A stretch of DNA of 64,000 bases from Candidatus Thiodictyon syntrophicum (GTDB lineage: Bacteria > Pseudomonadota > Gammaproteobacteria > Chromatiales > Chromatiaceae), in NCBI RefSeq assembly GCF_002813775.1, contig NZ_CP020370.1, positions 3,187,501 through 3,251,500 of the forward strand. The letters run 5' to 3'. The notes below the pieces were generated by a model, which saw only the letters and a program-made list of their open reading frames with translations, had not been told where the DNA came from and searched no databases. Of this stretch, positions 1 to 64,000 are shown piece after piece. Each line of letters opens with the position of its first letter. Position 1 is the first letter of the stretch. A program made the translations under genes and the position numbers.

Positions 1-2686
1 TGCTGACCAGAATAGTGTCGTGGGTCTGGCCGATGCGGTCGATGCGCCCGATGCGCTGCTCAACTTTCATCGGGTTCCAGGGCAGGTCGAAGTTGACCAA
101 CAGGTCGGCGGTTTGCAGGTTCAACCCCTCCGCCGCCGCGTCAGTGCACACCAGCACGTCGATTTCGCCCTTCAGGAACCGCTGTTTGATGGCCTCTCGG
201 TCGATCCCAGTGAGTCGACGGGTCCGCGCGTTCACATAGGAGCCACCCTGGCCCGAGTAGGTCCCGATCAGCATGTGCGGATCGGCCTGTCGCAACCTCC
301 GGACGATGTCCGTTAGGGTGTCGTAGAAGCGGGTGAAGACCACTGTTTGGGCGATGCGCCCGCCGGCACCGCGACGCTTGTTCAAGTGCTCCAAGAGGCG
401 CTGCATCTTCGACGAGGTCCCGCTGAGGTCCCGCAGCCCGGCGAGCATCTCCAAAAGCCTGTCCCGCTCCCAGATCAAGTCCGCGGAGGCGCGCCCCGCC
501 AGGACCAGACCCACCGCCTCCTCGTCGCCTTCGCCCCCGTCGAGCAGGTCGGTGAGGGACAACTCGTCCAGGTCGATTTCCTCGGCCGGCGCCACATGCT
601 TCAACGTCGCTTCGACCTTCTCCCGGCGCCGTCGCAGGGACTCGCGGATCGCGAACAGGCTGGACGCGAACCGCAAGCGCAGGAAGCTCAGGATCATGCC
701 CAGGGCGAAGCTGGCCTTCTTGCCCTGGCTACCCTTGCCAAGCTGCGCCGCCAGGCCCAGGCAATAGCCCTCCAGCCGGTCGTAAGCCGCTTGCTCCTGG
801 GCGGTGAACGCAATGGGCATCAGTGGCAGCACCACGCGCCGTGCCAGATTGGCAGTGAGCTTGCCGCGACGACGATACAGTTCCAAGAGCGGGCGCGTGT
901 GGCGCAGCATGACCCGCGACAGGGGCGCAGCCGCGAAGGCCAGCCGCCGCACCCCCTCCTCGCCGCCCCCCTGTGAAACTGGGGGCGGCTCGCCGGACTC
1001 AAGCCAGGCATCCACATCGAAGCGCGAGAACTCGTCGATCACGGCCTCCTGCACGTACTGCCACAGCAAGGGGTCCTGTCCGGCCACCGCCGTCACTGCG
1101 CGATGCAGGAAGGCCCATTCCGTGGCGTCCAACGTTTCCCCGCCCACCAGCTTGGCGAGCAGCGCGTAATAGGCATTCGTCAGGCTGGGGTCGAGCTGGA
1201 AATGGCCGACCCGGTTGGTCAGGCGGATCAGATCGGCCACCTCCACGGGGTCCAATTGCATCGGCGTGGCCGTTGCCAGCAGCAGGCAACGCGCTTGGGT
1301 GCGTAGCACGTCCCCTAAGATTCGGTAGAGATTACCGTACCGGGGTTCGGCCCGCGTCCCCTGGGTCGCATTCTTGCGCCGGGCGTAGTGGGCCTCGTCC
1401 ACCAGGGCGATGTCGAAGGGTGCCGCGGCCCGCAACTCGCCGCGCCGTCCAGCCCGCGCCAGCAGACCGCTGGAGACGATGACCAAGTCCGGCTCATACA
1501 GAGACTTGGCGGGCCGCTCCTCGGGTCCCGGGAGCAGGTACTCATGCCGCGCGGACGCCCCGGTCAGGGCGCGGCCGAAGGGCAGCAGGAACTTGCTCGC
1601 CATCTCCCGGTGCCACTGGGGCGTCAGGCTGGCCGGCGGTGCAATCAACACCCGGCGCACCAGGCCGGCCAGATAGAGCGCCCGGATCGCCAGCCCCGCC
1701 TCAATGGTCTTGCCCAGCCCCACCTCGTCGCACAGGAGCCAGCTATAGGGCCAGGTGTCGATCAGTCGCTTGGCCACCACCGCCTGGTGGGGCCAGGGCT
1801 CCACCGGCGCCGTCACCATGCCCACGTACTCCCCATTCGGCAACCGCGGGCCGTCCCGCAACAGGGCGAAGCGCAGCCGCTCGAAGGCCGAGGGTGCAGG
1901 TACCGCCAAGGGGATTGCGCTGGAACCGTCGACCTCCAGGGGCCGATCGGACGCCCCGGCCAACTGGATCAAACGTTGACGCACCGCCTCCGGCAGGGTC
2001 AGCACCCGTAGGCTCGGGTTCTGGTTGCCCCAGGTGCGTTTGAAGCGGGCCTCGGCATCGTCCGCGCGCTGGCGATTCTCCGCACCGGTCCAGTCGCGGT
2101 GCAGGTCGATGTTCTCGGCATTCAGGACCAGTGCCGTCCGCGATTCGTTGAAGGAGCCGGTGGCATAGAGCCGATCGCCCGCGGCATCCCGAAAGACGGC
2201 CCATTTTTCGTGCACATAGCCGTCGGCGGCGGAATCGGCGGCGAGCGGTTCTCCGGTTTGCTCATGCACCCGGAAGGCGACCCGCACTTCCAGGCGCCCA
2301 TGGGCGACCATCCAGGCCAACAGGGCCACGCCCCGCTGTTCGGCCTCGGGCCACTGCTCCGCCTGGTCCAGTGCGTCGTTCAGGAAAACTGTCAGTCGCG
2401 CCTCGTCCCCGGCGAGGATGGCGGCCACGTCGTCCCCGTGCATGTCCGCGCCCACCACCATCCGGGCGTTCCCTCCCTGGGCGACGAAGGCTGAGAATCC
2501 TTGGGACGCGACCGCCAGCGACGAGGACCGAAAATAGCCGGCGACCCGGTCATAGCCCGTTGCCCGGCTCAAGGCGGGGATGTAGAACTGGTGCAGGATG
2601 TCGACCGGTTGGTCGCCCGCGGCATGGCTGGACGTGCTGTAGGTCAGTTGCCAGGGGTAGTCGCGCAGGCGGGGTGGATTGTCCAT
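1..2686 (-). CDS. PLD-nuclease / SNF2-family helicase fusion, anti-phage protein (3' end outside window)
   Basis: A large DEAD/SNF2-type helicase with an N-terminal phospholipase-D-like nuclease domain; 895 codons are visible and the C-terminus lies beyond position 1. The N-terminal part carries an HxK element (YVHEKWAVF, H159/K161) followed by GSFNES near 177-182, the usual half of a PLD (HKD) active site. The helicase core shows motif I DEVGLGKTIE (about 320-329), motif II DEAH (430-433), LLLATATPM, CTDAAAEGLNLQ and QRIGRIDRIGQ near the left edge. I chose the ATG at 2686; an in-frame GTG at 2725 would add 13 residues. It is the last visible gene of the defence operon. Proteins of this make-up recur beside DUF499 and DUF1156 proteins in defence islands. 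Cutting or translocating foreign DNA is inferred from the family, not visible here. Confidence 0.88.
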   Translation of the reverse strand, partial: MDNPPRLRDYPWQLTYSTSSHAAGDQPVDILHQFYIPALSRATGYDRVAGYFRSSSLAVASQGFSAFVAQGGNARMVVGADMHGDDVAAILAGDEARLTVFLNDALDQAEQWPEAEQRGVALLAWMVAHGRLEVRVAFRVHEQTGEPLAADSAADGYVHEKWAVFRDAAGDRLYATGSFNESRTALVLNAENIDLHRDWTGAENRQRADDAEARFKRTWGNQNPSLRVLTLPEAVRQRLIQLAGASDRPLEVDGSSAIPLAVPAPSAFERLRFALLRDGPRLPNGEYVGMVTAPVEPWPHQAVVAKRLIDTWPYSWLLCDEVGLGKTIEAGLAIRALYLAGLVRRVLIAPPASLTPQWHREMASKFLLPFGRALTGASARHEYLLPGPEERPAKSLYEPDLVIVSSGLLARAGRRGELRAAAPFDIALVDEAHYARRKNATQGTRAEPRYGNLYRILGDVLRTQARCLLLATATPMQLDPVEVADLIRLTNRVGHFQLDPSLTNAYYALLAKLVGGETLDATEWAFLHRAVTAVAGQDPLLWQYVQEAVIDEFSRFDVDAWLESGEPPPVSQGGGEEGVRRLAFAAAPLSRVMLRHTRPLLELYRRRGKLTANLARRVVLPLMPIAFTAQEQAAYDRLEGYCLGLAAQLGKGSQGKKASFALGMILSFLRLRFASSLFAIRESLRRRREKVEATLKHVAPAEEIDLDELSLTDLLDGGEGDEEAVGLVLAGRASADLIWERDRLLEMLAGLRDLSGTSSKMQRLLEHLNKRRGAGGRIAQTVVFTRFYDTLTDIVRRLRQADPHMLIGTYSGQGGSYVNARTRRLTGIDREAIKQRFLKGEIDVLVCTDAAAEGLNLQTADLLVNFDLPWNPMKVEQRIGRIDRIGQTHDTILVS

Positions 2687-2731
2687 CGTTGAAACACCTG
2701 CTTGGTTGAAGTGCTCTGCGTCCACGACCCG

Positions 2732-3178
2732 TCACAGATAAACCCGTAAATCAGGTATTGGCGTAGTCGCTTCACAGTGCACGATAGCCCTGACGCGAAT
2801 ACGATGCTGGTTTTCCCATCGCTCCTTCTCCGCTTTCGATGGGATCGCATTGCTGACCACAAACGCCTTCTCGACGACTCGTCCCCGGCCGCACCTTCGC
2901 AGCATTTCAATCAAGTCCATATATTCCTGTCGATGCTGCTTGACGTATGCCAGTTGCTCGTAGGCGTGCGCAATATCCCTCCCCTTCAACTCGACCAACA
3001 GGGCTGCGGCGCGGTGGTTGTCCAGAAAGAGAAACAACCCGTCGCATTTCGGCTTGCCGTCATTCAATACGCATCCGTCGATCACCAGGGCCTTGGCCTG
3101 CTCGCCCGAGCGAATACCCAGCGTCACCTTCTTCCCCTGCTCCGCCAACGTCAAAGCTCCTACGCACAAGGCGTGCAC
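2732..3178 (-). CDS. small PD-(D/E)xK nuclease-like protein, partner of the upstream AAA ATPase; 5' part cut off by an in-frame amber codon
   Basis: I do not recognise this 148-residue protein by name. It contains D46 followed by VELKG (E63, K65), a spacing typical of the PD-(D/E)xK nuclease core, inside predicted beta strands. The open frame begins at a GTG (3178). The same frame continues upstream across a TAG (3188-3190) to an ATG at 3229 that overlaps the stop of the AAA gene as ATGA. The native start was therefore probably 3229, and either the amber is a nonsense mutation or translation restarts at the GTG. It lies 45 bases before the helicase start. ATPase-plus-small-nuclease pairs are a common defence layout (OLD/Gabija/Septu-like logic), but assignment to any one system would be a guess. 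Confidence 0.6.
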   Translation of the reverse strand: MHALCVGALTLAEQGKKVTLGIRSGEQAKALVIDGCVLNDGKPKCDGLFLFLDNHRAAALLVELKGRDIAHAYEQLAYVKQHRQEYMDLIEMLRRCGRGRVVEKAFVVSNAIPSKAEKERWENQHRIRVRAIVHCEATTPIPDLRVYL

Positions 3179-3225
3179 CTTACCGAACTAATCGCAGACG
3201 CAATGTTCGAAAGACGCGACATCGA

Positions 3226-4443
3226 TCATGTCCGGCGCTCCCATTCGATGTCCCGCATCTTGTCGTATAGCCGCGTCAAGTCATTGAAATATTGCAGCAG
3301 CCGGTCATCCAGGAGTCCGAGCTCGGCGTCCAGCAAGTCCTGCTTTCCATCGGTGGTCGTCAAATAAGCCGTGACATCGTCCGGCGACAGGGGAAGGATT
3401 TTGTCGACTTCTTCGTCCCACCTGTAATAAATCGAGATTCGGTGTCGCTTCAGATGGTTGTTAATCGCCTCGACGATGTATGGGCTATGCGTCGTGACGA
3501 TAAATTGCGTGTTCGGGAACGTCCGCAACAAGTCGCCTACCACCCGCTGTTGCCAGGACGGATGGAGATGAAGATCGACTTCATCGATCATAACGATCGC
3601 TTCGGTCGTAAGCGGATCATCGCGTTTCGGATTCCCCCCGGCCATGCGTCTGCTCAGGTCGAGGGCCAAACCGAGCAATGTCTGGTAACCGTCGCTCAAT
3701 TGTCCGATGCTCAGATACTCGCCACCTTGCTTGACGACAAAGCGCAGCGGGTTCAGCTCGATATGGGGCTCGGAAATATCCGGGAATAGAGATGCAATCG
3801 CGCGGCGCGCAGCATCCAACTCCGGCAAGGTCACGTCGAAATCGCGACGCTCCTTTTGCAACCTGCTCTCTTCGTTTTCTTTATTGTAAAACCAAACGAA
3901 CGCCGATCGGAAACGGCTATCGGCATTCAAGGCATCCGCAAGCGCGTCCAAGCGGGAGTGTTGCCTTGGGAAACCCTTGCGACTCAATGGCAAGTCGAGA
4001 AGTGCCCGGCCGACGCCGTAGTAAACGAATAACGGCACAGTAAAATTTTCGCCTGAGTTGAATGGATCAATGATTTCCTTGTCCAAATATCGCTCAAGCT
4101 CCCGCAAGCCGAGACCGGACCCGGCGAGCAGCGTGGTCGCCTTGCTCTTATCCCGGCGTTGCGTTCTGTCCCATGCCAGGCCAGACACCATTTCGAGAGT
4201 GACGCGGGCATACGGCGCCAATCGATTTCCGGTTTGACGGATATCCCCATTCTTCTTGAACGACAGGCCCGACAGATTCGGCAGATAGGTGAGCACCGCA
4301 CCAAGCCCGATAGCAATGCCATCGAGTATCGTCGTCTTACCCGACCCGTTCGGACCGACCAGCAATGTCAGGCGTCGTCCCAAACCCAAGGTCACCTCCG
4401 GCTTGGCACGGAAATTCTCCAGTCTGACGCTCTTCAGTCGCAT
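3226..4443 (-). CDS. AAA family (SMC/OLD-like ABC-type) ATPase
   Basis: A 405-residue ATPase of the AAA_21/AAA_23 type. Visible motifs are the N-terminal MRLKSVRLENFR strand, Walker A GPNGSGKTT (30-38), a signature-like LSDGYQ (249-254), Walker B IVMIDE (283-288) followed by VDLHLHP, and the H-switch TTHSP (H319). This is the arrangement of overcoming-lysogenisation-defect and related defence ATPases, but no TOPRIM domain follows, so the nuclease role must fall to a partner. The next gene overlaps it by ATGA and carries a candidate PD-(D/E)xK site. A gap of 51 bases separates it from the DUF1156 methylase upstream. Sensing of phage DNA or protein is inference. Confidence 0.85.
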   Translation of the reverse strand: MRLKSVRLENFRAKPEVTLGLGRRLTLLVGPNGSGKTTILDGIAIGLGAVLTYLPNLSGLSFKKNGDIRQTGNRLAPYARVTLEMVSGLAWDRTQRRDKSKATTLLAGSGLGLRELERYLDKEIIDPFNSGENFTVPLFVYYGVGRALLDLPLSRKGFPRQHSRLDALADALNADSRFRSAFVWFYNKENEESRLQKERRDFDVTLPELDAARRAIASLFPDISEPHIELNPLRFVVKQGGEYLSIGQLSDGYQTLLGLALDLSRRMAGGNPKRDDPLTTEAIVMIDEVDLHLHPSWQQRVVGDLLRTFPNTQFIVTTHSPYIVEAINNHLKRHRISIYYRWDEEVDKILPLSPDDVTAYLTTTDGKQDLLDAELGLLDDRLLQYFNDLTRLYDKMRDIEWERRT

Positions 4444-4494
4444 GAGTCACCACCGTCGAGAATCGAAAAGTGAAGGATTTCGGGGGACGGCGCA

Positions 4495-7400
4495 TCAAGA
4501 CAACTGCCGCAACCCGAAGAGTAGCCCCTCGGCCTCCCGGCGGGCGGACTCGTCGGTCATCTCCCGCGCCCAGACGGCGAGCAGGTCGATGACACGCCCG
4601 CCGGAGTCGGCGGCCTTGGCGGCCAGGTATTGGCGAGCCACCGGCAGTTCGCCGCGGCGATAGGCGAGCAGCAGGCCGTGCAGGCGATCCCAATCGGTCT
4701 GGGGTGTCTCCAGGCGGCGGGGGTCGCGCTCCTCGGGCAGCGCCAGGCGCAGTTTGGACCCCTTGCGGGCGAGTGGTGCCGCGAGGCCGCGCTCCTCGGC
4801 CTTGGCTGCTTGGGCACGGCGTCCGCTGGCCTCCTGGTTGATGCCGATTGAGCGCTGCCCGGGCTCGATGCGGTAGCCCCCTGGCTTGCCCTCCAGGCGG
4901 ATGTTCATGGATTTGGACAGGCTCAGGACCTCGTTATAGGCGACCTCGCCGAGCCCGTAGATGCCGTAGACTGTCAGGGCCATGGCGGTTTCGGGGTCCA
5001 GGTCATCGACCTTAAGCCGGCCCTCGGTGATGCGGTGAATCTGGTGCTCGGCCACCACCCGGCTGGCCTCGTTCATTGCCCGGATCGGCGAGACTTGCTC
5101 GTCGCCGTCCATGACCGGCCAGTGTTGAGACAGCACATGCAGCGCTCGGCCGTAGGAGGCGACCATCTCGTCCACCGGGTTCAGGCGCAGGGGCTCGAAC
5201 TCCCGCAGGCCGTCTGCGACCGCGTCGCGAATCTGGTGCTGCACGCCTTGGCCGCCGAGACCGGTCCAGGAGGCTTGGAAGTCTGACGCCAGCGGGCGTT
5301 TGCGGCAGGCGATGAAGATGGAACTGGCGGCAGCGGCAACATTCATCTGGTGTGTGGAGTAGGCGCCCTCCGATTCCACGGGGAATGCCGCCGTAATATC
5401 CCAACCAGACTCGATTAGCGCTTGCGTTAGCGCCTCCCAAGCATCCTGGGACTTATGAGTGAACATCACTGTCATAATCCCCTGCTCTTTCAGGACGCGC
5501 CGGCATTCGCCGAAGATCTCGCGCATCCGGCGCTCGTACTCGACGTGAGATTGATCGACGCCACCGTCACGGGTCGGGTTTGCTACGGCCTCGTCTGCCT
5601 TGTTAACGAGTCTGCGGGAGAAAATCTCCGGATACAGATGCTTTAACGTTCGACGCTGCCACACATAGAAGAAATCGGAGAGCTCCCCGTATTGAACGTT
5701 ATCGTAGTACGGGGGGTCCATGCATACCAGATCGACGCTAAGGTTTTTGACGCTTGCCAAATATGCTCCGGTACCATTGAGAATTCGAAGAGACCCCTGA
5801 TCGGGCCGACCAACGCGACGATGATTGGGAGCAACCAAATCGGAGATTCCCTCGTAGGCATCAATAACCTGACTCAGACCCCATGCGGCCCCAGAGTTTG
5901 GGCCGGTGAAGATCATTTCGCCGAAAGTCCATTTCAGTGAAAAATTATGGCTGCCGAATGTCCCTTTCACTATGCCTCGGGTAAACTCCCAGCGAGTCAT
6001 TTTGCTGTTATAGTCGGCACCCTTGTCGATGGCGAATTGCAGGTAGGTCACTACCGCTCGCCCTTTTTCCTTGCCAAGTTGTGAAAGAATATCAGGCGTC
6101 AGTCCTTTAAGCCCTTCAATTAGCGAAATATGCCCTAGTAACTGGCGGGGCGTGAACAGATCGCACCACCTCGTCATACCATATAACCGGTGTCCGCGGT
6201 TGTAATTGGAGTCCTTCGGAATATCCTCGGTGGGAATCAACCCCTCTGCTTCCCACGCCGGCCATTTCTCTTTTAGTCCCCGCTCAGCCTCTGCGATGGC
6301 AGCCAAGTCACGGGCATTGGGTGGGCGGAAGAAGCGGACCTTCTCCGTCTTGATCTCACCGGCTCGCTCGCCAGTCTTGTAGCGTTGGGGCTGGCCGTGC
6401 TTGTCGAGCTTGGGCTGGAGTCGGACCGCGACCACGGTGTAGAGCCGGTCGGTCCAGGTGCCACAGGGCGATTCGCCGCGGGCCTGGGCCTTGATCTCGT
6501 CGCCGGGAATGCCCTGTTTGCAATGGACGCAGGTACCGACACCGCGGTTCACGAAGGCCCCGTTCGGGTCTTCGCCGTTTGGCCCCCGGCCTTTGTGGAC
6601 ACGGTAGGTCTCGAAGTGGACCTTCCCGTCGGTGGCCCGGCCATCGGTCAGGACGCGCACGCCCCACGGATCGCCGGCCTCCTTCGACAGCCAGCAGGTG
6701 TTCAGCAACGGCACGTCGCCGCCGCAATGATGGCATGTGACTTGGCGGGCAAAAAGATAAGTTGTGACGCCTTCTTTTGAAAACTCCGGGAGAAACTCAG
6801 GGCACCGAGAGAGATGCCTCTTGAGGGCCGCTTCTTCGTCGGTCGGCAACGGACCCGTGCGTTGGAAGGCGTCGGGCAGTTCATCGTCCAGTATGGCGAG
6901 CAGCTTTCTGCCCCAGTACTGGATGTCGGTGGACAACTCCGGTCCGAAGCGTGCCGGATAGTCCAGGGTCGCATACAGAATGGTCGTGGCAACCGGGTTC
7001 AACTCATTGGCAATGACGTTGTGGCCCAGGCGCAGGGCCTCGAAGGGAATAGAGCCGCCGCCGGCCGTCGGGTCGAGGACCGTCAGCCCACTTGGTCTCG
7101 GGTCAACTGGGCTGGAAAATGCGCGCTCGTACCCGTACAAGTTCGGCACCCTGACATCCGTAGCTTTGGCGAGGTCCATAAGGGCCTTAAACCAAGCCGG
7201 ATCGCCCATAACCCGCCGCACCGGCAACAACGCCCCGAGCATCGGCATAGGTTCGAGCAGGGGCCTGGACTCCTGTGCCCACCGCAGCAGCACAGGATCT
7301 TTTGCGAGCGATGGGTCCTTGTCCCGCATCCGCGCGATCAGGGCGCGGTTCTCCCCACGCCGTGCCTGCTCATCCCGCAGTGTGTTCAGAACCTTGTCAT

Positions 7401-7740
7401 CGACCGCAAGGGACTCACAGCCGCCCGCATCGCGCTCCACCCGCCCCGGCAGGTCGCCGGTTAGGGTCCAGGGCTCGCCGTCGACCACGGCTTGTATTCG
7501 CTCGATCCCGAGTTGGCGGACGAACAATTCCGGGTCGGCATCCCAAGGGGCCAGGGACGCGACGATCGCCGCCCGGCTCGGTGTCAACGGGCGGCGTGCC
7601 CACCAGACATGCAGCCTATTGACGGGCGGCGCCTTGCCTGTATCGCGCTCGCGGATCGTTTCGGCCCCAACCTGATGGCAGGGGAAGCCATGCTCGATGA
7701 GCCGCTTGTCGGTGACAACGTCGGGGCGCTCTTGTTCCAT
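4495..7740 (-). CDS. DUF1156 adenine-specific DNA methylase with zinc ribbons (COG1743-type), anti-phage associated
   Basis: This 1081-residue protein opens with the DUF1156 signature (RLIEHGFP and LHVWWARRPL, residues 13-52). The S-adenosylmethionine site VLDPTAGGGS lies at 221-230 and the N6-adenine catalytic DPPY at 675-678. Two CxxC pairs (CHHCGGD near 335 and CVHCKQG near 405) look like zinc ribbons inserted between the methylase motifs. Proteins of this family are paired with DUF499 ATPases and a PLD/helicase in defence islands. By analogy with BREX and DISARM methylases, it probably marks host DNA so that the other parts act on unmarked phage DNA; that role is inferred. All key motifs are intact. 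It is preceded by a damaged gene pair and followed by the AAA gene. Confidence 0.92.
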   Translation of the reverse strand: MEQERPDVVTDKRLIEHGFPCHQVGAETIRERDTGKAPPVNRLHVWWARRPLTPSRAAIVASLAPWDADPELFVRQLGIERIQAVVDGEPWTLTGDLPGRVERDAGGCESLAVDDKVLNTLRDEQARRGENRALIARMRDKDPSLAKDPVLLRWAQESRPLLEPMPMLGALLPVRRVMGDPAWFKALMDLAKATDVRVPNLYGYERAFSSPVDPRPSGLTVLDPTAGGGSIPFEALRLGHNVIANELNPVATTILYATLDYPARFGPELSTDIQYWGRKLLAILDDELPDAFQRTGPLPTDEEAALKRHLSRCPEFLPEFSKEGVTTYLFARQVTCHHCGGDVPLLNTCWLSKEAGDPWGVRVLTDGRATDGKVHFETYRVHKGRGPNGEDPNGAFVNRGVGTCVHCKQGIPGDEIKAQARGESPCGTWTDRLYTVVAVRLQPKLDKHGQPQRYKTGERAGEIKTEKVRFFRPPNARDLAAIAEAERGLKEKWPAWEAEGLIPTEDIPKDSNYNRGHRLYGMTRWCDLFTPRQLLGHISLIEGLKGLTPDILSQLGKEKGRAVVTYLQFAIDKGADYNSKMTRWEFTRGIVKGTFGSHNFSLKWTFGEMIFTGPNSGAAWGLSQVIDAYEGISDLVAPNHRRVGRPDQGSLRILNGTGAYLASVKNLSVDLVCMDPPYYDNVQYGELSDFFYVWQRRTLKHLYPEIFSRRLVNKADEAVANPTRDGGVDQSHVEYERRMREIFGECRRVLKEQGIMTVMFTHKSQDAWEALTQALIESGWDITAAFPVESEGAYSTHQMNVAAAASSIFIACRKRPLASDFQASWTGLGGQGVQHQIRDAVADGLREFEPLRLNPVDEMVASYGRALHVLSQHWPVMDGDEQVSPIRAMNEASRVVAEHQIHRITEGRLKVDDLDPETAMALTVYGIYGLGEVAYNEVLSLSKSMNIRLEGKPGGYRIEPGQRSIGINQEASGRRAQAAKAEERGLAAPLARKGSKLRLALPEERDPRRLETPQTDWDRLHGLLLAYRRGELPVARQYLAAKAADSGGRVIDLLAVWAREMTDESARREAEGLLFGLRQLS

Positions 7741-7867
7741 TGTTCCTATAGGCTCCTTGAATGGCTAGGTTGGTAGGCCTCGTCCCGCTCACTGCATCTT
7801 TTGCTCAGATGGCACCCGCGGGAACTATCGCCTGATACGACATCGGCTGCTCGTGTGGCGCCGCGTC

Positions 7868-8026
7868 TCAGTCCGCCTCAGCCGAAAATGTCTCTTGGAC
7901 AATCTCGGCGAGCATGTCGGCAATGACCAGTCGGAATGCCAATCCTGTGGCAATCCCTTCATTGATGGTCGCTGGTCTGCAAAAACGGCTGACGTGATCC
8001 AAGTCTGGGACCTGATCGCCCTTCAC
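7868..8026 (-). CDS. truncated partner protein (DHVSRYC-type N-terminus only)
   Basis: A 52-codon frame that starts at a GTG overlapping the TAG stop of the preceding gene (8026), so it is placed for coupled translation. Its N-terminus (DLDHVSRFCRPATINEG, then TGLAFRL) resembles, from memory, the start of a longer conserved hypothetical protein that normally follows genes like the 190-residue one upstream. After AFRL the resemblance ends and the frame stops within about 20 codons. I read it as the 5' remnant of a once longer second gene of the pair. A start at the ATG at 8062 is also possible. No function is known to me. Confidence 0.4.
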   Translation of the reverse strand: MKGDQVPDLDHVSRFCRPATINEGIATGLAFRLVIADMLAEIVQETFSAEAD

Positions 8027-8598
8027 TACAGCGCATCTCCCGGATTCTTCGCTTCTGCCCATCGGCGAACGCCATAGGGCTCAGCAAGTCGCATGACGCT
8101 GTCCACCGTAGCGCTTCCTGAAACCCGAGCGATCTTGTCCGGTCGCTTGGGATCGGGAGCAAAAATAACGAAACGGATGTCACCGTCTCCCACGAATTCC
8201 ACGGCAAAATGTTCGCCTTTCGTCCGGCGCCATTGGATACGAACGTTTCCCTCGTGCGTCAGCACTACGCTGGGATAGGCTAGCTCCGGGTGGTCCGCCA
8301 GAAAGGTCATCACATCCATCACCGATGCAAGGGCGGGGGGCGCCTGGTCGGGCTGCTCTTCCCGACTGATTTCGAGAAGAGCGAGCAATCGCTCAGCCAG
8401 TCTTTCACCGTAGGCAAGCCGCGGGTGACGGCGAACGCCGTCTATCAATTCCGTTAACGAACTTTCACGATCCGCTGTGGGTCGTGTCGAATCCTCTGGG
8501 ACGGTGCCCCTACACCTTAGGAAATCGGGATTGAGAATTGTTGGGTTGCAGTCCTCGCCGACAACGACGACGGAAAACTCCAAGGGGATAATATTCAT
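8026..8598 (-). CDS. conserved hypothetical protein, possibly a chimera of two families
   Basis: A 190-residue protein of unknown function. Residues 1-37 (PLEFSVVVVGEDCNPTILNPDFLRCRG, abbreviated here) look like the N-terminus of a different family that normally continues after VPEDW (TIGR04255-like, from memory). Here the text changes abruptly after VPEDS. Residues about 45-185 (LAERLLALLE, then YPSVVLTHEGNVRIQWR and RFVIFAPDP) form an alpha/beta domain that I recall as the first gene of a small two-gene cassette. The second gene follows with an overlapping start but is truncated. The pair sits between two core genes of the defence operon on the same strand. A toxin-antitoxin or accessory defence role is possible but unproven. 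Confidence 0.6.
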   Translation of the reverse strand: MNIIPLEFSVVVVGEDCNPTILNPDFLRCRGTVPEDSTRPTADRESSLTELIDGVRRHPRLAYGERLAERLLALLEISREEQPDQAPPALASVMDVMTFLADHPELAYPSVVLTHEGNVRIQWRRTKGEHFAVEFVGDGDIRFVIFAPDPKRPDKIARVSGSATVDSVMRLAEPYGVRRWAEAKNPGDAL

Positions 8599-8673
8599 TA
8601 TTGGTTTCAGTTCTGAAGGCGCAAACCGCCATTGAACAATTGGTGTCGGTACGATGCTCCGGCAACCCTGCCG

Positions 8674-9291
8674 CTAGGCGCGCAGCCGCTCCAGCATGCG
8701 CTCGACCCCTGAGTCGTTGGCCTGACCGCCCAACATGAGGCGCATGCCAGCGACCGCCCAGCGCCGGGCATCGGGGCTGAAGCTGGTCATGCGCGAGAGC
8801 CAGTAGGCGGCCTCCTCGCGGGTGAAGCGCTCGACGCGGCGGGCCATCAGCTCGACGCGGTCCTGGTCGGCGACCCGCTCTTGGAGTCGGAAGATCAGGG
8901 CGAGCTTGGCACCGGACTCCTCGTCCAGCGGCAGGTTGACCCGCAGGCGCAGGCCATCCTGGGTCAGGTAGCGCTGGATCTCCAATGGTACGCCCGACTC
9001 GTCTTGGACGCTCGCGACGATGTTGCGCAGCACCGGCAGACAGCGGCGCAGGTTGTCTCCTGAGACATGCCCCCGCTCGGCAAGTTTACCCTTGGGGCCG
9101 GCATCCGCACCCGACGACGCCGTGGTGTCAACGGACTCTCCCGCGTGGGAGCGGCGTTCTTTTAGAACCAGAACCGGGATCGGCGAGCCTTTCCATTCGG
9201 TAATGCGTAGGACGAACGGTGCCTTGCGCCAACGCGGCTCCAGGTGCGCGCGGTGATGCTCGGCCAGGCTCGGGGTCTTCTTCGCTGCCAC
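8674..9291 (-). CDS. 205-residue protein of the DUF499/DUF1156 defence cassette, unrecognised (DUF3780-like position)
   Basis: This 205-residue soluble protein starts five bases after the DUF499 stop codon, so the two are surely co-transcribed and probably translated together. It has a basic N-terminus (MAAKKTPSLAEHHRAHLEPRWRKAPF), a strand-rich middle, and a helical charged C-terminus ending RMLERLRA with a WLSRMTSFSPDARRWAVAGMRLML segment. No catalytic motif is visible. In related cassettes a protein of similar size annotated DUF3780 sits between the DUF499 and DUF1156 genes. Position suggests the same role, but I cannot confirm the family from the sequence. A structural or adaptor subunit for the ATPase is a reasonable inference. 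Confidence 0.65.
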   Translation of the reverse strand: MAAKKTPSLAEHHRAHLEPRWRKAPFVLRITEWKGSPIPVLVLKERRSHAGESVDTTASSGADAGPKGKLAERGHVSGDNLRRCLPVLRNIVASVQDESGVPLEIQRYLTQDGLRLRVNLPLDEESGAKLALIFRLQERVADQDRVELMARRVERFTREEAAYWLSRMTSFSPDARRWAVAGMRLMLGGQANDSGVERMLERLRA

Positions 9292-9296
9292 TGCTG

Positions 9297-12200
9297 TCAG
9301 TCCTGGGTGAGTGTCTTGACCAGCGGGCAGTCGTCCCGCGGGTCAGTGATGCGAATGCGCGCCTGGGTACGTTCGTTTTGGCTGACCAGTCCGGCAAGGA
9401 CCTCGAACAGCTCGCCGAGGCGCTTCATATCCTCCGGCGGGCAATCCTGCAACAGGAGGCGCATGCGGCCGCCGCCTTGCAGTTGCAGTTCCACCAGGTC
9501 CAACACGTCGAGCTTCGAGCTGGCACCGCGACCGTAGAGGCCGCCGATGCGGCGGAGGAGGGGCAGCAGTCGGGCGGCGGCCTCAGGGCCTTTCAGGTCC
9601 AAGTATCTGGGGTCGATCTTGATCCAGCCGCGGCGCGCGGCCTCGGCGGGGGAGAGGATGACATCGTCCTTACCGACCGAGTGCAGGATCGCGGTCGGCC
9701 CTTGCACGAGCGCCGACGGCGCGGCCTCCTGCTCGGGGGTGCCGCTGTAGGTCAGGGCCTTGGCCTCGCGCACGGCATTGTCGATGGCAGTCAGGATGTC
9801 CGACTCGGGTATCTCGCCGTGGGCGCCGACCACCTTGTCGATGATCTGGAAGACATAGGCCGCCGGTTCTTCCCGCATCGCATCCGCCACCCAGGTTTCG
9901 ACGCGCGCCGGGTCTGCGATAACCGCCCCGCCGAGCCAGCCGCGCTGGTTGGCGCCGGGCAGGGTGACGATGGCCCAGCCCGGCGCGCTCAGGTCCAAAT
10001 CCAGGGGCAGGGTGTCGGCATCGCGGCTGTAGATCGCTTGCGGCTTGGCGCTTTGTTCGTCCTGCATGCGGAACAGGCACCAGGCGCCGCGAGTGACGCC
10101 CTCGCGGACGATCTGGTCGAAGATCGTCGCTGCTTCGAGGACGGGCCAACGGCGGTTGACGGCGAAGTTGGTGCGCAGTTGCTCCAGGGTAGGGGTCTGA
10201 CCGGCGCCGAAGAAGAGCTTGCCGAGCAGGTTGAGCCCCTCTTGGGTGCGGGCGCGTTCCTCCGTGATCAGTTCGCCATCCTCGCGTAAGACGCGGTGGA
10301 TTTCGGCGATGATGGGGGCGCCGCCTTCCCCGCCGGCAGTGTGGATCTCCTTGCGCACCACATGCCCTGACGCGGACGGGTACCAAAGCCCATCGTATTG
10401 CTGGGTGATGGTGGTCTGAAGGGCCAACTCGCGCTCTTTGGTCTTGTCGCCGAAGCCCTCCTCGCTCAGTTGTTGGGGCTTGATGCCGTAGTTCTCCGGC
10501 TTGTCCCGCAAGCGACCGCGGGCGATGACATCGCGGGCGAGGTCGTCCAGGCGCTGGTGCGACTCTTGGGCCTTGGCAACCCGATCCTCGTTCCAGATTT
10601 CGCCTTGGACATGGACGGTGCGCGGAACCAACAGGAATACGAGGTTCTGCTCGATGCGCGGCCGGTTTGGGCCAACCGTCGTCACGAACGCCTCGGCGTC
10701 GATCTCGTCGGCGCCCAGCGTCACCAGACCCAGCGTGGTGCGCCCGGTCTTATCCTTGATGTGCTCAGGGTGAGTCACGTCGTGGGCAACGTGGAAGGTC
10801 GGATCGGTGCGGATGATCTTGCGCGCGGCGGCATCGAGGAAGTCCGTGACCTGACCCTTGCCCAGGCTGCCGCGGATGGACGCCAGCGCACGGTTGATGG
10901 ATGCGTCGAGACTGGCATAGTAGCGCCCGTACTGGACGCTGTGGCGCAGATAGAAGGCGCCGCGGTCGCTGTCTTCGATGGTCTTCAGGGCCGACTCCAC
11001 CTGGGACGGGGAAAGGCCGGGGAAGCTGATCTCGAGGAGTGCATCGCGCTCGCCGATCCCGAACAGAGGGGTCCCGAGCCCCTCGTGGCGCCCCACGAGG
11101 CTGTGCAGGAAGACGGTCTTCCAGGCGTACTCATGGAACGGATAGCCCTCGGGGTGCTTGTTCTTGCGGTCTGCCTCCTCCGCACGACTGGCGCCGCCGA
11201 CCAGGGTGGCAGTGTCCACACCGCCGATGTCGGTGTTGAGGATCGGCAGCAACTCCCCGCCCCCGGTGCGGCTGATCAGTTCGTTGACGATGCGCGCATC
11301 CCGCAGGTTCAGGTGGCAGGTGTGGATCATCGGCACAGGCTGGCGCTTCTCCCACAGACTGCGTACGGCCAGCGACAGCACGCGCAGGACCCCACGGGTG
11401 CCCTGGAAGTTGGCGAGCGTCGCCATCTTCTGGTTCAGGAAATCGACGAACGTGGGGTGGAAGGGATACAGGTCGCGCATGGTGGCGCGGTAGTCCTCCC
11501 GGCTCGCCTGGTCCGGGAGCAAGTCGGGGGTCTTCTGGTAGAGCGCCCAATAGTCGGCGACGGTCTCGGCGCCGGCCGCCTGGTCGACGCTTAGGAACAG
11601 GCGTTTCGCCAGGACCCGGGAGATCTCGTTGGCCTGGACCGGGACGACGCCTGTAGCATCGCGCGAGACGACGCTGAGCACGCCGGCCTGCGCGCTCTGG
11701 GCCATGGCCACGGCCTCTTCCTCCGTGACCTGCTCGCCGCGGATCGCGCTCAGCAGCCGGACCAATTCTTCGGTCTGGGTGGCGAAGGCGTCCGTCTGGC
11801 TCGCCAGGGTCAGCACCACGGCGATGTTGGAGTGACCGCGGGCATAGCCGTTGAGGGCCATCAGGAAGGCGGACAATTGGTTTGCGCCCTGGGGGTGGGC
11901 AGCGGCCAGCCGAGCCGCGTACTGGGCCAGCTCGTCGAGCAACAGCAGGGCCTTGCGCTTGTCGAAAATGGAGTCCAAGAACGCCTTACCTGGCGCCGCT
12001 CGGGAGGTAGCCTCGGTCTCGACACTCCGGTAAAGGGCCTCCCCGCCGATTTGGAAGGCGATCTCGCCCCAGAGGGTGTAGGGGACCAGCGCGGCGCCAT
12101 GTGGTTTGTGGACCGGGATCTCGTCGCCGGCGATGCCGACCACCTGCACGGTCCCCGGCTCATGCAAGGCGGTGGCCTCGAGCACACTGGCGTCGATGCT

Positions 12201-12554
12201 TGGCGCGGCGGCATCCGCCAGTTCCCGGCCGCGAAATCCCAGGTGAGTCAGCGCAATCAGGGTGTGCGTCTTGCCGCCGCCGAAGGCCGTTTCGAGCCGA
12301 TGTATGGCGGGGACGCCGTTGTCCCCGGCCAGGCGCGCCATGACCTCGGAGATGACCATGCGCATGCCGTCGGTGGGGAAGGTTGCCTGGCGGAAAAACT
12401 GCTCCGCGTCCGTGTAGAGGTTGGTCACGCTGCTCGTCCGGCCCCGGTAGTAGTCCATGACCTGGGACAAACTGGCCGTGAAGATTTCCGGGTTGAAGGT
12501 GCCGGTGAGCAGGTCCGCACGTGGCGTGCAGGTGTCAAGTATCGATCGCATCAA
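9297..12554 (-). CDS. DUF499 AAA+ ATPase (COG1483-type), anti-phage associated
   Basis: This 1085-residue ATPase has a Walker A of the DUF499 form, ETAFGGGKTHT (GGGKTHT at 92-98), and Walker B ALLLLDE (202-208) followed by LAQYAARL. The preceding RMVISEVMARLAG and FFRQATFPT segments are also typical of the family. The C-terminal half ends with a long regulatory or nucleic-acid-handling region. It is the first large gene of the defence operon, with the 205-residue gene five bases downstream. DUF499 proteins are known genomic partners of DUF1156 methylases; their role is unproven, perhaps energy-driven recognition or translocation. The start ATG at 12554 is followed at once by a second candidate M. 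Confidence 0.92.
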   Translation of the reverse strand: MMRSILDTCTPRADLLTGTFNPEIFTASLSQVMDYYRGRTSSVTNLYTDAEQFFRQATFPTDGMRMVISEVMARLAGDNGVPAIHRLETAFGGGKTHTLIALTHLGFRGRELADAAAPSIDASVLEATALHEPGTVQVVGIAGDEIPVHKPHGAALVPYTLWGEIAFQIGGEALYRSVETEATSRAAPGKAFLDSIFDKRKALLLLDELAQYAARLAAAHPQGANQLSAFLMALNGYARGHSNIAVVLTLASQTDAFATQTEELVRLLSAIRGEQVTEEEAVAMAQSAQAGVLSVVSRDATGVVPVQANEISRVLAKRLFLSVDQAAGAETVADYWALYQKTPDLLPDQASREDYRATMRDLYPFHPTFVDFLNQKMATLANFQGTRGVLRVLSLAVRSLWEKRQPVPMIHTCHLNLRDARIVNELISRTGGGELLPILNTDIGGVDTATLVGGASRAEEADRKNKHPEGYPFHEYAWKTVFLHSLVGRHEGLGTPLFGIGERDALLEISFPGLSPSQVESALKTIEDSDRGAFYLRHSVQYGRYYASLDASINRALASIRGSLGKGQVTDFLDAAARKIIRTDPTFHVAHDVTHPEHIKDKTGRTTLGLVTLGADEIDAEAFVTTVGPNRPRIEQNLVFLLVPRTVHVQGEIWNEDRVAKAQESHQRLDDLARDVIARGRLRDKPENYGIKPQQLSEEGFGDKTKERELALQTTITQQYDGLWYPSASGHVVRKEIHTAGGEGGAPIIAEIHRVLREDGELITEERARTQEGLNLLGKLFFGAGQTPTLEQLRTNFAVNRRWPVLEAATIFDQIVREGVTRGAWCLFRMQDEQSAKPQAIYSRDADTLPLDLDLSAPGWAIVTLPGANQRGWLGGAVIADPARVETWVADAMREEPAAYVFQIIDKVVGAHGEIPESDILTAIDNAVREAKALTYSGTPEQEAAPSALVQGPTAILHSVGKDDVILSPAEAARRGWIKIDPRYLDLKGPEAAARLLPLLRRIGGLYGRGASSKLDVLDLVELQLQGGGRMRLLLQDCPPEDMKRLGELFEVLAGLVSQNERTQARIRITDPRDDCPLVKTLTQD

Positions 12555-12590
12555 TCGGTTCCTTATCGACGGCGCTGGGCAGTTGGTTAT

Positions 12591-12728
12591 CTACTTGATT
12601 TGGTAAGCGCGGGCGGATTGCGGCCCGGCAGGATCTGTGCGGCAACTCGGCCAGGGCAGCGACTCGGCCAGCATGGAGCGTTGCGCATCGGCAGCTGGTT
12701 CCGGTCCGTGCAGGTCCGACTGACTCAT
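12591..12728 (-). CDS. possible small ORF ahead of the DUF499 gene
   Basis: A 45-codon frame (MSQSDLHGPEPAAD at its start) on the same strand as the DUF499 gene and 36 bases upstream of it, preceded by a purine-rich GGGGGATTCG. No similarity is recognised. It could be a leader peptide or first gene of the operon, or a chance frame in GC-rich DNA. Confidence 0.2.
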   Translation of the reverse strand: MSQSDLHGPEPAADAQRSMLAESLPWPSCRTDPAGPQSARAYQIK

Positions 12729-12983
12729 CGCCGAATCCCCCTGATTGCGTTGGTCGGGGTCTTGGTCAGGACATCGCGCGCTCTTGGTGAGCGGGCCGCT
12801 GGTCCCTGTCGTCGGCTTGGCAACACCTGCTCGGCCCCGGCCGCCGCGACAAGAGGTAATAGAATGCCACAAGACGCACCAAGACATCCGCTCGCCGTGC
12901 CTTCCAGAGGCGTCCCGGGGCGCGCCAGCGCGGTCCCGCTGTGCTGACCGCCGGCCGCCGCAAGAGCCACCCAGGACAGCCCC

Positions 12984-13217
12984 ATGACTCAGACCGCACG
13001 CTACGAGGACGACGTGGTCGGGGCCAACGAGCAGGCAAGGTTCCTGCGCGAGGGCCGCCTCGACCTGTTGGACACCCCGCACCTGGCCGAGTGGTGACAG
13101 GAGGTTTGGGACGATGCCACGGCCCAGGTTGCATCCGAGGCGAGTCTGTCCGGTTTTCCCGAAACCTGCCCATGGTCGCCCGAACAGGTCTTGGCCGAAG
13201 ATTGGCTGCCCGAGTAG
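12984..13217 (+). pseudogene. DUF29 family protein, internally deleted remnant
   Basis: Reading from the ATG at 12984 gives MTQTARYEDDVVG then ANEQARFLREGRLDLLD and HLAEW, the standard beginning of a DUF29 protein. A TGA follows, and the same frame then continues as EVWDDA, GFPETCPWSPEQVLAEDWLPE in abbreviated form, the standard end of a DUF29 protein. The central part of roughly 70 residues is missing, and the stop lies at the junction. DUF29 genes are numerous and mobile in cyanobacteria and purple sulfur bacteria. The remnant marks the boundary between the defence island and the ribosomal operon. The region 12729-12983 before it holds nothing I can identify. Confidence 0.7.
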
Positions 13218-13358
13218 GCTTGGATTTTCCCTATAAAAGCAAAGCCGCTACGACCTGGCCCACGCCCTGGCGGAGCAGGGCTGTCGCCTGGTCATGGTCA
13301 CCAACACCACTTGCGTGCCCGCTGCCCGTCGGTCCTGCGCTCGCCCGGCGACGTAACC

Positions 13359-13415
13359 CCGCACTCCGCACTCCGAACCCCCGAACCCCGAACCCCGAAC
13401 CCCGAACCCCGAACC
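13359..13415. repeat. heptanucleotide tandem repeat upstream of the rpsF promoter
   Basis: Two units of CCGCACT followed by six units of CCGAACC, with one extra C between the third and fourth units, run up to three bases before the -35 box of the rpsF promoter. The preceding 13218-13358 contains a frame reading YDLAHALAEQGCRLVMVTN that may be another gene scrap. Confidence 0.9.
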
Positions 13416-13418
13416 CCT

Positions 13419-13446
13419 TTGACTCCCCCCCTTTTCTCCGTATAAT
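13419..13446 (+). promoter_or_regulatory. sigma-70 promoter of the rpsF operon
   Basis: TTGACT (13419-13424) and TATAAT (13441-13446) are separated by 16 bases, a near-perfect consensus pair, about 100 bases before rpsF. The placement and strength fit a ribosomal protein operon. Confidence 0.8.
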
Positions 13447-13544
13447 GCCCGGTTTCCCGCGAGCCGGGAAATCTCCTTGCCTCACCCCCGGCGTCGGTTT
13501 CCGACCGCCCCGGGCGGGAGGCTGTCAAGCCATGAGGAGCAGCA

Positions 13545-13913
13545 ATGCGACATTTTGAAGTGGTGTTTCTGGTTCACCCGAGCCAGAGCGAACAGGTGCC
13601 GGCGATGGTAGAGCGCTACCGCGGCAACCTGGAGAAGCGCGGCGGGGTGGTGCACCGGTTCGAGGACTGGGGTCGGCGGCCCCTGGCCTATCCGATCAAC
13701 AAGGTCCACAAGGCCCACTATGTGCTGATGAACGTGGAGTGCGACCAGGAGGCGATCGACGAGCTGGAGAGTGCCTTCCGCTTCAACGACGCGGTCCTGC
13801 GCAACCTGATCCTGCGCCGTAACGCGGCGGTCACCGAGCCGTCCCCGCTGCTGAAGACCGGTGAGGAGCGCGAGCGCCCCGAGCCGCTTGGCGGCGACGC
13901 GGACAGCGACTGA
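13545..13913 (+). CDS. rpsF: 30S ribosomal protein S6 (bS6)
   Basis: This 122-residue protein has the S6 pattern [25 protein letters not shown] and the conserved [10 protein letters not shown] and [10 protein letters not shown] strands. It binds 16S rRNA together with S18 on the platform of the small subunit. The acidic C-terminal tail (GGDADSD) resembles the glutamate-rich tail of enterobacterial S6, which in E. coli is extended by RimK. Ribosome binding site GAGGAG lies before the ATG. It is the first gene of the S6-S18-DUF2232-L9 operon driven by the promoter at 13419. Confidence 0.98.
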
Positions 13914-13953
13914 AGACCGACCCCGCTCATCGACATTCAAAGGGCCAGACACC

Positions 13954-14187
13954 ATGGAAAATAGCTCCCGTTTCTTCCGTCGCAAGCGTTACTGCCGGTT
14001 CACCGCCGAGGGTATCGCCGAGATCGACTATAAAGACCTCAACCTGCTCAAGGCCTATGTGAGCGAGTCCGGCAAGATCGTGCCGAGCCGCATCACCGGC
14101 ACCTCCGCCAGGTACCAGCGCCAGCTCGCCCAGGCGGTCAAGCGGGCGCGCTTCCTGGCGCTGTTGCCCTACACCGACGCGCATTGA
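13954..14187 (+). CDS. rpsR: 30S ribosomal protein S18 (bS18)
   Basis: This 77-residue protein ([20 protein letters not shown] at the start) carries the S18 core: [26 protein letters not shown] in abbreviated form, and the basic [13 protein letters not shown] helix. It pairs with S6 on the 30S platform. I place the start at the ATG at 13954; an open frame extends further upstream into rpsF but has no support. It follows rpsF by 40 bases. Confidence 0.97.
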
Positions 14188-14257
14188 TCCGGGGCCCCGA
14201 GCGGGCGCCTGAGCGCCACGCCCGGGACCGGTCCGGCCCTGCCGCGCCTCCCAGCCG

Positions 14258-15163
14258 ATGAAACCCCTGGCCGCGTTCATCATGCGCGGGCCGGTGCAAG
14301 CCAGCCTGGTGGCCTGGTTCACCGGGCTCTTGTCGCTGCTGCTCCCGCTCGTGGGCCTCTTAAGCAGTGCGACCCTGGCCCTGGTGACGCTGCGCGGCGG
14401 GACCTGGTGCGGGGTGCGGGTCGGCGCCCTGGCGGGGCTGGGCTGCCTGGTCCTGTGTACCCTGCTGCTGGGTTCGCCCTGGCCGGCGCTCGCGATCCTG
14501 CTGGTCCTGTGGCTGCCGGTGTGGGGGCTCGCGGCGATCCTGCGCTTCTCCCGGTCACTGGCGTTCACCGCCCAGGCGGCGGCGCTGACCGGGGTCCTGG
14601 GCGTCCTGTCCATCCATGCGCTGATCGGCGACCCGACCAGCGCCTGGCTGCGCTTGTTGGAGCCCTTGCGCGCGGCCCTGATCAAGGATGGGGGACTGGA
14701 CGAGCCGGCCGCCGCGGCGGTCTTTGCGACCCTGGCCCCCTGGATGACCGGGGCCCTGGCCGCGGCCCTGATGCTGCAGGTGCTGGTGGGGCTCTTTATT
14801 GGGCGTTGGTGGCAGGGCCAACTCTACAATCCGGGCGGTTTCGGGGCGGATTTCCGCGCCTTCCGGTTACACCCGGTGGTCGGCCTCATCGGCCTGCTGC
14901 TGGTGGCCGGCGTCGGTTTTCAGCCGGGCCCCGGCCTGATCCCGGACCTGTTGCTCGTGCTCTCCCCCCTGTGGCTGTTCCAGGGGCTGGCGGTCATCCA
15001 CCAGTTGATTGCGCAGCGAGGCGCGCGGCGTGGTTGGCTGGTGGGTTTCTATGTGTTGTTGGTCGTGTTCATGCCCCGCACCCTGGTGTTGGTGGCCTGT
15101 CTGGGCCTGGTGGATATCTGGGTCGACCTGCGTGCCCGCCTCGGGCCGCGGCCCCCGGCCTGA
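14258..15163 (+). CDS. DUF2232 (YybS-like) multi-spanning membrane protein
   Basis: This 301-residue, very hydrophobic protein has about eight membrane segments and short basic loops, with no visible enzyme motif. A DUF2232 protein between rpsR and rplI is the usual arrangement in many gammaproteobacteria lacking priB, so synteny supports the family call. The function is unknown; a link to membrane transport or ribosome production has been suggested only from gene order. It starts 70 bases after rpsR and ends 63 bases before rplI. Confidence 0.85.
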   Translation: MKPLAAFIMRGPVQASLVAWFTGLLSLLLPLVGLLSSATLALVTLRGGTWCGVRVGALAGLGCLVLCTLLLGSPWPALAILLVLWLPVWGLAAILRFSRSLAFTAQAAALTGVLGVLSIHALIGDPTSAWLRLLEPLRAALIKDGGLDEPAAAAVFATLAPWMTGALAAALMLQVLVGLFIGRWWQGQLYNPGGFGADFRAFRLHPVVGLIGLLLVAGVGFQPGPGLIPDLLLVLSPLWLFQGLAVIHQLIAQRGARRGWLVGFYVLLVVFMPRTLVLVACLGLVDIWVDLRARLGPRPPA

Positions 15164-15226
15164 ATTGCCGGACCGCGCGTGCGCTGTACGCACGGCCGTC
15201 CCCCTAAAGACTCGAGGAAAAGCGAA

Positions 15227-15673
15227 GTGGAAGTCATCCTGCTGAAGAACGTCGGTGGTCTGGGCAGCCTTGGCGAGAAGGTCAAGGTGCGCCCCGGTTA
15301 TGGCCGCAATTATCTGGTCCCCGGCGGGTTCGCCGTGTCGGCCACGGCCAAGAACCTGGAAGCCTTCGAGGCCCGGCGCGCGGAACTGGAGCGCGAGGCC
15401 GCCGCCAACCTGGCCAGTGCGCAGGAGCGCAAGGCTGCCATGGAAGGGCTGCGCCTCACCATCGCCCGCAAGGCCGGTGACGAGGGCCGCCTGTTCGGCT
15501 CGGTGGGCGCGGGCGACATCGCCACCGCCCTGACCGGCGCCGGGGTGGCCATTACCAAGGCGGAGGTGCGCCTCCCGGCCGCGCTGCGTGCCGTCGGTGA
15601 GTTCCCGGTCACGCTGCGCCTGCACCCGGAGGTGGAGGCGATCATCACGGTGGACATCGTCCCCGGGACCTGA
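15227..15673 (+). CDS. rplI: 50S ribosomal protein L9 (bL9)
   Basis: This 148-residue protein starts at a GTG (15227), with GAGG about ten bases upstream. It begins MEVILLKNVGGLGSLGEKV and has the L9 signature GYGRNYLVPGG. A long connecting helix (EAFEARRAELEREAAANLA) joins the N-terminal rRNA-binding domain to the C-terminal domain (RLFGSVGAGDIA). It binds 23S rRNA at the base of the L1 stalk. It is the last gene of the operon, followed by a strong terminator. Confidence 0.97.
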   Translation: MEVILLKNVGGLGSLGEKVKVRPGYGRNYLVPGGFAVSATAKNLEAFEARRAELEREAAANLASAQERKAAMEGLRLTIARKAGDEGRLFGSVGAGDIATALTGAGVAITKAEVRLPAALRAVGEFPVTLRLHPEVEAIITVDIVPGT

Positions 15674-15714
15674 TCAGGCGCGCCGCGCCCGGCGGGCTGG
15701 ACGCCTGCTCATGA

Positions 15715-15745
15715 CCCGACCCGGCGAACGCCGGGCCGGGTTTTT
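15715..15745 (+). terminator. Rho-independent terminator of the rpsF-rplI operon
   Basis: A 12-base stem with one mismatch (CCCGACCCGGCG / CGCCGGGCCGGG) around a two-base loop is followed by five T residues, 41 bases after rplI. Confidence 0.9.
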
Positions 15746-15747
15746 GC

Positions 15748-15855
15748 GTCGTTGTCGTTGTCGTAATCGTGGTCGGATTATTCGATTACGACAACGACAA
15801 CGACAACGACCGCCTATCCGGGATCTCGGTTACCACATCAGTTCTGATCGCACCC
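15748..15855. repeat. hexanucleotide inverted-repeat element, copy 1
   Basis: A perfect 22-base inverted repeat (15748-15769 and 15783-15804) is built of GTCGTT units ending in GTAATCG, with a 13-base loop. One extra AACGAC unit and a 38-base tail (15818-15855) containing GGATCTCGGTTACCACATCA follow. The same stem type and tail recur at 44554-44670. It lies between the rplI terminator and radA. Confidence 0.9.
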
Positions 15856-15876
15856 ATCTGCAAGGGCAACCCCTAC

Positions 15877-17253
15877 ATGGCCACCGTCCCCCCGAAGCCC
15901 CGCGCCGCCTATGTGTGCAACGCCTGCGGGGCGGCGCAGCCCAAGTGGAGCGGTCAGTGCGCCGATTGCGGGGCCTGGAACAGTGTGGAGGAGGCGACAC
16001 GGCCGCCGCCGTCCCAGCACCGGGCGGCCGGGCGGGGCGGGTTCGCGGGTGCGGCGCAGTCGGAGATCCAGTCCCTCGCGGACCTGAAGCCCGAGGAGCG
16101 GGTGCGCACCGGCACCGGGATCGGCGAACTGGACCGGGTGCTGGGCGGGGGCCTGGTGATCGGCTCGGTAGTGCTCTTAGGCGGGGACCCGGGGATCGGC
16201 AAGTCGACCCTGCTGCTGCAGGCGTGCGAGTCGCTCGGCGCCCAACACCCGGTGCTCTATGTGAGCGGGGAGGAGTCACCCCAGCAGATCGGGCTGCGCG
16301 CCCGGCGCCTGGGGGTGACCGGGGCCGGGATCCGGCTGCTGGCGGAGACCTGCGTGGAGCGCGTCCTGGCCCTGGCGGAACGCGAGGGGCCGCGGGTGAT
16401 CGTCGTGGACTCCATCCAGACCCTTTACACGGACCTGCTGCCCTCGGCCCCGGGCTCGGTCAGCCAGGTGCGCGAGACGGCGGCGCAGTTGGTGCGCTTC
16501 GCCAAGCGCGCGGACACGGCGGTCTTCCTGGTCGGGCATGTGACCAAGGAGGGGGCGCTCGCCGGCCCGCGGGTGCTGGAGCACATGGTCGACACGGTCC
16601 TCTATTTCGAGGGCGAGGCGGGCGGGCCCTTCCGGATGGTGCGGGCAATCAAGAACCGCTTCGGGGCGGTGAACGAACTGGGGGTCTTCGCCATGGGGGA
16701 CCGGGGCCTGCGGGAGGTCAGGAACCCCTCGGCCATCTTCCTGTCGCGCCACGACCAGCCGGTGCCGGGCAGCGTGGTGATGGTGACACGCGAGGGGACC
16801 CGGCCGCTGCTCGTAGAGGTCCAGGCCCTGGTCGACGAGAGCCCGCTCGCCAACCCGCGGCGGGTCGCGCTGGGGCTGGACCAGAATCGGCTCGCCATGC
16901 TGCTCGCGGTGCTGCACCGCCATGGCGGCATCGGCATGTTCAATCAGGACGTCTTCGTCAACGTGGTGGGCGGGGTGCGGATCAGTGAGACGGCGGCGGA
17001 CCTGCCCCTGGTGCTGGCGGTGCTCTCCAGTTACCGCGACCGCCCCCTGCCGCTGGAGCTGATGGCCTTCGGTGAGATCGGGCTCTCCGGTGAGGTCCGG
17101 CCGGTGCCCAACGGCCCCGACCGGTTGCGCGAGGCCGCCAAGCACGGCATCCGCCGGGCCATAGTCCCGGCCGGCAATGTGCCGAAGGAGGGAGTGGAGG
17201 GGCTTGAAATCCTGGCGGTTAAGACGCTGGCCGCGGCGATCGAGGGGGTTTGA
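15877..17253 (+). CDS. radA: DNA repair protein RadA (Sms)
   Basis: A 458-residue branch-migration ATPase that helps process recombination intermediates. It has a C4 zinc finger (CNACGAAQPKWSGQCADC, about 12-29), Walker A GGDPGIGKST, the RadA-specific KNRFG motif, Walker B VIVVDSIQT, and a C-terminal Lon-protease-like domain (GVRISETAADLPLVLAVLSS region). I chose the ATG at 15877 because the zinc finger is at the usual distance. An open frame upstream would run through the repeat element and is unlikely to be translated. Confidence 0.97.
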   Translation: MATVPPKPRAAYVCNACGAAQPKWSGQCADCGAWNSVEEATRPPPSQHRAAGRGGFAGAAQSEIQSLADLKPEERVRTGTGIGELDRVLGGGLVIGSVVLLGGDPGIGKSTLLLQACESLGAQHPVLYVSGEESPQQIGLRARRLGVTGAGIRLLAETCVERVLALAEREGPRVIVVDSIQTLYTDLLPSAPGSVSQVRETAAQLVRFAKRADTAVFLVGHVTKEGALAGPRVLEHMVDTVLYFEGEAGGPFRMVRAIKNRFGAVNELGVFAMGDRGLREVRNPSAIFLSRHDQPVPGSVVMVTREGTRPLLVEVQALVDESPLANPRRVALGLDQNRLAMLLAVLHRHGGIGMFNQDVFVNVVGGVRISETAADLPLVLAVLSSYRDRPLPLELMAFGEIGLSGEVRPVPNGPDRLREAAKHGIRRAIVPAGNVPKEGVEGLEILAVKTLAAAIEGV

Positions 17254-17308
17254 TCCCGCCACCATCTGTCGGATTCTTGAGAAAGCCCGTCTAATCGCAG
17301 GATTTCGT

Positions 17309-17338
17309 TTGGAAAAGGTCCTTGGACCGTGCTATCTT
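17309..17338 (+). promoter_or_regulatory. possible promoter before amiC
   Basis: TTGGAA (17309-17314) and TATCTT (17333-17338) are separated by 18 bases. The -10 box ends only six bases before the first ATG of amiC, so if this is used the real start would be one of the downstream GTG codons (17372 or 17381). Confidence 0.3.
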
Positions 17339-17344
17339 TTGGTC

Positions 17345-18676
17345 ATGCCTGTCGCCGCATTCTGCCCTCGGGTGAACGCCGTGAAGCCGCTGCTCGCCGT
17401 CCTGTTGCCGCTACTCCTGCTGTTGCTGTCGCCCACCCTGGCGGCGGAGCCGGTGCGGGTGACGGGTGTGCGCGTCACGCCGGCCCCGGACAAGACCCGG
17501 TTGGTGCTCGCCCTGAGCGCGAAGGTTACCCCGCAGATCTTCCTGCTCGCCGGGCCGGACCGGCTGGTCATCGACCTCGCGGACGCGCGACTCGCCGCCA
17601 GGCTCCCCAAGCCCGCCGGGGGCGACCCGAACCTGAGCGGGCTGCGCAGCGGGGTGCGGGAGGGGGACGACCTGCGCATCGTCCTGGACCTGAAACGTCC
17701 GGTGGGGATCAAGAGCTATGCCGTGGCGGCGGCCGCGGCCCAGGGACCCCGGTTGGTGGTGGACCTGATTCCCGCCGCGGGGTCCAAGAATGATGCCGAT
17801 GCCCGGGCCGACACCGACACCGTCACCGCTGCCGCCGTCGCTGCCGCGGCTGAGGCCCTGAACGCGAGCACCCCCCCCAGTGCCCAGCCGCCGCCGCGCA
17901 CCAAGGCACGGGCGCGGGGGCGGGCGGCGCGTACCCTGGTGGTGGCGATCGACGCCGGCCACGGCGGCGCTGATCCGGGGGCGATCGGCCCCCACGGCAC
18001 GCGCGAGAAGGACATCACGCTCGCCATCGCGCGGCGTCTGGCCGCCCTGGTGGCAAAGGAGCCGGGGATGCGAGCGGTGCTGATCCGCAACAGTGACACC
18101 TTCGTGCCCTTGCGCGGACGCATCCGCAAGGCGCGCAAGCACAACGCGGACCTGTTCGTTTCCATCCACGCGGACGCCTTCGACAGCCCGCGGGCGCGGG
18201 GCTCCTCGGTGTTCACCCTGTCGCGCCGGGGCGCCAGCAGCGAGGCGGCCAAGTGGCTGGCGGACAAGGAGAACAGCGCGGACCGCGTGGGCGGAGTGGA
18301 CCTGGGGGAGCACGATGACCAACTCGCGACCGTGATGCTCGACATGGTGCAGAACGCCGCCCAAGAGCGCAGCGTGAAGGCCGCGGGCGCGGTGCTAAGT
18401 AACCTGAGCCGACTCGGTGCGACCCACAACCAGGGGGTCCAGAAGGCCGGGTTCGTGGTGCTCAAGTCACCGGACATCCCCTCGATCCTGGTCGAGACGG
18501 CCTTCATCAGCAACCCGGGCGAGGAGGCGCGCCTGCGCAGCGGCGCGCAGCAACAACGCCTGGCGGCGGCCATCCTGGCGGGCATCAAACAATATTTCCA
18601 TCATTACCGGGAGCAGACCGCGGCACAGCCTCTGAGTGCCGACGCGCAGTCCGGTAATGGCGCGGGCGACGGCTGA
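17345..18676 (+). CDS. amiC: N-acetylmuramoyl-L-alanine amidase with AMIN domain (AmiC-type)
   Basis: A periplasmic amidase that cuts the peptide from peptidoglycan during cell separation. A signal peptide (LLAVLLPLLLLLL, then LAAEP) is followed by an AMIN domain (about 35-140), a low-complexity Ala/Asp linker, and an Amidase_3 domain. Zinc ligands appear in order: H of DAGHGG, E of TREKD, H of SIHADAF, with the catalytic E in ILVETAFISNP. The protein is 443 residues from the ATG; GTG codons at 17372 and 17381 are alternatives that still keep the hydrophobic signal core. Gammaproteobacteria often place this gene before mutL, as here. Confidence 0.94.
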   Translation: MPVAAFCPRVNAVKPLLAVLLPLLLLLLSPTLAAEPVRVTGVRVTPAPDKTRLVLALSAKVTPQIFLLAGPDRLVIDLADARLAARLPKPAGGDPNLSGLRSGVREGDDLRIVLDLKRPVGIKSYAVAAAAAQGPRLVVDLIPAAGSKNDADARADTDTVTAAAVAAAAEALNASTPPSAQPPPRTKARARGRAARTLVVAIDAGHGGADPGAIGPHGTREKDITLAIARRLAALVAKEPGMRAVLIRNSDTFVPLRGRIRKARKHNADLFVSIHADAFDSPRARGSSVFTLSRRGASSEAAKWLADKENSADRVGGVDLGEHDDQLATVMLDMVQNAAQERSVKAAGAVLSNLSRLGATHNQGVQKAGFVVLKSPDIPSILVETAFISNPGEEARLRSGAQQQRLAAAILAGIKQYFHHYREQTAAQPLSADAQSGNGAGDG

Positions 18677-18695
18677 ACACCTTTGAGCCCAAGAA

Positions 18696-18840
18696 TCCAC
18701 AGATGAACACAGATGAACACAGAGTTTCTCTGAATTGTCATAGGCGTATCGCTGATGTCACGATCACCGGCAAGGCGAGTTCCCGACCAAGCGTAAGTCA
18801 ATCAATGAATCATCTGTGTTCATCTGTGTTCATCTGTGGA
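18696..18840. repeat. inverted pair of ATGAACACAG repeats between amiC and mutL
   Basis: A 28-base sequence containing ATGAACACAG units (18696-18723) recurs in inverse orientation at 18813-18840, 89 bases away. Such ATGAACACAGATG-type repeats are scattered in many bacterial genomes. The rest of this intergenic region shows nothing else. Confidence 0.9.
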
Positions 18841-18897
18841 TAACCGCTCTTTCCAGGTTGAGGGGATTTCGTCCGTAAATGATCGCAACGGGTTTCT

Positions 18898-20829
18898 TTG
18901 GTTCGACTCTTGATCCATTCATCGACTCCGGCCGCCAGTATTGATCCGGACCGGGCGGCCCCAGGCGCCCTGCCGATCCGGGTCCTGCCCAGCCATCTGG
19001 TCAATCAGATCGCCGCCGGCGAGGTGGTGGAGCGCCCCGCCGCGGTCGCCAAGGAACTGCTCGAAAACAGCCTGGACGCGGGCGCCGCCCGCATCGAGAT
19101 CGAGGTGGAACAGGGGGGGATCAAACGCCTGCGGGTGCGCGACGACGGGCGCGGCATACCCCCTGGGCAACTGGCCCTGGCCCTGGCCCGACACGCCACC
19201 AGCAAGCTCGCCGATCTCACCGACCTGGAGGCGGTGGCGACCCTGGGCTTTCGCGGGGAGGCCCTGCCGAGCATCGCCTCGGTCAGCCGCCTGACCCTGA
19301 CCTCACGGGTTGCGGACCAGGGCAGCGGCCATGAGGTGATGGTCGGGCCGGACGGGACCCCGGGTGAGTTGCGCCCCGCCGCCCACCCCCCGGGAACCAC
19401 GGTGGACGTGCGCGACCTCTTCTACAACACCCCGGCGCGGCGCAAATTCCTGCGCACCGACAAGACCGAGTTCGGGCACTTGGAACAGGTGGTGCGGCGC
19501 ATCGCCCTGGCCCGTCCGGAGCTGGGCCTGCGCCTGCGCCACAACGGCCGCACCGTGCTGGACCTGGCCCCGGCCGGGGTCGACCCGGCCCTGGTGCGCG
19601 CCCGCCTGGAGACCCTGCTCGGTCAGGGTTTCGGCGACCAGGCGCTGTGGCTGGACGAACAGGCGGTAGGACTGCGCCTGTCCGGCTGGGTGTTACGCCC
19701 GGCCTTCTCCCGCAGCCAGCCGGACCAGCAGTTCTTCTATGTCAACGGGCGTATGGTGCGCGACAAGCTGGTGACTCATGCGGTGCGCCAGGCCTTCAGC
19801 GACGTACTGCACCAGGCCCGCCACCCGGCCTATGTGCTCTTTCTCGACCTGCCGCCGCGGCTGGTGGACGTGAATGTGCACCCGACCAAGCAGGAGGTGC
19901 GCTTCCGCGAGGGGCGCCAGGTGCACGACTTCATCTTCAGCGGGCTCAAGCGGCGGTTGGCGGTTGGGAGTCTGGGGGCGGTGGGTGAGGGGACCGCGTC
20001 GGCCGCGGTAGCGGGGCTGGAATGGTCGGACCCGGGACCGTCCGACGGGCTCAGGCCGCTGTCGCGAGCGGATCTCGGCACGGCGGCGCCGGGGACTGGT
20101 CGCCTCCCGCTGGGCGTGGCCGAGGGGTCGGCGGGACTCTATGCGGCTGGACTCGCCTTTCAACGGCCGGGGGAGTCCGGCACCACAGTAGCGGAGAGTG
20201 CCGCACCGGGCTGGGGCACGGCGCTCCCGGCGACGGACGGCGAGGCCCCGCCGCTGGGGTTCGCCCTGGCACAACTCGGCGGTGTCTATCTGTTGGCGCA
20301 GAACGCCGCGGGGCTGATCATCGTCGACATCCACGCCGCCCATGAGCGCATCGGCTACGAGCGACTCAAGTCCGCCTGGGGCGCCGGGGGCATCGTCAGC
20401 GCACCCCTGCTGGTGCCCGTCTCCCTGCATGTCAGTCCGCGCGAGGCGGACCTGCTGGAGACCCACGGGCAAGTCCTGACGGGTCTGGGTCTGGTGATCG
20501 ACCGCCTCGACCTGGGGACGCTCGCGGTGCGCGAGGTCCCGGCGCTGCTGCGCGACGCGGACCTGGAGCGCCTGGTGCGGGACCTGCTCTCGGACCTGGC
20601 GGTGCACGGGGAGTCCGCGCGGGTCGACGAGGAGGTCAATCGGGTCCTGTCCACCATGGCCTGCCACGGGGCCGTGCGCGCCAACCGGCGCCTGACGCTC
20701 GACGAGATGAATGCGCTGCTGCGCGCCATGGAGCGGGTCGAGCGCGCCGACCAGTGCAACCACGGCCGCCCGACCTGGATCCAGGTGACCCAGGTGGAAC
20801 TGGATCGGTTGTTCTCGCGGGGCCGTTAG
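18898..20829 (+). CDS. mutL: DNA mismatch repair protein MutL
   Basis: A GHKL-fold ATPase linking MutS to downstream repair. Motifs are ELLENSLDAGA, DDGRGIPP, ATSKL and LGFRGEALPSIASVS in the N-terminal domain; NVHPTKQEVRF at the end of the transducer domain; a variable linker; and a C-terminal dimerisation domain with MACHGAVRANRRL and CNHGRPTW. The C-terminus lacks the DQHAxxE endonuclease motif, as expected of a species with MutH-type repair. Length about 643 residues. No ATG precedes the conserved LPIRVLPSHLVNQIAAGE, so the start is probably a TTG at 18898 or 18910. Confidence 0.96.
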   Translation: MVRLLIHSSTPAASIDPDRAAPGALPIRVLPSHLVNQIAAGEVVERPAAVAKELLENSLDAGAARIEIEVEQGGIKRLRVRDDGRGIPPGQLALALARHATSKLADLTDLEAVATLGFRGEALPSIASVSRLTLTSRVADQGSGHEVMVGPDGTPGELRPAAHPPGTTVDVRDLFYNTPARRKFLRTDKTEFGHLEQVVRRIALARPELGLRLRHNGRTVLDLAPAGVDPALVRARLETLLGQGFGDQALWLDEQAVGLRLSGWVLRPAFSRSQPDQQFFYVNGRMVRDKLVTHAVRQAFSDVLHQARHPAYVLFLDLPPRLVDVNVHPTKQEVRFREGRQVHDFIFSGLKRRLAVGSLGAVGEGTASAAVAGLEWSDPGPSDGLRPLSRADLGTAAPGTGRLPLGVAEGSAGLYAAGLAFQRPGESGTTVAESAAPGWGTALPATDGEAPPLGFALAQLGGVYLLAQNAAGLIIVDIHAAHERIGYERLKSAWGAGGIVSAPLLVPVSLHVSPREADLLETHGQVLTGLGLVIDRLDLGTLAVREVPALLRDADLERLVRDLLSDLAVHGESARVDEEVNRVLSTMACHGAVRANRRLTLDEMNALLRAMERVERADQCNHGRPTWIQVTQVELDRLFSRGR

Positions 20830-20831
20830 CG

Positions 20832-21050
20832 ATGAGTCAAGTACAGCTCCAGCTCACGAAGGTCGAGGCGCTTGCCGGGTATCGACTGCGTCTGACCTAT
20901 GCCGATGCGCAGACCTGGGAGGTCGACCTGGAGGACTGGATCAATGTCACCGCGAGCCTGATGCCGCTCAAGGACTTGGCACTGTTTGCACAGGCCAGGC
21001 CGGGCGCCGGCGGTTGGACGGTGGACTGGAACCGCGATGAATTGGAGTAA
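20832..21050 (+). CDS. DUF2442 domain-containing protein
   Basis: A 72-residue protein with the DUF2442 pattern: LTYADAQTWEVDLEDWI near the start, then a hydrophobic middle and GGWTVDWNRDELE at the end. It begins two bases after the mutL stop and so is co-transcribed with it. DUF2442 proteins often accompany DUF4160 or toxin-antitoxin genes, but no such partner is present here. Function unknown. Confidence 0.7.
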   Translation: MSQVQLQLTKVEALAGYRLRLTYADAQTWEVDLEDWINVTASLMPLKDLALFAQARPGAGGWTVDWNRDELE

Positions 21051-21100
21051 CTGTTCAGGTACCCTTGCCAGCCAGCCGGCTAGCCGTGTAAGTTTGCGCC

Positions 21101-21247
21101 ATGCCTGAGCACCTGCCCGCACCCGTCTCCCTCGAAAGCCCGGACGCCGAGTTGGCGCGCCTGCGCGCGGAGAACGCGACCTTGCGTGCCCAACCACTCC
21201 TCACGGAGCGCCGCAATGCGGTTTTCCATCTCGTTTGGGTCGCTTAG
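21101..21247 (+). pseudogene. transposase-like N-terminal scrap
   Basis: A 48-codon frame beginning MPEHLPAP and containing ELARLRAENATLRAQ, a leucine-zipper-like stretch typical of the N-terminus of IS66-type transposases. It then stops within about 15 codons. No terminal inverted repeats or further transposase sequence are visible. Its end touches the 3' end of the convergent glucoamylase gene. Confidence 0.3.
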
Positions 21248-22707
21248 CGGACGTTGGGCGAAGCCTCGGCCAACCATCCGCCGCGGAAGCCGGCGCGGTG
21301 CAAACCCGTGCGGATCGTGACCGAGCCGCGCAGCAGGCGCCACAGCAGGCCGGTGCGGAAGTTCTCGATCATCAGCACGATCAGGCCCTGGTCGAGCCCG
21401 AAGGTGCCTGCGGAGACCCAGCCCCCGTGCACGGTGTCGTTGAAGCCGCCGGCGCGCGCGGCACGGTCGTCGGTGGCGGACCCGCGCGCGAGCATTCGCC
21501 GGATGGCCGGCAGTGCGATCTCGGGTGCAAAGACCAGCGACGCCACCACCGACGGGCCGGCGAGCGTGCCGTCATCGGGGCCGTAGGGCACGCCGCGCGC
21601 GGCGTAGCCGTAGAACGACTGGCGGCGCCCGGCGATGCGTTGCCGCGGGGCGCGGGGCCCGTCGCCGGCCGACAGGCCCCAGGCGTCCTCCCCGTAGCCG
21701 ACGAAGCCGCGCGGGTTACGGATGGCATACGCGCGCTGCACGTAGGTGGCGCGGCGGCTGTTTTCAAAATAGTCGCAGCGCTTCTCGCGCATGACGTCGT
21801 CGCGGATGCCGCGCAAGTCGATCCAGGCGTGCGGGAACTGGTGGATGAAGAGCGGTCCGGCATAGAGGTAGTCGATGCCGTAGAGGTTCTCCCACCGGTA
21901 GGTGCCGGTCCAGACCGCGAAGCTGGCCTCGGTCAGCGGATGGGTCGGCGAGCCCAGGCCGAGCGTGTAGAGCAGGATGGCCTCGCTATAGCCTTCCCAG
22001 CCGTACTTGAGAAAGCCGCGCTCGGGCCTCCAGCCGTGCACGACGGTGGCGCCTTTGCGCTGCGCCCAGCACCAGTCCACGCGGCGGTAGAGCGTATCGG
22101 CCAGCGCGCGCAACTCGGCCTCGTCCGTGGTGTCGGCGGTGAAGTAGGCCGCGGCGGTGATCATGCCGGCCAAGAGCAGCGCGGTGTCGATCAGCGACAC
22201 CTCGCAACGCCAGGCGCGCGTGCCGCGGTCCAGGTGCAGGAAGTGGAAGTAGAAGCCGCGGTACCCGGTCGAGTCCGGCGTGCCGCTCTGGTCGCTGTCC
22301 CGGAAGAAGCGCAGCGCGGCCAGGCTGCGTTGCAGCGCGTCGGCGCGCGTCATCCAGCCGCGCTCGACGCCCACCGGGTAGACCGAGAGGGCAAAGCCGA
22401 CGACCGCGATGCTCGCGTGTGAGCCCGGCCGCGAGGTATCGGCCACCAGGCCGTTGGCGCGGTTGGTGTGCCGGGGAAAATAGTCGAAGGCGGCGCGCTG
22501 CAGGCCGTCCAGCATGACCGCGTCGGCCGGCGTCAGGGGCTTGGCCTGTGCCGCGGGAGGCAAGACCGCGGTTTGCCTCAGGGTCGCACGCTCGATGGCG
22601 TTGGCGATACGGTTCTTCGAGACGACGCTTGGGCCGCCACGGCGGTCTTGGTGCTGGCTGAAGCGAGCGCCCGCGCCAATCAGCCGCCGTCGGCCAGGTG
22701 CAGCCAA
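21244..22707 (-). CDS. glucoamylase-family (PF10091-type) glycoside hydrolase
   Basis: This 487-residue protein has an (alpha/alpha)6-barrel pattern of helical repeats and the hallmarks of the glucoamylase/GH144-like family: LQRAAFDYFPRHTN near the N-terminus, VGFALSVYPVGVERGWMTR, GFYFHFLHLDRG, WEGYSEAILLYTLGLGSP and WGLSAGDGP. Family members act on beta-1,2-glucans or related polysaccharides. No convincing signal peptide is visible in the first 40 residues, so location is uncertain. Its start overlaps the end of the SOUL gene by 28 bases on the same strand, suggesting co-transcription. Confidence 0.85.
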   Translation of the reverse strand: MAAPGRRRLIGAGARFSQHQDRRGGPSVVSKNRIANAIERATLRQTAVLPPAAQAKPLTPADAVMLDGLQRAAFDYFPRHTNRANGLVADTSRPGSHASIAVVGFALSVYPVGVERGWMTRADALQRSLAALRFFRDSDQSGTPDSTGYRGFYFHFLHLDRGTRAWRCEVSLIDTALLLAGMITAAAYFTADTTDEAELRALADTLYRRVDWCWAQRKGATVVHGWRPERGFLKYGWEGYSEAILLYTLGLGSPTHPLTEASFAVWTGTYRWENLYGIDYLYAGPLFIHQFPHAWIDLRGIRDDVMREKRCDYFENSRRATYVQRAYAIRNPRGFVGYGEDAWGLSAGDGPRAPRQRIAGRRQSFYGYAARGVPYGPDDGTLAGPSVVASLVFAPEIALPAIRRMLARGSATDDRAARAGGFNDTVHGGWVSAGTFGLDQGLIVLMIENFRTGLLWRLLRGSVTIRTGLHRAGFRGGWLAEASPNVR

Positions 22708-23363
22708 ATCTCATTGCGCCGCAGGAACCATGGCATGAACGGCGGGTTGTAGCGCGAGTAGACGGGCTCCCCCGACCAGGCGAGATCGGCGGCGCGCAAG
22801 GCGGCCTGTAACTTCGCCAGGTGTTCGTTGTAGTTGGACTCCGACCAGAACCCGGAGAAGCGGATGACCGCCACGCGACTGGGCGGCACTTCGCGCAGCT
22901 TGACCCGTGGGTCCAGGGGTTCGGGCGCGCTGGCCAGGGTCACGTCCTTGGGCAACACGAACTGCACCAGAAAGCCGCCGGGCGCGGCGGCCTGGGTGAC
23001 GGGTGCGGTCATCGCAAGCTTGACGGGGACGGCCGCCTGGGTCACCGGCGCCGTCATCGCGAGCTTCCGCTCGCCCTTGTTCTTGCCGAAGATGTAGCCC
23101 GCCAGAATCGGGAACGCCTGGCCGCCGGCGTCGCCCGCGGGGCCGGGCACCACGATTTCGGCCACGGTGTAGGCGCCGTACTCCCGTACTTCGACGCCTG
23201 GGAGTGTGCGGACGACCTTGAATGCGGGCTCTTCTGTAGCGTGGCTGGGCATAGAAACGGCGAACAGGGCTAGGGTCGAGAACAGGGTGGCGACAAGCGC
23301 GGCGGCGGGTCCGAATGGTTTGGAGGCGGCAGGTGGTTTCATGGTCAGTGTGGGCATGGTCAT
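22680..23363 (-). CDS. SOUL-type haem-binding protein with an internal duplication
   Basis: A 227-residue exported protein: signal sequence up to about residue 42 (LALFAVSMPSHATEE), then a SOUL/HBP domain (VEVREYGAYTVAEI, GYIFGKNKGERKLAMTAPV, VAVIRFSGFWSESNY). The core element KLAMTAPVTQAA occurs twice in tandem (residues about 109-139), which is not usual for the family. SOUL proteins bind haem or other ligands; the bacterial role is unknown. It is the upstream gene of a two-gene operon with the glucoamylase-like protein. Confidence 0.85.
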   Translation of the reverse strand: MTMPTLTMKPPAASKPFGPAAALVATLFSTLALFAVSMPSHATEEPAFKVVRTLPGVEVREYGAYTVAEIVVPGPAGDAGGQAFPILAGYIFGKNKGERKLAMTAPVTQAAVPVKLAMTAPVTQAAAPGGFLVQFVLPKDVTLASAPEPLDPRVKLREVPPSRVAVIRFSGFWSESNYNEHLAKLQAALRAADLAWSGEPVYSRYNPPFMPWFLRRNEIWLHLADGG

Positions 23364-23405
23364 TCTCCTTGCGCCAGGATGGCCTGTTGTTCGGGGTCTT
23401 CCGAG

Positions 23406-23640
23406 TCAGGCCGCCAAGGCGGGATAGTCAGTGTAGCCCTATTTGGAGTCGGGCGCGCTCAAGCAAACGGCGCAGGCAAGCGGGCACGCCACGCCGACGA
23501 TCCAGCCGTAGATCGCGGCCTGCACCGACCTGCTGCTGCAACACCCTGCCGTCAGCAGCCCGAACCAGTCTGTTGTCTGCCGTACAGACCACCGCGACGC
23601 CGTTGCCTACGCTGCCCGGGTTTATTGTCGGGGTTGCCAT
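23406..23640 (-). pseudogene. probable remnant of an Old Yellow Enzyme C-terminus
   Basis: The minus strand ends with GYTDYPALAA and a stop, the usual C-terminus of N-ethylmaleimide reductase/Old Yellow Enzyme proteins. Just before it APDSK is followed by a stop where such proteins have APDPxTFYGG. Further upstream similarity fades. The rest of 23364-23734 shows no intact gene. Confidence 0.3.
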
Positions 23641-23734
23641 TCAACCAGCAGACGCCTGATCACGCTCGGTGGCGTCTGGCCTCGCCCACATCGAGCGTCG
23701 CTGTTCACCGATCCATCCAAGATAAGGCTATCCC

Positions 23735-24343
23735 ATGTCGCAAAGCCCCACAGTCAATCGCCGTATCGTCCTGAACGCTCGTCCTATCGGGGTTCCGACC
23801 GCCAAAGACTTCCGCATCGAAAGCGGTCCGGTGCCGCAACCCGAGCCCGGCCAGGTACTGCTGCGCACGCTGTACCTGTCGCTGGACCCCTATATGCGCG
23901 GCCGCATGAGCGATGCCCCATCGTACGCGCCACCGGTGGCCATCGGCGACCCGATGGTCGGCGGCACGGTGTCCCGCGTCGAGGTGTCCCGACATGGTGA
24001 TTACACGGTTGGTGACTTGGTGCTCGGCTACACCGGCTGGCAGGACTACGCGCTGCCGGCGGGCCCGGACCGGCTGGGCTTGCTCGTCGGCACGCTGCTG
24101 CGCAAGCGCATCAAGATGCAGGGCTTTATCGTGTTCGACGACTACGGGCCGCGCTGGGGCGAGTTCGCCGGCGCCATGGGCGAGTGGGTGCAGCAAGGTA
24201 AGGTCAAGGTCCGCGAGGACATGGTCTTCGGCCTGGAGAACGCACCCGAGGCCTTCATCGGCCTGCTGCAGGGCAAGAACTTCGGCAAGTTGGTCATTGC
24301 GCTCGCGCACGATACCCATGAGTGGGATCGCCTCGGCGCTTAA
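23735..24343 (+). CDS. CurA/YncB-type NADP-dependent oxidoreductase lacking its cofactor domain
   Basis: A 202-residue protein made of the two ends of a zinc-independent medium-chain reductase of the NADPH curcumin/leukotriene-B4 reductase type. Residues 1-108 match the N-terminal GroES-like part (RRIVLNARPIG, LSLDPYMRGRMSD, VGDLVLGYTGWQDYAL), and residues from LPAGPDRLG onward match the C-terminal part (LLRKRIKMQGFIVFDDYG, ENAPEAFIGLLQGKNFGKLV). The intervening Rossmann domain of about 140 residues is missing without a frameshift. The usual family length is about 335-345, so this is almost certainly non-functional although still open. Confidence 0.75.
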   Translation: MSQSPTVNRRIVLNARPIGVPTAKDFRIESGPVPQPEPGQVLLRTLYLSLDPYMRGRMSDAPSYAPPVAIGDPMVGGTVSRVEVSRHGDYTVGDLVLGYTGWQDYALPAGPDRLGLLVGTLLRKRIKMQGFIVFDDYGPRWGEFAGAMGEWVQQGKVKVREDMVFGLENAPEAFIGLLQGKNFGKLVIALAHDTHEWDRLGA

Positions 24344-24412
24344 GCACAGGTTGACATCGGCCCCCGTGCGGCCCAGATTCCGGAGTCAACTCCCAACGCC
24401 GGACCCCGACCG

Positions 24413-25855
24413 ATGGATGCACTGGAACAAATCGCCGCCCGCTTCGCCGCCCTGGCCCCCGCCTGCGACTACTGGACGCTGCGTCTGGTCGAGGAGTCGT
24501 CCGAACACCTGGAGGTCCGCCAGGGGGTGGTGGAGCCCAGCGCCCTGGGCGAGTCACTGGGGGCCATGTTCACGGTGGTGGCCGGCGGCGGGGTCGGCTA
24601 CGGGGCGACCAGCGACCTCAGCGCGGCGGGCCTGCGGGCGGCGGCCGCCGCGGCACTCGGGTGGGCGGCGGCCCACGCGGAGCTTGGCCTGTTCGCGGGG
24701 ACCATCTACCCGCGCAGCGCCCTGCGGGCCGACTACCGCTCCCCGGTGGCGGAACCCTGGGACTCGATCGGCCTGGCCGACAAGCTCGCGCTGCTCCAGG
24801 ACGCCAACACGGCGTTGGCGATCGATGAGCGTATCGTCGACTGGTCCGCCTGGCTCGCCTGGCGCCGCGTCCGGCAACTGCTCCTGACCAGCGACGGGGG
24901 GCGCATCGACCAGCTCTGGGAGTATGTGAGCCCGGGCCTGGCGGCGGTCGCCAACGCGGGGAGTCAGACCCAGCACCGTCACGGCGGCGGCGCGGACTGG
25001 TCGCAACAGGGGGGGCTCGAGCGGATCACCGCCGTTGGCCTGCTGGCCGACGCGCCCCGGGTGGCGGCGGAGGCCATCGCGCTGCTTGAAGCCCCCGAGT
25101 GCCCGAGCGATACCCGTGACCTGATCCTGACCCCAAGCCAGATGGTGCTGCAGATCCACGAGAGCATCGGCCACCCGCTGGAACTGGACCGCATCCTGGG
25201 CGACGAGCGCAACTATGCGGGGACCAGCTTCGTGACGGCGCAGATGTTCGGCACCTATCGCTACGGCTCGGACCTGCTGAATGTCACCTTCGACCCCGGG
25301 GTCCCCTCTGAACTGGTCAGCGGCGCCGCGGACGACGACGGCACCGCGACCCGGCGCGAGTTCCTGATCCGCAACGGACTGCTGGAGCGTCCACTGGGCG
25401 GGCGCCTGTCGCAGGCGCGTAGCGGACTCGGCGGGACCGCGAACGCCCGCGCCTGCGCCTGGGACCGGCCGCCGATCGACCGCATGGCCAATGTCAACCT
25501 GGAGCCGGGGCAGGGGAGCCTGAACGACCTGATCGCCCGGGTGGAGCGGGGCGTGCTGATGGACACCAACCGCTCCTGGTCCATCGACGACAGCCGCAAC
25601 AAGTTCCAGTTCGGCTGCGAGTGGGGGCGGCTGATCGAGGACGGCACCCTCAAGGGGCTGGTGCGCAACCCCGGTTACCGCGGCCTCTCGGCCGACTTCT
25701 GGCGCAGCCTGGACGGGGTCGGCGGAGCGGATACGCGGGAGGTGCGCGGGGTGCAGAACTGCGGCAAGGGCGAGCCCAACCAGGCGGTCTATGTGGGACA
25801 CGCCACGCCGCCCGGGCTCTTTCGCAATGTGGACGTCTTCGGGGGTGGCGAGTGA
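24413..25855 (+). CDS. tldD: TldD-type metalloprotease subunit
   Basis: This 480-residue protein is the catalytic partner of the TldD/TldE (PmbA) protease, which degrades unfolded peptides, matures microcin B17-like peptides and affects CcdA stability in E. coli. The zinc-binding HExxxH motif reads HESIGHPLE near residue 250, and the C-terminal CGKGEP motif is present. The following gene overlaps by GTGA, so both subunits are made together. TldD here is followed by the PmbA-type partner in an operon, unlike E. coli where they are separate. Confidence 0.93.
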   Translation: MDALEQIAARFAALAPACDYWTLRLVEESSEHLEVRQGVVEPSALGESLGAMFTVVAGGGVGYGATSDLSAAGLRAAAAAALGWAAAHAELGLFAGTIYPRSALRADYRSPVAEPWDSIGLADKLALLQDANTALAIDERIVDWSAWLAWRRVRQLLLTSDGGRIDQLWEYVSPGLAAVANAGSQTQHRHGGGADWSQQGGLERITAVGLLADAPRVAAEAIALLEAPECPSDTRDLILTPSQMVLQIHESIGHPLELDRILGDERNYAGTSFVTAQMFGTYRYGSDLLNVTFDPGVPSELVSGAADDDGTATRREFLIRNGLLERPLGGRLSQARSGLGGTANARACAWDRPPIDRMANVNLEPGQGSLNDLIARVERGVLMDTNRSWSIDDSRNKFQFGCEWGRLIEDGTLKGLVRNPGYRGLSADFWRSLDGVGGADTREVRGVQNCGKGEPNQAVYVGHATPPGLFRNVDVFGGGE

Positions 25856-27171
25856 ACCAGGAAAGCTTCTATCGGCTCGCCGGCCGGCTCTTCGAGCAGC
25901 TCCAGGGCGCGGAGCACCTGTTCTGCGACCTGGGTTGCGAGTCATCGGACTTTGTCCGGCTCAACCAGAACCGCATCCGCCAGGCCGGGGCGGTACGCTC
26001 GGCCGGTCTCGGGCTCAACCTGATCGACGGGGAGCGGCAGGCCCAGGCGTCCTGTGATCTGAGCGGCGACCTGGACGAGGACTTGAACCGCGCCCGGCAT
26101 CTGCTGGGGCGGCTGCGCGAGCGCATCGTCCATGTACCGGCGGACCCCTATCTCAATTTCTCGACCGAGCCCACGGGCAGCGAGCGCTGGGTGGGCGAGG
26201 ACCTGCCGGACGCCCGCGCCGCGGTCGCCGAGGTCATCGCAGCGGGCGCCGGTCTCGATCTTGTCGGCATCTGGGCCTCCGGGGAGGTCCAGGAGGGCCT
26301 GGCCAGTTCCATCGGGCACCGCCACTGGTACGGGGGCCGCAGCTTCAATCTGGACTGGAGCTGCTACCTGGAGGCGGACAAGGCGGTCAAGGCGGGCTAC
26401 AGCGGGCTCACCTGGGAGCCGGCGGTGCTGGCCGCGAAGCTCGCGCAACTGCGCCAAGGTCTAGAGGTAATGGGCCGTCCCGCCCGCACCATCGCCCCGG
26501 GACGCTATCGCGCCTATCTGGCCCCCGCGGCGGTGGCGGAACTGATGAACATGCTCGCCTGGGGCGGATTCGACCTGAAAAGCCAGCGCACCCGTCAAAC
26601 CCCCTTGCTGAAACTGGTCCGCGGCGAGCGCGCCTTCGACCCCCGGGTCAGCATCCGCGAGGAGCAGGACCGGGGCCTGACCCCCGCCTTCACGCCGGAG
26701 GGCTTCACCACGCCCGACCGGGTCACCCTGATCGACGCGGGCCGTTTCGGCACCTGTCTGGTGGATGCGCGTGACGCCAAGGAGTACGGCGAGCCGGTCA
26801 ACGCCGCGGGCGGGGCGCCGCAGTCCGTCGGGCTCGACCCGGGTGACCTCCCGCAAGCGGAACTCCTGACCCGACTCGACACGGGCCTGTGGATCGGCAA
26901 CCTCTGGTACTGCAACTGGTCGGACCCCAACGACTGCCGCGTCACCGGCATGACCCGCTTCGGCACCTGGTGGGTGGAGCACGGCGCGATCGTCGCCCCG
27001 GTCAAGGTCATGCGCTTCGACGACAGCCTCTATCACCTGCTCGGCGACCGGCTGGAGGGGCTGACCCGCGAGCGGGAACTGCTGATGGACCCGGGGACCT
27101 ATGAGGGGCGAAGTACCGAGAGTGCGCTGTTGCCGGGGATCCTGGTGTCGGGGATCGAGTTGGCGCTGTAG
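25852..27171 (+). CDS. pmbA: TldE/PmbA-type metalloprotease subunit
   Basis: A 439-residue partner of TldD. It starts at a GTG overlapping the tldD stop by four bases. It shows the PmbA/TldD-like N-terminal barrel (YRLAGRLFEQLQGAEHLFCDL region) and the C-terminal domain with GLWIGNLWYCNWSDPNDCRVTGMTR in abbreviated form. It lacks HExxxH, as expected for the non-catalytic subunit. It ends 24 bases before a toxin-antitoxin pair. Confidence 0.9.
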   Translation: MNQESFYRLAGRLFEQLQGAEHLFCDLGCESSDFVRLNQNRIRQAGAVRSAGLGLNLIDGERQAQASCDLSGDLDEDLNRARHLLGRLRERIVHVPADPYLNFSTEPTGSERWVGEDLPDARAAVAEVIAAGAGLDLVGIWASGEVQEGLASSIGHRHWYGGRSFNLDWSCYLEADKAVKAGYSGLTWEPAVLAAKLAQLRQGLEVMGRPARTIAPGRYRAYLAPAAVAELMNMLAWGGFDLKSQRTRQTPLLKLVRGERAFDPRVSIREEQDRGLTPAFTPEGFTTPDRVTLIDAGRFGTCLVDARDAKEYGEPVNAAGGAPQSVGLDPGDLPQAELLTRLDTGLWIGNLWYCNWSDPNDCRVTGMTRFGTWWVEHGAIVAPVKVMRFDDSLYHLLGDRLEGLTRERELLMDPGTYEGRSTESALLPGILVSGIELAL

Positions 27172-27195
27172 AACGTAGGACAAAGGCCATCGACC

Positions 27196-27450
27196 ATGCA
27201 AGAGATCGTCTCCATTCGCGATGCCAACCAGCATCTCTCCCGCTACCTGGACCGGGTTGAGCAAGGCACCGAGATCCTCATCACCCGTCGCGGCCAGCCG
27301 ATCGCCCGTCTGCTGCGGGTGGACCCCCAAGGCGGGCTTTCCGACGCCCAACGTGCAGCCCGCGAGCGGTTGCGTGCACGCATGGAGACTGGCTACGCGC
27401 TTGGCGGCGTGCGCCTCGAGCGTGAGGCCCTGCACGAGCGCGGCGAATGA
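27196..27450 (+). CDS. Phd/YefM-type antitoxin
   Basis: An 84-residue protein with the Phd/YefM N-terminal fold: VSIRDANQHLSRYLDRVEQG followed by EILITRRGQPIARLL. It should bind its own promoter and neutralise the PIN toxin encoded by the next gene, whose start overlaps its stop by ATGA. The C-terminal part is charged and likely wraps the toxin. Confidence 0.9.
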   Translation: MQEIVSIRDANQHLSRYLDRVEQGTEILITRRGQPIARLLRVDPQGGLSDAQRAARERLRARMETGYALGGVRLEREALHERGE

Positions 27451-27887
27451 CCGGGCAGCGCTTCAGCGTCGATACCAATATCCTGATTTACAGCATCGAT
27501 AAGGACGCGGGCACCAGGCATCAGCAATCCCGGATCATCCTCGACGCCCTGGCCGATGCGGATTGTGTGTTGACCCTTCAGGCGCTGCCCGAGTTTTTCA
27601 ACGCCGTCACGCGCAAAGACAAAATGTCCAGGGTCGAGGCCGCGGACACGGTGCGGGATTGGATGGAATTGTTCCCGGTCGCCGCCGCCGATGGACGCAC
27701 CCTCGCGGACGCAATGCGCCTGCGCATCGACCACGACTTCGCATTCTGGGATGCGATGCTGGTGCAAGCCGCCAGGGCCGCGGGCGTGACCCGCCTGTTG
27801 ACTGAGGATATGCAGGATGGCCGTGTCATTGGCACGATGCGCCTGGAGAATCCGTTCAAGGCGGGTTTCGACCTTCGGCTGCTTTAA
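27447..27887 (+). CDS. PIN-domain toxin (VapC-type ribonuclease)
   Basis: A 146-residue PIN-domain protein. The acidic active-site residues are visible: D in SVDTNILIY (N-terminal), E in QALPEFFNAV, D in the FWDAML segment, and D in LLTEDMQDG. It is predicted to cleave RNA and to be held in check by the overlapping Phd-type antitoxin. All acidic residues appear intact, so the pair looks functional. Confidence 0.9.
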   Translation: MTGQRFSVDTNILIYSIDKDAGTRHQQSRIILDALADADCVLTLQALPEFFNAVTRKDKMSRVEAADTVRDWMELFPVAAADGRTLADAMRLRIDHDFAFWDAMLVQAARAAGVTRLLTEDMQDGRVIGTMRLENPFKAGFDLRLL

Positions 27888-28114
27888 CCCGGAGCGGCGC
27901 GCTGATCGCAGTGCGTTGCCCTCGATAAACAAACCTGGTTTTGTCAAACGTGAAGGGACTCGAAGGCGTTGGGCCGATCACCGCACGGGTGACCTCGCAG
28001 ACCTACGTATCGCGTTGAAGATCTTTGTGATCTTTGTGTCTCTGTGTGAGAACTGCTCTTTCTAGGCTCAAGCGTCGCGCGGGCATTCGGGCCGCTGGAG
28101 CGGCCAAGACTGCA

Positions 28115-28135
28115 TTCCCACGCGGAGCGTGGGAA
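28115..28135. repeat. palindromic intergenic repeat TTCCCACGC-GGA-GCGTGGGAA
   Basis: A perfect 9-base inverted repeat with a three-base loop, of the TTCCCACGC type widely scattered in gammaproteobacterial genomes. It lies in the 300-base stretch 27888-28187, which also holds a CTTTGTGATCTTTGTG-like repeat (28020-28040) and no gene. Confidence 0.7.
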
Positions 28136-28153
28136 CGAGAAACGACAACCCTT

Positions 28154-28202
28154 CATCCCTCACCCCTCACCCCTCACCCCTCGACCCTCACCCCTCGACC
28201 CG
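28154..28202. repeat. heptanucleotide tandem repeat covering the end of the transglutaminase gene
   Basis: Seven 7-base units (CATCCCT, CACCCCT three times, CGACCCT, CACCCCT, CGACCCG). Read on the minus strand, the last four codons and the TGA stop of the neighbouring gene lie inside it. Confidence 0.9.
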
Positions 28203-29066
28203 ATTCACATCCACCGCCACCGTCAACTCATGCCCCCCGCCGCCGTAAAAGATCCCATGCATGGGGGTCACGTCATGATAGTCGCGCCCGACCGCGGTGG
28301 TGATGTGCTGCTCGCCCGGAATCAGGTCGTTGGTGGGGTCGAAGTCGACCCAGCCGAGATCCGGGATCATGATCGCGAACCAGGCATGAGATGCGTCGGA
28401 GCCCTGGAGCTTGGCCTGGCCGGGGGGCGGCAGGGTTTCGAGATAGCCGCTGACATAGCGGGCGGCCAACCCCAGGCCGCGCAGGCCGGCGATGGCGAGG
28501 TGGGCGAAGTCCTGGCAGACGCCGCGGCGATGGGCCATGACCTCGGCCACCGGGGTCGCGATGCTGGTGAAGTGGGGATCGTAGGCGAACTCGCGGAAGA
28601 TCCGCCCCATGAGGTCGATGCCGGCCTCCAGGATCGGGCGCCCGCGGGTGAAGGAGCCAGCCGCGTAGTCGCGGGCGGCGACATTGAGCGGGACCAGGGG
28701 GGAGGCGAGGGTGAAGATGCGCGACGCGTTCATGGCGGGTTTGCGGTGCTGGTGCAGGCAGTCGCGTGCCACCTCCCAGGCGGGGGTGGCGGGCGGTTCC
28801 GGCAGGTCTTGCAGGCCGACCTCGACCTCGCTGACGGCGGTGACCTCCAGGGCGTCGTGGGCCTGTTGGATGGAGAAATAATTTACCCGGTTGCCGAAGA
28901 AGTCCTCGTGTTCGCGGTTGACCGCCGGTCCGGGGTCGATCCGCAGGGAACTGGACAGGCAGCGCTGGCGCTCGCTCTGGCGGGGCTTCAAGTGGACGAT
29001 GTTGTGACACAGGGAGACGGGCTCCGCATAGTCATAGCGGGTCAGGTGGCTGATGCGCAGTCTCAT
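28188..29066 (-). CDS. transglutaminase-like protein (bacterial transglutaminase N-region plus core)
   Basis: This 292-residue protein has the N-terminal beta domain (MRLRISHLTRYDYAEPVSLC) and a transglutaminase/protease-like core with catalytic C in RRGVCQDFAHL, H in DASHAWF and D in DFDPTND. It is coupled by an ATGA overlap to the ATP-grasp/alpha-E fusion upstream, a widely conserved pair of unknown pathway, perhaps forming or cutting amide bonds in a peptide. The last residues RVEG and the stop come from a heptanucleotide repeat. Confidence 0.9.
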   Translation of the reverse strand: MRLRISHLTRYDYAEPVSLCHNIVHLKPRQSERQRCLSSSLRIDPGPAVNREHEDFFGNRVNYFSIQQAHDALEVTAVSEVEVGLQDLPEPPATPAWEVARDCLHQHRKPAMNASRIFTLASPLVPLNVAARDYAAGSFTRGRPILEAGIDLMGRIFREFAYDPHFTSIATPVAEVMAHRRGVCQDFAHLAIAGLRGLGLAARYVSGYLETLPPPGQAKLQGSDASHAWFAIMIPDLGWVDFDPTNDLIPGEQHITTAVGRDYHDVTPMHGIFYGGGGHELTVAVDVNRVEG

Positions 29067-31657
29067 TTGACCACCCCGATGCGCCGCAGCAGGCTGTGCG
29101 GCTGTTCCTCGTGACGGAAATACTGGGCGGTCAGGGCGTTGGAGATGGCGGCCAGATCGGACTCCAGGGCCTCCAGCACCTTTTCAAGGCTTACGCGCCG
29201 CTGCGTCTGGGGGTCCGGCTGGACCAGGGTGTCGAGTTCGGCCAAGCGCACACCTGTCAGGGTTTTGAGCACCAGCTTTTCCGCCGGGGTCCGCCCCACC
29301 GCCAGTTCGCCCTTGGGCATGACCGTGACCAGCCGCTCGAGCGCGACCAGTTGATAGGCCAGGGCGCGCGGGTTGCCCTCGTCCTGTAACACCAGGTCGA
29401 GCAGGGCCCCGATACGGGTGCCGGCCCGATAGCGGCGGCGATAGGTGATGGTACTGTCGGTGACGCCGAGCACGGCCTCGATCAGGGTGGTCTCGTCCTG
29501 CTCCGGGGTCAGGGGGGTCAGGGTGGAGCGCAGCAGGGCGGCGAGCGCCGCGCCGCGCTCCAGGCGGCGCCCGGTCTCCAGGAAGTGCCACCCCTCGTTG
29601 TGGGTCATGTTCTCCTGGGTCAGGCCGGAGAAGGCGACCAGCGAGGTGACCAGCGGGTCGAGCTCGTCCAGGGCCGCCGACGGCTGGGTCGGCGGGGTGC
29701 TGGTCAGGGCGGCGAGCCGCGCCTCAATGTCGCTGACGATGCGCCAGGTGTCCACCGAGAGCCGCTCGCGTACCGAGTAGGCGGCCTGGCCCAGGGCCTG
29801 GAGGGTCTGAGGCAGCCCGCCCAGGCGACGCGGGTTGGAGATCAGCGACAGCAGTTCCGGCCAGGGGTCACGCAGGCGGGCCGCCGCCCCCTCGCCGAGA
29901 AAACCAGGCAAGGATTGTGTTTGATGGGTCAGGGCCTCCAGCAGGGAGCGCATGAAATAGGTGCCCGGTTTGGCCGGGGCCGTGGTCGGGGCCACCTCGG
30001 TCCGCTCCGAGAGCTTGAAGATGATCATGCGCAGCAGCCGCACCAGGCCTTCGGCCCGTTCCGCGTAGCGGCCGATCCAGAACAGGTTGTCCGCGACCCG
30101 GCTGGAGACCTCGCTCTCCTGGGTCACGGCCGGGGCCTGGGAGTCCCCGCTGATCAGCAGGGTCTCCTGGCGCTCAGGCTCCGAGGCCAGCACCCAGGCG
30201 TCCTTGCCCAGACCGCCGAGTTGGTTGCTGACCAGGGCCGCATCGCTGGTCAGGGCCACCCGTCCCAGACCGCCGGGCAGCACCGTGTAGCCCTCGTCCT
30301 CCGCGCACAGGAAGGTACGCAGCGTGATCGGGCGCGGCTCCAGGCGTTGGCCGACCAGGACCGGGGCGGTGGAGGGCTGCACCCGCTCCTGGGCGACGAA
30401 GCGGTTGGGCGACGCCTGGATGGCCTGGATCAGGGCCTCCCGCGACGCCGCCTCCATGGTGCCCGGGAAGACGCAGCGCTGGCCCTGGGGCTTACCGGCC
30501 TGCTTGATCACCAGGTTATCGAGGTGGGCGAGCACGAAGGCGCGCGCCTTGGGGTCACCGCACCACCAGGTCGAGATGTCGGGCAGCAGCAGGTCCTCAC
30601 CCAGCAGGTGGCGGCACAGGGCGGGCAGAAAGGCCATGAGCCCAGGGTGCTCCAGGACTCCGCTGCCGAGCGCGTTGGCGATCACCAGGTTGCCGGCGCG
30701 CACCGCCTCGACCAGGCCCGGGACGCCCTGGCCGGCATCCTCGCCCAGTTCCAGGGGGTCGCACTCGCTGGCCTTGACCCGGCGCATCATCGCGTCGATG
30801 CGCTCCAGTCGGCCCAGGGTGCGCAGCCACAGGGCGCCGTCGCGCACCGAGAGATCCCCGCCCTGGACCAGGTCGTAGCCCAGATAGTTGGCCAGATAGG
30901 CGTGCTCGAAATAGGCCTCGCTCTGGGGGCCGGGGGTGAGTACGACCACCCGGGTATGCCCGTCGCGCCCCGGGGCGAGCCGGGTCAGGGTGCGGCGCAT
31001 GGAGCGGAAGAAGCCGGCCTGGCGATGGACGTGGGAGTCGCGGAACAGGCTCGGCAGGACGCGCGAGAGCACCACCCGGTTCTCCAGGGCATAGCCGGCC
31101 CCGAGCGGCGTCTGGGTGCGGTCGCCGATCACCCGCCACTGCCCGTCCGGCATCCTTGTCAAGTCCGCCGCATAGTGGACCAGGGGCCGCCGGCCCGCGA
31201 CCTCCAGGCCGTGACAGGGGAGCAGATACTCGCGGTAGCCGTCGATCAGCTCGGCCGGCAGCAGCCCCCGGTTGATCAGTTCACGCGGGCCGTAGAGGTC
31301 CAGCAGGATCAGGTTGAACAACTCGGCCCGCTGCATCAGGCCCCGTTCGAGCACGGCCCACTCCTCGCTGGGGATGAGCAGCGGCAGCAGGTCCAGTTCC
31401 CAGGGCCGGGACATCCCCTGGGGATCACCGTTCAGATTGTAGGTGACGCCGTTGTCGCGGATCATCCGCGCGGCCTCGCGCCAGCGCTCCTCGATGCCGG
31501 CGGGACCCAGGGTGCGCAGGGCCTCCAGGATATAGCGCCACTGGGGGCGGACCTCGCCCTGCGTCGGGCGCATCTCGTCGAAGCAGCCGGTGAGCGGCAG
31601 GTAGTCGTCGATCAGCCCGGGGCGTGCCAGGGCGGCGGCGAGGTTGGTAGCGGACAT
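29063..31657 (-). CDS. circularly permuted ATP-grasp type 2 / alpha-E domain fusion protein
   Basis: This 864-residue protein joins two domains that are often separate genes. The N-terminal 500 residues are a circularly permuted ATP-grasp domain (NGVTYNLNGDPQGMSRPWELDLLP region, RVIGDRTQTPLGAGYALENR, TPGPQSEAYFEHAYLA). The C-terminal part is an alpha-E (DUF403) helical domain beginning SRVADNLFWIGRYAERAEGLVRLLR. ATP-grasp enzymes ligate carboxylates to amines, so with the transglutaminase downstream this pair may make or modify a peptide; the substrate is unknown. The start is the ATG at 31657, with no competing candidate. Confidence 0.9.
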   Translation of the reverse strand: MSATNLAAALARPGLIDDYLPLTGCFDEMRPTQGEVRPQWRYILEALRTLGPAGIEERWREAARMIRDNGVTYNLNGDPQGMSRPWELDLLPLLIPSEEWAVLERGLMQRAELFNLILLDLYGPRELINRGLLPAELIDGYREYLLPCHGLEVAGRRPLVHYAADLTRMPDGQWRVIGDRTQTPLGAGYALENRVVLSRVLPSLFRDSHVHRQAGFFRSMRRTLTRLAPGRDGHTRVVVLTPGPQSEAYFEHAYLANYLGYDLVQGGDLSVRDGALWLRTLGRLERIDAMMRRVKASECDPLELGEDAGQGVPGLVEAVRAGNLVIANALGSGVLEHPGLMAFLPALCRHLLGEDLLLPDISTWWCGDPKARAFVLAHLDNLVIKQAGKPQGQRCVFPGTMEAASREALIQAIQASPNRFVAQERVQPSTAPVLVGQRLEPRPITLRTFLCAEDEGYTVLPGGLGRVALTSDAALVSNQLGGLGKDAWVLASEPERQETLLISGDSQAPAVTQESEVSSRVADNLFWIGRYAERAEGLVRLLRMIIFKLSERTEVAPTTAPAKPGTYFMRSLLEALTHQTQSLPGFLGEGAAARLRDPWPELLSLISNPRRLGGLPQTLQALGQAAYSVRERLSVDTWRIVSDIEARLAALTSTPPTQPSAALDELDPLVTSLVAFSGLTQENMTHNEGWHFLETGRRLERGAALAALLRSTLTPLTPEQDETTLIEAVLGVTDSTITYRRRYRAGTRIGALLDLVLQDEGNPRALAYQLVALERLVTVMPKGELAVGRTPAEKLVLKTLTGVRLAELDTLVQPDPQTQRRVSLEKVLEALESDLAAISNALTAQYFRHEEQPHSLLRRIGVVK

Positions 31658-31788
31658 GGGCGGGGCTCTCGGCGTGTCTTAAGGGCCGATTAGACACGGC
31701 GCGGGCGGAGGTGACAAGGCTGTATCTGCGCTGGGGCGCTCGCGACCTTGATCATACCCCCGGCCGCGTTGCTATCGGCAAGGGCGCG

Positions 31789-31890
31789 GGTCCGCACAGC
31801 GGACCCTGCGGGCTGACCGTGCGGGCGCTGGTCCGCATAGCGGACCCTGCAGACTGACCGCGGGGGCGCTGGTCCGCACAGCGGACCCTA
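31789..31890. repeat. 41-bp tandem repeat built on a GGTCCGC-NNN-GCGGACC palindrome
   Basis: Two full 41-base units (31789-31829 and 31830-31870) and the palindromic start of a third (31871-31887). The last palindrome directly abuts the TAG stop codon of pilE. Related single palindromes lie at 40270-40286 and 45734-45750. The remaining 31658-31788 shows nothing else. Confidence 0.92.
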
Positions 31891-32382
31891 CCAGCAGTCG
31901 GCCGTCGCGTCCCCGCCCGCGGCGGTCGTGGCCGTGCGGCCGCCGCTGCTGGTGTATTGGAAGAGCGCGCAGCGGCTGTCCTGTGCCTGACTCCCCAGAG
32001 GGATGGCGAAGAGGGTGTAGGATTCCCCATCGCCGGCCAGCGTTTCACCGCCCCCGGTCGCGGGGTTGATGCTCGTGATTTGATAGTAACCCGCACAGGA
32101 GGGTGCCGCGATGGTGAGGCCGTCGGGCACCAGCGATTGGCCGGCGGTCTTATAACAATCGAGGCGGCTGGCGCAATCGTGGTGGTTGTAGCGGTGATAG
32201 GCGGTGTAGCAGCGTTCCAACTGATGGGCGACCGCCAGCAGCGATTTTTTGGCATCGCTGCGGCGGATCTTGAGGGTCTGGCCTTGGTAGGAGGGATAGG
32301 ACACCAAGACCAGGATGGCCAACACCGCGATGACGACCAGGATTTCGATCAAGGTGAAGGCGCGGTTGCGGGTGCGGCGCAT
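31888..32382 (-). CDS. pilE: PilE-type minor pilin
   Basis: A type IV minor pilin of 164 residues with a short basic leader and the pilin helix FTLIEILVVIAVLAILVLVSYP. Glu5 of the mature helix is present. The residue before the cleavage site is Ala (RNRA/FTLIE) rather than the usual Gly. Cysteines near residues 60-80 and at the C-terminus (DCW end) could form the usual disulfide loop. I chose the ATG at 32382 because AGGGG precedes it; the ATG at 32409 lies just after the pilY1 stop without a ribosome binding site. Last gene of the fimT-pilVWX-pilY1-pilE operon. Confidence 0.88.
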   Translation of the reverse strand: MRRTRNRAFTLIEILVVIAVLAILVLVSYPSYQGQTLKIRRSDAKKSLLAVAHQLERCYTAYHRYNHHDCASRLDCYKTAGQSLVPDGLTIAAPSCAGYYQITSINPATGGGETLAGDGESYTLFAIPLGSQAQDSRCALFQYTSSGGRTATTAAGGDATADCW

Positions 32383-32412
32383 TGGGCAAGCCCCTGGTAT
32401 GTCCATCATATT

Positions 32413-35400
32413 TTAGTGCAGTTGCAGCCAGGAACGGCGGCCGCCGGCCAGGTCACCGGGGTTTTCGACCGTGATCTCGATGGCCGCCTCCCGCGCGCCG
32501 CTGGCGAACTTGTACTCCTTGGTTCCGGCGCCGATGATGGCGGGTTCCTGGATGATGCCGACCGTCGATTTCTTGCCGGAAGGGGCAAGCATGGCGGCGG
32601 CCCCGTTGACTTGAACGCTCACCATGTCGGCCAGATTAAAGACGGTGTCCGCATTGAGGTCGAATACTACCTCGGTTCTGCGCGCGCCGTTGAGTGCATT
32701 CAACTCGATCAGCCAACCGTCACCGCCGAAGTCACACAGGGCGGTGCCGGGGTCCGAGGGGATCAGCGAGGTGAAGATGACCCGTCCGCCGCGCAACTGC
32801 GGGTCGGTCACCTGCACCTCTCCCTCGGCCGTGCCGTCCAAGGGCTGGCGAAGTTCCAGGTACCAACCCAGGTGGGTGGTTGGCGGGGAGTCTGTCGGCT
32901 TGCCGCTGTCCAGGCGCCAAGTGATCGGATTGTCGGTAGTCACACGCACATCAAAGGCGCCGCTGACCGTCTTGGCGAGGATCTGCTGTTTCAACAGGTG
33001 CTCGCGGGCGATTGCGGAGGTCCCGTCGAAGCGGTCCCAGATCCCGTAAAAGGCATTGATGGCCGTCGTGTTGGGAATCCGGTCGCCTTCGCGAAAATAG
33101 GCGCCGCTACCGAACAGGACGACGACGCCGCGCATGGGGTGGCGCATGACCTCTGGGCGGACCGTGATCGGGCTCGTGGTACCGGTCAGCCCGGTCAAGT
33201 CGCTGAAGAGCGGCACACCGGCAAAGGAGACCTGCATGTCAGACCCCACCGAGGGCTCGAAGCGCCACAAGTTGCCCTTAAGGTCACCCGCATAGAGGTA
33301 GTCCACGCGCCCGTCCCCGTCATAATCCACCGGGGCGACGCTGGACAACCCGTTCCCCGGACCGGCATCGGCGACCACGCTCGACAGGAGGGTCCCGGTT
33401 TTGGCATCCACCACATAGAGCACCGCCTTCCCATCCGGGCTTTTGTAACCGTTGCCGAAGACGACGACCCAGGCACCGCTAAGGACGGTGTCGGGCATCC
33501 GCGCGGCCACCGGCCGACTGTAGGTATAGCCTAAATCGTCGAAGTCGTGGACCCCGTCTCCCCCGTCGTCCCCGCCGACGATATCCCACAGGACCCGCGT
33601 CGCCGCGGTCTCCTCGCTGGCAGCGAAGTCGGCGGGATTGGTGACGTCGATGGCGAAGACCCCGCGGCCGCCGGCACCCAGACTGCCGAGCAGCAGGGTA
33701 CGCCAGGCTCCCTCCTCGCCAAGATAGTCCCTCAGATAAACATCCCCGGCGACGGCCCCGCCGTCAACGAAGGATTGGTGGTGATCGCGATAGTCGACGG
33801 CGGTGAGGGCCGAGAGCTTGGGATAGACGGCACGTGGGACATAAGCGAACAGTTCCGCCCCGGTGTCCGCGTTGAAGCCGTGGATCATGCCGTCGTTGGC
33901 GCCGACATAGACGATGGGCTGGCGGTCCGCTTTGGCGGCGGCGAAGGTTCGGTAGGGGTGTTCTTCCAGGGTATCCGGATAGAGCGACATGGGGGCACCG
34001 ATATAGACCGGATCGGAGTTAACCACGTCCCCCAACACATGGGCCCGGGTGCGCAGGGTCCCCCCCGTCTGGGACGTCTCGGCCGCATGACTGCCGCGCA
34101 GGTAGTTGAGCCGGGCCTCGCCCTTGGCGTCGTGGACCGCGGCGCAGGTCGTGCCCCAGCAGGGCTGCAGGCCCAGGTCCTCCTTCTGCTCTTGCGCGAT
34201 CCCGTCGTTGTCGTCGCTATCGTCATTGCCCCACCGGAAGGGGACGCCGGGGCCGCCCGTGACGGTGCGCCGCTCCTCGTTGCTGGTGATGATGCGGCGC
34301 GTGCCGGCGGTGGCCTGTGCGTCGATCTCGGTGCGTCCGCTCCAGATGAGGGTGGAGAGGGACCCATCGGTGTTGACCGGAAAGGCGACCACATCCCCGG
34401 ACCAGTCCGAACTGTCGTAGCGTCCCTGGAAGATGCGGGTGTCCTCGTTGAGCGTGATCGAGTTGGCGACCACGGAGGCCGAGGACGAGATGGTGGCGAT
34501 GACCTCCAGGAACCGCTCCAGTGAGGTTCCCAGCAGGGCCGGGTTGTCGGCGTAGAAAAAGCGGTCCGGGGTGTCGTCGTCATTGGAGTCCCATTCGGTC
34601 GCCAGATCCGGTTTGGCATTGGCGTTGACGTCGGTGAACCCGCCGTACTTGGCAGCGTACCACAGGGCCGGCTCCAGCAGCCGGGCGGGGTTGGAACCGG
34701 CAGTGAACATCCGCACGCAGGCAGCCGGTTTATTGGCGGGGGTATCCACCGGCGTCGTGAGCATGCTGAAATTCTTGCCGTCCTTACGGACGACTTCCCG
34801 ATAAACGCCGTCCTGATGGTAGGCGCCATCGCACAGGGTACTCGCAGTGCCGGCGGCATTGGTCGGACTGGTGCCGGCGGAGGTCCCGGTGATGGTATAG
34901 CCGAACAAGAGGGCATGCCCGGCGTAGACCTGTTCGGCCGAGCTCGTGATCCTGATCTGATTGGCCGCGACCGTGGAGCAATCGCTCTTACAATTGGCGG
35001 TGGCCGTACAGGCTGCCAGACAGTTGGTCCGGTTGTTCTTACAGGTGTCGGTAGTGCCGCAGGCAGTATAGATCTTCTCGCAGGTGGTCGGACACTCGGT
35101 CTCCGTGCAGGCAGTGCAGAACGCCTGGCAGGGGTTTGGTTCCCCGAGGATTCCCGCGCTCGGCCCGGCGCAGAACTTGAGCCGCTGGGCACCGTCCATG
35201 TCGAAGTCGTTGCCCCAGGTGGAATCCTCCCAGATGACCAGGAGGCTGCCGCCGACCAGTTTGCCCGCCGTGTTTTTCACCAGGTTCTCGACGCTCAGGT
35301 CCACTAGACTGCCCATACGCCAGCCGCTGGTGGCTTGCACCGCGGTGGTCGTCGTGTTGGCTTCCAGATGGGGCAACAGGGTCACCGTATCGCTGCCCAC

Positions 35401-37104
35401 CGCGATATTGAAGCGCGGCAGGTCCCGCGCCAGGGCCACTGTCTGTGTATTGACCATCTGTTGCTGATCCTTCACCCGGCGCAGGCCGTTCGTGTGGGCG
35501 AAATAGGCCGCGCCCGCTACGAGATAGCCGCCATCGAGGGTGGGGCCCTCCGGGCACACGCCCTGGGCCACGGCCAGTCCCGTGGTGCTCTTCGCCGTGC
35601 ACTGCTTGGTCGTGCCGCTGCCGCCCAGGATCAGGCTGTTGCCAATCGGGTCCGCGGTACCGACCGCGTTGCTCGCCGCGGTGAGGTCGAGTCCGACTAT
35701 ATCGGTCGCAAATTCATCGCGGTCAAACGAGTTGACGGCAGTGGACAGGAAGATCAGGTTGCACTTGGCGCACCAATCGGTTTCTGGCATGGGGTCGCCC
35801 CAGGTGCTGACCTTGGTCAAGGCGCTGAAATAGCTGCTGTCATCGGCGTCATAGGCGGGCGTCGCGGTCAACTTGCCGGCAAAATAACGTAGCGTTTCCA
35901 TGTAGATCTCGGCGATCGGGTTGCCCCAGTTGGTGCAGACCCCATTCTTATAGCAACCGGTTGATGAACTGGTGGCGCAGATGGGCATGCCGGGCGAAGC
36001 GCAGCTGTCCTGGTAGTTGTGGGTCGTGTAGTCGTATTTGTTGATCCGGAACGCGTTGATACTTTTTATGATTCCGGAATGGCCGGTAAACTGGCCGGTC
36101 AGCAGATTGATCTCATTCTGTGCGGCATTGGCCACGGTATTGCCGGCGAGCAGTCCGATCTTGCGGCGCAGGACGCCGCCCGACATCCGTTGCTTGTAGC
36201 TGCCGCTCATCAGGCCGAAGCGCAGGGAGCCGTTATCGCCGTATTTCTGTAGCAGCCCGATCGGCTTCATGTGCGTGACGTCGCTGTCGTCCTTGTAGCC
36301 GCGGCAATTGTCCTCGATCAGATCCGAGACACAGACCGCGACGCGGGCGTTGAGTTCGGCCTTGAAAGAAACCGGAGCGTTGGTCTTTTTCGGTGCGGTG
36401 GCATTGGCCCTTTCCTCGTACCAGGCGCATTCCACCACCTCACCGGAGGACCACATGGGCCAGGCACCCGTCGCGATCCGAATCAGCGGCGGAGAGACGG
36501 AGGTATCGAGGGATTGACTCTGGCCGCTCGTGGCGTAAGTCACATTGCAAAAGGTAATCTTCTCGTCGCGGTACGGCGTATAGAGCGCCATGTCGTCGGC
36601 ACCGCCAGGCGGGGCGAATACTTTGGCGAAGGCGTGGGCATCCGTCGGCAGCAGGACCCGCTCCAGAATCGTCAGGTCCGGGGTGGCCGTATCGGTGGAG
36701 CGGAAACCGCCATAGAGCACCTTGCGCAGGATGTCCATGCGGGTCATGGCGGCCCAATTCAATAAATTACCGCTCCAGGCGTTACTGCATTGATGCTCGG
36801 TGGCCATGGCGGTCGGATTGAAATAGCCGCTGGTGTAGGTATAGCACTTATTAGAGTCGAAATAACCGTAATAAGAGTATAAGTTATTGTAGGTGGTGTC
36901 GATGCTCCCATCGCCGTCCAGGTCAGAGTAATCGTTGTATGCCTTGCGATAAAGTTGGTGGTCGTTGGAGAGCGCAAGCATGACCATCGGCCGGATCGTC
37001 TGGGTCACGCTGAGCGGTGTCTGGGCAATGTCATCGCTGGCCGCGTGAACCGCGCCGGCAATGGCTAATGCTCCCCAAAAGAAATAGCTGATTCGCTGGT
37101 TCAT
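32413..37104 (-). CDS. pilY1: type IV pilus tip protein PilY1
   Basis: A 1563-residue exported protein. A signal peptide (FFWGALAIAGAVHAASD) is followed by an N-terminal region with DYSDLDGDGSIDTTYNNL, a cysteine-rich middle (CTACTETECPTTCEKIYTAC region) and a C-terminal PilY1 beta-propeller (YVGANDGMIHGFNADTG, GRGVFAIDVTNP). A calcium-binding loop DYDGDGRVDYLYAGD, the kind needed for pilus extension and retraction control, lies in the propeller. PilY1 sits at the pilus tip with the minor pilins and affects adhesion and surface sensing. The long middle part may carry a VWA-like domain. It lies 109 bases after pilX. Confidence 0.93.
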   Translation of the reverse strand: MNQRISYFFWGALAIAGAVHAASDDIAQTPLSVTQTIRPMVMLALSNDHQLYRKAYNDYSDLDGDGSIDTTYNNLYSYYGYFDSNKCYTYTSGYFNPTAMATEHQCSNAWSGNLLNWAAMTRMDILRKVLYGGFRSTDTATPDLTILERVLLPTDAHAFAKVFAPPGGADDMALYTPYRDEKITFCNVTYATSGQSQSLDTSVSPPLIRIATGAWPMWSSGEVVECAWYEERANATAPKKTNAPVSFKAELNARVAVCVSDLIEDNCRGYKDDSDVTHMKPIGLLQKYGDNGSLRFGLMSGSYKQRMSGGVLRRKIGLLAGNTVANAAQNEINLLTGQFTGHSGIIKSINAFRINKYDYTTHNYQDSCASPGMPICATSSSTGCYKNGVCTNWGNPIAEIYMETLRYFAGKLTATPAYDADDSSYFSALTKVSTWGDPMPETDWCAKCNLIFLSTAVNSFDRDEFATDIVGLDLTAASNAVGTADPIGNSLILGGSGTTKQCTAKSTTGLAVAQGVCPEGPTLDGGYLVAGAAYFAHTNGLRRVKDQQQMVNTQTVALARDLPRFNIAVGSDTVTLLPHLEANTTTTAVQATSGWRMGSLVDLSVENLVKNTAGKLVGGSLLVIWEDSTWGNDFDMDGAQRLKFCAGPSAGILGEPNPCQAFCTACTETECPTTCEKIYTACGTTDTCKNNRTNCLAACTATANCKSDCSTVAANQIRITSSAEQVYAGHALLFGYTITGTSAGTSPTNAAGTASTLCDGAYHQDGVYREVVRKDGKNFSMLTTPVDTPANKPAACVRMFTAGSNPARLLEPALWYAAKYGGFTDVNANAKPDLATEWDSNDDDTPDRFFYADNPALLGTSLERFLEVIATISSSASVVANSITLNEDTRIFQGRYDSSDWSGDVVAFPVNTDGSLSTLIWSGRTEIDAQATAGTRRIITSNEERRTVTGGPGVPFRWGNDDSDDNDGIAQEQKEDLGLQPCWGTTCAAVHDAKGEARLNYLRGSHAAETSQTGGTLRTRAHVLGDVVNSDPVYIGAPMSLYPDTLEEHPYRTFAAAKADRQPIVYVGANDGMIHGFNADTGAELFAYVPRAVYPKLSALTAVDYRDHHQSFVDGGAVAGDVYLRDYLGEEGAWRTLLLGSLGAGGRGVFAIDVTNPADFAASEETAATRVLWDIVGGDDGGDGVHDFDDLGYTYSRPVAARMPDTVLSGAWVVVFGNGYKSPDGKAVLYVVDAKTGTLLSSVVADAGPGNGLSSVAPVDYDGDGRVDYLYAGDLKGNLWRFEPSVGSDMQVSFAGVPLFSDLTGLTGTTSPITVRPEVMRHPMRGVVVLFGSGAYFREGDRIPNTTAINAFYGIWDRFDGTSAIAREHLLKQQILAKTVSGAFDVRVTTDNPITWRLDSGKPTDSPPTTHLGWYLELRQPLDGTAEGEVQVTDPQLRGGRVIFTSLIPSDPGTALCDFGGDGWLIELNALNGARRTEVVFDLNADTVFNLADMVSVQVNGAAAMLAPSGKKSTVGIIQEPAIIGAGTKEYKFASGAREAAIEITVENPGDLAGGRRSWLQLH

Positions 37105-37213
37105 TTCAATGCCTCATTGGTATCCCGGGTCCAACCGCTTCAGGTTCGGCGGCCAGGCCCGGAGCATCATGTCAGTGCGTAAACTCGGTGCAGAATCGAG
37201 GTTGCGGTGCGCT

Positions 37214-37735
37214 TCAGCGCCGATAAGAACTTTGTAACACCGCCCGGGTGGTCGCCGCCCCCCCATAGCCGATGGCAGTGATGCGATAGGTGGCGCGCAT
37301 GTCTGTGCCATAACGGGTGCCGACGACCAGGCTCGCACCTTGTTCGACCCCGGGTTCCATTTGCTCGATGATGTAGAGCGGTCGGCGGGCGACGACGCCC
37401 AAGTCGTTGCGATATTCGCGCGCATTACCGGTAGCAAAGCCGAAGGCGGTGGGGATGTCGGTCTGGTCGTACCGATAGAGCCCCATGGCCGCCCCGAAGG
37501 GCGGCAGCGAGGGCTGGCTGAGCAGTTCCTCGGCCTCACGCAAGGCCGCCTCCGCGGCCTGAAATGCCAGGTAGCGATCCTGCAGGTTGCCGGCCATGCG
37601 CTCCTCGGTCTTGATCGCCTTGAGCGAGGTCAGCGCCACGGCGCTCATCAGCAGCAGCAGGATCATGCCGATCAGCAGGGTCGCGCCCCGTGCGCAGTGC
37701 GCCCGGCCGTGGCGAATGCGCTGTATGTGGATCAT
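37214..37735 (-). CDS. pilX: PilX-type minor pilin
   Basis: A 173-residue minor pilin with leader ending CARG/ATLLIGMILLLLMSAVALTSLKAIKTEERMAGN, abbreviated. Like pseudomonad PilX it lacks the Glu5 of the other pilins, and the following AFQAAEAALREAE is characteristic of the family. It overlaps pilW by four bases. It joins PilV, PilW, FimT and PilE in the priming complex of the pilus. Confidence 0.88.
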   Translation of the reverse strand: MIHIQRIRHGRAHCARGATLLIGMILLLLMSAVALTSLKAIKTEERMAGNLQDRYLAFQAAEAALREAEELLSQPSLPPFGAAMGLYRYDQTDIPTAFGFATGNAREYRNDLGVVARRPLYIIEQMEPGVEQGASLVVGTRYGTDMRATYRITAIGYGGAATTRAVLQSSYRR

Positions 37736-38892
37736 GGCAGATAGTTGCGTAAGGCGACCACGCCGCCGAAGCTGCGACGGATGCGCCGATCGGCCGTCGG
37801 CGTCACGGTTGCGCCGAGCAGGTCATAGGAAGGGCTGGCCGTCTCAGACCGGACATTCGCCTCACGGGAGCGGATGAGGAGGGCGAACCGGATACTCACC
37901 ACCGCAGCCCAATTCGTGACGAGATTCGCGCTCACATAATCGTCCACCCGGTGGTTGGTATCGGCGGTCGTATCGCGGCCGTAGAGGACCTGGAAATTCT
38001 CCACGTCGCGGATCAGTTCTTCGGTGATCAGCGTGGCCTGGCCGTTCGCCTGAGTCAGGCGTTTGCGCACGAGGATGGGCGGTTGCGTGAGGGTCCCGGC
38101 GGTCACATAGTAGGCGTGAACCGCGTAGCGGCTGACCACCGATCCAGGACGAAACACTCCGGTCTCGGCGACGGCCTGTTGGCTGCAATTGAAGGTACCG
38201 AACAGGGCGCCGGTACAGTTTCCGAGGTCTAAACCAGCGGCCGGTCCGTACTTGACGGCGTCGAATACATCGGATTGCTCAGGGTGATCCAGATTCAGGG
38301 TCCCGCTTACCTGGAACAGCGAGGCCTGCGTGCAACTGGGATTGGAGACCACCAGGATCTCGCCGACCTTGAAGCCGTGATCGACCTGGAGTTTGATGGT
38401 GCCGGCGGTGGAGTCGTTCAAGATCACTCTGCGCTCCACCTCCAATGAGGCGCGCCGCACGATGAGGATGTCCGTACCCGAGACCCGGTCGCTAAAGCTC
38501 GTCGGGGGGGAGCCGGCCTCGCCGTCGTAGCCCGCGAGTCCGCGGGTGTCGTAGATCCAATTGTCGCCGCTGTTCACCGGGGGGTTCACGCTGTTGCCGA
38601 TGCGTGCGGATTCGCCGCCGCAGGAGAGGTAGCCGGCCATCCGGATGTCGTTGGCAAGAAAATCGACGGCGAAACGGCCGTTTTCATCGAGCCGTGCCAA
38701 GGCGTCGCTCAGCCGATAGGTCTGCAGGCTGCCGGAGTAGAGTTGGCCCAGCGCTGCAATGACCACCAGGCCAAGGGCGAGCGCGATCATGATCTCGACC
38801 AAGGCCAGCCCCGCCCCCGCGCGACCGACCTGGGCTCCGCGGCGGTACGCCGGCAGTCCGCCGGACATCGCGGTGATGAGGGGTCTGGTCAT
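37732..38892 (-). CDS. pilW: PilW-type minor pilin
   Basis: A 386-residue minor pilin. An N-terminal leader up to AGAG is followed by LALVEIMIALALGLVVIAALGQLY, with the Glu at position 5 of the mature helix; then SDALARLDENGRFAVDFLANDIRMAGYLSCG, abbreviated, is the PilW family signature. It overlaps pilX downstream and pilV upstream by four bases each, so the three pilins are translationally coupled. Confidence 0.9.
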   Translation of the reverse strand: MTRPLITAMSGGLPAYRRGAQVGRAGAGLALVEIMIALALGLVVIAALGQLYSGSLQTYRLSDALARLDENGRFAVDFLANDIRMAGYLSCGGESARIGNSVNPPVNSGDNWIYDTRGLAGYDGEAGSPPTSFSDRVSGTDILIVRRASLEVERRVILNDSTAGTIKLQVDHGFKVGEILVVSNPSCTQASLFQVSGTLNLDHPEQSDVFDAVKYGPAAGLDLGNCTGALFGTFNCSQQAVAETGVFRPGSVVSRYAVHAYYVTAGTLTQPPILVRKRLTQANGQATLITEELIRDVENFQVLYGRDTTADTNHRVDDYVSANLVTNWAAVVSIRFALLIRSREANVRSETASPSYDLLGATVTPTADRRIRRSFGGVVALRNYLP

Positions 38893-39488
38893 AGTTGCGT
38901 CATGATGCAGATTTCCTGCATCGCCGTCGGCATTTCGGAACCGAGACAGGACGCGCGCAGGGTAACGGAACGGTCACCGTCGTCCTCCGTACGGCCATCG
39001 TCCCACTGCACCGATACGGTAAAGGTCTGCCCGGCGCGGCGGATGGCAGCGTACCATCTCGGCAGTCCGGAATTGTTGATCGAGGTCCACCAGGCACGCA
39101 GGTCGATGGCAATGCTGCCGGTGTCTGTGTTGCTGGGCGGCGCGCTGATTCCGCAGGGCTGGGTGTCGTTGGCGCGGCGGGCGGTCTCATTACAGAAGGT
39201 CCTGTCGTCATAGCCGCCGCCTAAGGCGGTGTCGGTCAATCCGCTCGCCCCCCGGTTCAGGCGCATCCGGTCGATGATCTCGTAGGCGAGGGCCGTGGCT
39301 TGGGAGCGTTGCAACGAACTATTGGCCGCGCGTAGGGTCAACACCTGTAGCGTCGCGAGACCGGTGAGCGCGATCATGGTCACGACCGCCGTGATGAGCA
39401 CCTCCACCAGTGTGAAGCCGCCGTGGTACCGCCGCGACGGGTGGCCGGCAGTCCGCTGGCCGGGCGGCGCCCGGGTACCGGTGTTCAT
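38889..39488 (-). CDS. pilV: PilV-type minor pilin
   Basis: A 199-residue minor pilin with prepilin cleavage site HGG/FTLVEVLITAVVTMIALTGL and the typical ATALAYEIIDRMRLNR segment. It overlaps fimT and pilW by four bases. The leader is longer than usual (about 25 residues), so the true start may be a later codon, though the prepilin peptidase site is intact. Confidence 0.88.
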   Translation of the reverse strand: MNTGTRAPPGQRTAGHPSRRYHGGFTLVEVLITAVVTMIALTGLATLQVLTLRAANSSLQRSQATALAYEIIDRMRLNRGASGLTDTALGGGYDDRTFCNETARRANDTQPCGISAPPSNTDTGSIAIDLRAWWTSINNSGLPRWYAAIRRAGQTFTVSVQWDDGRTEDDGDRSVTLRASCLGSEMPTAMQEICIMTQL

Positions 39489-40039
39489 GAGGGTCCGGAG
39501 CCGGAGCCACTGCCGGTGAGTTCGATCCGCCCGACATAGCTCAGGGTGAGGACCTGGTATTCCCGGTCGTCGGTGTAACGGAAGCGGCCGATGTCGCCTT
39601 CATCCGGATAGCCGCTGTTCTGGAAGGATACTCCCTGGGCGATCTTGCAGCCGGGGCTGATGCATTCCGGGGTGAGGAGGAAGGCGGTATGGTCGAAATG
39701 CACCGTTTGGATCACGTTATCCGTGCCGCTGTCGACGAATTTGTCCATGTCGGCGTCCGTGAAGACGATCCAGCCGTTGCGCCAATTCGGTGTCTGACTG
39801 GTGTCGCAGGTCAGCCGATCGGACGATGCACAGACTGTCACCGGGACCGCTCGGCGGGCCGCTTCGCTCCGGGCCATCGTGAAGGACGACAGGAGTTCCG
39901 AACTTGCCTGACCGCGTTGGATGGTCGCTTGGAGACTGGTGAAGGTCGGCACACCCAGGGTCAGAGTAATGGCGAGCGCGCTGACCGTGGTCATCAGCTC
40001 GATCAGGGAGACACCGCGCAGGTGGCGTAATGTTTTCAT
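39485..40039 (-). CDS. fimT: FimT/GspH-type minor pilin
   Basis: A 184-residue pseudopilin with a short leader MKTLRHLRG/VSLIELMTTVSALAITLTLG and the GspH/FimT domain (FTMARSEAARRAVPVTVCAS, GWIVFTDAD). It is the first gene of the minor-pilin operon. FimT proteins in several gammaproteobacteria bind DNA and aid natural transformation; whether this one does is not visible. Confidence 0.9.
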   Translation of the reverse strand: MKTLRHLRGVSLIELMTTVSALAITLTLGVPTFTSLQATIQRGQASSELLSSFTMARSEAARRAVPVTVCASSDRLTCDTSQTPNWRNGWIVFTDADMDKFVDSGTDNVIQTVHFDHTAFLLTPECISPGCKIAQGVSFQNSGYPDEGDIGRFRYTDDREYQVLTLSYVGRIELTGSGSGSGPS

Positions 40040-40123
40040 TGGGGTCTCACATAGGGTCCGCGCCTGGGTTCGGGGTCGCCGGCGACCGGGTGTCCGGTGA
40101 TGGCGTGCAAGGCAAGTCGCTGT

Positions 40124-40141
40124 GATTAAGGATACTTAATC
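40124..40141. promoter_or_regulatory. dyad GATTAAG-N4-CTTAATC upstream of fimT
   Basis: A perfect 7-base inverted repeat with four-base spacer, about 85 bases upstream of the fimT start, in an AT-richer island. It could be an operator for the minor-pilin operon. Low direct support beyond symmetry and position. Confidence 0.35.
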
Positions 40142-40269
40142 CAGGATTTACGGCCGTGATTGGGGTCGCAAGTCCTTGGATGGGTGCCGTCGGTCGCGAT
40201 ATTTCGGTCGCTTTCGTGAGCGCGGGCAAGGTTCGCGCGTCCGTGCCGCGGCGCGCCCGCAAGGCAGCG

Positions 40270-40286
40270 GGTCCGCCCGGCGGACC
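40270..40286. repeat. GGTCCGC-NNN-GCGGACC palindrome (single copy)
   Basis: Same palindrome as at 31789 and 45734, followed by CT as in those copies. It lies in the 394-base stretch 40040-40433 between fimT and the FimX-like gene, which otherwise contains the dyad at 40124, short GCCTTGG repeats near 40300 and no gene. Confidence 0.75.
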
Positions 40287-40433
40287 CTCCGCGGCCTTGG
40301 CGTCCAAGGCTTCAGCCTTGGCGGCGGGGCCGCGGCCTCCGGCGATGCTGCCGGTCCGCGCGGCGGCCCGGGACTCTGTCGACACCGCTGAAAACCTGAC
40401 GGTATATTCCGCGACGGGCCAGGCCGCGCCAAG

Positions 40434-42536
40434 TCAGGTGGCGATCTCCAGGGTGGGCGAGGGTCGCTGCAGGAAGTTGCCCTGGACATAGTCCACCCCG
40501 GCCGTCCACAGGATGGTAATGGAGCGGGCGTCTTCGACCCCGGTCACGACGCTCTTGACATTGAACTCCCGGGCCAGGTTGGCCAAGGCCAGCAGGCGTT
40601 GCTGCTTATCCTTGTCATCGGCCAGGCCCTGGGCGAACTCCGGCAGCAGCAATACAAAGTCGAGCGACAGCCCCTGGAACAGCATTTGGGGGTGATCGGT
40701 GGCACCGAAGCGATTGACCGCCACCCGGCACTTGATCTTTTTCAGGCTCTCGACGAGCCGGCTCAGGCTCGCCAGGTTGCCGTCGACCAGCTCTTCCTGA
40801 ATCACGAAGGTGAGCCAACTCCCGCGGACATCGAACTCGCGCAGACAGTCGCAAATCCAGATCATGACACCGGGGTCACGGAAACTGTCCTCCGCCAGAT
40901 TAAGGAAAAAATTCAATGGATGCCCGGCCTGGCGGTGCTCGCTCATGGCCTTGACGGCGTGGCGGATCGCCCATTTGTCGATGCGCTCGATCAGCCCGCT
41001 GCGGATCGCCGCACCGATGAACTCCTTGGCCTCGATCAGGTTCTCGGCGTCGTCGATCATGCGTACCAGGACGCTGTAGTTTTCCTGGCTGTCGCCCATC
41101 AGGCTGATGATCGGCTGGTAGACCAGCATGAAGCGATCATTCGTCAGTGCCCACTCGATCTTGGCGGTCACGGCGCTGTCGTTGTCTTCGGCACTCTGCT
41201 TCTCACGGGCGGCGAGCGAGGTCGGCCGCTGGGGCACCGCGGCCTTGGTTTGACCCGCCACCCCGCCGTGGCAGGCGCGATAGGCCTCGTCGAGCAGGTT
41301 GGATGAGTTGGGACAGGGGCCGGCGACGATGACATAACCGACGTCGCAATCGGCCTCGATCCGCGCCTTGCCGCCCGGCCCCGGACCCAGACGGACCTGC
41401 GTGCGGATGCGTTCCGCCAGGCTCTCGGCGCTGGCCTCGTCCAACCCCGGGGCTAGAAGGGCAAAACCGTCGTCGCTGATGCGTACCAGCAGGCCAACAC
41501 CGGCGCACAGTCGGGTCAGCGCGGCGGCGAGTGCGCCGATGACGGCCAGACCGCGGGTGAGGCCGAAGTCACGGAACAGGTTGGCGGCGGCGCGGATGCG
41601 GACATAGAAGACGGCGAAAGGCTGGGGGGCGCGGCGCTCGGCACCCACGGCGGCATCAATCGCCGCGAGCAGCGTGGCGGCGCTCGACAGACTGGCGGCG
41701 GCGGGGGTGGGCACGGCCGGCGGCGTCAGGGGTGTGCGGTCAGCGGCGCGCACAATCAGCCGCAGGCAGGGTTCGCCGTCGATCTCGGCCGGCGCGACGG
41801 CCAGGGTCCCGGGGAAGCGACTGGCATCGGCCCGCACATAGGTCACCGGCAGTTCGGCGGGGCCCTGGGGTTGCGCGGATTGGCGTTCGCGTAGAAAGTC
41901 ACGGATCGGTGTGCGCTGTTCGGGCTCGATCAGGTCCAGAAAGGCGGCCGCTTGCAGGTCGTCCAGCGAGGGGAAGCGAAACAGGTTCAGATAGGCGGGG
42001 TTGGCGTGGACGTGCATGCCCTCTTGGATAAAAGTCACCGCCTCGTCGCTGCCGTCGACCAGTTCCCGCGCCCGCTGTTCGCACTGGCGCAGCCGTTGGG
42101 TGAGACGCCGCAACTGGCGGCGTGCCCGCAGATCGGCCAACTCCCGCCCCACGATCAGCTGCAGCCGTTCGGCATCGTTGTTCGCGGTGACGTCGCGCGC
42201 CCCGCCGGCCATGGCGCTGATCGTGGCGGCCGGCGCGTCGGCCGGGTCGACGATCACGATCAATGGGACGTCGGCCTCCAACTCCCGGTGGCGCAGCAGG
42301 ACCGCCTCGAGCGTCACCGCCGGGTCGTAGGCGCAGCAGATGATCAGGTCGCAGGCGCGCCGCTCCACCAGTTCCTCGATGCGGTCCGCGTGGGCGGTAT
42401 ACATGCCGCGCACCGGCAGTCCGCCGTCGCGCAGCGACGTGATCAGGCGCTCCGCTTCGCTGGCCTGGGAGGTCATGACCAGCAGGATGACGGTTTGGGC
42501 TTGGTCGGGCATGCGCGGGGGATCGGTCGGTTTCAT
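40434..42536 (-). CDS. FimX-like REC-PAS-GGDEF-EAL protein, probably a c-di-GMP receptor
   Basis: A 700-residue protein with FimX domain order and length: a degenerate receiver domain (about 15-135), a coiled linker, PAS (about 165-280), degenerate GGDEF (SDDGF instead of GGDEF) and degenerate EAL (SVL in place of EAL). In the EAL part NLAEDSF and VVTGVEDAR persist, but DDFG is replaced by NRFG and the catalytic lysine by a leucine, so phosphodiesterase activity is unlikely. FimX binds c-di-GMP and controls pilus assembly. Its place just upstream of the minor-pilin operon supports this. FimX proper is a hypothesis; a general receptor is safer. Confidence 0.8.
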   Translation of the reverse strand: MKPTDPPRMPDQAQTVILLVMTSQASEAERLITSLRDGGLPVRGMYTAHADRIEELVERRACDLIICCAYDPAVTLEAVLLRHRELEADVPLIVIVDPADAPAATISAMAGGARDVTANNDAERLQLIVGRELADLRARRQLRRLTQRLRQCEQRARELVDGSDEAVTFIQEGMHVHANPAYLNLFRFPSLDDLQAAAFLDLIEPEQRTPIRDFLRERQSAQPQGPAELPVTYVRADASRFPGTLAVAPAEIDGEPCLRLIVRAADRTPLTPPAVPTPAAASLSSAATLLAAIDAAVGAERRAPQPFAVFYVRIRAAANLFRDFGLTRGLAVIGALAAALTRLCAGVGLLVRISDDGFALLAPGLDEASAESLAERIRTQVRLGPGPGGKARIEADCDVGYVIVAGPCPNSSNLLDEAYRACHGGVAGQTKAAVPQRPTSLAAREKQSAEDNDSAVTAKIEWALTNDRFMLVYQPIISLMGDSQENYSVLVRMIDDAENLIEAKEFIGAAIRSGLIERIDKWAIRHAVKAMSEHRQAGHPLNFFLNLAEDSFRDPGVMIWICDCLREFDVRGSWLTFVIQEELVDGNLASLSRLVESLKKIKCRVAVNRFGATDHPQMLFQGLSLDFVLLLPEFAQGLADDKDKQQRLLALANLAREFNVKSVVTGVEDARSITILWTAGVDYVQGNFLQRPSPTLEIAT

Positions 42537-42764
42537 TCAGGGGCCATTATCTGCGTAGCGGGGTGGAGAGGGAACTGGTCATTGCCCGGGAGCACCCTCG
42601 GCGCGCCGGGCACCTGTGCGGTGCCTCACTGCCGATCAGTCAGGCTCCAGAGCGGGATTTTTATGCAAATTCAGTCGTTTGGACGCACCGCTGCCAGTCC
42701 GCGAGCAAGCCCTTGAGACGCGTCGAGAGCTGATCGTGGACGCCGCACCACGGCGAAACTCGTC

Positions 42765-42840
42765 GGATGGGCAGAGCGAGAGCGATGCCCGTCATCGCGG
42801 ATCGCGGCGGTCGATGGGCAGCGCTGCGCTCTGCCCATCC
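42765..42840. repeat. inverted repeat GGATGGGCAGAGCG
   Basis: A perfect 14-base inverted repeat (42765-42778 and 42827-42840), with an internal hairpin GATGGGCAG/CTGCCCATC (42813-42839). It lies in the 340-base gene-free stretch 42537-42876 between the FimX-like gene and epmB, in which nothing else is recognised. Confidence 0.7.
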
Positions 42841-42876
42841 TAAAAACTTCGGTGCCCCCGGGCTGCCCCGCGGTGG

Positions 42877-43899
42877 TCAACCCAGCGGCTCCTTGCACGG
42901 CGCTCCGGCCGTCTCGCGTACCAGGCGCGGTACCAGATAGCCCGGCAGGCGCGCGCGCAACGCCGCCATCAGCCCCCGGGCCTCGCGGTCAGACACCGCG
43001 AAGTGGGCCGCCCCCTGTACCGGGTCCAATTGGTGCAGGTAATAGGGCAGCACACCGCAGTCAAACAGCCGCTCACTGAGCGCGGCGAGGGTCGCCGCGT
43101 CATCGTTCACCCCGCGCAGCAGGACGCTTTGGTTCAGCAGCGTGACGCCCACCGCCCCCAGGGCCGCCAACCCCGCCTGGGCCGCGGCACCGAGCTCCCG
43201 GGCATGATTGGCGTGGATGACCAGCACCGGGCGGGGCGTCACGGTGCCCAACAGGGCGCACAATCGCGCCGTGATGCGCGACGGCAGTACCAGGGGCAAG
43301 CGGCTGTGCAGGCGCAGGCGGCGCACATGGGGGATGGCGGCGAGCCGCGCGAGCAGGTCCCCCAAGGCGCCATCAGCGAGCAGCAATGGGTCCCCGCCGC
43401 TCAGGATTATCTCGTGCAGCGTGGTGTCGGCCTGGATCTGCGCGAGCGCGAGCCCGATGCGCGAGTCGTAGGTCCCCAAGTCGCCGTAGGGGAAATGGCG
43501 GCGGAAGCAATAGCGGCAGTGGACCGCGCAGGCGCCCTGGGCCAGCAGCAGGGCGCGCCCCGCGTACTTGCGCAGCAGCCCCGGGGCCTGGGCGGCCGGC
43601 CCGTCGCCCACCGGGTCGCACCGAAACCCGGCGGTCAGGACCCGCTCGGCGGCGAGCGGCAGCACCTGGCGCAGCAGCGGGTCAGCGGGTCCGCCCGCGC
43701 GCATGAGGGCGGCGAAGCCCCGTGGTACCAGCAGCCGGAAGGGGCCGGGCTCCGGGTCAAGGGTGGGGACCTGGTCGCGGCGCAGGCCCAGGAACGCAAG
43801 CAGGGGCTCGACCCGGGTGAAGGCCTGACCAAGCTCGCGCCGCCAGGCGTCGCTTGCAGCGGCCTCGATCTGACAGTGGGCACTGCTTCGCGCTACCAT
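42877..43899 (-). CDS. epmB: EF-P (R)-beta-lysine modification: L-lysine 2,3-aminomutase EpmB
   Basis: A radical SAM aminomutase that turns lysine into (R)-beta-lysine for EF-P. The cluster motif CAVHCRYCF (CxxxCxxC) is followed by RRHFPYG, and the [11 protein letters not shown] and [17 protein letters not shown] segments mark the lysine 2,3-aminomutase family. I prefer the ATG at 43899, about 340 residues; an ATG at 43935 would overlap the start codon of the divergent efp gene as CATG, leaving no room for either promoter. No epmC hydroxylase is present in the window. Confidence 0.92.
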
Positions 43900-43933
43900 T
43901 GCGGGCTCATTTTTCACCGGTAACGAGGACGAC

Positions 43934-44503
43934 ATGGCGAACTACAGCACCAATGAGTTCAAGAGTGGGCTCAAGATCATACTGGATGGGGACCCGTACA
44001 ACATCGTCGAGAACGAGTTCGTCAAGCCCGGCAAGGGTCAGGCCTTCAACCGGGTGCGGGTGCGCAACCTCAAGACCGGGCGGACGGTGGAGAAAACCTT
44101 CAAGTCCGGCGACACGGTCGAGGGCGCCGATGTCCATGATACCGATATGCAATATCTCTACAACGACGGTGAGTGGTGGCACTTCATGGACCCGGCCAGT
44201 TTCGAGCAGATGACCGCCGATGCCACGGTGGTCGGGGAGGCGGCCAAGTGGATCAAGGACCAGGACATGTGCAAGGTGACCCTGTGGAACGGCGTGCCGC
44301 TCGCGGTGGAGCCGCCGAACTTCGTGGTGCTGCTGATTACCGAAACCGACCCCGGCCTCAAGGGCGACACCTCCGGCGGCGGCGGTAAGCCGGCGACCCT
44401 GGAGACCGGTGCGGTGGTGCGCGTTCCCTTGTTCGTGCAGGGCGGCGAGCTGATCCGGGTCGACACCCGCACCGGCGAGTACGTCTCGCGCGCCAAAGAG
44501 TAG
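43934..44503 (+). CDS. efp: elongation factor P
   Basis: A 189-residue translation factor that relieves stalling at polyproline stretches. KOW domain at the N-terminus with [18 protein letters not shown]; Lys34 in PGKGQ is the site for (R)-beta-lysylation, in agreement with the neighbouring epmA and epmB genes. Ribosome binding site GAGG six bases before the ATG. It is followed by a repeat element and epmA. Confidence 0.97.
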
Positions 44504-44553
44504 TGATCGCCGACGTGTCCCCGACAGCGACCGGACCTTCTCACGAACCGGGC

Positions 44554-44670
44554 GTTGTCGTTGTCGTAATCGTTGTCGTAATCGAACAATCCGACAACGA
44601 CAACGACAACGACAACGACCCGCACAGTGTACCCGGGATCTCGGTCACCACATCAGTTCTGATCGCCCCC
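44554..44670. repeat. hexanucleotide inverted-repeat element, copy 2
   Basis: Left arm of GTCGTT/GTAATC units (44554-44584), right arm CGACAA units (44592-44619) and a tail (44633-44670) that differs from copy 1 (15818-15855) at only two of 38 positions. It lies between efp and epmA. Confidence 0.88.
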
Positions 44671-44719
44671 GTCGTTCCGATCCTGTCCATTCTCCTCAGG
44701 CGACTGGAACCTTAGAGAA

Positions 44720-45724
44720 GTGACTCATAACGCCGGGCCAGGATCCACGGGCTCCGACTGGCCCCCCACTGCCGACCTCACGGCGCTCCGGGCGCGGGCC
44801 GCCATGCTGGCGCGCATCCGCGGCTATTTCGCGGACGCCGGGGTCTTGGAGGTGGAAACGCCCATCGCCTCGCGTTGCGCCGGGTCCGATCCGGCCCTGG
44901 ACAGCCTGCACACACGCTGGCACGGCCCCGGCCATGCCCGGGGTCTGCCGCTGTATCTGCATACCTCCCCCGAGTTCCCCATGAAGCGCCTGCTGGCCGC
45001 GGGGATCGGTCCCATCTATCAGATCTGCAAGGTCTTTCGCGACGGCGAGCGGGGCCGCCTCCACCACCCGGAGTTCAGCCTGCTGGAGTGGTACCGGCCT
45101 GGCTGGGGTTACCGGGACCTGATGGACGAGGTGGCCGTCCTGGTGCGGCTGGTGCTGGGGCGTCCCGACCTGCCCTGTGAGCGCCTGACCTACCGCGGGC
45201 TCTTTCGCGAGCGGCTGGGTCTCGATCCCTGGGCGACGGACCTGTCGCAACTCGCGGACTGCGCCGCGGCGGCCGGGATCGGTGGTGCCGCGTCCCTGGC
45301 ATTGGACCAGGACGGCTGGCTCGATCTGCTGCTGACCCACTGCCTGGAACCCGGCCTGGGCGCCGGGCGTCTGACCTTTCTCTGTGACTATCCGCCGAGT
45401 CAGGCGGCGCTGGCCCGCCTGCGCCGGGATGCGGTGCCGGTGGCGGAGCGTTTCGAGGTCTATCTCGAGGGGGTCGAACTGGCCAACGGGTTCCAGGAGT
45501 TGACCGATGCCGCCGCGCAATCGGCACGCCTGCACGCGGATCTTGAAACCCGCCGCCGCCAGGGTCGCGACCGCCCGCCGCTTGACCAGTCGTTCCTCGC
45601 CGCCCTGGCCGCAGGGCTCCCGGAGAGCGCCGGCGTCGCTCTAGGCCTGGACCGGGTGCTGATGGCTGCCCTGGGTGTACGTGAGATCGACGCCGTGCTG
45701 GCGTTTCCGGTGGAGCGGGCTTAG
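44720..45724 (+). CDS. epmA: EF-P--lysine ligase EpmA
   Basis: A 334-residue class II lysyl-tRNA synthetase-like protein without the anticodon-binding domain. It joins (R)-beta-lysine to Lys34 of EF-P. Class II motifs: FRDGERGRLHHPEFSLLEWYR region (motif 2) and GVALGLDRVLMAALG (motif 3), with the EpmA-typical LEVETPIASRCAGSDPALDS at the N-terminus. The GTG at 44720 gives this length; a later M near residue 30 would remove the first helix. It follows efp after the repeat element. Confidence 0.94.
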   Translation: MTHNAGPGSTGSDWPPTADLTALRARAAMLARIRGYFADAGVLEVETPIASRCAGSDPALDSLHTRWHGPGHARGLPLYLHTSPEFPMKRLLAAGIGPIYQICKVFRDGERGRLHHPEFSLLEWYRPGWGYRDLMDEVAVLVRLVLGRPDLPCERLTYRGLFRERLGLDPWATDLSQLADCAAAAGIGGAASLALDQDGWLDLLLTHCLEPGLGAGRLTFLCDYPPSQAALARLRRDAVPVAERFEVYLEGVELANGFQELTDAAAQSARLHADLETRRRQGRDRPPLDQSFLAALAAGLPESAGVALGLDRVLMAALGVREIDAVLAFPVERA

Positions 45725-45733
45725 GAACCCGAT

Positions 45734-45753
45734 GGTCCGCGCAGCGGACCCTA
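45734..45753. repeat. GGTCCGC-NNN-GCGGACC palindrome next to a stop codon
   Basis: The palindrome (45734-45750) is directly followed by CTA, the complement of the TAG stop of the gene on the minus strand, exactly as at the end of pilE. It sits between the convergent epmA and the next gene. Confidence 0.85.
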
Positions 45754-46359
45754 CCCGCCGAAGGCCTTCTGGAGCGCATTGAGGTCCACTGACTCGACAT
45801 ACTGCTGCACCGCTGTGCCGTCAGGCAGCCCGCTGCCCTTACCCTGGATCAGGATGCGGTTGCCGATCATGAGTGTCACCTCATAGTCGCTCGACTGCGG
45901 ATCGTGCTTGATGAGGCCCTGCTGGCCCTTGAAGGCGTAGGGCTTGGAACCGGGATCGGCCTGCATCATGAAGGGCGAGGCCAGGAACATGGTCAGCATG
46001 GGAAGCAGGGGGGAGTCCGCCGTCACGGTGAGTTTGACCTCCCCGCCCTCCGGGCGGAAGTAGCGTCGGGTCAGGTTGGTGCCGGTAATCATGCTCGCAA
46101 TGCCGGGCGTCTCGGACTGGGCGGGATCGGCCTGCCAACCGGCCAGGGGCGCCGGCAGCAAGGTCAGCAGGCGCGCCGTCTCCTGCTCGCGGATCTTGGC
46201 GATCACGAAATTGAGGCTATTGACGGCGTTGCGCAGGTCGCCGGCGTCGTAGGCCTCGCGGGCGGCGGCGAGTTGGTCGGTCACCTCATCGGCGCACGCG
46301 GCGGACGTGAAGATCAGGAGCGCGGCGAGTGCGGCGTGGCGTCTGGCGGCGAATTTCAT
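45751..46359 (-). CDS. secreted hypothetical protein
   Basis: A roughly 200-residue exported protein: signal sequence FAARRHAALAALLIFTSAACADE, then a short TPR-like helical repeat (QLAAAREAYDAGDLRNAVNSL, abbreviated) and a beta-rich domain containing LPAPLAGWQADPA and a NLTRRYF segment. I do not recognise a named family. I prefer the ATG at 46359 because it begins the signal peptide; a frame from 46395 adds 12 residues. Its stop codon abuts the palindromic repeat. The upstream region 46396-46600 contains no recognisable gene. Confidence 0.7.
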   Translation of the reverse strand: MKFAARRHAALAALLIFTSAACADEVTDQLAAAREAYDAGDLRNAVNSLNFVIAKIREQETARLLTLLPAPLAGWQADPAQSETPGIASMITGTNLTRRYFRPEGGEVKLTVTADSPLLPMLTMFLASPFMMQADPGSKPYAFKGQQGLIKHDPQSSDYEVTLMIGNRILIQGKGSGLPDGTAVQQYVESVDLNALQKAFGG

Positions 46360-46600
46360 CGGGAGTCCTCCGGTGGGGTCCTGGTGGCGAGACATTATGG
46401 CGCCGACCCGCCGCCGGCGCCCGGATTTTCAACCCATGGCCGGGGGCCGAGCGCCCGGCATCAGGGTCGTGGCGCCCGCTGCTGGCGTAGCGCCGACGCT
46501 GACTTTATCATAACCGGGCCTGATCACCCTGATGCCTGGTCATTGACCCGGCGGGCCGCGCTCCGGTGCGAGCCGCGGCCGGCAACACGGATGGACCACG

Positions 46601-48673
46601 ATGCCCGAAGACAGCCACCCCTCAGCTACGACGGTCTTTTTCTTTGGTTGCGACGCGCCCCTGAGCGCGGCGCTGCAGACCTGCGCGGCTACGCACGCGA
46701 TTGATCTGATGAGTGTCCAAACCGTGGCTGGCCTGATGTATGCGGCGGCTATCCGCAAGCCGTGGGTCCTGATCCTGCAGACCGACGCCCTCCCGCCGGG
46801 GCGTTCGCTTGCGGCCATTCTGGAGCGGCTGCAGGAGACCGCGGGGACCTCTCCGCGGTTGATCCGTCTGGTGGCCCAGCCGTCGTCGCCCGGGGCATCT
46901 GCCGCATCCGGCCGCGCGACCAGTCCGGCGGCGTTCGCGACCTTCCAGGCCCCGTTCGACGCGGCGCGCATCTGGGCCCGGGTCAGCGACGCGCTGGCGC
47001 AGCGCAGCGCCCGCGCGCGGCGCGTCCTGGTGGTGGATGCGGCACCCGCGGAAGGCGCCGAGATCGTTGCCGCCTTGAGTGCCGCCGGCCTGCTGGTGGA
47101 GCGCTTGGCGGACCCGCAGCGGGCGATGGCGGTGCTGGAACAGACGCCCGCGGACCTCATCGTCCTGGATCTCAATCTGCCCCAGGATGCCGTCCGGGCA
47201 CTGACGGCCGCGATTCGCCGCCACGAGTCGCTCGGTGAGGTGCCGATCATCTTTCTCTCCGCGCCGCTCGGCGCGGACCATCAGGGGGAAGTGCTGCACC
47301 TGGGCGGGGACGAGTATCTGGCGCGCCCGGTGGTGGGCGAGCGGCTGTTAACGGCGGTCTTCGAGTGTCTCGCCCAGCGCGCCGCCGCCCCTGACCCGGT
47401 GCCCGACACCGTGGGGGCAGGTGCCCCGGTGCTCAGCCGCACCCAGTTGATCAAGCGCCTGGACGGCGCCATCCTCGACCGCGCCGCGCCCGCGCAGGCT
47501 CAGGCGGTTCTGTTCATCCGGGTCGATGACGCCCCGGCACGCGGGCGACTGGATGCCGCCGGGCTCGACGCGGTCCATCCACTGATCATCGAACTGGTCC
47601 GCCGGTGCGCGGGCGCGGCCCAACGCGGCGTCTGTCGGCACGACGGCGGCGTCTGTGCCTGGGTGCACTGCCCATCCGAACCGCAGATCACTGACTTGGT
47701 CGCGGCCATTCGCGCGGGTGCGGCGACCCTGGTCCTGCCGTCCGGTCTCACCGGCATCACCTTGAGCATCGGAATCGGCTCCTTCGAGCCCCCGGCGGAC
47801 AATGCCCTCAGCCTGATCTCGCGCGCCTGGGCCGCTGCCGAAGAGGCCTACCGGGCCGGCGGTGATCGCGTGCTGCGGCGGCGGGACCCGGACCCCCCGG
47901 CGCCACCCGGCGTCGACACCGCCGACGAACTGACCCTGCGCCTGGTGCGGGACGCCCTGGACGGGTCAGGTTTTCACTTGGTGTACCAGCCCATCCTGTC
48001 GCTGCGCAAGTCCCAGCGGGAACGCTACGAGGTGCTGCTGCGGCTGCGCACGCCCGAGGGCGAGATCCTGCCGCCCGCGGCCTTCCTGCCGGTGGCCGCC
48101 CGGCACGGACTGCTCCCGGCCGTCGACCGCTGGGTCCTGCGGCGGGCGCTGGAGACCTTGCGCCAGGAGCGCGACGCCGGCCGCCCGACCCTGCTGGTCA
48201 TCTTCCAGTCGGGCGCCAGTCTGGCCGAGCCCGACTGGATCGACTGGGTGAGGGCCGAGGTCCTGCGACTGGACTTGATCCGCCAGCGTCCGGTGCTGGA
48301 ATTCAACGCCCAGGATGTCCTCGCCGCCGAGGACCAGGCGCGGGTCCTGTTTCCGGAACTGGGTCGACTGGGGATCGAGGTCTGTCTGGCCGGTGTCACC
48401 GACCGCGAGGACCTGCTCGGCCTGATCGCCCGCCGCCCGATCGGCACGGCCAAGCTGGCGCGGGACCTGATCGGCCGGGCGCGGGGCGCAGAGTTCAAGT
48501 CCTTGGTCGAGGCCCTGCACCGGCGGCACGCCCGCGTCATCGCGGCGGGGATCGAGGACCCGGAGACGATCGGGCGCCTCTGGTCCAGCGGGGTGGACTA
48601 CCTCCAGGGCAACTTCATCCAGTTCCCCGAGGAGACGTTGAATTTCCAGTTCTACGCGGGGGTGGTCGAATGA
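46601..48673 (+). CDS. REC-GGDEF-EAL protein with degenerate catalytic sites (FimX-like paralogue)
   Basis: A 690-residue protein: an N-terminal degenerate receiver-like domain, a second receiver (VLVVDAAPAEG, phosphoacceptor in IVLDLNLPQ, GGDEYLARPV), a GGDEF-like domain lacking the motif, and an EAL domain with EVL in place of EAL (YEVLLRLR). Catalytic residues are lost (FQSGAS in place of FVNLS), while GIEDPE and DYLQGNFIQFP are kept. The end closely resembles the FimX-like protein at 40434. It is translationally coupled to tsaB by ATGA. It probably senses c-di-GMP rather than degrading it. Confidence 0.75.
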   Translation: MPEDSHPSATTVFFFGCDAPLSAALQTCAATHAIDLMSVQTVAGLMYAAAIRKPWVLILQTDALPPGRSLAAILERLQETAGTSPRLIRLVAQPSSPGASAASGRATSPAAFATFQAPFDAARIWARVSDALAQRSARARRVLVVDAAPAEGAEIVAALSAAGLLVERLADPQRAMAVLEQTPADLIVLDLNLPQDAVRALTAAIRRHESLGEVPIIFLSAPLGADHQGEVLHLGGDEYLARPVVGERLLTAVFECLAQRAAAPDPVPDTVGAGAPVLSRTQLIKRLDGAILDRAAPAQAQAVLFIRVDDAPARGRLDAAGLDAVHPLIIELVRRCAGAAQRGVCRHDGGVCAWVHCPSEPQITDLVAAIRAGAATLVLPSGLTGITLSIGIGSFEPPADNALSLISRAWAAAEEAYRAGGDRVLRRRDPDPPAPPGVDTADELTLRLVRDALDGSGFHLVYQPILSLRKSQRERYEVLLRLRTPEGEILPPAAFLPVAARHGLLPAVDRWVLRRALETLRQERDAGRPTLLVIFQSGASLAEPDWIDWVRAEVLRLDLIRQRPVLEFNAQDVLAAEDQARVLFPELGRLGIEVCLAGVTDREDLLGLIARRPIGTAKLARDLIGRARGAEFKSLVEALHRRHARVIAAGIEDPETIGRLWSSGVDYLQGNFIQFPEETLNFQFYAGVVE

Positions 48674-49377
48674 AACTGCTGGCCCTCGACACCTCCGGGG
48701 AGGCCTGCTCGGCCGCCCTCTATCTGGATGGTGCCAGCCGGCACTGTCTGGAACTGGCCGCGCGTCGGCACGGGGACTTGATCCTGCCCATGATGCAGTC
48801 GCTGCTCGACAGTGCCGGGATCGGCCTTAAGGCCCTGGATGCGATCGCCTTCGGGCGCGGACCCGGGTCCTTCACCGGCGTACGGATCGCGGTGGCGGTG
48901 GCCCAGGGGGCGGCCTTCGGCGCGGGGCGGCCGACGGTCCCGGTCTCCACTCTGGCCGCCCTGGCGCAGGGCGAGTTCCGGCGCAGCGGACGGCGGCGCC
49001 TGCTGGCGGCCCTGGACGCGCGCATGGGGGAGGTCTACTGGGGCGCCTACGAGGTCGGGGCCGATGGTCTGGCGGCGGCCTGCGGCGCTGAATCGGTGTC
49101 TGCGCCGGGGGCGGTCCCGGTACCCGCGGGGGAGGGCTGGTGCGGGGTCGGGCCCGGGTGGGGGCGCTATTGCGAACTACTCACACGGCGCCTGGGCGCG
49201 GGGCTCGCGCAGGTCTCGAGCGACGCGGTCTGTGAGGCCCGGGACATCGCCCTGCTCGCCGCGGCGCAGGCGCGGGCCGGGCAACTGGTCCCGGCGGAAC
49301 TGGCCCGCCCGGTCTATCTGCGTGACCGGGTGACACACGCGGGGGCGGCGGCCGGCAGTGGCGGCGTGGCGGTTTGA
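48670..49377 (+). CDS. tsaB: tRNA threonylcarbamoyladenosine biosynthesis protein TsaB
   Basis: A 235-residue ASKHA-fold protein required with TsaD and TsaE for the t6A modification of tRNAs reading ANN codons. The sequence MKLLALDTSGEACSAALY, the HGDLILPMMQSLL segment and GRGPGSFTGVRIAVAVAQG are the family hallmarks. It overlaps the preceding GGDEF/EAL gene by four bases. Confidence 0.95.
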   Translation: MKLLALDTSGEACSAALYLDGASRHCLELAARRHGDLILPMMQSLLDSAGIGLKALDAIAFGRGPGSFTGVRIAVAVAQGAAFGAGRPTVPVSTLAALAQGEFRRSGRRRLLAALDARMGEVYWGAYEVGADGLAAACGAESVSAPGAVPVPAGEGWCGVGPGWGRYCELLTRRLGAGLAQVSSDAVCEARDIALLAAAQARAGQLVPAELARPVYLRDRVTHAGAAAGSGGVAV

Positions 49378-49391
49378 GTCCGCGGCGGCTG

Positions 49392-49712
49392 TCAGATCTC
49401 CGCGGCGGCGCCAACGGCACCGAGGCGTGATCCCGGTCGGTCGTTGCCCGGCTGACCAGGCGAATCGAGGACCGCGCGCCGCGCCGCCGAGCGCTCGTCA
49501 TGCCGACAATGCCGCCGCAGACAGCTGAGCACATAGTGCAGCAGGGCCCACCCCACGACCACGAAGGCCAGGGCGCTGGCCGCTGCCCGGGGCGTAGTCT
49601 GCGTGATCGAGAGTCCGACGGTGAGCCAGGTCACGAAGGCACTGACGGACGCGACCACGAACACCATGAGGAAGGGCAGGGGGGAGTGATTACACTTGGG
49701 GCAGAGTTTCAT
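49392..49712 (-). CDS. small zinc-ribbon membrane protein
   Basis: A protein of 106 residues starting at the ATG at 49712: an N-terminal CPKC pair followed by a hydrophobic segment (PFLMVFVVASVSAFVTWLTVG region) and a second one (ALAFVVVGWALLHYVLSCL), then CRRHCRHDE and a low-complexity tail. A frame from 49829 would add about 39 residues but begins inside unrelated-looking sequence. Two membrane spans with a cytoplasmic zinc ribbon are predicted. No named family is recognised. Confidence 0.55.
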   Translation of the reverse strand: MKLCPKCNHSPLPFLMVFVVASVSAFVTWLTVGLSITQTTPRAAASALAFVVVGWALLHYVLSCLRRHCRHDERSAARRAVLDSPGQPGNDRPGSRLGAVGAAAEI

Positions 49713-49944
49713 GGGTGGCTTGCTCACTTCAGACTGGCTGCGGGTTGATCGGCCTGGGTTCTTGGCGACAAAGATCCAATTCTTTATATTAAAGCAGCAT
49801 CGGGCGTCTCCTGCATTGCTGATCGTCAATCGACAACCCCTGTTCCGGTGCCCCCGTGCCTCGTGTCAGCCCGTGGCGGACTGCCCTTGCTTCCGTTTTC
49901 TCCAGATTTAACAGAAACTCGACCGATATTTAAGGAACCAGAGG

Positions 49945-51240
49945 ATGATCCCGACCAACCCGTTCGGCCCCGTCCCATCGGTCCCGCAGCCAGACCCCGA
50001 GGGCACTCGGCAGGCGCGCTGCCGGTTGGAGTCGGTCTTCGCCGCGGCCCTCCAGGCGGTGGACGGACGGGCGGCGGTGCGGCGCGCCCTGGGGGCCGCT
50101 GCGCCGGCGGCGCCCTGTTGGCTGATCGCCATCGGTAAGGCCGCCGCCGCCATGACCCTGGGCGCCCTGGATTGCCTGGGGTCGCAACTGCTCGGTGGAC
50201 TGGTCATCGACAAGGCCCCGCCGCCGGACCCCCGGCCCTTCGCCGCCCGCGGTATCGAGGTCTTGACCGGCGGTCACCCGCTGCCCACGGCCGCCAGCAT
50301 CCAGGCCGGGGCGGCACTGCTCGCCGCGCTGGCCCGCACCCCGCCCGGTGCGACGCTGCTGTTCCTGATCTCCGGGGGGGCCTCCAGTCTGGTGGAGGTC
50401 CCGGTTGCCGGGCTGGATCTCGCGCAGTTGGCGCGGCTCAATGACTGGCTCTTGGGCTGCGGCTTGCCGATCGGCCCCATGAACCGGGTGCGCACGGCGG
50501 TCTCCCGCATCAAGGGCGGCGGACTCCTGGCGGCCCTGCCGCAGCGGCCCCTGCGGGTGCTGGCGATCTCCGACGTGCCCGGGGATGATCCCGCGGTGAT
50601 CGGCTCCGGGCTCCTGGTCCCGGCGTCCGGCCTGGAGGCGGCGGTCGCGGCGCTCGAGCTGCCGCCCTGGGTGCGGGCCTGGGTGGACCGCGGGCTCCTG
50701 GGGCGCGCGGCGCCGACGCGCCCGGGCCCACCCATCGAACTGGTCGCGACGCTGGCCCTGGCCAAGGCCGCCGCGGCCGATGCGGCCCGCACGGCCGGAC
50801 TTCCCGTCCGCGTCCACCCGGAGTTCCTCGCCGGGGACGCCGCCGAGCGGGGGCGAGAGTTGGCCCGCCAGGTCCGCGACGGCCCCCCCGGACTCCAGGT
50901 CTGGGGCGGCGAGACCACGGTCCGCCTGCCCGCGCGGCCGGGACGGGGCGGACGCAATCAGCACCTGGCCCTGGCCGCCGCCCGCGAGCTTGCGGGCCGC
51001 CCGGACTGCCTCCTGCTCGCCGCCGGTACCGATGGCAGCGACGGCGCGGGGGCCGATGCCGACGCCGGGGCCCTGGTGGACGGCGGGACCCTCGCGCGGG
51101 CGGCGCTGGATGGATACGAGGCGGCCGACTGTCTGCGCCGCGCCGACAGCGGCCGCCTGCTCGCCGCCGCCGGGGACCTGATCCACACGGGGCCGACCGG
51201 GACCAACGTCATGGATCTGGTGCTCGGGCTGCGGTGGTGA
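49945..51240 (+). CDS. glycerate 2-kinase / MOFRL family protein (DUF4147)
   Basis: A 431-residue protein of the glycerate 2-kinase (GckA/TtuD) family. Segments LIAIGKAAAAMTLGAL, LTGGHPLPTAASI and LLFLISGGASSLVE define the N-terminal DUF4147 domain, and GGETTVRL, GRGGRNQHLAL and AAGTDGSDGAGADADAGALVD define the MOFRL domain. It phosphorylates glycerate to 2-phosphoglycerate, feeding glyoxylate or photorespiration-like carbon into central metabolism. Older annotations call it hydroxypyruvate reductase. AAGGAACC precedes the start. Confidence 0.9.
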   Translation: MIPTNPFGPVPSVPQPDPEGTRQARCRLESVFAAALQAVDGRAAVRRALGAAAPAAPCWLIAIGKAAAAMTLGALDCLGSQLLGGLVIDKAPPPDPRPFAARGIEVLTGGHPLPTAASIQAGAALLAALARTPPGATLLFLISGGASSLVEVPVAGLDLAQLARLNDWLLGCGLPIGPMNRVRTAVSRIKGGGLLAALPQRPLRVLAISDVPGDDPAVIGSGLLVPASGLEAAVAALELPPWVRAWVDRGLLGRAAPTRPGPPIELVATLALAKAAAADAARTAGLPVRVHPEFLAGDAAERGRELARQVRDGPPGLQVWGGETTVRLPARPGRGGRNQHLALAAARELAGRPDCLLLAAGTDGSDGAGADADAGALVDGGTLARAALDGYEAADCLRRADSGRLLAAAGDLIHTGPTGTNVMDLVLGLRW

Positions 51241-51293
51241 TCGGTGGAGAATGGGCCGCTTGACTTCTGGTTGCCGACCTTAGTACTTCCTGA

Positions 51294-51315
51294 GACCTCT
51301 CTGACCGGAGAGGTC
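51294..51315. terminator. possible hairpin terminator between convergent genes
   Basis: An 8-base perfect stem GACCTCTC/GAGAGGTC with a six-base loop lies between the glycerate kinase gene and the end of the giant repeat protein. There is no clear T run, so termination is only a possibility. Confidence 0.3.
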
Positions 51316-51414
51316 CGCGGCCCGCGCAACCAAGTCATCGACCAATACCCAAAACGACCGCTCGGTTGTGGACGGGGAGACAGCCTCGTGCGTCTCCGGC
51401 GACTGGACGCGAGA

Positions 51415-54400
51415 TCAAGGTGCGACCGCCTCGAGATGGATCGTACCCACCGTGCCGTCACCATAATAACCGTCACCACCATGGGTCTGGATATTGCCCC
51501 CCGGCAGGCTCAAGATGCCGCTGTAGCGGATGCCGATGCGCCCGCCGCCGCCGCCGACGTGATTGCCGCCCCCGGTGGTGCCGCCGCTGGCCGTGATCAG
51601 CCCGCTGCCGGTCAGGTCGCCGGTACGGATATTGACCGTGCCGCCGGACCCTTCGCCTGAGACCGAGCCGGTGGAGAGACTGCCATCGGCGCGGATCGCC
51701 CCGTCGTTCTCCATGACTCCGGCGGTGATGAAGACCCGGCCGCCGCCGTCGCCGCCCGTCCCGCCCCAGGCGCCACCGCCGCTGCCCAGGTCCGCGGGGT
51801 CGGTTGCGCTGCCATAGACGAGGTTGGTTGCCCCGCTGGCCCCGCTGTAATGGCCACCGATGCCGCCGTAGCTCCCGCCGTTACCCCGCTGGGCGCCGGG
51901 AGCGAAGTTCAGGGTATACGCGGTCTCGCCCAGCCCCCCCTTGTTGCCCCCAAGGTACCCGCGGCCGGTGACGTCGATCCGTCCGGTGGTGTCGATCTCC
52001 AGCCGCCCAGCCTCGATATCGAGCATTGGCGCATAGGTGGTCGTGGTCTCCGGATGCGTCATCAACCCATGCTCGGTGATGCGCAGGGTATCGGTGATCG
52101 TCAGCCGATCCCCGAGATCCAGATGACCGGCCCCGCGTAGCGTCAGATTGGTGTAGCGATAGTCGCCGATATAGCCCTTGCCCACAGCCGCGACATCCAT
52201 GAAGTCCACTCCATGCTCGTTGGGGGTCTCCACCACGATCTCGGTCCCTGTGTTGGCGAGGATAGTGAAGGACTCCCCCTGCTCGAAGTCCGGATTGATC
52301 CGCAGGCCCACCAAGGCGTTGGTCAGCAGGGGTATCACACCATCGGTCGTCAGGCTATCGGCCGTCACCGCAGCCGTCACACCCGGTCCCATCAGCGACA
52401 GCGGGGTGCCCGTCGGAGAACTGACGCTCGTGTCGTTGTCGTCGATAATCAACTCCTCCACACCGCCGATCTTCAGATAGACGGTCCCGGCGCCGCCGCG
52501 GATGCTGTCGTAGTAGCCTCGCCCGCGCCAGGCGCTGATCGCCCGCAGACCGGCGAAGGCGTCGCTGCCGTCCACCGCGTCCGCGTCGATGGCCACCCGT
52601 CCACCGCCGCCGCCGGTATGGTTGTAGCCGCCGGTGGTGCCGCCGTTGGCGGAGATGCTGCCGGCACCGGCCAGGTGCGCGGTGGTGATCCATACCGAAC
52701 CGCCGGCACCCTCGCCCGAGATGCTCCCGCTGGAGAGACTGCCGTCAGCGCGGATAGCCCCCTCGACGACGACCGATTCGCTGGCCTGGATGCGGACATA
52801 GCCGCCGCCGTCACCGCCGGCCCCGCTCCAGGCGCCGCCGCCGCCGCCGAGCCGGTTCGGCCGCGCGGGATCGCCGTAGACCGGACTTGCGTCCCCGCTC
52901 GCACCGCTGTAAGAGGCACCGAGCCCGCCGTGACTGCCGCCGTGGCCATGCTGAGCGCCGGCCGCGAAGCCCAGGGTGTGGGCAGTCTCGCCAAGCCCTG
53001 ACTTGTTACCCCCAAGGTACCCACGCCCCGTCACATCGATGGCACCACCGGATTCCACGACGACCCGCGCGGCCTCGATCTGCAGACCGGCCTCAAGACC
53101 GCCGCTGTGGGTCAGGGTGGAATTGGCGCCGATCGACAGGGTTCCGAGCACGTGCAGTCCCGCATCGGCCACCACCCGGGCACCGTTGCGCAACAGGATA
53201 TTGTCGAAGGTCAGGCCGCCCGGGATGGTCACCGTATCCGCTGGCTGGGTGAACCCTGATCCGTCGATGGTCAGGTCGCCATAGGTCTGACCCGCCCGCT
53301 GCAAGTAGATCGTCCCATGACCGCCGTCGCCATAGTAGCCGTCCCCGCCGCGACTCTGGATATTGGACTGCGGCAGGCTCAAGGTACCGCTGTAACGGAT
53401 GGCGATCCGTCCGCCGCCCCCCCCGATGTGGTTGCCACCACCGGTGGTGCCGCCATTGGCCGTGATCAGCCCGTTGCCGGTCAAGTTCCCGGCACGGATG
53501 TTGACCGTGCCGCCGGACCCCTCGCCAGACACCGAGCCGCTGGAAAGGCCGCCATCGGCATGGATCGCCCCCGCGTTGTGGATCGCTGCCGCGGTGATGA
53601 AGACCCGGCCCCCGCCGTCGCCGCCCGCCCCACCCCAGGCACCGCCGCCACTCCCGAGGTCCTGCGGGTCGGTCAGACTGCCGTAGATTGGGTTACTGGC
53701 GACGGACCCGCTGTAATGGCCGCCGAGGCCGCCGTAGCTGCCGCCGTTGCCCGACTGGGCGCCGGCGGTGAGGCCCAGGGTGTGCGCGGTCTGGCCCAGC
53801 CCCGCCCGGTCGCCCCCGAGATAGCCGCGACCCGTCGCGTCGATGCGCCCGGTAGGATCGATCTCCAGGGTGCCGACCTCCAGGTCCAGCAGCGCCTCAT
53901 AGCTTATGGTCGTCTGCGGGTGCGTCAGCAGGCCGAATTCGGCGATGCGCAGGGTGTCGCTGACCGTCAGCCGATCCCCCATTTCCAGATGACCACCGCG
54001 GCGCAGCCGCAGGTTGGTGTAGCGATAGTCGCCCGCGTAGCCCTTACCCACCCCGGCGACATCCGCGAAACGGACGCCATGCTCATTGGGCGTCGCGACC
54101 CGAATGCTGTCGGTGCCGTTGGCGAGGATCGCGAAGCTCTCGCCCTGATCGAGGTCCGGGTTGAGCCGCAGCCCCGCCAAGGCATTCGGAAGGAGCGGCA
54201 GGATGCCGTCCGTGGTTAGGGTATCCGCGGTCGCCGCTTTGGTCAGGCCCGGCCCCATCAGGGGCAAGGGGGTCCCGGTCGCCGCCGTGGCCGTGGACTC
54301 GTTGTCATCGATGATCAGGTCCTCGACACCGCCGATCTTCAGATAGACGGTCCCGGCGCTGCCGCGGGTGTTGTCGTAGTAGCCCCGCCCACGCCAGGCG

Positions 54401-57400
54401 CTGATGGTCCGCAGACCGGCAAAGGTGTCGCTGCCGTCCACATAGTCGGCGTAGACCGCCACCCGCCCACCGCCGCCGCCGGTATGGTTGTAGCCGCCGG
54501 TGCCGCCGCCGTTGGCGGAGATGCTGCCGGCCCCGGCCAGGCGCGAGGTGGTGATCCACACTGAACCGCCGGCACCCTCGCCCGAGGCGCTCCCGCTGGA
54601 GAGGCCGCCATCGGCGCGGATGGCCCCCTCCACGATGACCGCCTCGCTGGCGATGATCCGCAGATAGCCGCCGCCGTCGCCGCCGGCCCCACCCCAGGCG
54701 GCGCCACCGCTGCCGAGCCGATCCGGCCGCCTGGGGTCACCGTAGACCGGGTTGGTCAGCGTCCCGCCACTGTAGTGGGCGCCCAGACCACCGTGACTGC
54801 CGCCGTTGCCCACCTGTGCCCCGGATGTGAAGCCCAGGGTGTGGGCAGTCTGGCCCAGCCCCGCCTTGTCGCCCCCAAGGTATCCGCGGCCCGTCACGTC
54901 GATGGCACTGCCGGACTCGACGATCACGCGCCGCGCCTCGATCTGCAGACCGGCCTCGCTGGCGGTGGGACTGGTGAGCAGGGAATTGTCCCGCAGGCGC
55001 AGGGTCTGCGCGATCCTGATGGGTTCCTGGACGATCACCCGTGCCCCGTTCTGCAGGGTGATGGCATCCAAAGTCTGGCCGGGCGGCATGATGAGGTCCG
55101 TGAAGGGCGAGTTGGCCCCTTGCCCGTTGAGCACCAGTTCACCGCCGGCCTGCCCTTCCGCGAGCAGGTAGACGGTGCCATCCGCCCCGTCCCCGTAGTA
55201 GCCGTCGCCGCCCTTTGCCGTGATACCGGCCAGGTTCAGGGTGCTGATATCCAGAGAGCGGATGGCGACGCGCCCGCCGCCGCCGCCGGTGTGGTTTGCC
55301 CCGCCGGTGGTGCCGCCGTTGGCCGTGATGGTCCCCTTACCGGAGAGCGTGCGGGCCGCCAGATTGATGCTGCCGCCGGAACCCTCGCCGGAGACCGAGC
55401 CGCTGGAGAGACCACCGTCGGCCCGGACTGCGCCGTCGAGCGCGAGGTTGATGGCCGAGAGCAAGACCCGCCCGCCGCCGTCGCCCCCGGCACCGCCCCA
55501 GGCGCCGCCACCGCTGCCCAGGTCGACCGGGTTGACCAGATTACCGTTAACCGGGTTCGGCACAGCGCTTCCGGAGCTGCTGGAATGACCGCCGAGACCG
55601 CCGTAACTGCCGCCGTTGCCCCGCTGGGCGCCGGCCGTGAAGCCGACGGTGTGCGCGGTTTCCCCGAGTCCGGCCCGGTTCCCGCCCAGATAGCCCCGCC
55701 CAACCGCGTCGATCCGGCTGGTGGTATCGACGCTCAAGGTCCAGACCTGTACATGCAGGCCGAAGGCCTCGGTTTGCGTGGTCTCACGGTGGGTGAGGAC
55801 AGCGCCGTTCAGGAGTTCGACATTATGGAAGGTCCGCTCGCCGACCAGGGTCAAGGTGGCGCCCTTGACACGGACGTTCTGGCCGTCGAAGGCGGCATTG
55901 GCAATCTCGGTATCGCTGGTAATCAGCAACACCGGGGCGCCGGTGGCAAAGGTGGCGGTGACGCCCGCGTCCCCGGCCGGGGCGCCCTGGCCGTCCGCGG
56001 GCAGGGCCTCGCGGTTGCCGGCCAGGTCCACACCGACGGTGGCGAACTCATAGTTGCCATCGCCGCCCATGCGGGCCGCGTCGAAGGCTATGCTGCCGGT
56101 CGCACCGCCGGGGGACGGGAACTCCCCGTTGCCGGTGCCGTCCGCGCCGGTGTAGCGGTTGAAGGTGCCGAGCCCATTGCGGCGGAACCACAGTTCGACA
56201 TGCGCCAGGTCCGTGAGGCCTTCGGTGATCGTGTAGCTGACTTGGGTCGAGGTGCCGGGGGCCGAGGCCGCGGTCGCAACCGTTGCGGGCGGCGTGATGT
56301 CGGCCCCGGTCAGGATCACATCCACCGGGATCGCCGCACCCTCGTTGCCGGCTGCATCGCGGGCAAAGGCCAGTAGCCGTAGTTCGGTGCCGGGGGTGCC
56401 GGGCGGCACGGTGAGCGTGAAGGTGGCGCTCGCCGGGGTCGCAGCCGGCTGCACCTGGGACTGATCGGCCAGGGTCAGGGCGCCGGTGGTGGCGACAAGG
56501 AGCGAGGCCACGCCCACCGCGTCCGCCGCGGTGACCTGCACCAGGATGTGGTCGCCGAAGTTGTACGGGGTCTGCGGCGCGGGCGCGGTGATCGACACCG
56601 TCGGCGCGGTCTGATCGACCACGGTCAGCGTCACCACCGCGACCGGGGCGCTGTGCCCGGCGGTGTCGGTGGCCGCAGCCTCCAGACGCAGGGTGCTGCC
56701 GATGGCCGCGGTGCCCGGCACCGTGAAACTGACGCTGCGCACGGCGTCGTTGGCGGCCGGGCTGACCGCGACCTGGCGGCTGTCGCTGACGGCGCCGCTG
56801 GCCGTGATCGTGATGTCGGTGACACCACCGACCGCATCCTGGGCGCGCACGGTGACGCCGATGACGGCGCCGGGTTCGACCTGACCGCCGGTGGCCGGGG
56901 TCAGGATCGCCACCGTCGGCGGGGTATCCGCGGCGCTGTTGATGGTCACCGGCACCGCGACCGGCGGCAGACCACCGGCGGCGACATACATTAGCGTTGC
57001 GCCGTTGCTGACCGCCCGGACCAGGCCGGTGCTGGTCACCGTGGCCAGCGCCGTATCGGCGCTGGAGAAACTGGCCTGGCCGGTCAGGTTCTGGGTTGAG
57101 CCGTTCGAATACTGGCCCGTGACCGCGAGTTGGGCGGTCGCGCCGATGAAGGTGAACCCGACCGCCGCGGGCGTCACCGCGATGGACTGCAAGGTCACGA
57201 TGTTCACCGTGACCGGCACCCGCGCCTCGCGGCCCCCGACGGTGACAACGACCTCCGCGCTGCCATTGCCGACCGCGGCGACCCGACCCGCGGCGGTGAC
57301 CGTGGCGACGGTCGTGGCCGTTGATCTGAAGGCTGCGCCCGTGGTCAGGTCGGCGCTGCTGCCGTTGTCGTACTGGCCCCTGACCGTGACCTCGCCCAGG

Positions 57401-60372
57401 GCCCCGGCGCTGGTGAAGGCGAGGCTCGCCGGGGTCGCGCTGATCGAGACCAGTTGCGGCGGCGTTGGCACCGTCGCCTGGGTCGCGTCGCTCGGGTTCG
57501 GGGAGCTGGCCAGGTTGAAGGCCACGGCGGTGAGCCGGTCACCGGGCGCCGCGTCGATGACGGTGCTGAACAGCCCGCCGGCGTCGGCGGTGACCTGGGT
57601 CGCGAAGGCCGTGGTCTGGTTGGTGATGGTGACCCGCGCACCGGCGACGCTTTGGCCGCTGACGCGCACCTGGCCGGAGGCCAGCGGTTCCAAGGTACTC
57701 AACACCGGCGTCGGCGGCGGTGCGCCGGCGGGCGGGGTGACGACGACGAACTCCAGATAGGAGCCCGGCGCGGCGGGGTCGTTGCGGACGCCGACCCCGT
57801 TGGTCGCGAGCACCACCAGCCGATGGTTGCCGGGCGCAAGCCCGTTGGTGTCGATCCGCACCCCGGTGCCGGCGATGGCGAGGGGCTGGGGCAGGGCCGG
57901 GTCGTCCAGATACACCTGGGTCGCGGTGATGCCGGTCCCGTCCTCGACCGCGATGCCGACGGTCAAGGACTCCCCGGCCACGATCTGTTGGCCGTTGCCG
58001 GCGCCGGGGAAGCGGATGGTCGGTGGTGTGTCGTTGGTGCCGACCGCGAACGCAAAGGCCGCCTCACCGGTCTGGCCCAGGCCGTCGGTGGCGACCACGC
58101 GGACGCTGTGGGGCCCCGCCGGCAGGTTCAGCGTGCCAAGTATCGCCTGGAACGGCGCCGTCGTGACCGTCCGCCATGGCGCCGGGGCGCCGTCGAGGTA
58201 AAACGCGACCTCGCGCACGCCGGCGCTGACCGCCGTCGGCGTCAGATCGACCGAAACGCCCTGGGGCACCGGCTGGGCCGGGGGCGCCGGCAGGGTGACT
58301 GCCGGCGGCGCCGCGTTCGCCGCGAGCAGCAGGGCCAGCGTTGCATCCCGGGCATTGCCGGCGCCGTCGTAGGCGGTGACCAGCAGTTGGTAGTCGTGGC
58401 CGGGGATGAGGTTGGTCGAGTCGATCGCGAAGATGAACGGCGGCAGATCGCCTCCGAACACCGAGCGCTGGTCCATGAGTTGGTAGAGCGCGCCGGGTAC
58501 GCCCAGGTCCTTGATGCGCGCCTCGACCCGCACGATGCCGCTGCCCTGGTCCGCGGCATAGGCATTGATCTGCACCACCTGGCCCGGAATCACGTGGCTC
58601 GGGTCCGCCGGCGGGGCCACCGACAGCGTCAGTTCCGGCGGCGTGACGTCGTCGCCGTCAGTACCGGTGGTGGTAAAGCGGCTGCTCCATGGGTTGGTCA
58701 TCGCGAGGCCGTCGGCGTCCACCACGTCCGTGGTGATGACGACCGTGTACTCGCCATTGCCCGCCAGGGCCCCGCTGAGGGGCTGCCAGACGACGACGGT
58801 GCGCTCATTGAGGGTGTCGAAGCGCAGCGTGCCCGGGATCAGGTCGCCGCCGCTGGTGTAGACGTTGAAGGCGCCGGCCGGCCCGGTGGTAATCGACGCG
58901 GTGCGCATCATTTGGCTGAAGAACGCGGCCACCGGCGACTCGCCGCCAACGCCGGTCATGTTGGCCGAGGGCAGCACGCTGACGGCCGGGGTGCCGTCAC
59001 TGTTGCTGCGCACCGGCGGGAACTCGCCAACCAGGCAGCCGATGGTCCCCACCACGACGCGCAGACTTAAGTTCTGGTCCGCCGCGGCCATGCAGGTGGT
59101 GATAGTGCCGGAGCGCAACGGGCGCACGGTAAAGACCTGGGTCGTGCTCTCACCGGGCAGCAGATGGCCGAGGTTGCGCAGGTCCGCACCGGTGATTTCC
59201 GTGCAGACCGGCTCGCCAACCGGGTTGATCGCGCAGCGCAGCAGTTGGGAGTCAAAGCCGACGGCCAGATCGAGGGTCGCGTACAGGGCCGGGATGGAGT
59301 CCGTGTTGGTGATCTGCACCTCGAGTGCGTAGGGCACCCCGGCGACCACCGCATCCGGATGCACCACCTGCACGTCGAAGGTCGGCGGGCCGCGCACATC
59401 GACCGTGGTCCCGGCGCGACCGCTGAACGGGATCGGCTCCTCGATCGGGATGCCGGGGCCGGTCAGGAAACCGCCGAACTCCACCGACACCGGGCGCTCG
59501 CCGATCTCATCGCCGCGCACCACGAACTCGCGCTCGGCCTGCCCCGGCTCCTCGGCGTTACCCGGAGCAATCGCGCCAAAGGCGGCAACGCCATCGACCG
59601 GCAGCATGCTGGTCAGCCCGCCAGTCGGGAACAGGATCGAGGCATTGACATCACTGAGCGTGAAGATGCCCGAGGTATTCATCAGCAACAGCCGAACCGA
59701 AAAGAACTCCTTCAGGGACTTGATCCGGCCCTCGATGACGATGACGCCGGGCAGCGAGATGGCGGGTTGCCCCGGCACGGCGATTGCCTGCTCGAAGACG
59801 ATGATCTGGGTATCTTGAACCTTGGGGCTGCTACCGCCGTCGCCGCGCCCGGCCGGGATGGCGTAGGTCTCGTAACCGGTCTCTTCGGGGGCGACAATCG
59901 GACTCGCGATCGGCACCGACACGGGCACCGGGCGATTGCCGATGGTGAGTACGATATTGAACACCGAGACGTTGTAGTTGGCCGGGTTGTCCAACGCGAT
60001 CACGCCGTCGGCGACCAGGGCCTCGATCTGTTGCGGCGCGAGCCGCTCGGAGGTGACGCGCGACACCACCACCGAATCCAGGGAGACCTGGGTAATAACA
60101 ACCGACTGCTCGGCGCGGTTGCCGTTGGCGTCCACTGCACTGACGCGGACGTTGTTGACCGCGTTGCGGGTCAGCGGCAGGTTCAGGTCGAAGCCACCGC
60201 CGGCGTCGGGCAGGGTCTGGGTCGCGCGCCCGCCGGGGCCCACGACCTCGACCTGCACCGCGGCGAGGGCCGGGGCCAGTGGCAACAGCCACAGCAGCAG
60301 CCAGCACAGCAGTGCGCGGCGGGGGGCGCTCCAGGACCAAGACATCACGGGCACTCCGGCGTTCATTGGCAT
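51415..60372 (-). CDS. giant secreted Ig-like and glycine-rich repeat protein
   Basis: A 2985-residue protein with signal peptide (RALLCWLLLWLLPLAPALAAVQ region). Residues 40 to about 1500 are a string of beta-sandwich domains, including Big2-like repeats (LQSIAVTPA twice, ASLAFTSAGALGEVTV). The last half holds five copies of a glycine-rich module with GRGYLGG, LGSGGGAWGG and GGGGGRVAI, arranged A-B-A-B-A. No membrane anchor, LPXTG or autotransporter barrel is visible at the C-terminus. A surface or extracellular structural or adhesive role is likely. It begins 9 bases after the protease gene upstream, so the two are co-transcribed. Start could be the ATG at 60372, 60366 or 60345. Confidence 0.85.
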   Translation of the reverse strand: MPMNAGVPVMSWSWSAPRRALLCWLLLWLLPLAPALAAVQVEVVGPGGRATQTLPDAGGGFDLNLPLTRNAVNNVRVSAVDANGNRAEQSVVITQVSLDSVVVSRVTSERLAPQQIEALVADGVIALDNPANYNVSVFNIVLTIGNRPVPVSVPIASPIVAPEETGYETYAIPAGRGDGGSSPKVQDTQIIVFEQAIAVPGQPAISLPGVIVIEGRIKSLKEFFSVRLLLMNTSGIFTLSDVNASILFPTGGLTSMLPVDGVAAFGAIAPGNAEEPGQAEREFVVRGDEIGERPVSVEFGGFLTGPGIPIEEPIPFSGRAGTTVDVRGPPTFDVQVVHPDAVVAGVPYALEVQITNTDSIPALYATLDLAVGFDSQLLRCAINPVGEPVCTEITGADLRNLGHLLPGESTTQVFTVRPLRSGTITTCMAAADQNLSLRVVVGTIGCLVGEFPPVRSNSDGTPAVSVLPSANMTGVGGESPVAAFFSQMMRTASITTGPAGAFNVYTSGGDLIPGTLRFDTLNERTVVVWQPLSGALAGNGEYTVVITTDVVDADGLAMTNPWSSRFTTTGTDGDDVTPPELTLSVAPPADPSHVIPGQVVQINAYAADQGSGIVRVEARIKDLGVPGALYQLMDQRSVFGGDLPPFIFAIDSTNLIPGHDYQLLVTAYDGAGNARDATLALLLAANAAPPAVTLPAPPAQPVPQGVSVDLTPTAVSAGVREVAFYLDGAPAPWRTVTTAPFQAILGTLNLPAGPHSVRVVATDGLGQTGEAAFAFAVGTNDTPPTIRFPGAGNGQQIVAGESLTVGIAVEDGTGITATQVYLDDPALPQPLAIAGTGVRIDTNGLAPGNHRLVVLATNGVGVRNDPAAPGSYLEFVVVTPPAGAPPPTPVLSTLEPLASGQVRVSGQSVAGARVTITNQTTAFATQVTADAGGLFSTVIDAAPGDRLTAVAFNLASSPNPSDATQATVPTPPQLVSISATPASLAFTSAGALGEVTVRGQYDNGSSADLTTGAAFRSTATTVATVTAAGRVAAVGNGSAEVVVTVGGREARVPVTVNIVTLQSIAVTPAAVGFTFIGATAQLAVTGQYSNGSTQNLTGQASFSSADTALATVTSTGLVRAVSNGATLMYVAAGGLPPVAVPVTINSAADTPPTVAILTPATGGQVEPGAVIGVTVRAQDAVGGVTDITITASGAVSDSRQVAVSPAANDAVRSVSFTVPGTAAIGSTLRLEAAATDTAGHSAPVAVVTLTVVDQTAPTVSITAPAPQTPYNFGDHILVQVTAADAVGVASLLVATTGALTLADQSQVQPAATPASATFTLTVPPGTPGTELRLLAFARDAAGNEGAAIPVDVILTGADITPPATVATAASAPGTSTQVSYTITEGLTDLAHVELWFRRNGLGTFNRYTGADGTGNGEFPSPGGATGSIAFDAARMGGDGNYEFATVGVDLAGNREALPADGQGAPAGDAGVTATFATGAPVLLITSDTEIANAAFDGQNVRVKGATLTLVGERTFHNVELLNGAVLTHRETTQTEAFGLHVQVWTLSVDTTSRIDAVGRGYLGGNRAGLGETAHTVGFTAGAQRGNGGSYGGLGGHSSSSGSAVPNPVNGNLVNPVDLGSGGGAWGGAGGDGGGRVLLSAINLALDGAVRADGGLSSGSVSGEGSGGSINLAARTLSGKGTITANGGTTGGANHTGGGGGRVAIRSLDISTLNLAGITAKGGDGYYGDGADGTVYLLAEGQAGGELVLNGQGANSPFTDLIMPPGQTLDAITLQNGARVIVQEPIRIAQTLRLRDNSLLTSPTASEAGLQIEARRVIVESGSAIDVTGRGYLGGDKAGLGQTAHTLGFTSGAQVGNGGSHGGLGAHYSGGTLTNPVYGDPRRPDRLGSGGAAWGGAGGDGGGYLRIIASEAVIVEGAIRADGGLSSGSASGEGAGGSVWITTSRLAGAGSISANGGGTGGYNHTGGGGGRVAVYADYVDGSDTFAGLRTISAWRGRGYYDNTRGSAGTVYLKIGGVEDLIIDDNESTATAATGTPLPLMGPGLTKAATADTLTTDGILPLLPNALAGLRLNPDLDQGESFAILANGTDSIRVATPNEHGVRFADVAGVGKGYAGDYRYTNLRLRRGGHLEMGDRLTVSDTLRIAEFGLLTHPQTTISYEALLDLEVGTLEIDPTGRIDATGRGYLGGDRAGLGQTAHTLGLTAGAQSGNGGSYGGLGGHYSGSVASNPIYGSLTDPQDLGSGGGAWGGAGGDGGGRVFITAAAIHNAGAIHADGGLSSGSVSGEGSGGTVNIRAGNLTGNGLITANGGTTGGGNHIGGGGGRIAIRYSGTLSLPQSNIQSRGGDGYYGDGGHGTIYLQRAGQTYGDLTIDGSGFTQPADTVTIPGGLTFDNILLRNGARVVADAGLHVLGTLSIGANSTLTHSGGLEAGLQIEAARVVVESGGAIDVTGRGYLGGNKSGLGETAHTLGFAAGAQHGHGGSHGGLGASYSGASGDASPVYGDPARPNRLGGGGGAWSGAGGDGGGYVRIQASESVVVEGAIRADGSLSSGSISGEGAGGSVWITTAHLAGAGSISANGGTTGGYNHTGGGGGRVAIDADAVDGSDAFAGLRAISAWRGRGYYDSIRGGAGTVYLKIGGVEELIIDDNDTSVSSPTGTPLSLMGPGVTAAVTADSLTTDGVIPLLTNALVGLRINPDFEQGESFTILANTGTEIVVETPNEHGVDFMDVAAVGKGYIGDYRYTNLTLRGAGHLDLGDRLTITDTLRITEHGLMTHPETTTTYAPMLDIEAGRLEIDTTGRIDVTGRGYLGGNKGGLGETAYTLNFAPGAQRGNGGSYGGIGGHYSGASGATNLVYGSATDPADLGSGGGAWGGTGGDGGGRVFITAGVMENDGAIRADGSLSTGSVSGEGSGGTVNIRTGDLTGSGLITASGGTTGGGNHVGGGGGRIGIRYSGILSLPGGNIQTHGGDGYYGDGTVGTIHLEAVAP
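51900..55900 (-). repeat. five-copy A-B-A-B-A coding repeat in the giant protein gene
   Basis: Equivalent points of the GRGYLGG segment fall near 51955, 53017, 53821, 54880 and 55690, i.e. spacings alternate at about 1062, 804, 1059 and 810 bases. This shows a higher-order unit of about 1.87 kb (two different module types) repeated two and a half times. Confidence 0.85.
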
Positions 60373-60381
60373 CCCCCGCGA

Positions 60382-63300
60382 CTACTCGGTAAAGACCAGT
60401 TCGACGAAGGTCGGGCCGACCGGATTCAACGCCACCGGCCAGGCCTTGGTTTGACCCCGATGGCTCACCGTCACGACCACGGTGGGGGCACCACCGCCCA
60501 TGGCTGGGGCGAGCAGATCCGGCACATGGAACTCGCCGTTGTCGTTGGTACGGAAGGCGTTCTCGGGCGACGCGTCCCCCGGCAGGGTGCCGGCCGGGGT
60601 CTCCACGTGGACCAAGGCACCGGTGAGCAGGGCGCCGGCGGTGTCCCTGACCGTGCCGGTCAGGCCGAAGTAATAGCGCCCGACCTTGCCCTCCGCCTGG
60701 GCTACCAGCAACGAGCGCCCGCGACTGTCCACCTCCACGTCGCCAGGCTGATCCAGGCCGCTCAGGATCACGCGCCCGACCCCGCCGGGCGGGATGAAGG
60801 TCAGGGTGCCGGCGTCGCTGTCGGTGACGTACAGGTTGCCGACGCTATCCAACGCGAGCCCAGCCGGTGCGCGAATCACCGCGGTGCGCACGGTCACCGC
60901 GCCGGTCAGCGCGGGCTGGTCCGCCGGCAGGATCGACTCGCCGTCGGCATCGGTGACGACCGCCTGGAAACTGTACCGACCCGGGGTGCTGCCGGTACTG
61001 AGATTGAAACTGCTCGCCGCGCTCACCGACGCCGCACTGATGGTCCCGAGGTTCGGCGGCACCGTGAAGGCGACCTGGTAGAACTCCGGGTCCATCGCCA
61101 CCGATGCGCCCTCGATCTGAAAGCGCAGATCAAAGTTCAGATTGGTCTGGTAACGGCCGACGATCTGCTCCGGGAACACCCGCACATCGGCCTGCGCGAG
61201 CCGCAGTTCCCGATCCGAACCCGCCTCGACGGTGAGCGTGGTCGTGGCCTCCGGCGGCAACACGAAGAAGCGCCGCACCGCGCCCTGGTAGCCGGCGGCC
61301 AGGATGCGCACCGGCTTGCCGGACGGGACGGTCAGCACCCGGCGCAGATCGCCGGCGGCACCGGCGACGTGTTCGGGCAGGATGTCCGTCTGCCAGGTCC
61401 TGGTCACGCCGCCCCCCAGCGTGACCTTTGCGGTCACGTGGATGCGGTCGATCCCGCCCCCGGCGAACAGCGTACCGGGATCGAGCTTGAGGTCGCCGGA
61501 ATCGATGAGGTCAGTCAGCTCCGCGAGCAATGCCGCGGCGTTCATGCCGCTGTCGTCGATCTGCGCGTCGTTCCAGAGGTCCGGGTCGGCCATGACGGCC
61601 AGGTCGTCGGCGGTCGCGACGCCGTCGCCGTTGAAGTCGACGCGCGGGTAGACATTCTCCAACGCCGGGGCCTGGATCAGGCGGTCGCCGTTCAGGTCCC
61701 GCTTGAGGCTGTCCAGCGGGCCGTCCAGGAAGGCCCCGCGGGCCTGGACCTGCAGCAGCGCATCGCGGAAGCGGCGGAAGTCCGCCAGGTCGATGCGCCA
61801 GGTCGGCGCCGCGGGGGGCGCGATGCCGCTGCCGTGGGCGTCCGCGGTGACGAGCCGGTCATTGCCGTCCAGGCTGCCGTCGTCGATGTTGACCAGGGCC
61901 TTCTGCACCCACTTGCGCTTGCCGGGGTCCGCGGTGCGGATGCTGTCGATGTAGACCATGGCAGCAAAGGCATCGATGGCCGGGGCCGCCCCACCGCCGC
62001 CACGGCTGGTTTGGCGCAGACACTCCAGCACCTGGGCGGTGGTGAGTTCCGGGTCGACGGACAGCAGCCACGCGACCAGACCGCTGACATGGGGTGCGGC
62101 CATGGAGGTGCCGCTGTACTCGGCATAGCCGCTGAAGCGGCTCGCGCCGGTGGCCGCCTCATCGGTAAAGGTGCCGTCCGGCTTCTCCCACAGGGGCACC
62201 GAGCTCAGCACATCCACGCCGGGGGCGCTGAAGTAGAACTGCGCACCGACCATGTTATTGGCGATGCCGGAAAATTCGGCCCGAATGATGTTTGCCCGGT
62301 TATCGGTCTTGTCCAGGGCCTCAACGACAATGACGTTGCCCGCGCCGTTGTAGGCCGCCCAGGCCATGGGGCTGTTGTACTGGGCGCTGATCACATTCCA
62401 TTGCGCGGCCCGGACCGGAATGTTCGGGTCATCAAACTGAGCCGGATCGGAGTGGAGCTGGCCGGCGATGTCCCAGCGGTCATTGCCAGCGGAGACCACA
62501 AACATCACGTTGCGGCCGGACTCCGGATGACGGGTTGGGTCCGCCCACCAAGCCACGCGCCGGGCGATCTTGCCCTGGGCCTCCACAAAGGCGCGGATCA
62601 CCGGATTGTTGTCCGGCGTCGAGGGCACGCGGGTCAAGCGTATCTCACCACCGGCGGCGGGGTCCGGCTGACCGGAGAACAGGGCCGGCAGATAGTAGTC
62701 ACCGGGGTCGGTGTAGTTACCATCCCCGTTGCCATCGTAGGTCCAGTTCTTGCGGCCATTCTTCTTCCAGTTGTAGCCCTGGCTGCTGTTGATCACCCGC
62801 ACATCCGGGCGGGCGTGGATGAGGCGGCGCATCTGCCCATAGAGCATGTCCCCAAGGCTGGTGAAGAACGCCCCCCAGGTGCCCATCCCGATGCCACCGT
62901 TGCTCGGCTGACTGGCAATCACCGCGAACGGCGAGGCGCCGTCGATCCCCTTGCCGTCCCCCCAAGTGGCGGCGATGGTGCCGGCCACATGGCTGCCGTG
63001 GCCCTCGGTGACGGTCTGGTCGGTCACACCCTCCCAAATCACCGTGCCGCTCAGGTCCGGGTGGATGCGAAAGGTGCGGGTATCCGACAGTCCGACCTCG
63101 ATGCGGCGGTCGAACTTGCCCACATGCGCCTTCAGGTTCCAGACCTGCGGGAAGTTGGCGTATTCCAGCCCCCAGTTGCCGCGGGACGGGGCCAGGGTCC
63201 AGTCCCAAATGAAGTCCGTTGCGAAGTCGTAGACCTGTTTCTCACGCAGTACCTTCAGCGTGCCGGGCGTGGCCGGTGGCAGCGCCGTGGCGCTGATCAG

Positions 63301-64000
63301 CGCATCGTGGGCCACCGCCTCGACCGCCGGCAGCGCCGCCAGCGTCGCCACGAGGGCCCGGATCGCGCTGTGATCGTTGCTGTCCGGGATCTCGATATAC
63401 GCCGTGCCGATGGCCGGGAGGCCGCCCACCACCCGCGCGTTGGCGGCGGCCGACGCGGTGAGCACCGGGCCGAGGCTTGCCCCCTCGCGCAGCATGACCA
63501 TCAGCCGGGTGCGGGAGACGGGCTGGAAGATCTCGGGCTCCACGCTGAAGTGGGCCGGGTCCGCCGGGGTCAGCGGCAGGTCCGGCACGCCCCCCGCGGG
63601 GTCGATCAGGCGCACCTCGGCAATCGCCTGCACCGCCGGGTTGGCCACCGCCCGCACCGCGACCCGCACCACCGGCTCCGGCGGCAGGGTGTCCGGCGCC
63701 TGGTAGATTGCCGGGGTCCCCTGGGTGATGGTGCCATGCACCGCGTCGCCGCCGTCGCCGCCGGCCACGCTCCAGACCAGCGCCGACGGGCCGCCGGCGA
63801 CCAGGGCAGTGAACGGCGCGGTCCGTTCCAGCGGCAGATTGACCGCCGTCGGGGTCAGCGTCAGGGTCAGCGGGGAGACGAGGAAGGGCTCCGCGGTGGT
63901 CGCTTCACCGTCCGCGGTCAGAACCCGCAGCGGGTCGGTCGTGGCGCCCGCCGGAATGGTCACCCTGACCTCCTCTTCGCTGCCGCCCTGCACCTCCAGG
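60382..64000 (-). CDS. subtilisin-like (S8) serine protease with dockerin-like and regulatory domains, 5' end outside window
   Basis: Over 1200 residues are visible and the frame continues past the right edge. The protease core shows the catalytic His in GHGSHVAGTIA, the Ser in GTSMAAPHVSG, the oxyanion Asn in VVSAGND, and a likely catalytic Asp in VGLSDTRTF. Downstream lies a dockerin-like pair (DLNGDRLIQ, DFNGDGVATADDLAV), then beta-rich domains, an NHL-like stretch (AGLALDSVGNLYVTDSDAG) and a carboxypeptidase-regulatory-like domain (GLTGTVRDTAGALLTGALV) near the end. It directly precedes the giant repeat protein, whose processing it may perform; that is inference. Confidence 0.85.
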   Translation of the reverse strand, partial: LEVQGGSEEEVRVTIPAGATTDPLRVLTADGEATTAEPFLVSPLTLTLTPTAVNLPLERTAPFTALVAGGPSALVWSVAGGDGGDAVHGTITQGTPAIYQAPDTLPPEPVVRVAVRAVANPAVQAIAEVRLIDPAGGVPDLPLTPADPAHFSVEPEIFQPVSRTRLMVMLREGASLGPVLTASAAANARVVGGLPAIGTAYIEIPDSNDHSAIRALVATLAALPAVEAVAHDALISATALPPATPGTLKVLREKQVYDFATDFIWDWTLAPSRGNWGLEYANFPQVWNLKAHVGKFDRRIEVGLSDTRTFRIHPDLSGTVIWEGVTDQTVTEGHGSHVAGTIAATWGDGKGIDGASPFAVIASQPSNGGIGMGTWGAFFTSLGDMLYGQMRRLIHARPDVRVINSSQGYNWKKNGRKNWTYDGNGDGNYTDPGDYYLPALFSGQPDPAAGGEIRLTRVPSTPDNNPVIRAFVEAQGKIARRVAWWADPTRHPESGRNVMFVVSAGNDRWDIAGQLHSDPAQFDDPNIPVRAAQWNVISAQYNSPMAWAAYNGAGNVIVVEALDKTDNRANIIRAEFSGIANNMVGAQFYFSAPGVDVLSSVPLWEKPDGTFTDEAATGASRFSGYAEYSGTSMAAPHVSGLVAWLLSVDPELTTAQVLECLRQTSRGGGGAAPAIDAFAAMVYIDSIRTADPGKRKWVQKALVNIDDGSLDGNDRLVTADAHGSGIAPPAAPTWRIDLADFRRFRDALLQVQARGAFLDGPLDSLKRDLNGDRLIQAPALENVYPRVDFNGDGVATADDLAVMADPDLWNDAQIDDSGMNAAALLAELTDLIDSGDLKLDPGTLFAGGGIDRIHVTAKVTLGGGVTRTWQTDILPEHVAGAAGDLRRVLTVPSGKPVRILAAGYQGAVRRFFVLPPEATTTLTVEAGSDRELRLAQADVRVFPEQIVGRYQTNLNFDLRFQIEGASVAMDPEFYQVAFTVPPNLGTISAASVSAASSFNLSTGSTPGRYSFQAVVTDADGESILPADQPALTGAVTVRTAVIRAPAGLALDSVGNLYVTDSDAGTLTFIPPGGVGRVILSGLDQPGDVEVDSRGRSLLVAQAEGKVGRYYFGLTGTVRDTAGALLTGALVHVETPAGTLPGDASPENAFRTNDNGEFHVPDLLAPAMGGGAPTVVVTVSHRGQTKAWPVALNPVGPTFVELVFTE

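Follow-up and report, generated by a model that had tools for sequence, protein, structure and literature searches.

Near one edge of a 64,000-nucleotide window of the Candidatus Thiodictyon syntrophicum genome (contig NZ_CP020370.1), four genes for a DUF499 ATPase, a small protein, a DUF1156 methylase and a PLD/SNF2 helicase are interspersed with two further gene pairs, raising the question of whether these pairs are parts of one defence machine or cargo carried by a recurrent core. We favor the second answer, with a probability of roughly 0.7: judged from its sequence, the locus is probably a DUF499-centred, RM-like anti-phage operon of a DUF7680 subtype, with interchangeable accessory effectors in two slots flanking the methylase gene. 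The methylase would mark self DNA, the DUF499 ATPase together with the DUF7680 protein would survey DNA, and the PLD/SNF2 helicase would attack DNA left unmarked. The slot genes would be interchangeable, co-directional effectors (ATPase-nuclease pairs, type IV restriction enzymes, Abi proteins and toxin-antitoxin-like modules), presumably made from a single transcript with the core and most likely serving as a second line when the core fails.

Operon layout and core genes

The locus comprises the following genes, slot B lying between the DUF7680 and methylase genes and slot C between the methylase and helicase genes.

9297..12554, minus strand: core gene 1, DUF499 AAA+ ATPase, 1085 aa, with a C-terminal DUF7744
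8674..9291, minus strand: core gene 2, DUF7680 protein, 205 aa
8026..8598, minus strand: slot B, 190-residue ORF, a deletion fusion of two neighbouring genes
7871..8029, minus strand: slot B, 53-codon ORF, remnant of a partner gene of ~150 aa with its middle lost
4495..7740, minus strand: core gene 3, DUF1156 DNA methylase, 1081 aa, with slots on both sides
3226..4443, minus strand: slot C, PtuA-like/OLD-type ABC ATPase, 405 aa, uninterrupted
2732..3244, minus strand: slot C, putative small nuclease with a PD-(D/E)XK-like motif recognised by eye
1..2725, minus strand: core gene 4, PLD/SNF2 helicase, 5' part, the remaining 1187 bp lying beyond the window

The coordinates bear out the arrangement described in an earlier, sequence-only reading, with all eight frames on one strand in the order given there and separated by short gaps or an overlap. 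The gaps are 5 bp between the DUF499 and DUF7680 genes, 51 bp between the methylase and ATPase genes and 6 bp between the nuclease and helicase genes, and the ATPase gene overlaps the nuclease start as set by relatives. Positions 1-12554, taken at first as the extent of the locus, are only its part in the window, since another 1.19 kb of the helicase gene lies beyond the edge. Promoter-like sites numbered 3 against 1.9 in shuffled sequence and terminator-like sites 15 against 8.8 (sd 3.0), on both strands, counts that fit one transcript as well as several.

The core frames are intact in this genome. The ATPase matches Pfam DUF499 (2.3e-23; 82.5 bits, cut-off 23), DUF7744 at its C-terminal end (6e-39) and PADLOC HmaC (1.7e-69), and falls below the curated cut-off of the NCBIfam model for anti-phage-associated DUF499 proteins, NF042962 (150.6 bits vs 1200). 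In the methylase, DUF1156 (4.7e-14; 52.7 bits, cut-off 24), N6_N4_Mtase (1.5e-7; 32.1 bits, cut-off 26.7) and PADLOC HmaB (9.7e-72) are matched and the DPPY motif is conserved. Once the adjacent genome stretch is added, the helicase is a single open frame of 1303 residues matching Helicase_C (1.2e-19), SNF2 (1.2e-5; SNF2-rel_dom 25.0 bits vs cut-off 24.9), PADLOC PbeA (1e-60) and PLD_Helicase (1e-56). Its PLDc_2 match (0.0026, 18 bits) lies under the Pfam cut-off of 27, and one HKD-like motif can be picked out by eye in its N-terminal part. Since the helicase of a related locus (L031) aligns only from residue 14, the real start may be ATG 2686.

The DUF7680 protein (Pfam DUF7680, 1.2e-37) is the marker of the subtype. 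Its AlphaFold2 model (pLDDT 91.5) has four strands followed by C-terminal helices and gave 0 fold matches in the PDB at E<=0.001 (best E 0.8). The DUF7680-type system forms a clade separate from the four other DUF499 systems of the same genome.

Cargo damage in this genome

The slot C ATPase is the only whole cargo gene in this genome. It matches Pfam AAA_21 (3e-27), PADLOC PtuA (1.1e-94) and, among PDB structures, the retron Ec78 ATPase (1.7e-32) and PtuA 8ee4 (2e-26). The nuclease frame next to it is interrupted by a TAG at 3190-3188, codon 19 counted from ATG 3244, and reopens at GTG 3178, 12 bases past the stop, to run for 148 codons (ORF 2732-3178). Two relatives are uninterrupted (L032:13228-13740 and L157:1428-1943), and a genome search for the nuclease recorded one TAG in this copy and none in the relative in G374. 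The ORF matched no Pfam or PADLOC family and an intact relative no PADLOC or NCBIfam model; an AlphaFold2 model built from only 3 sequences reached a pLDDT of 45.5 and was not used. Homologues occur in 3 of 38 relatives, one of them partial, and in 1 of 369 genomes of a class sample, namely this one, while searches of plasmids, phages and viral contigs returned none.

Divergence of the nuclease in the window shows no relaxation. It is 70.9 and 71.6% identical to two intact copies, which are 70.3% identical to each other, and dN/dS is 0.15-0.23 vs 0.21, with synonymous sites near saturation. Consequently, the GTG may still serve as the start of a nuclease product; otherwise, the stop could have arisen very recently or reflect a sequencing error. 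Restart at GTG 3178 would leave the slot C pair functional here, as the open frame after the stop, its unexceptional divergence and the whole ATPase would allow. However, the product would miss the first 22 residues of its intact relatives and inspection by eye shows no obvious ribosome-binding site ahead of the GTG, so that we regard a functional restart as rather unlikely.

The slot B cassette in this genome is a deletion remnant, as can be traced against a Thiocapsa locus (L030), the nearest relative on the methylase tree. By tblastn, residues 1-55 of the 190-residue ORF match L030:6594-6773, within a 227-aa ORF, and residues 50-184 match L030:7786-8196, within the next ORF of 310 aa; the gene is thus the first part of one gene joined to the C-terminal part of the next. 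In the 53-codon ORF, residues 2-34 of the partner protein from a Thiocystis MAG (L032) are recognised at 59% identity, and the C-terminal end is recognisable against both the Thiocapsa and the Thiocystis proteins. The 190-residue ORF has no Pfam or PADLOC family at E 0.01, and the intact three-gene Thiocapsa cassette gave no Pfam, NCBIfam or PADLOC match where scanned. In another locus (L059) the first slot B gene is a TIGR04255 protein, and in a plasmid search the ~150-aa partner found two Rhizobium records of hypothetical proteins at ~32% identity. The label "truncated", first given to the ORF after the 190-residue gene, thus holds for that ORF and is too narrow for the cargo, as three of the four nested genes are affected.

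Two cargo slots flanking the methylase gene

The four core genes recur as a cassette in 80 related loci, as had been supposed, and nesting is seen among them. We call the DUF499/DUF7680 joint A, DUF7680/methylase B and methylase/helicase C, and counted a joint as occupied when it exceeded 300 bp. Joint A was occupied in 2/67 loci, B in 17/73 and C in 23/59. As B and C are mostly 300 bp or less (56/73 and 36/59), the two pairs are not constant members of homologous operons, and gene order in relatives upholds their description as nested add-ons outside the core. Together, the joint lengths and changing contents point to a methylase gene flanked by two cargo slots. Fisher tests, which ignore kinship, gave 3.8e-4 for A against B, 2.2e-7 for A against C and 0.059 for B against C. 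Counting events on a tree, from which 13 of the 80 loci were left out as short or of unknown slot state, weakens the contrast: among the 58 rows for which the state of every joint is known, A is occupied in 0, B in 12 and C in 24, with 0, 8 and 7 parsimony changes respectively and an equal-rate chi-square of only p 0.022. The occupant of slot C changed 17 times over 61 rows, or 13 times over 57 rows without unclassified occupants. A Bacillota clade of 25 rows has no occupied slot wherever the state is known, so that the subtype does not have slots throughout.

The contents of the slots are diverse. In this genome, 5 of 6 DUF499 loci have a gene at the methylase/helicase joint, and in its second copy slot C is occupied by Septu PtuAB. 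Family matches elsewhere include AbiL (L065), GmrSD (L064), HEC-03 with an RNA ligase (L086), Schlafen (L070 and L099) and Abi_2/AbiD (L094); one slot (L084) has RNA-ligase and GmrSD-like sequence only, and another (L061) has no Ptu sequence. Toxin-antitoxin-like pairs are also present, which by eye we take to be VapBC (L068), RelBE (L077) and HicAB (L053), with a presumed PIN protein in L096.

The cargo might instead be passing debris inserted into a defence island, surviving wherever it breaks no gene and functionally unlinked to the operon. Repeated damage would fit, as of the 8 slot C-type ATPase-nuclease pairs examined 3 retain a whole nuclease and 5 a whole ATPase. The IS1595 transposase in L031 would fit too, as would several slots in which every ORF lacks a family and is either short or on the minus strand (L031, L042, L059, L062, L069, L081, L109). 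However, the contents with a family match are nearly all defence or toxin-antitoxin genes, joint A is spared and the cargo is mostly co-directional with the operon, making debris improbable. Least probable is a single composite machine in which the nested genes are fixed parts that are expressed and act together with the rest: the shared strand, short gaps and overlap would suit it, as would the Thiocystis MAG in which the same composite has both pairs uninterrupted, but most relatives lack the pairs, the nearest, from Thiocapsa, has cargo in slot B and an empty slot C, and both pairs are damaged in the window. Because both modules are damaged here, the joint mechanism proposed at the outset is weakened, and a three-part machine working together is not supported in this strain, with its interrupted nuclease and a 190-residue gene and partner reduced to deletion remnants.

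Beyond interchangeable cargo, it is conceivable, if somewhat short of an even chance, that the operon is a plug-in platform. Dedicated docks beside the methylase gene would then swap backup effectors, perhaps through recombination in the conserved core genes on either side, with the ATPase/DUF7680 joint closed and a costly nuclease lost first and its ATPase later.

Relation to known systems and meaning

DUF499-centred systems and their nuclease add-ons are already published, with an RM-like mechanism proposed and an experimental helicase study cited (PMC12839542), so that calling the cassette mechanistically unexplained was somewhat too strong. The features defining a DUF499-centred BREX-related (BR) system of any type are present here, namely a DUF499 ATPase, an N6-methyltransferase with N-terminal DUF1156 and a Swi2/Snf2 helicase. 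As in type-2 BR (PMC12839542), the ATPase and methylase are accompanied by an SNF2 helicase, here with a putative HKD/PLD domain, a small alpha+beta protein is an extra core gene and nuclease add-ons lie near or within the locus. Unlike type-2 BR, the small protein is DUF7680 in place of DUF3780, no standalone DUF3780 gene was matched at E 0.01 among the operon proteins, and the ATPase and methylase score better on PADLOC Hma models than on DUF499 and DUF1156 models and fall in a clade separate from the DUF3780 system of this genome. DUF7680 might be a divergent DUF3780, as a short stretch matches by eye and a similar fold is described (four strands and five helices; PMC12839542). Profile comparison of the two families did not reach significance, hhalign giving a probability of 0.1 (E 0.56). 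Shuffles matched the profile score in 45/60 cases for the core set and 8/60 for the short set, and the reversed control exceeded the real score for both (positive control 97%); with four more distant DUF7680 members added, a single one of the 60 column-shuffled controls attained the score of 19.13.

Hma (HmaABC; PADLOC 2021, PMC8565338), which is the type-1 BR of PMC12839542, shares the helicase, methylase and ATPase, and a passage of PMC8565338 places it often beside Septu type I. Compared with the Hma-like loci of this genome, the present locus has another gene order; it also has an extra DUF7680 gene and a putative PLD domain at the helicase N-terminal end. Septu resembles slot C in its PtuA-like ATPase but was rejected, as no scan identified the partner as PtuB/HNH. 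BREX and type-3 BR were also rejected (a scan of seven operon proteins gave no PglZ domain), as was DISARM, since the helicase alone resembles DrmD. Closest to slot C are the dyads of OLD-type ABC ATPase and PD-(D/E)XK nuclease, with apparently the same pairing and the same position inside a BR locus, whereas the nuclease frame here is interrupted; according to section 35 of PMC12839542, such OLD/PtuA-like pairs serve BREX and BREX-related systems as backup effectors. The early comparison with an OLD-like backup is sound as a resemblance. The names Septu, PtuA and DUF7680 are absent from the main text of PMC12839542.

The recurrent cargo-slot pattern is worth reporting, and the DUF7680-bearing variant is new within the known DUF499-centred kind. 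DUF7680, a name absent from the literature searched, provides a marker for finding such systems. Published surveys of BREX add-ons leave the triggering of cargo by inhibition of the core as an inference. If the docks are true, this one operon family would be a natural series, the same core with no, one or two cargoes, allowing a direct test of such triggering, and neighbours lying within operons of this kind ought not to be taken for core subunits.

The operon and the occupancy of its joints

The genome of Candidatus Thiodictyon syntrophicum comprises 7,738,984 bases in 3 contigs, with the window at C1:3187501-3251500. The frames of all four core genes of the putative anti-phage operon are uninterrupted, and further genes lie at two of its joints, slot B (between DUF7680 and the methylase) and slot C (between the methylase and the helicase).

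Genes of the operon in reading order (window coordinates)
9297-12554, minus: DUF499 ATPase, core, first gene
8674-9291, minus: DUF7680 protein, core
8026-8598, minus: 190-residue ORF, slot B
7871-8029, minus: 53-codon ORF, slot B
4495-7740, minus: DUF1156 methylase, core
3226-4443, minus: PtuA-like ABC ATPase, slot C
2732-3178, minus: small nuclease-like ORF, slot C
2725 leftwards, ending 1187 bp beyond the window, minus: PLD/SNF2 helicase, core

The sequence-only reading had noted that extra modules are nested in this operon, and joint counts over the best 80 of 102 related loci confirm and generalise that nesting. To obtain these loci, 84,980 species genomes were searched with a methylase alignment, and the genes of each locus were then located by profiles built from the loci themselves. 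Among these 80 loci, joint A (DUF499/DUF7680) exceeded 300 bp, our own cut for occupancy on lengths that depend on first-start ORFs, in 2/67 cases, slot B in 17/73 and slot C in 23/59. Fisher tests, which ignore relatedness, gave 3.8e-4 for A versus B, 2.2e-7 for A versus C and 0.059 for B versus C. On a methylase tree, 70 rows represent 67 of these 80 loci and three additions; in the 58 rows where every joint is known, A is occupied in 0, B in 12 and C in 24, with 0, 8 and 7 parsimony changes respectively (equal rates, p 0.022). Of these 58 rows, 10 have both slots filled and 32 have neither; in a Bacillota clade of 25 rows, no slot is filled wherever its state is known. The nested genes are cargo.

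A search of the stretches of eight relatives for seven ORFs flanking the window operon recovered none of them, so the operon is located elsewhere in those relatives. About 8 kb past the helicase, an 895-residue ORF (L005:8168-10855; genome C1:3176168-3178855) has a sub-threshold match to a TPR-S sensor (7e-6).

Contents of the slots

Slot C holds Septu PtuA/PtuB (E e-144 and e-110) in a second DUF7680-type copy of the same genome, AbiLi/AbiLii with RloB in locus L065, GmrSD in L064 and L089, HEC-03, an RNA ligase and GmrSD in L086, Schlafen in L070 and L099, and a HicB-like protein in L079. Slot B holds AbiD in L094 and L099, and TIGR04255 with two further genes in L059. In the Halomonas/Marinobacter group, the same slot C pieces are recombined in differing combinations and order.

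Combinations of slot C pieces, by locus (L) or genome (G)
HEC-03, ligase and GmrSD: L086, L087, L090, L103
HEC-03 and ligase, without GmrSD: G272
Ligase and GmrSD-like sequence, without HEC-03: L084
GmrSD alone: L089
GmrSD first: L100

The slot C occupant changes 17 times over 61 rows, or 13 times over 57 rows with unclassified contents removed. In several slots all ORFs are either short or on the minus strand and have no family; we cannot account for these as cargo. The Thiocystis MAG locus L032 has an extra ~800 bp between methylase and ATPase (L032:11227-12029), with minus-strand ORFs only.

Of six DUF499 loci in the window's own genome, five have a gene between methylase and helicase: the window cargo, Septu, an ABC ATPase with a 195-residue protein, a lone ABC ATPase, or a PIN protein and its partner. 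At this joint the sixth locus lacks any coding-strand ORF of at least 90 codons. On a smaller contig, the DUF499 system L029 (G000:C3:349001-368900) includes DUF3780 (8.4e-73), and a PIN-domain gene pair separates its methylase from its helicase. Another own system has a 104-residue ORF (L026:8417-8731), nucleotidyltransferase-like by eye, between methylase and DUF499.

The DUF7680-bearing core

DUF7680 (Pfam PF24728) occurs in 5/369 class-sample genomes, the own genome counted, and in 7/38 close relatives. In a tree of 19 DUF499 proteins, whose long branches leave the deeper order unsure, the 14 DUF7680-type rows form one clade (support 100/100) with loci from Bacillota, Proteobacteria and Planctomycetes; outside it lie the DUF499 of L020, which has a short DUF7680 form, and the four others tested from the own genome. 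A methylase tree of 10 sequences is concordant (100/100). Judged by these phylogenies, the DUF7680-bearing core is a subtype. The structure model of DUF7680 itself is confident (pLDDT 91.5) and had no PDB match at E<=0.001; profile comparison of DUF7680 with DUF3780 gave no significant match. The shorter form, ~160 residues (L020:17051-17536, L116, L117), stands beside a more distant DUF499 in L020 and is possibly a second branch.

Beyond this subtype, the prior art is strong. In PMC12839542, DUF499-centred BREX-related systems are divided into three types, an RM-like mechanism is put forward, and OLD-ABC ATPase and nuclease pairs inside such loci are treated as backup effectors. Two other papers describe the discovery of Hma through its frequent neighbourhood with Septu (PMC8565338) and an archaeal operon of methylase, DUF499 and helicase-nuclease (PMC7641849); both PMC7641849 and PMC12839542 describe DUF499 as Cdc6/ORC-like. 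The name DUF7680 appeared in no paper of the literature searched and is absent from the main text of PMC12839542.

Cargo damage and the proposed mechanism

Both cargo sets of the window appear damaged. Uninterrupted nuclease relatives (170 residues in L032, 171 in L157) start ~22 residues earlier than the window ORF, at the equivalent of ATG 3244, which overlaps the ATPase gene. Codon 19 of the window nuclease is TAG, and a genome search likewise gives one TAG. The remaining frame shows no relaxation; therefore the break may be recent, translation may restart at GTG 3178, or the TAG may be a sequencing error. Slot B of Thiocapsa (L030) contains three ORFs, 227, 310 and 160 residues long. The window's 190-residue ORF is a deletion fusion, its residues 1-55 matching the start of the first and residues 50-184 the end of the second; in L032 the fusion upstream of that C-terminal part is a different one. 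The window's 53-codon ORF retains the start and end of the third. Thus, while the nesting seen in the sequence alone stands, joint action of the modules in this strain is doubtful, given the TAG in slot C and the deletion remnants in slot B.

Eight pairs of ATPase and nuclease, each of the window or the Septu kind, were compared: those of the window, the second own copy, and loci L031, L032, L062, L069, L109 and L157. The nuclease is whole in 3/8 (own copy, L032, L157), the ATPase in 5/8 (these and the window and L109), and a whole nuclease with a broken ATPase in 0/8, though four pairs come from MAGs with possible assembly errors and a sample of eight establishes no rule. In L031, an IS1595 transposase adjoins the broken ATPase gene end and the nuclease is reduced to a C-terminal rest. 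In L157 (1428-3283; G374:C523) the pair is whole beside a methylase reduced to its last 37 codons; the module can thus persist beyond its host operon.

Based on the families involved, the DUF1156 methylase would mark self, DUF499 with DUF7680 would survey DNA, the PLD/SNF2 helicase would attack unmarked DNA, and the cargo may provide a second line.
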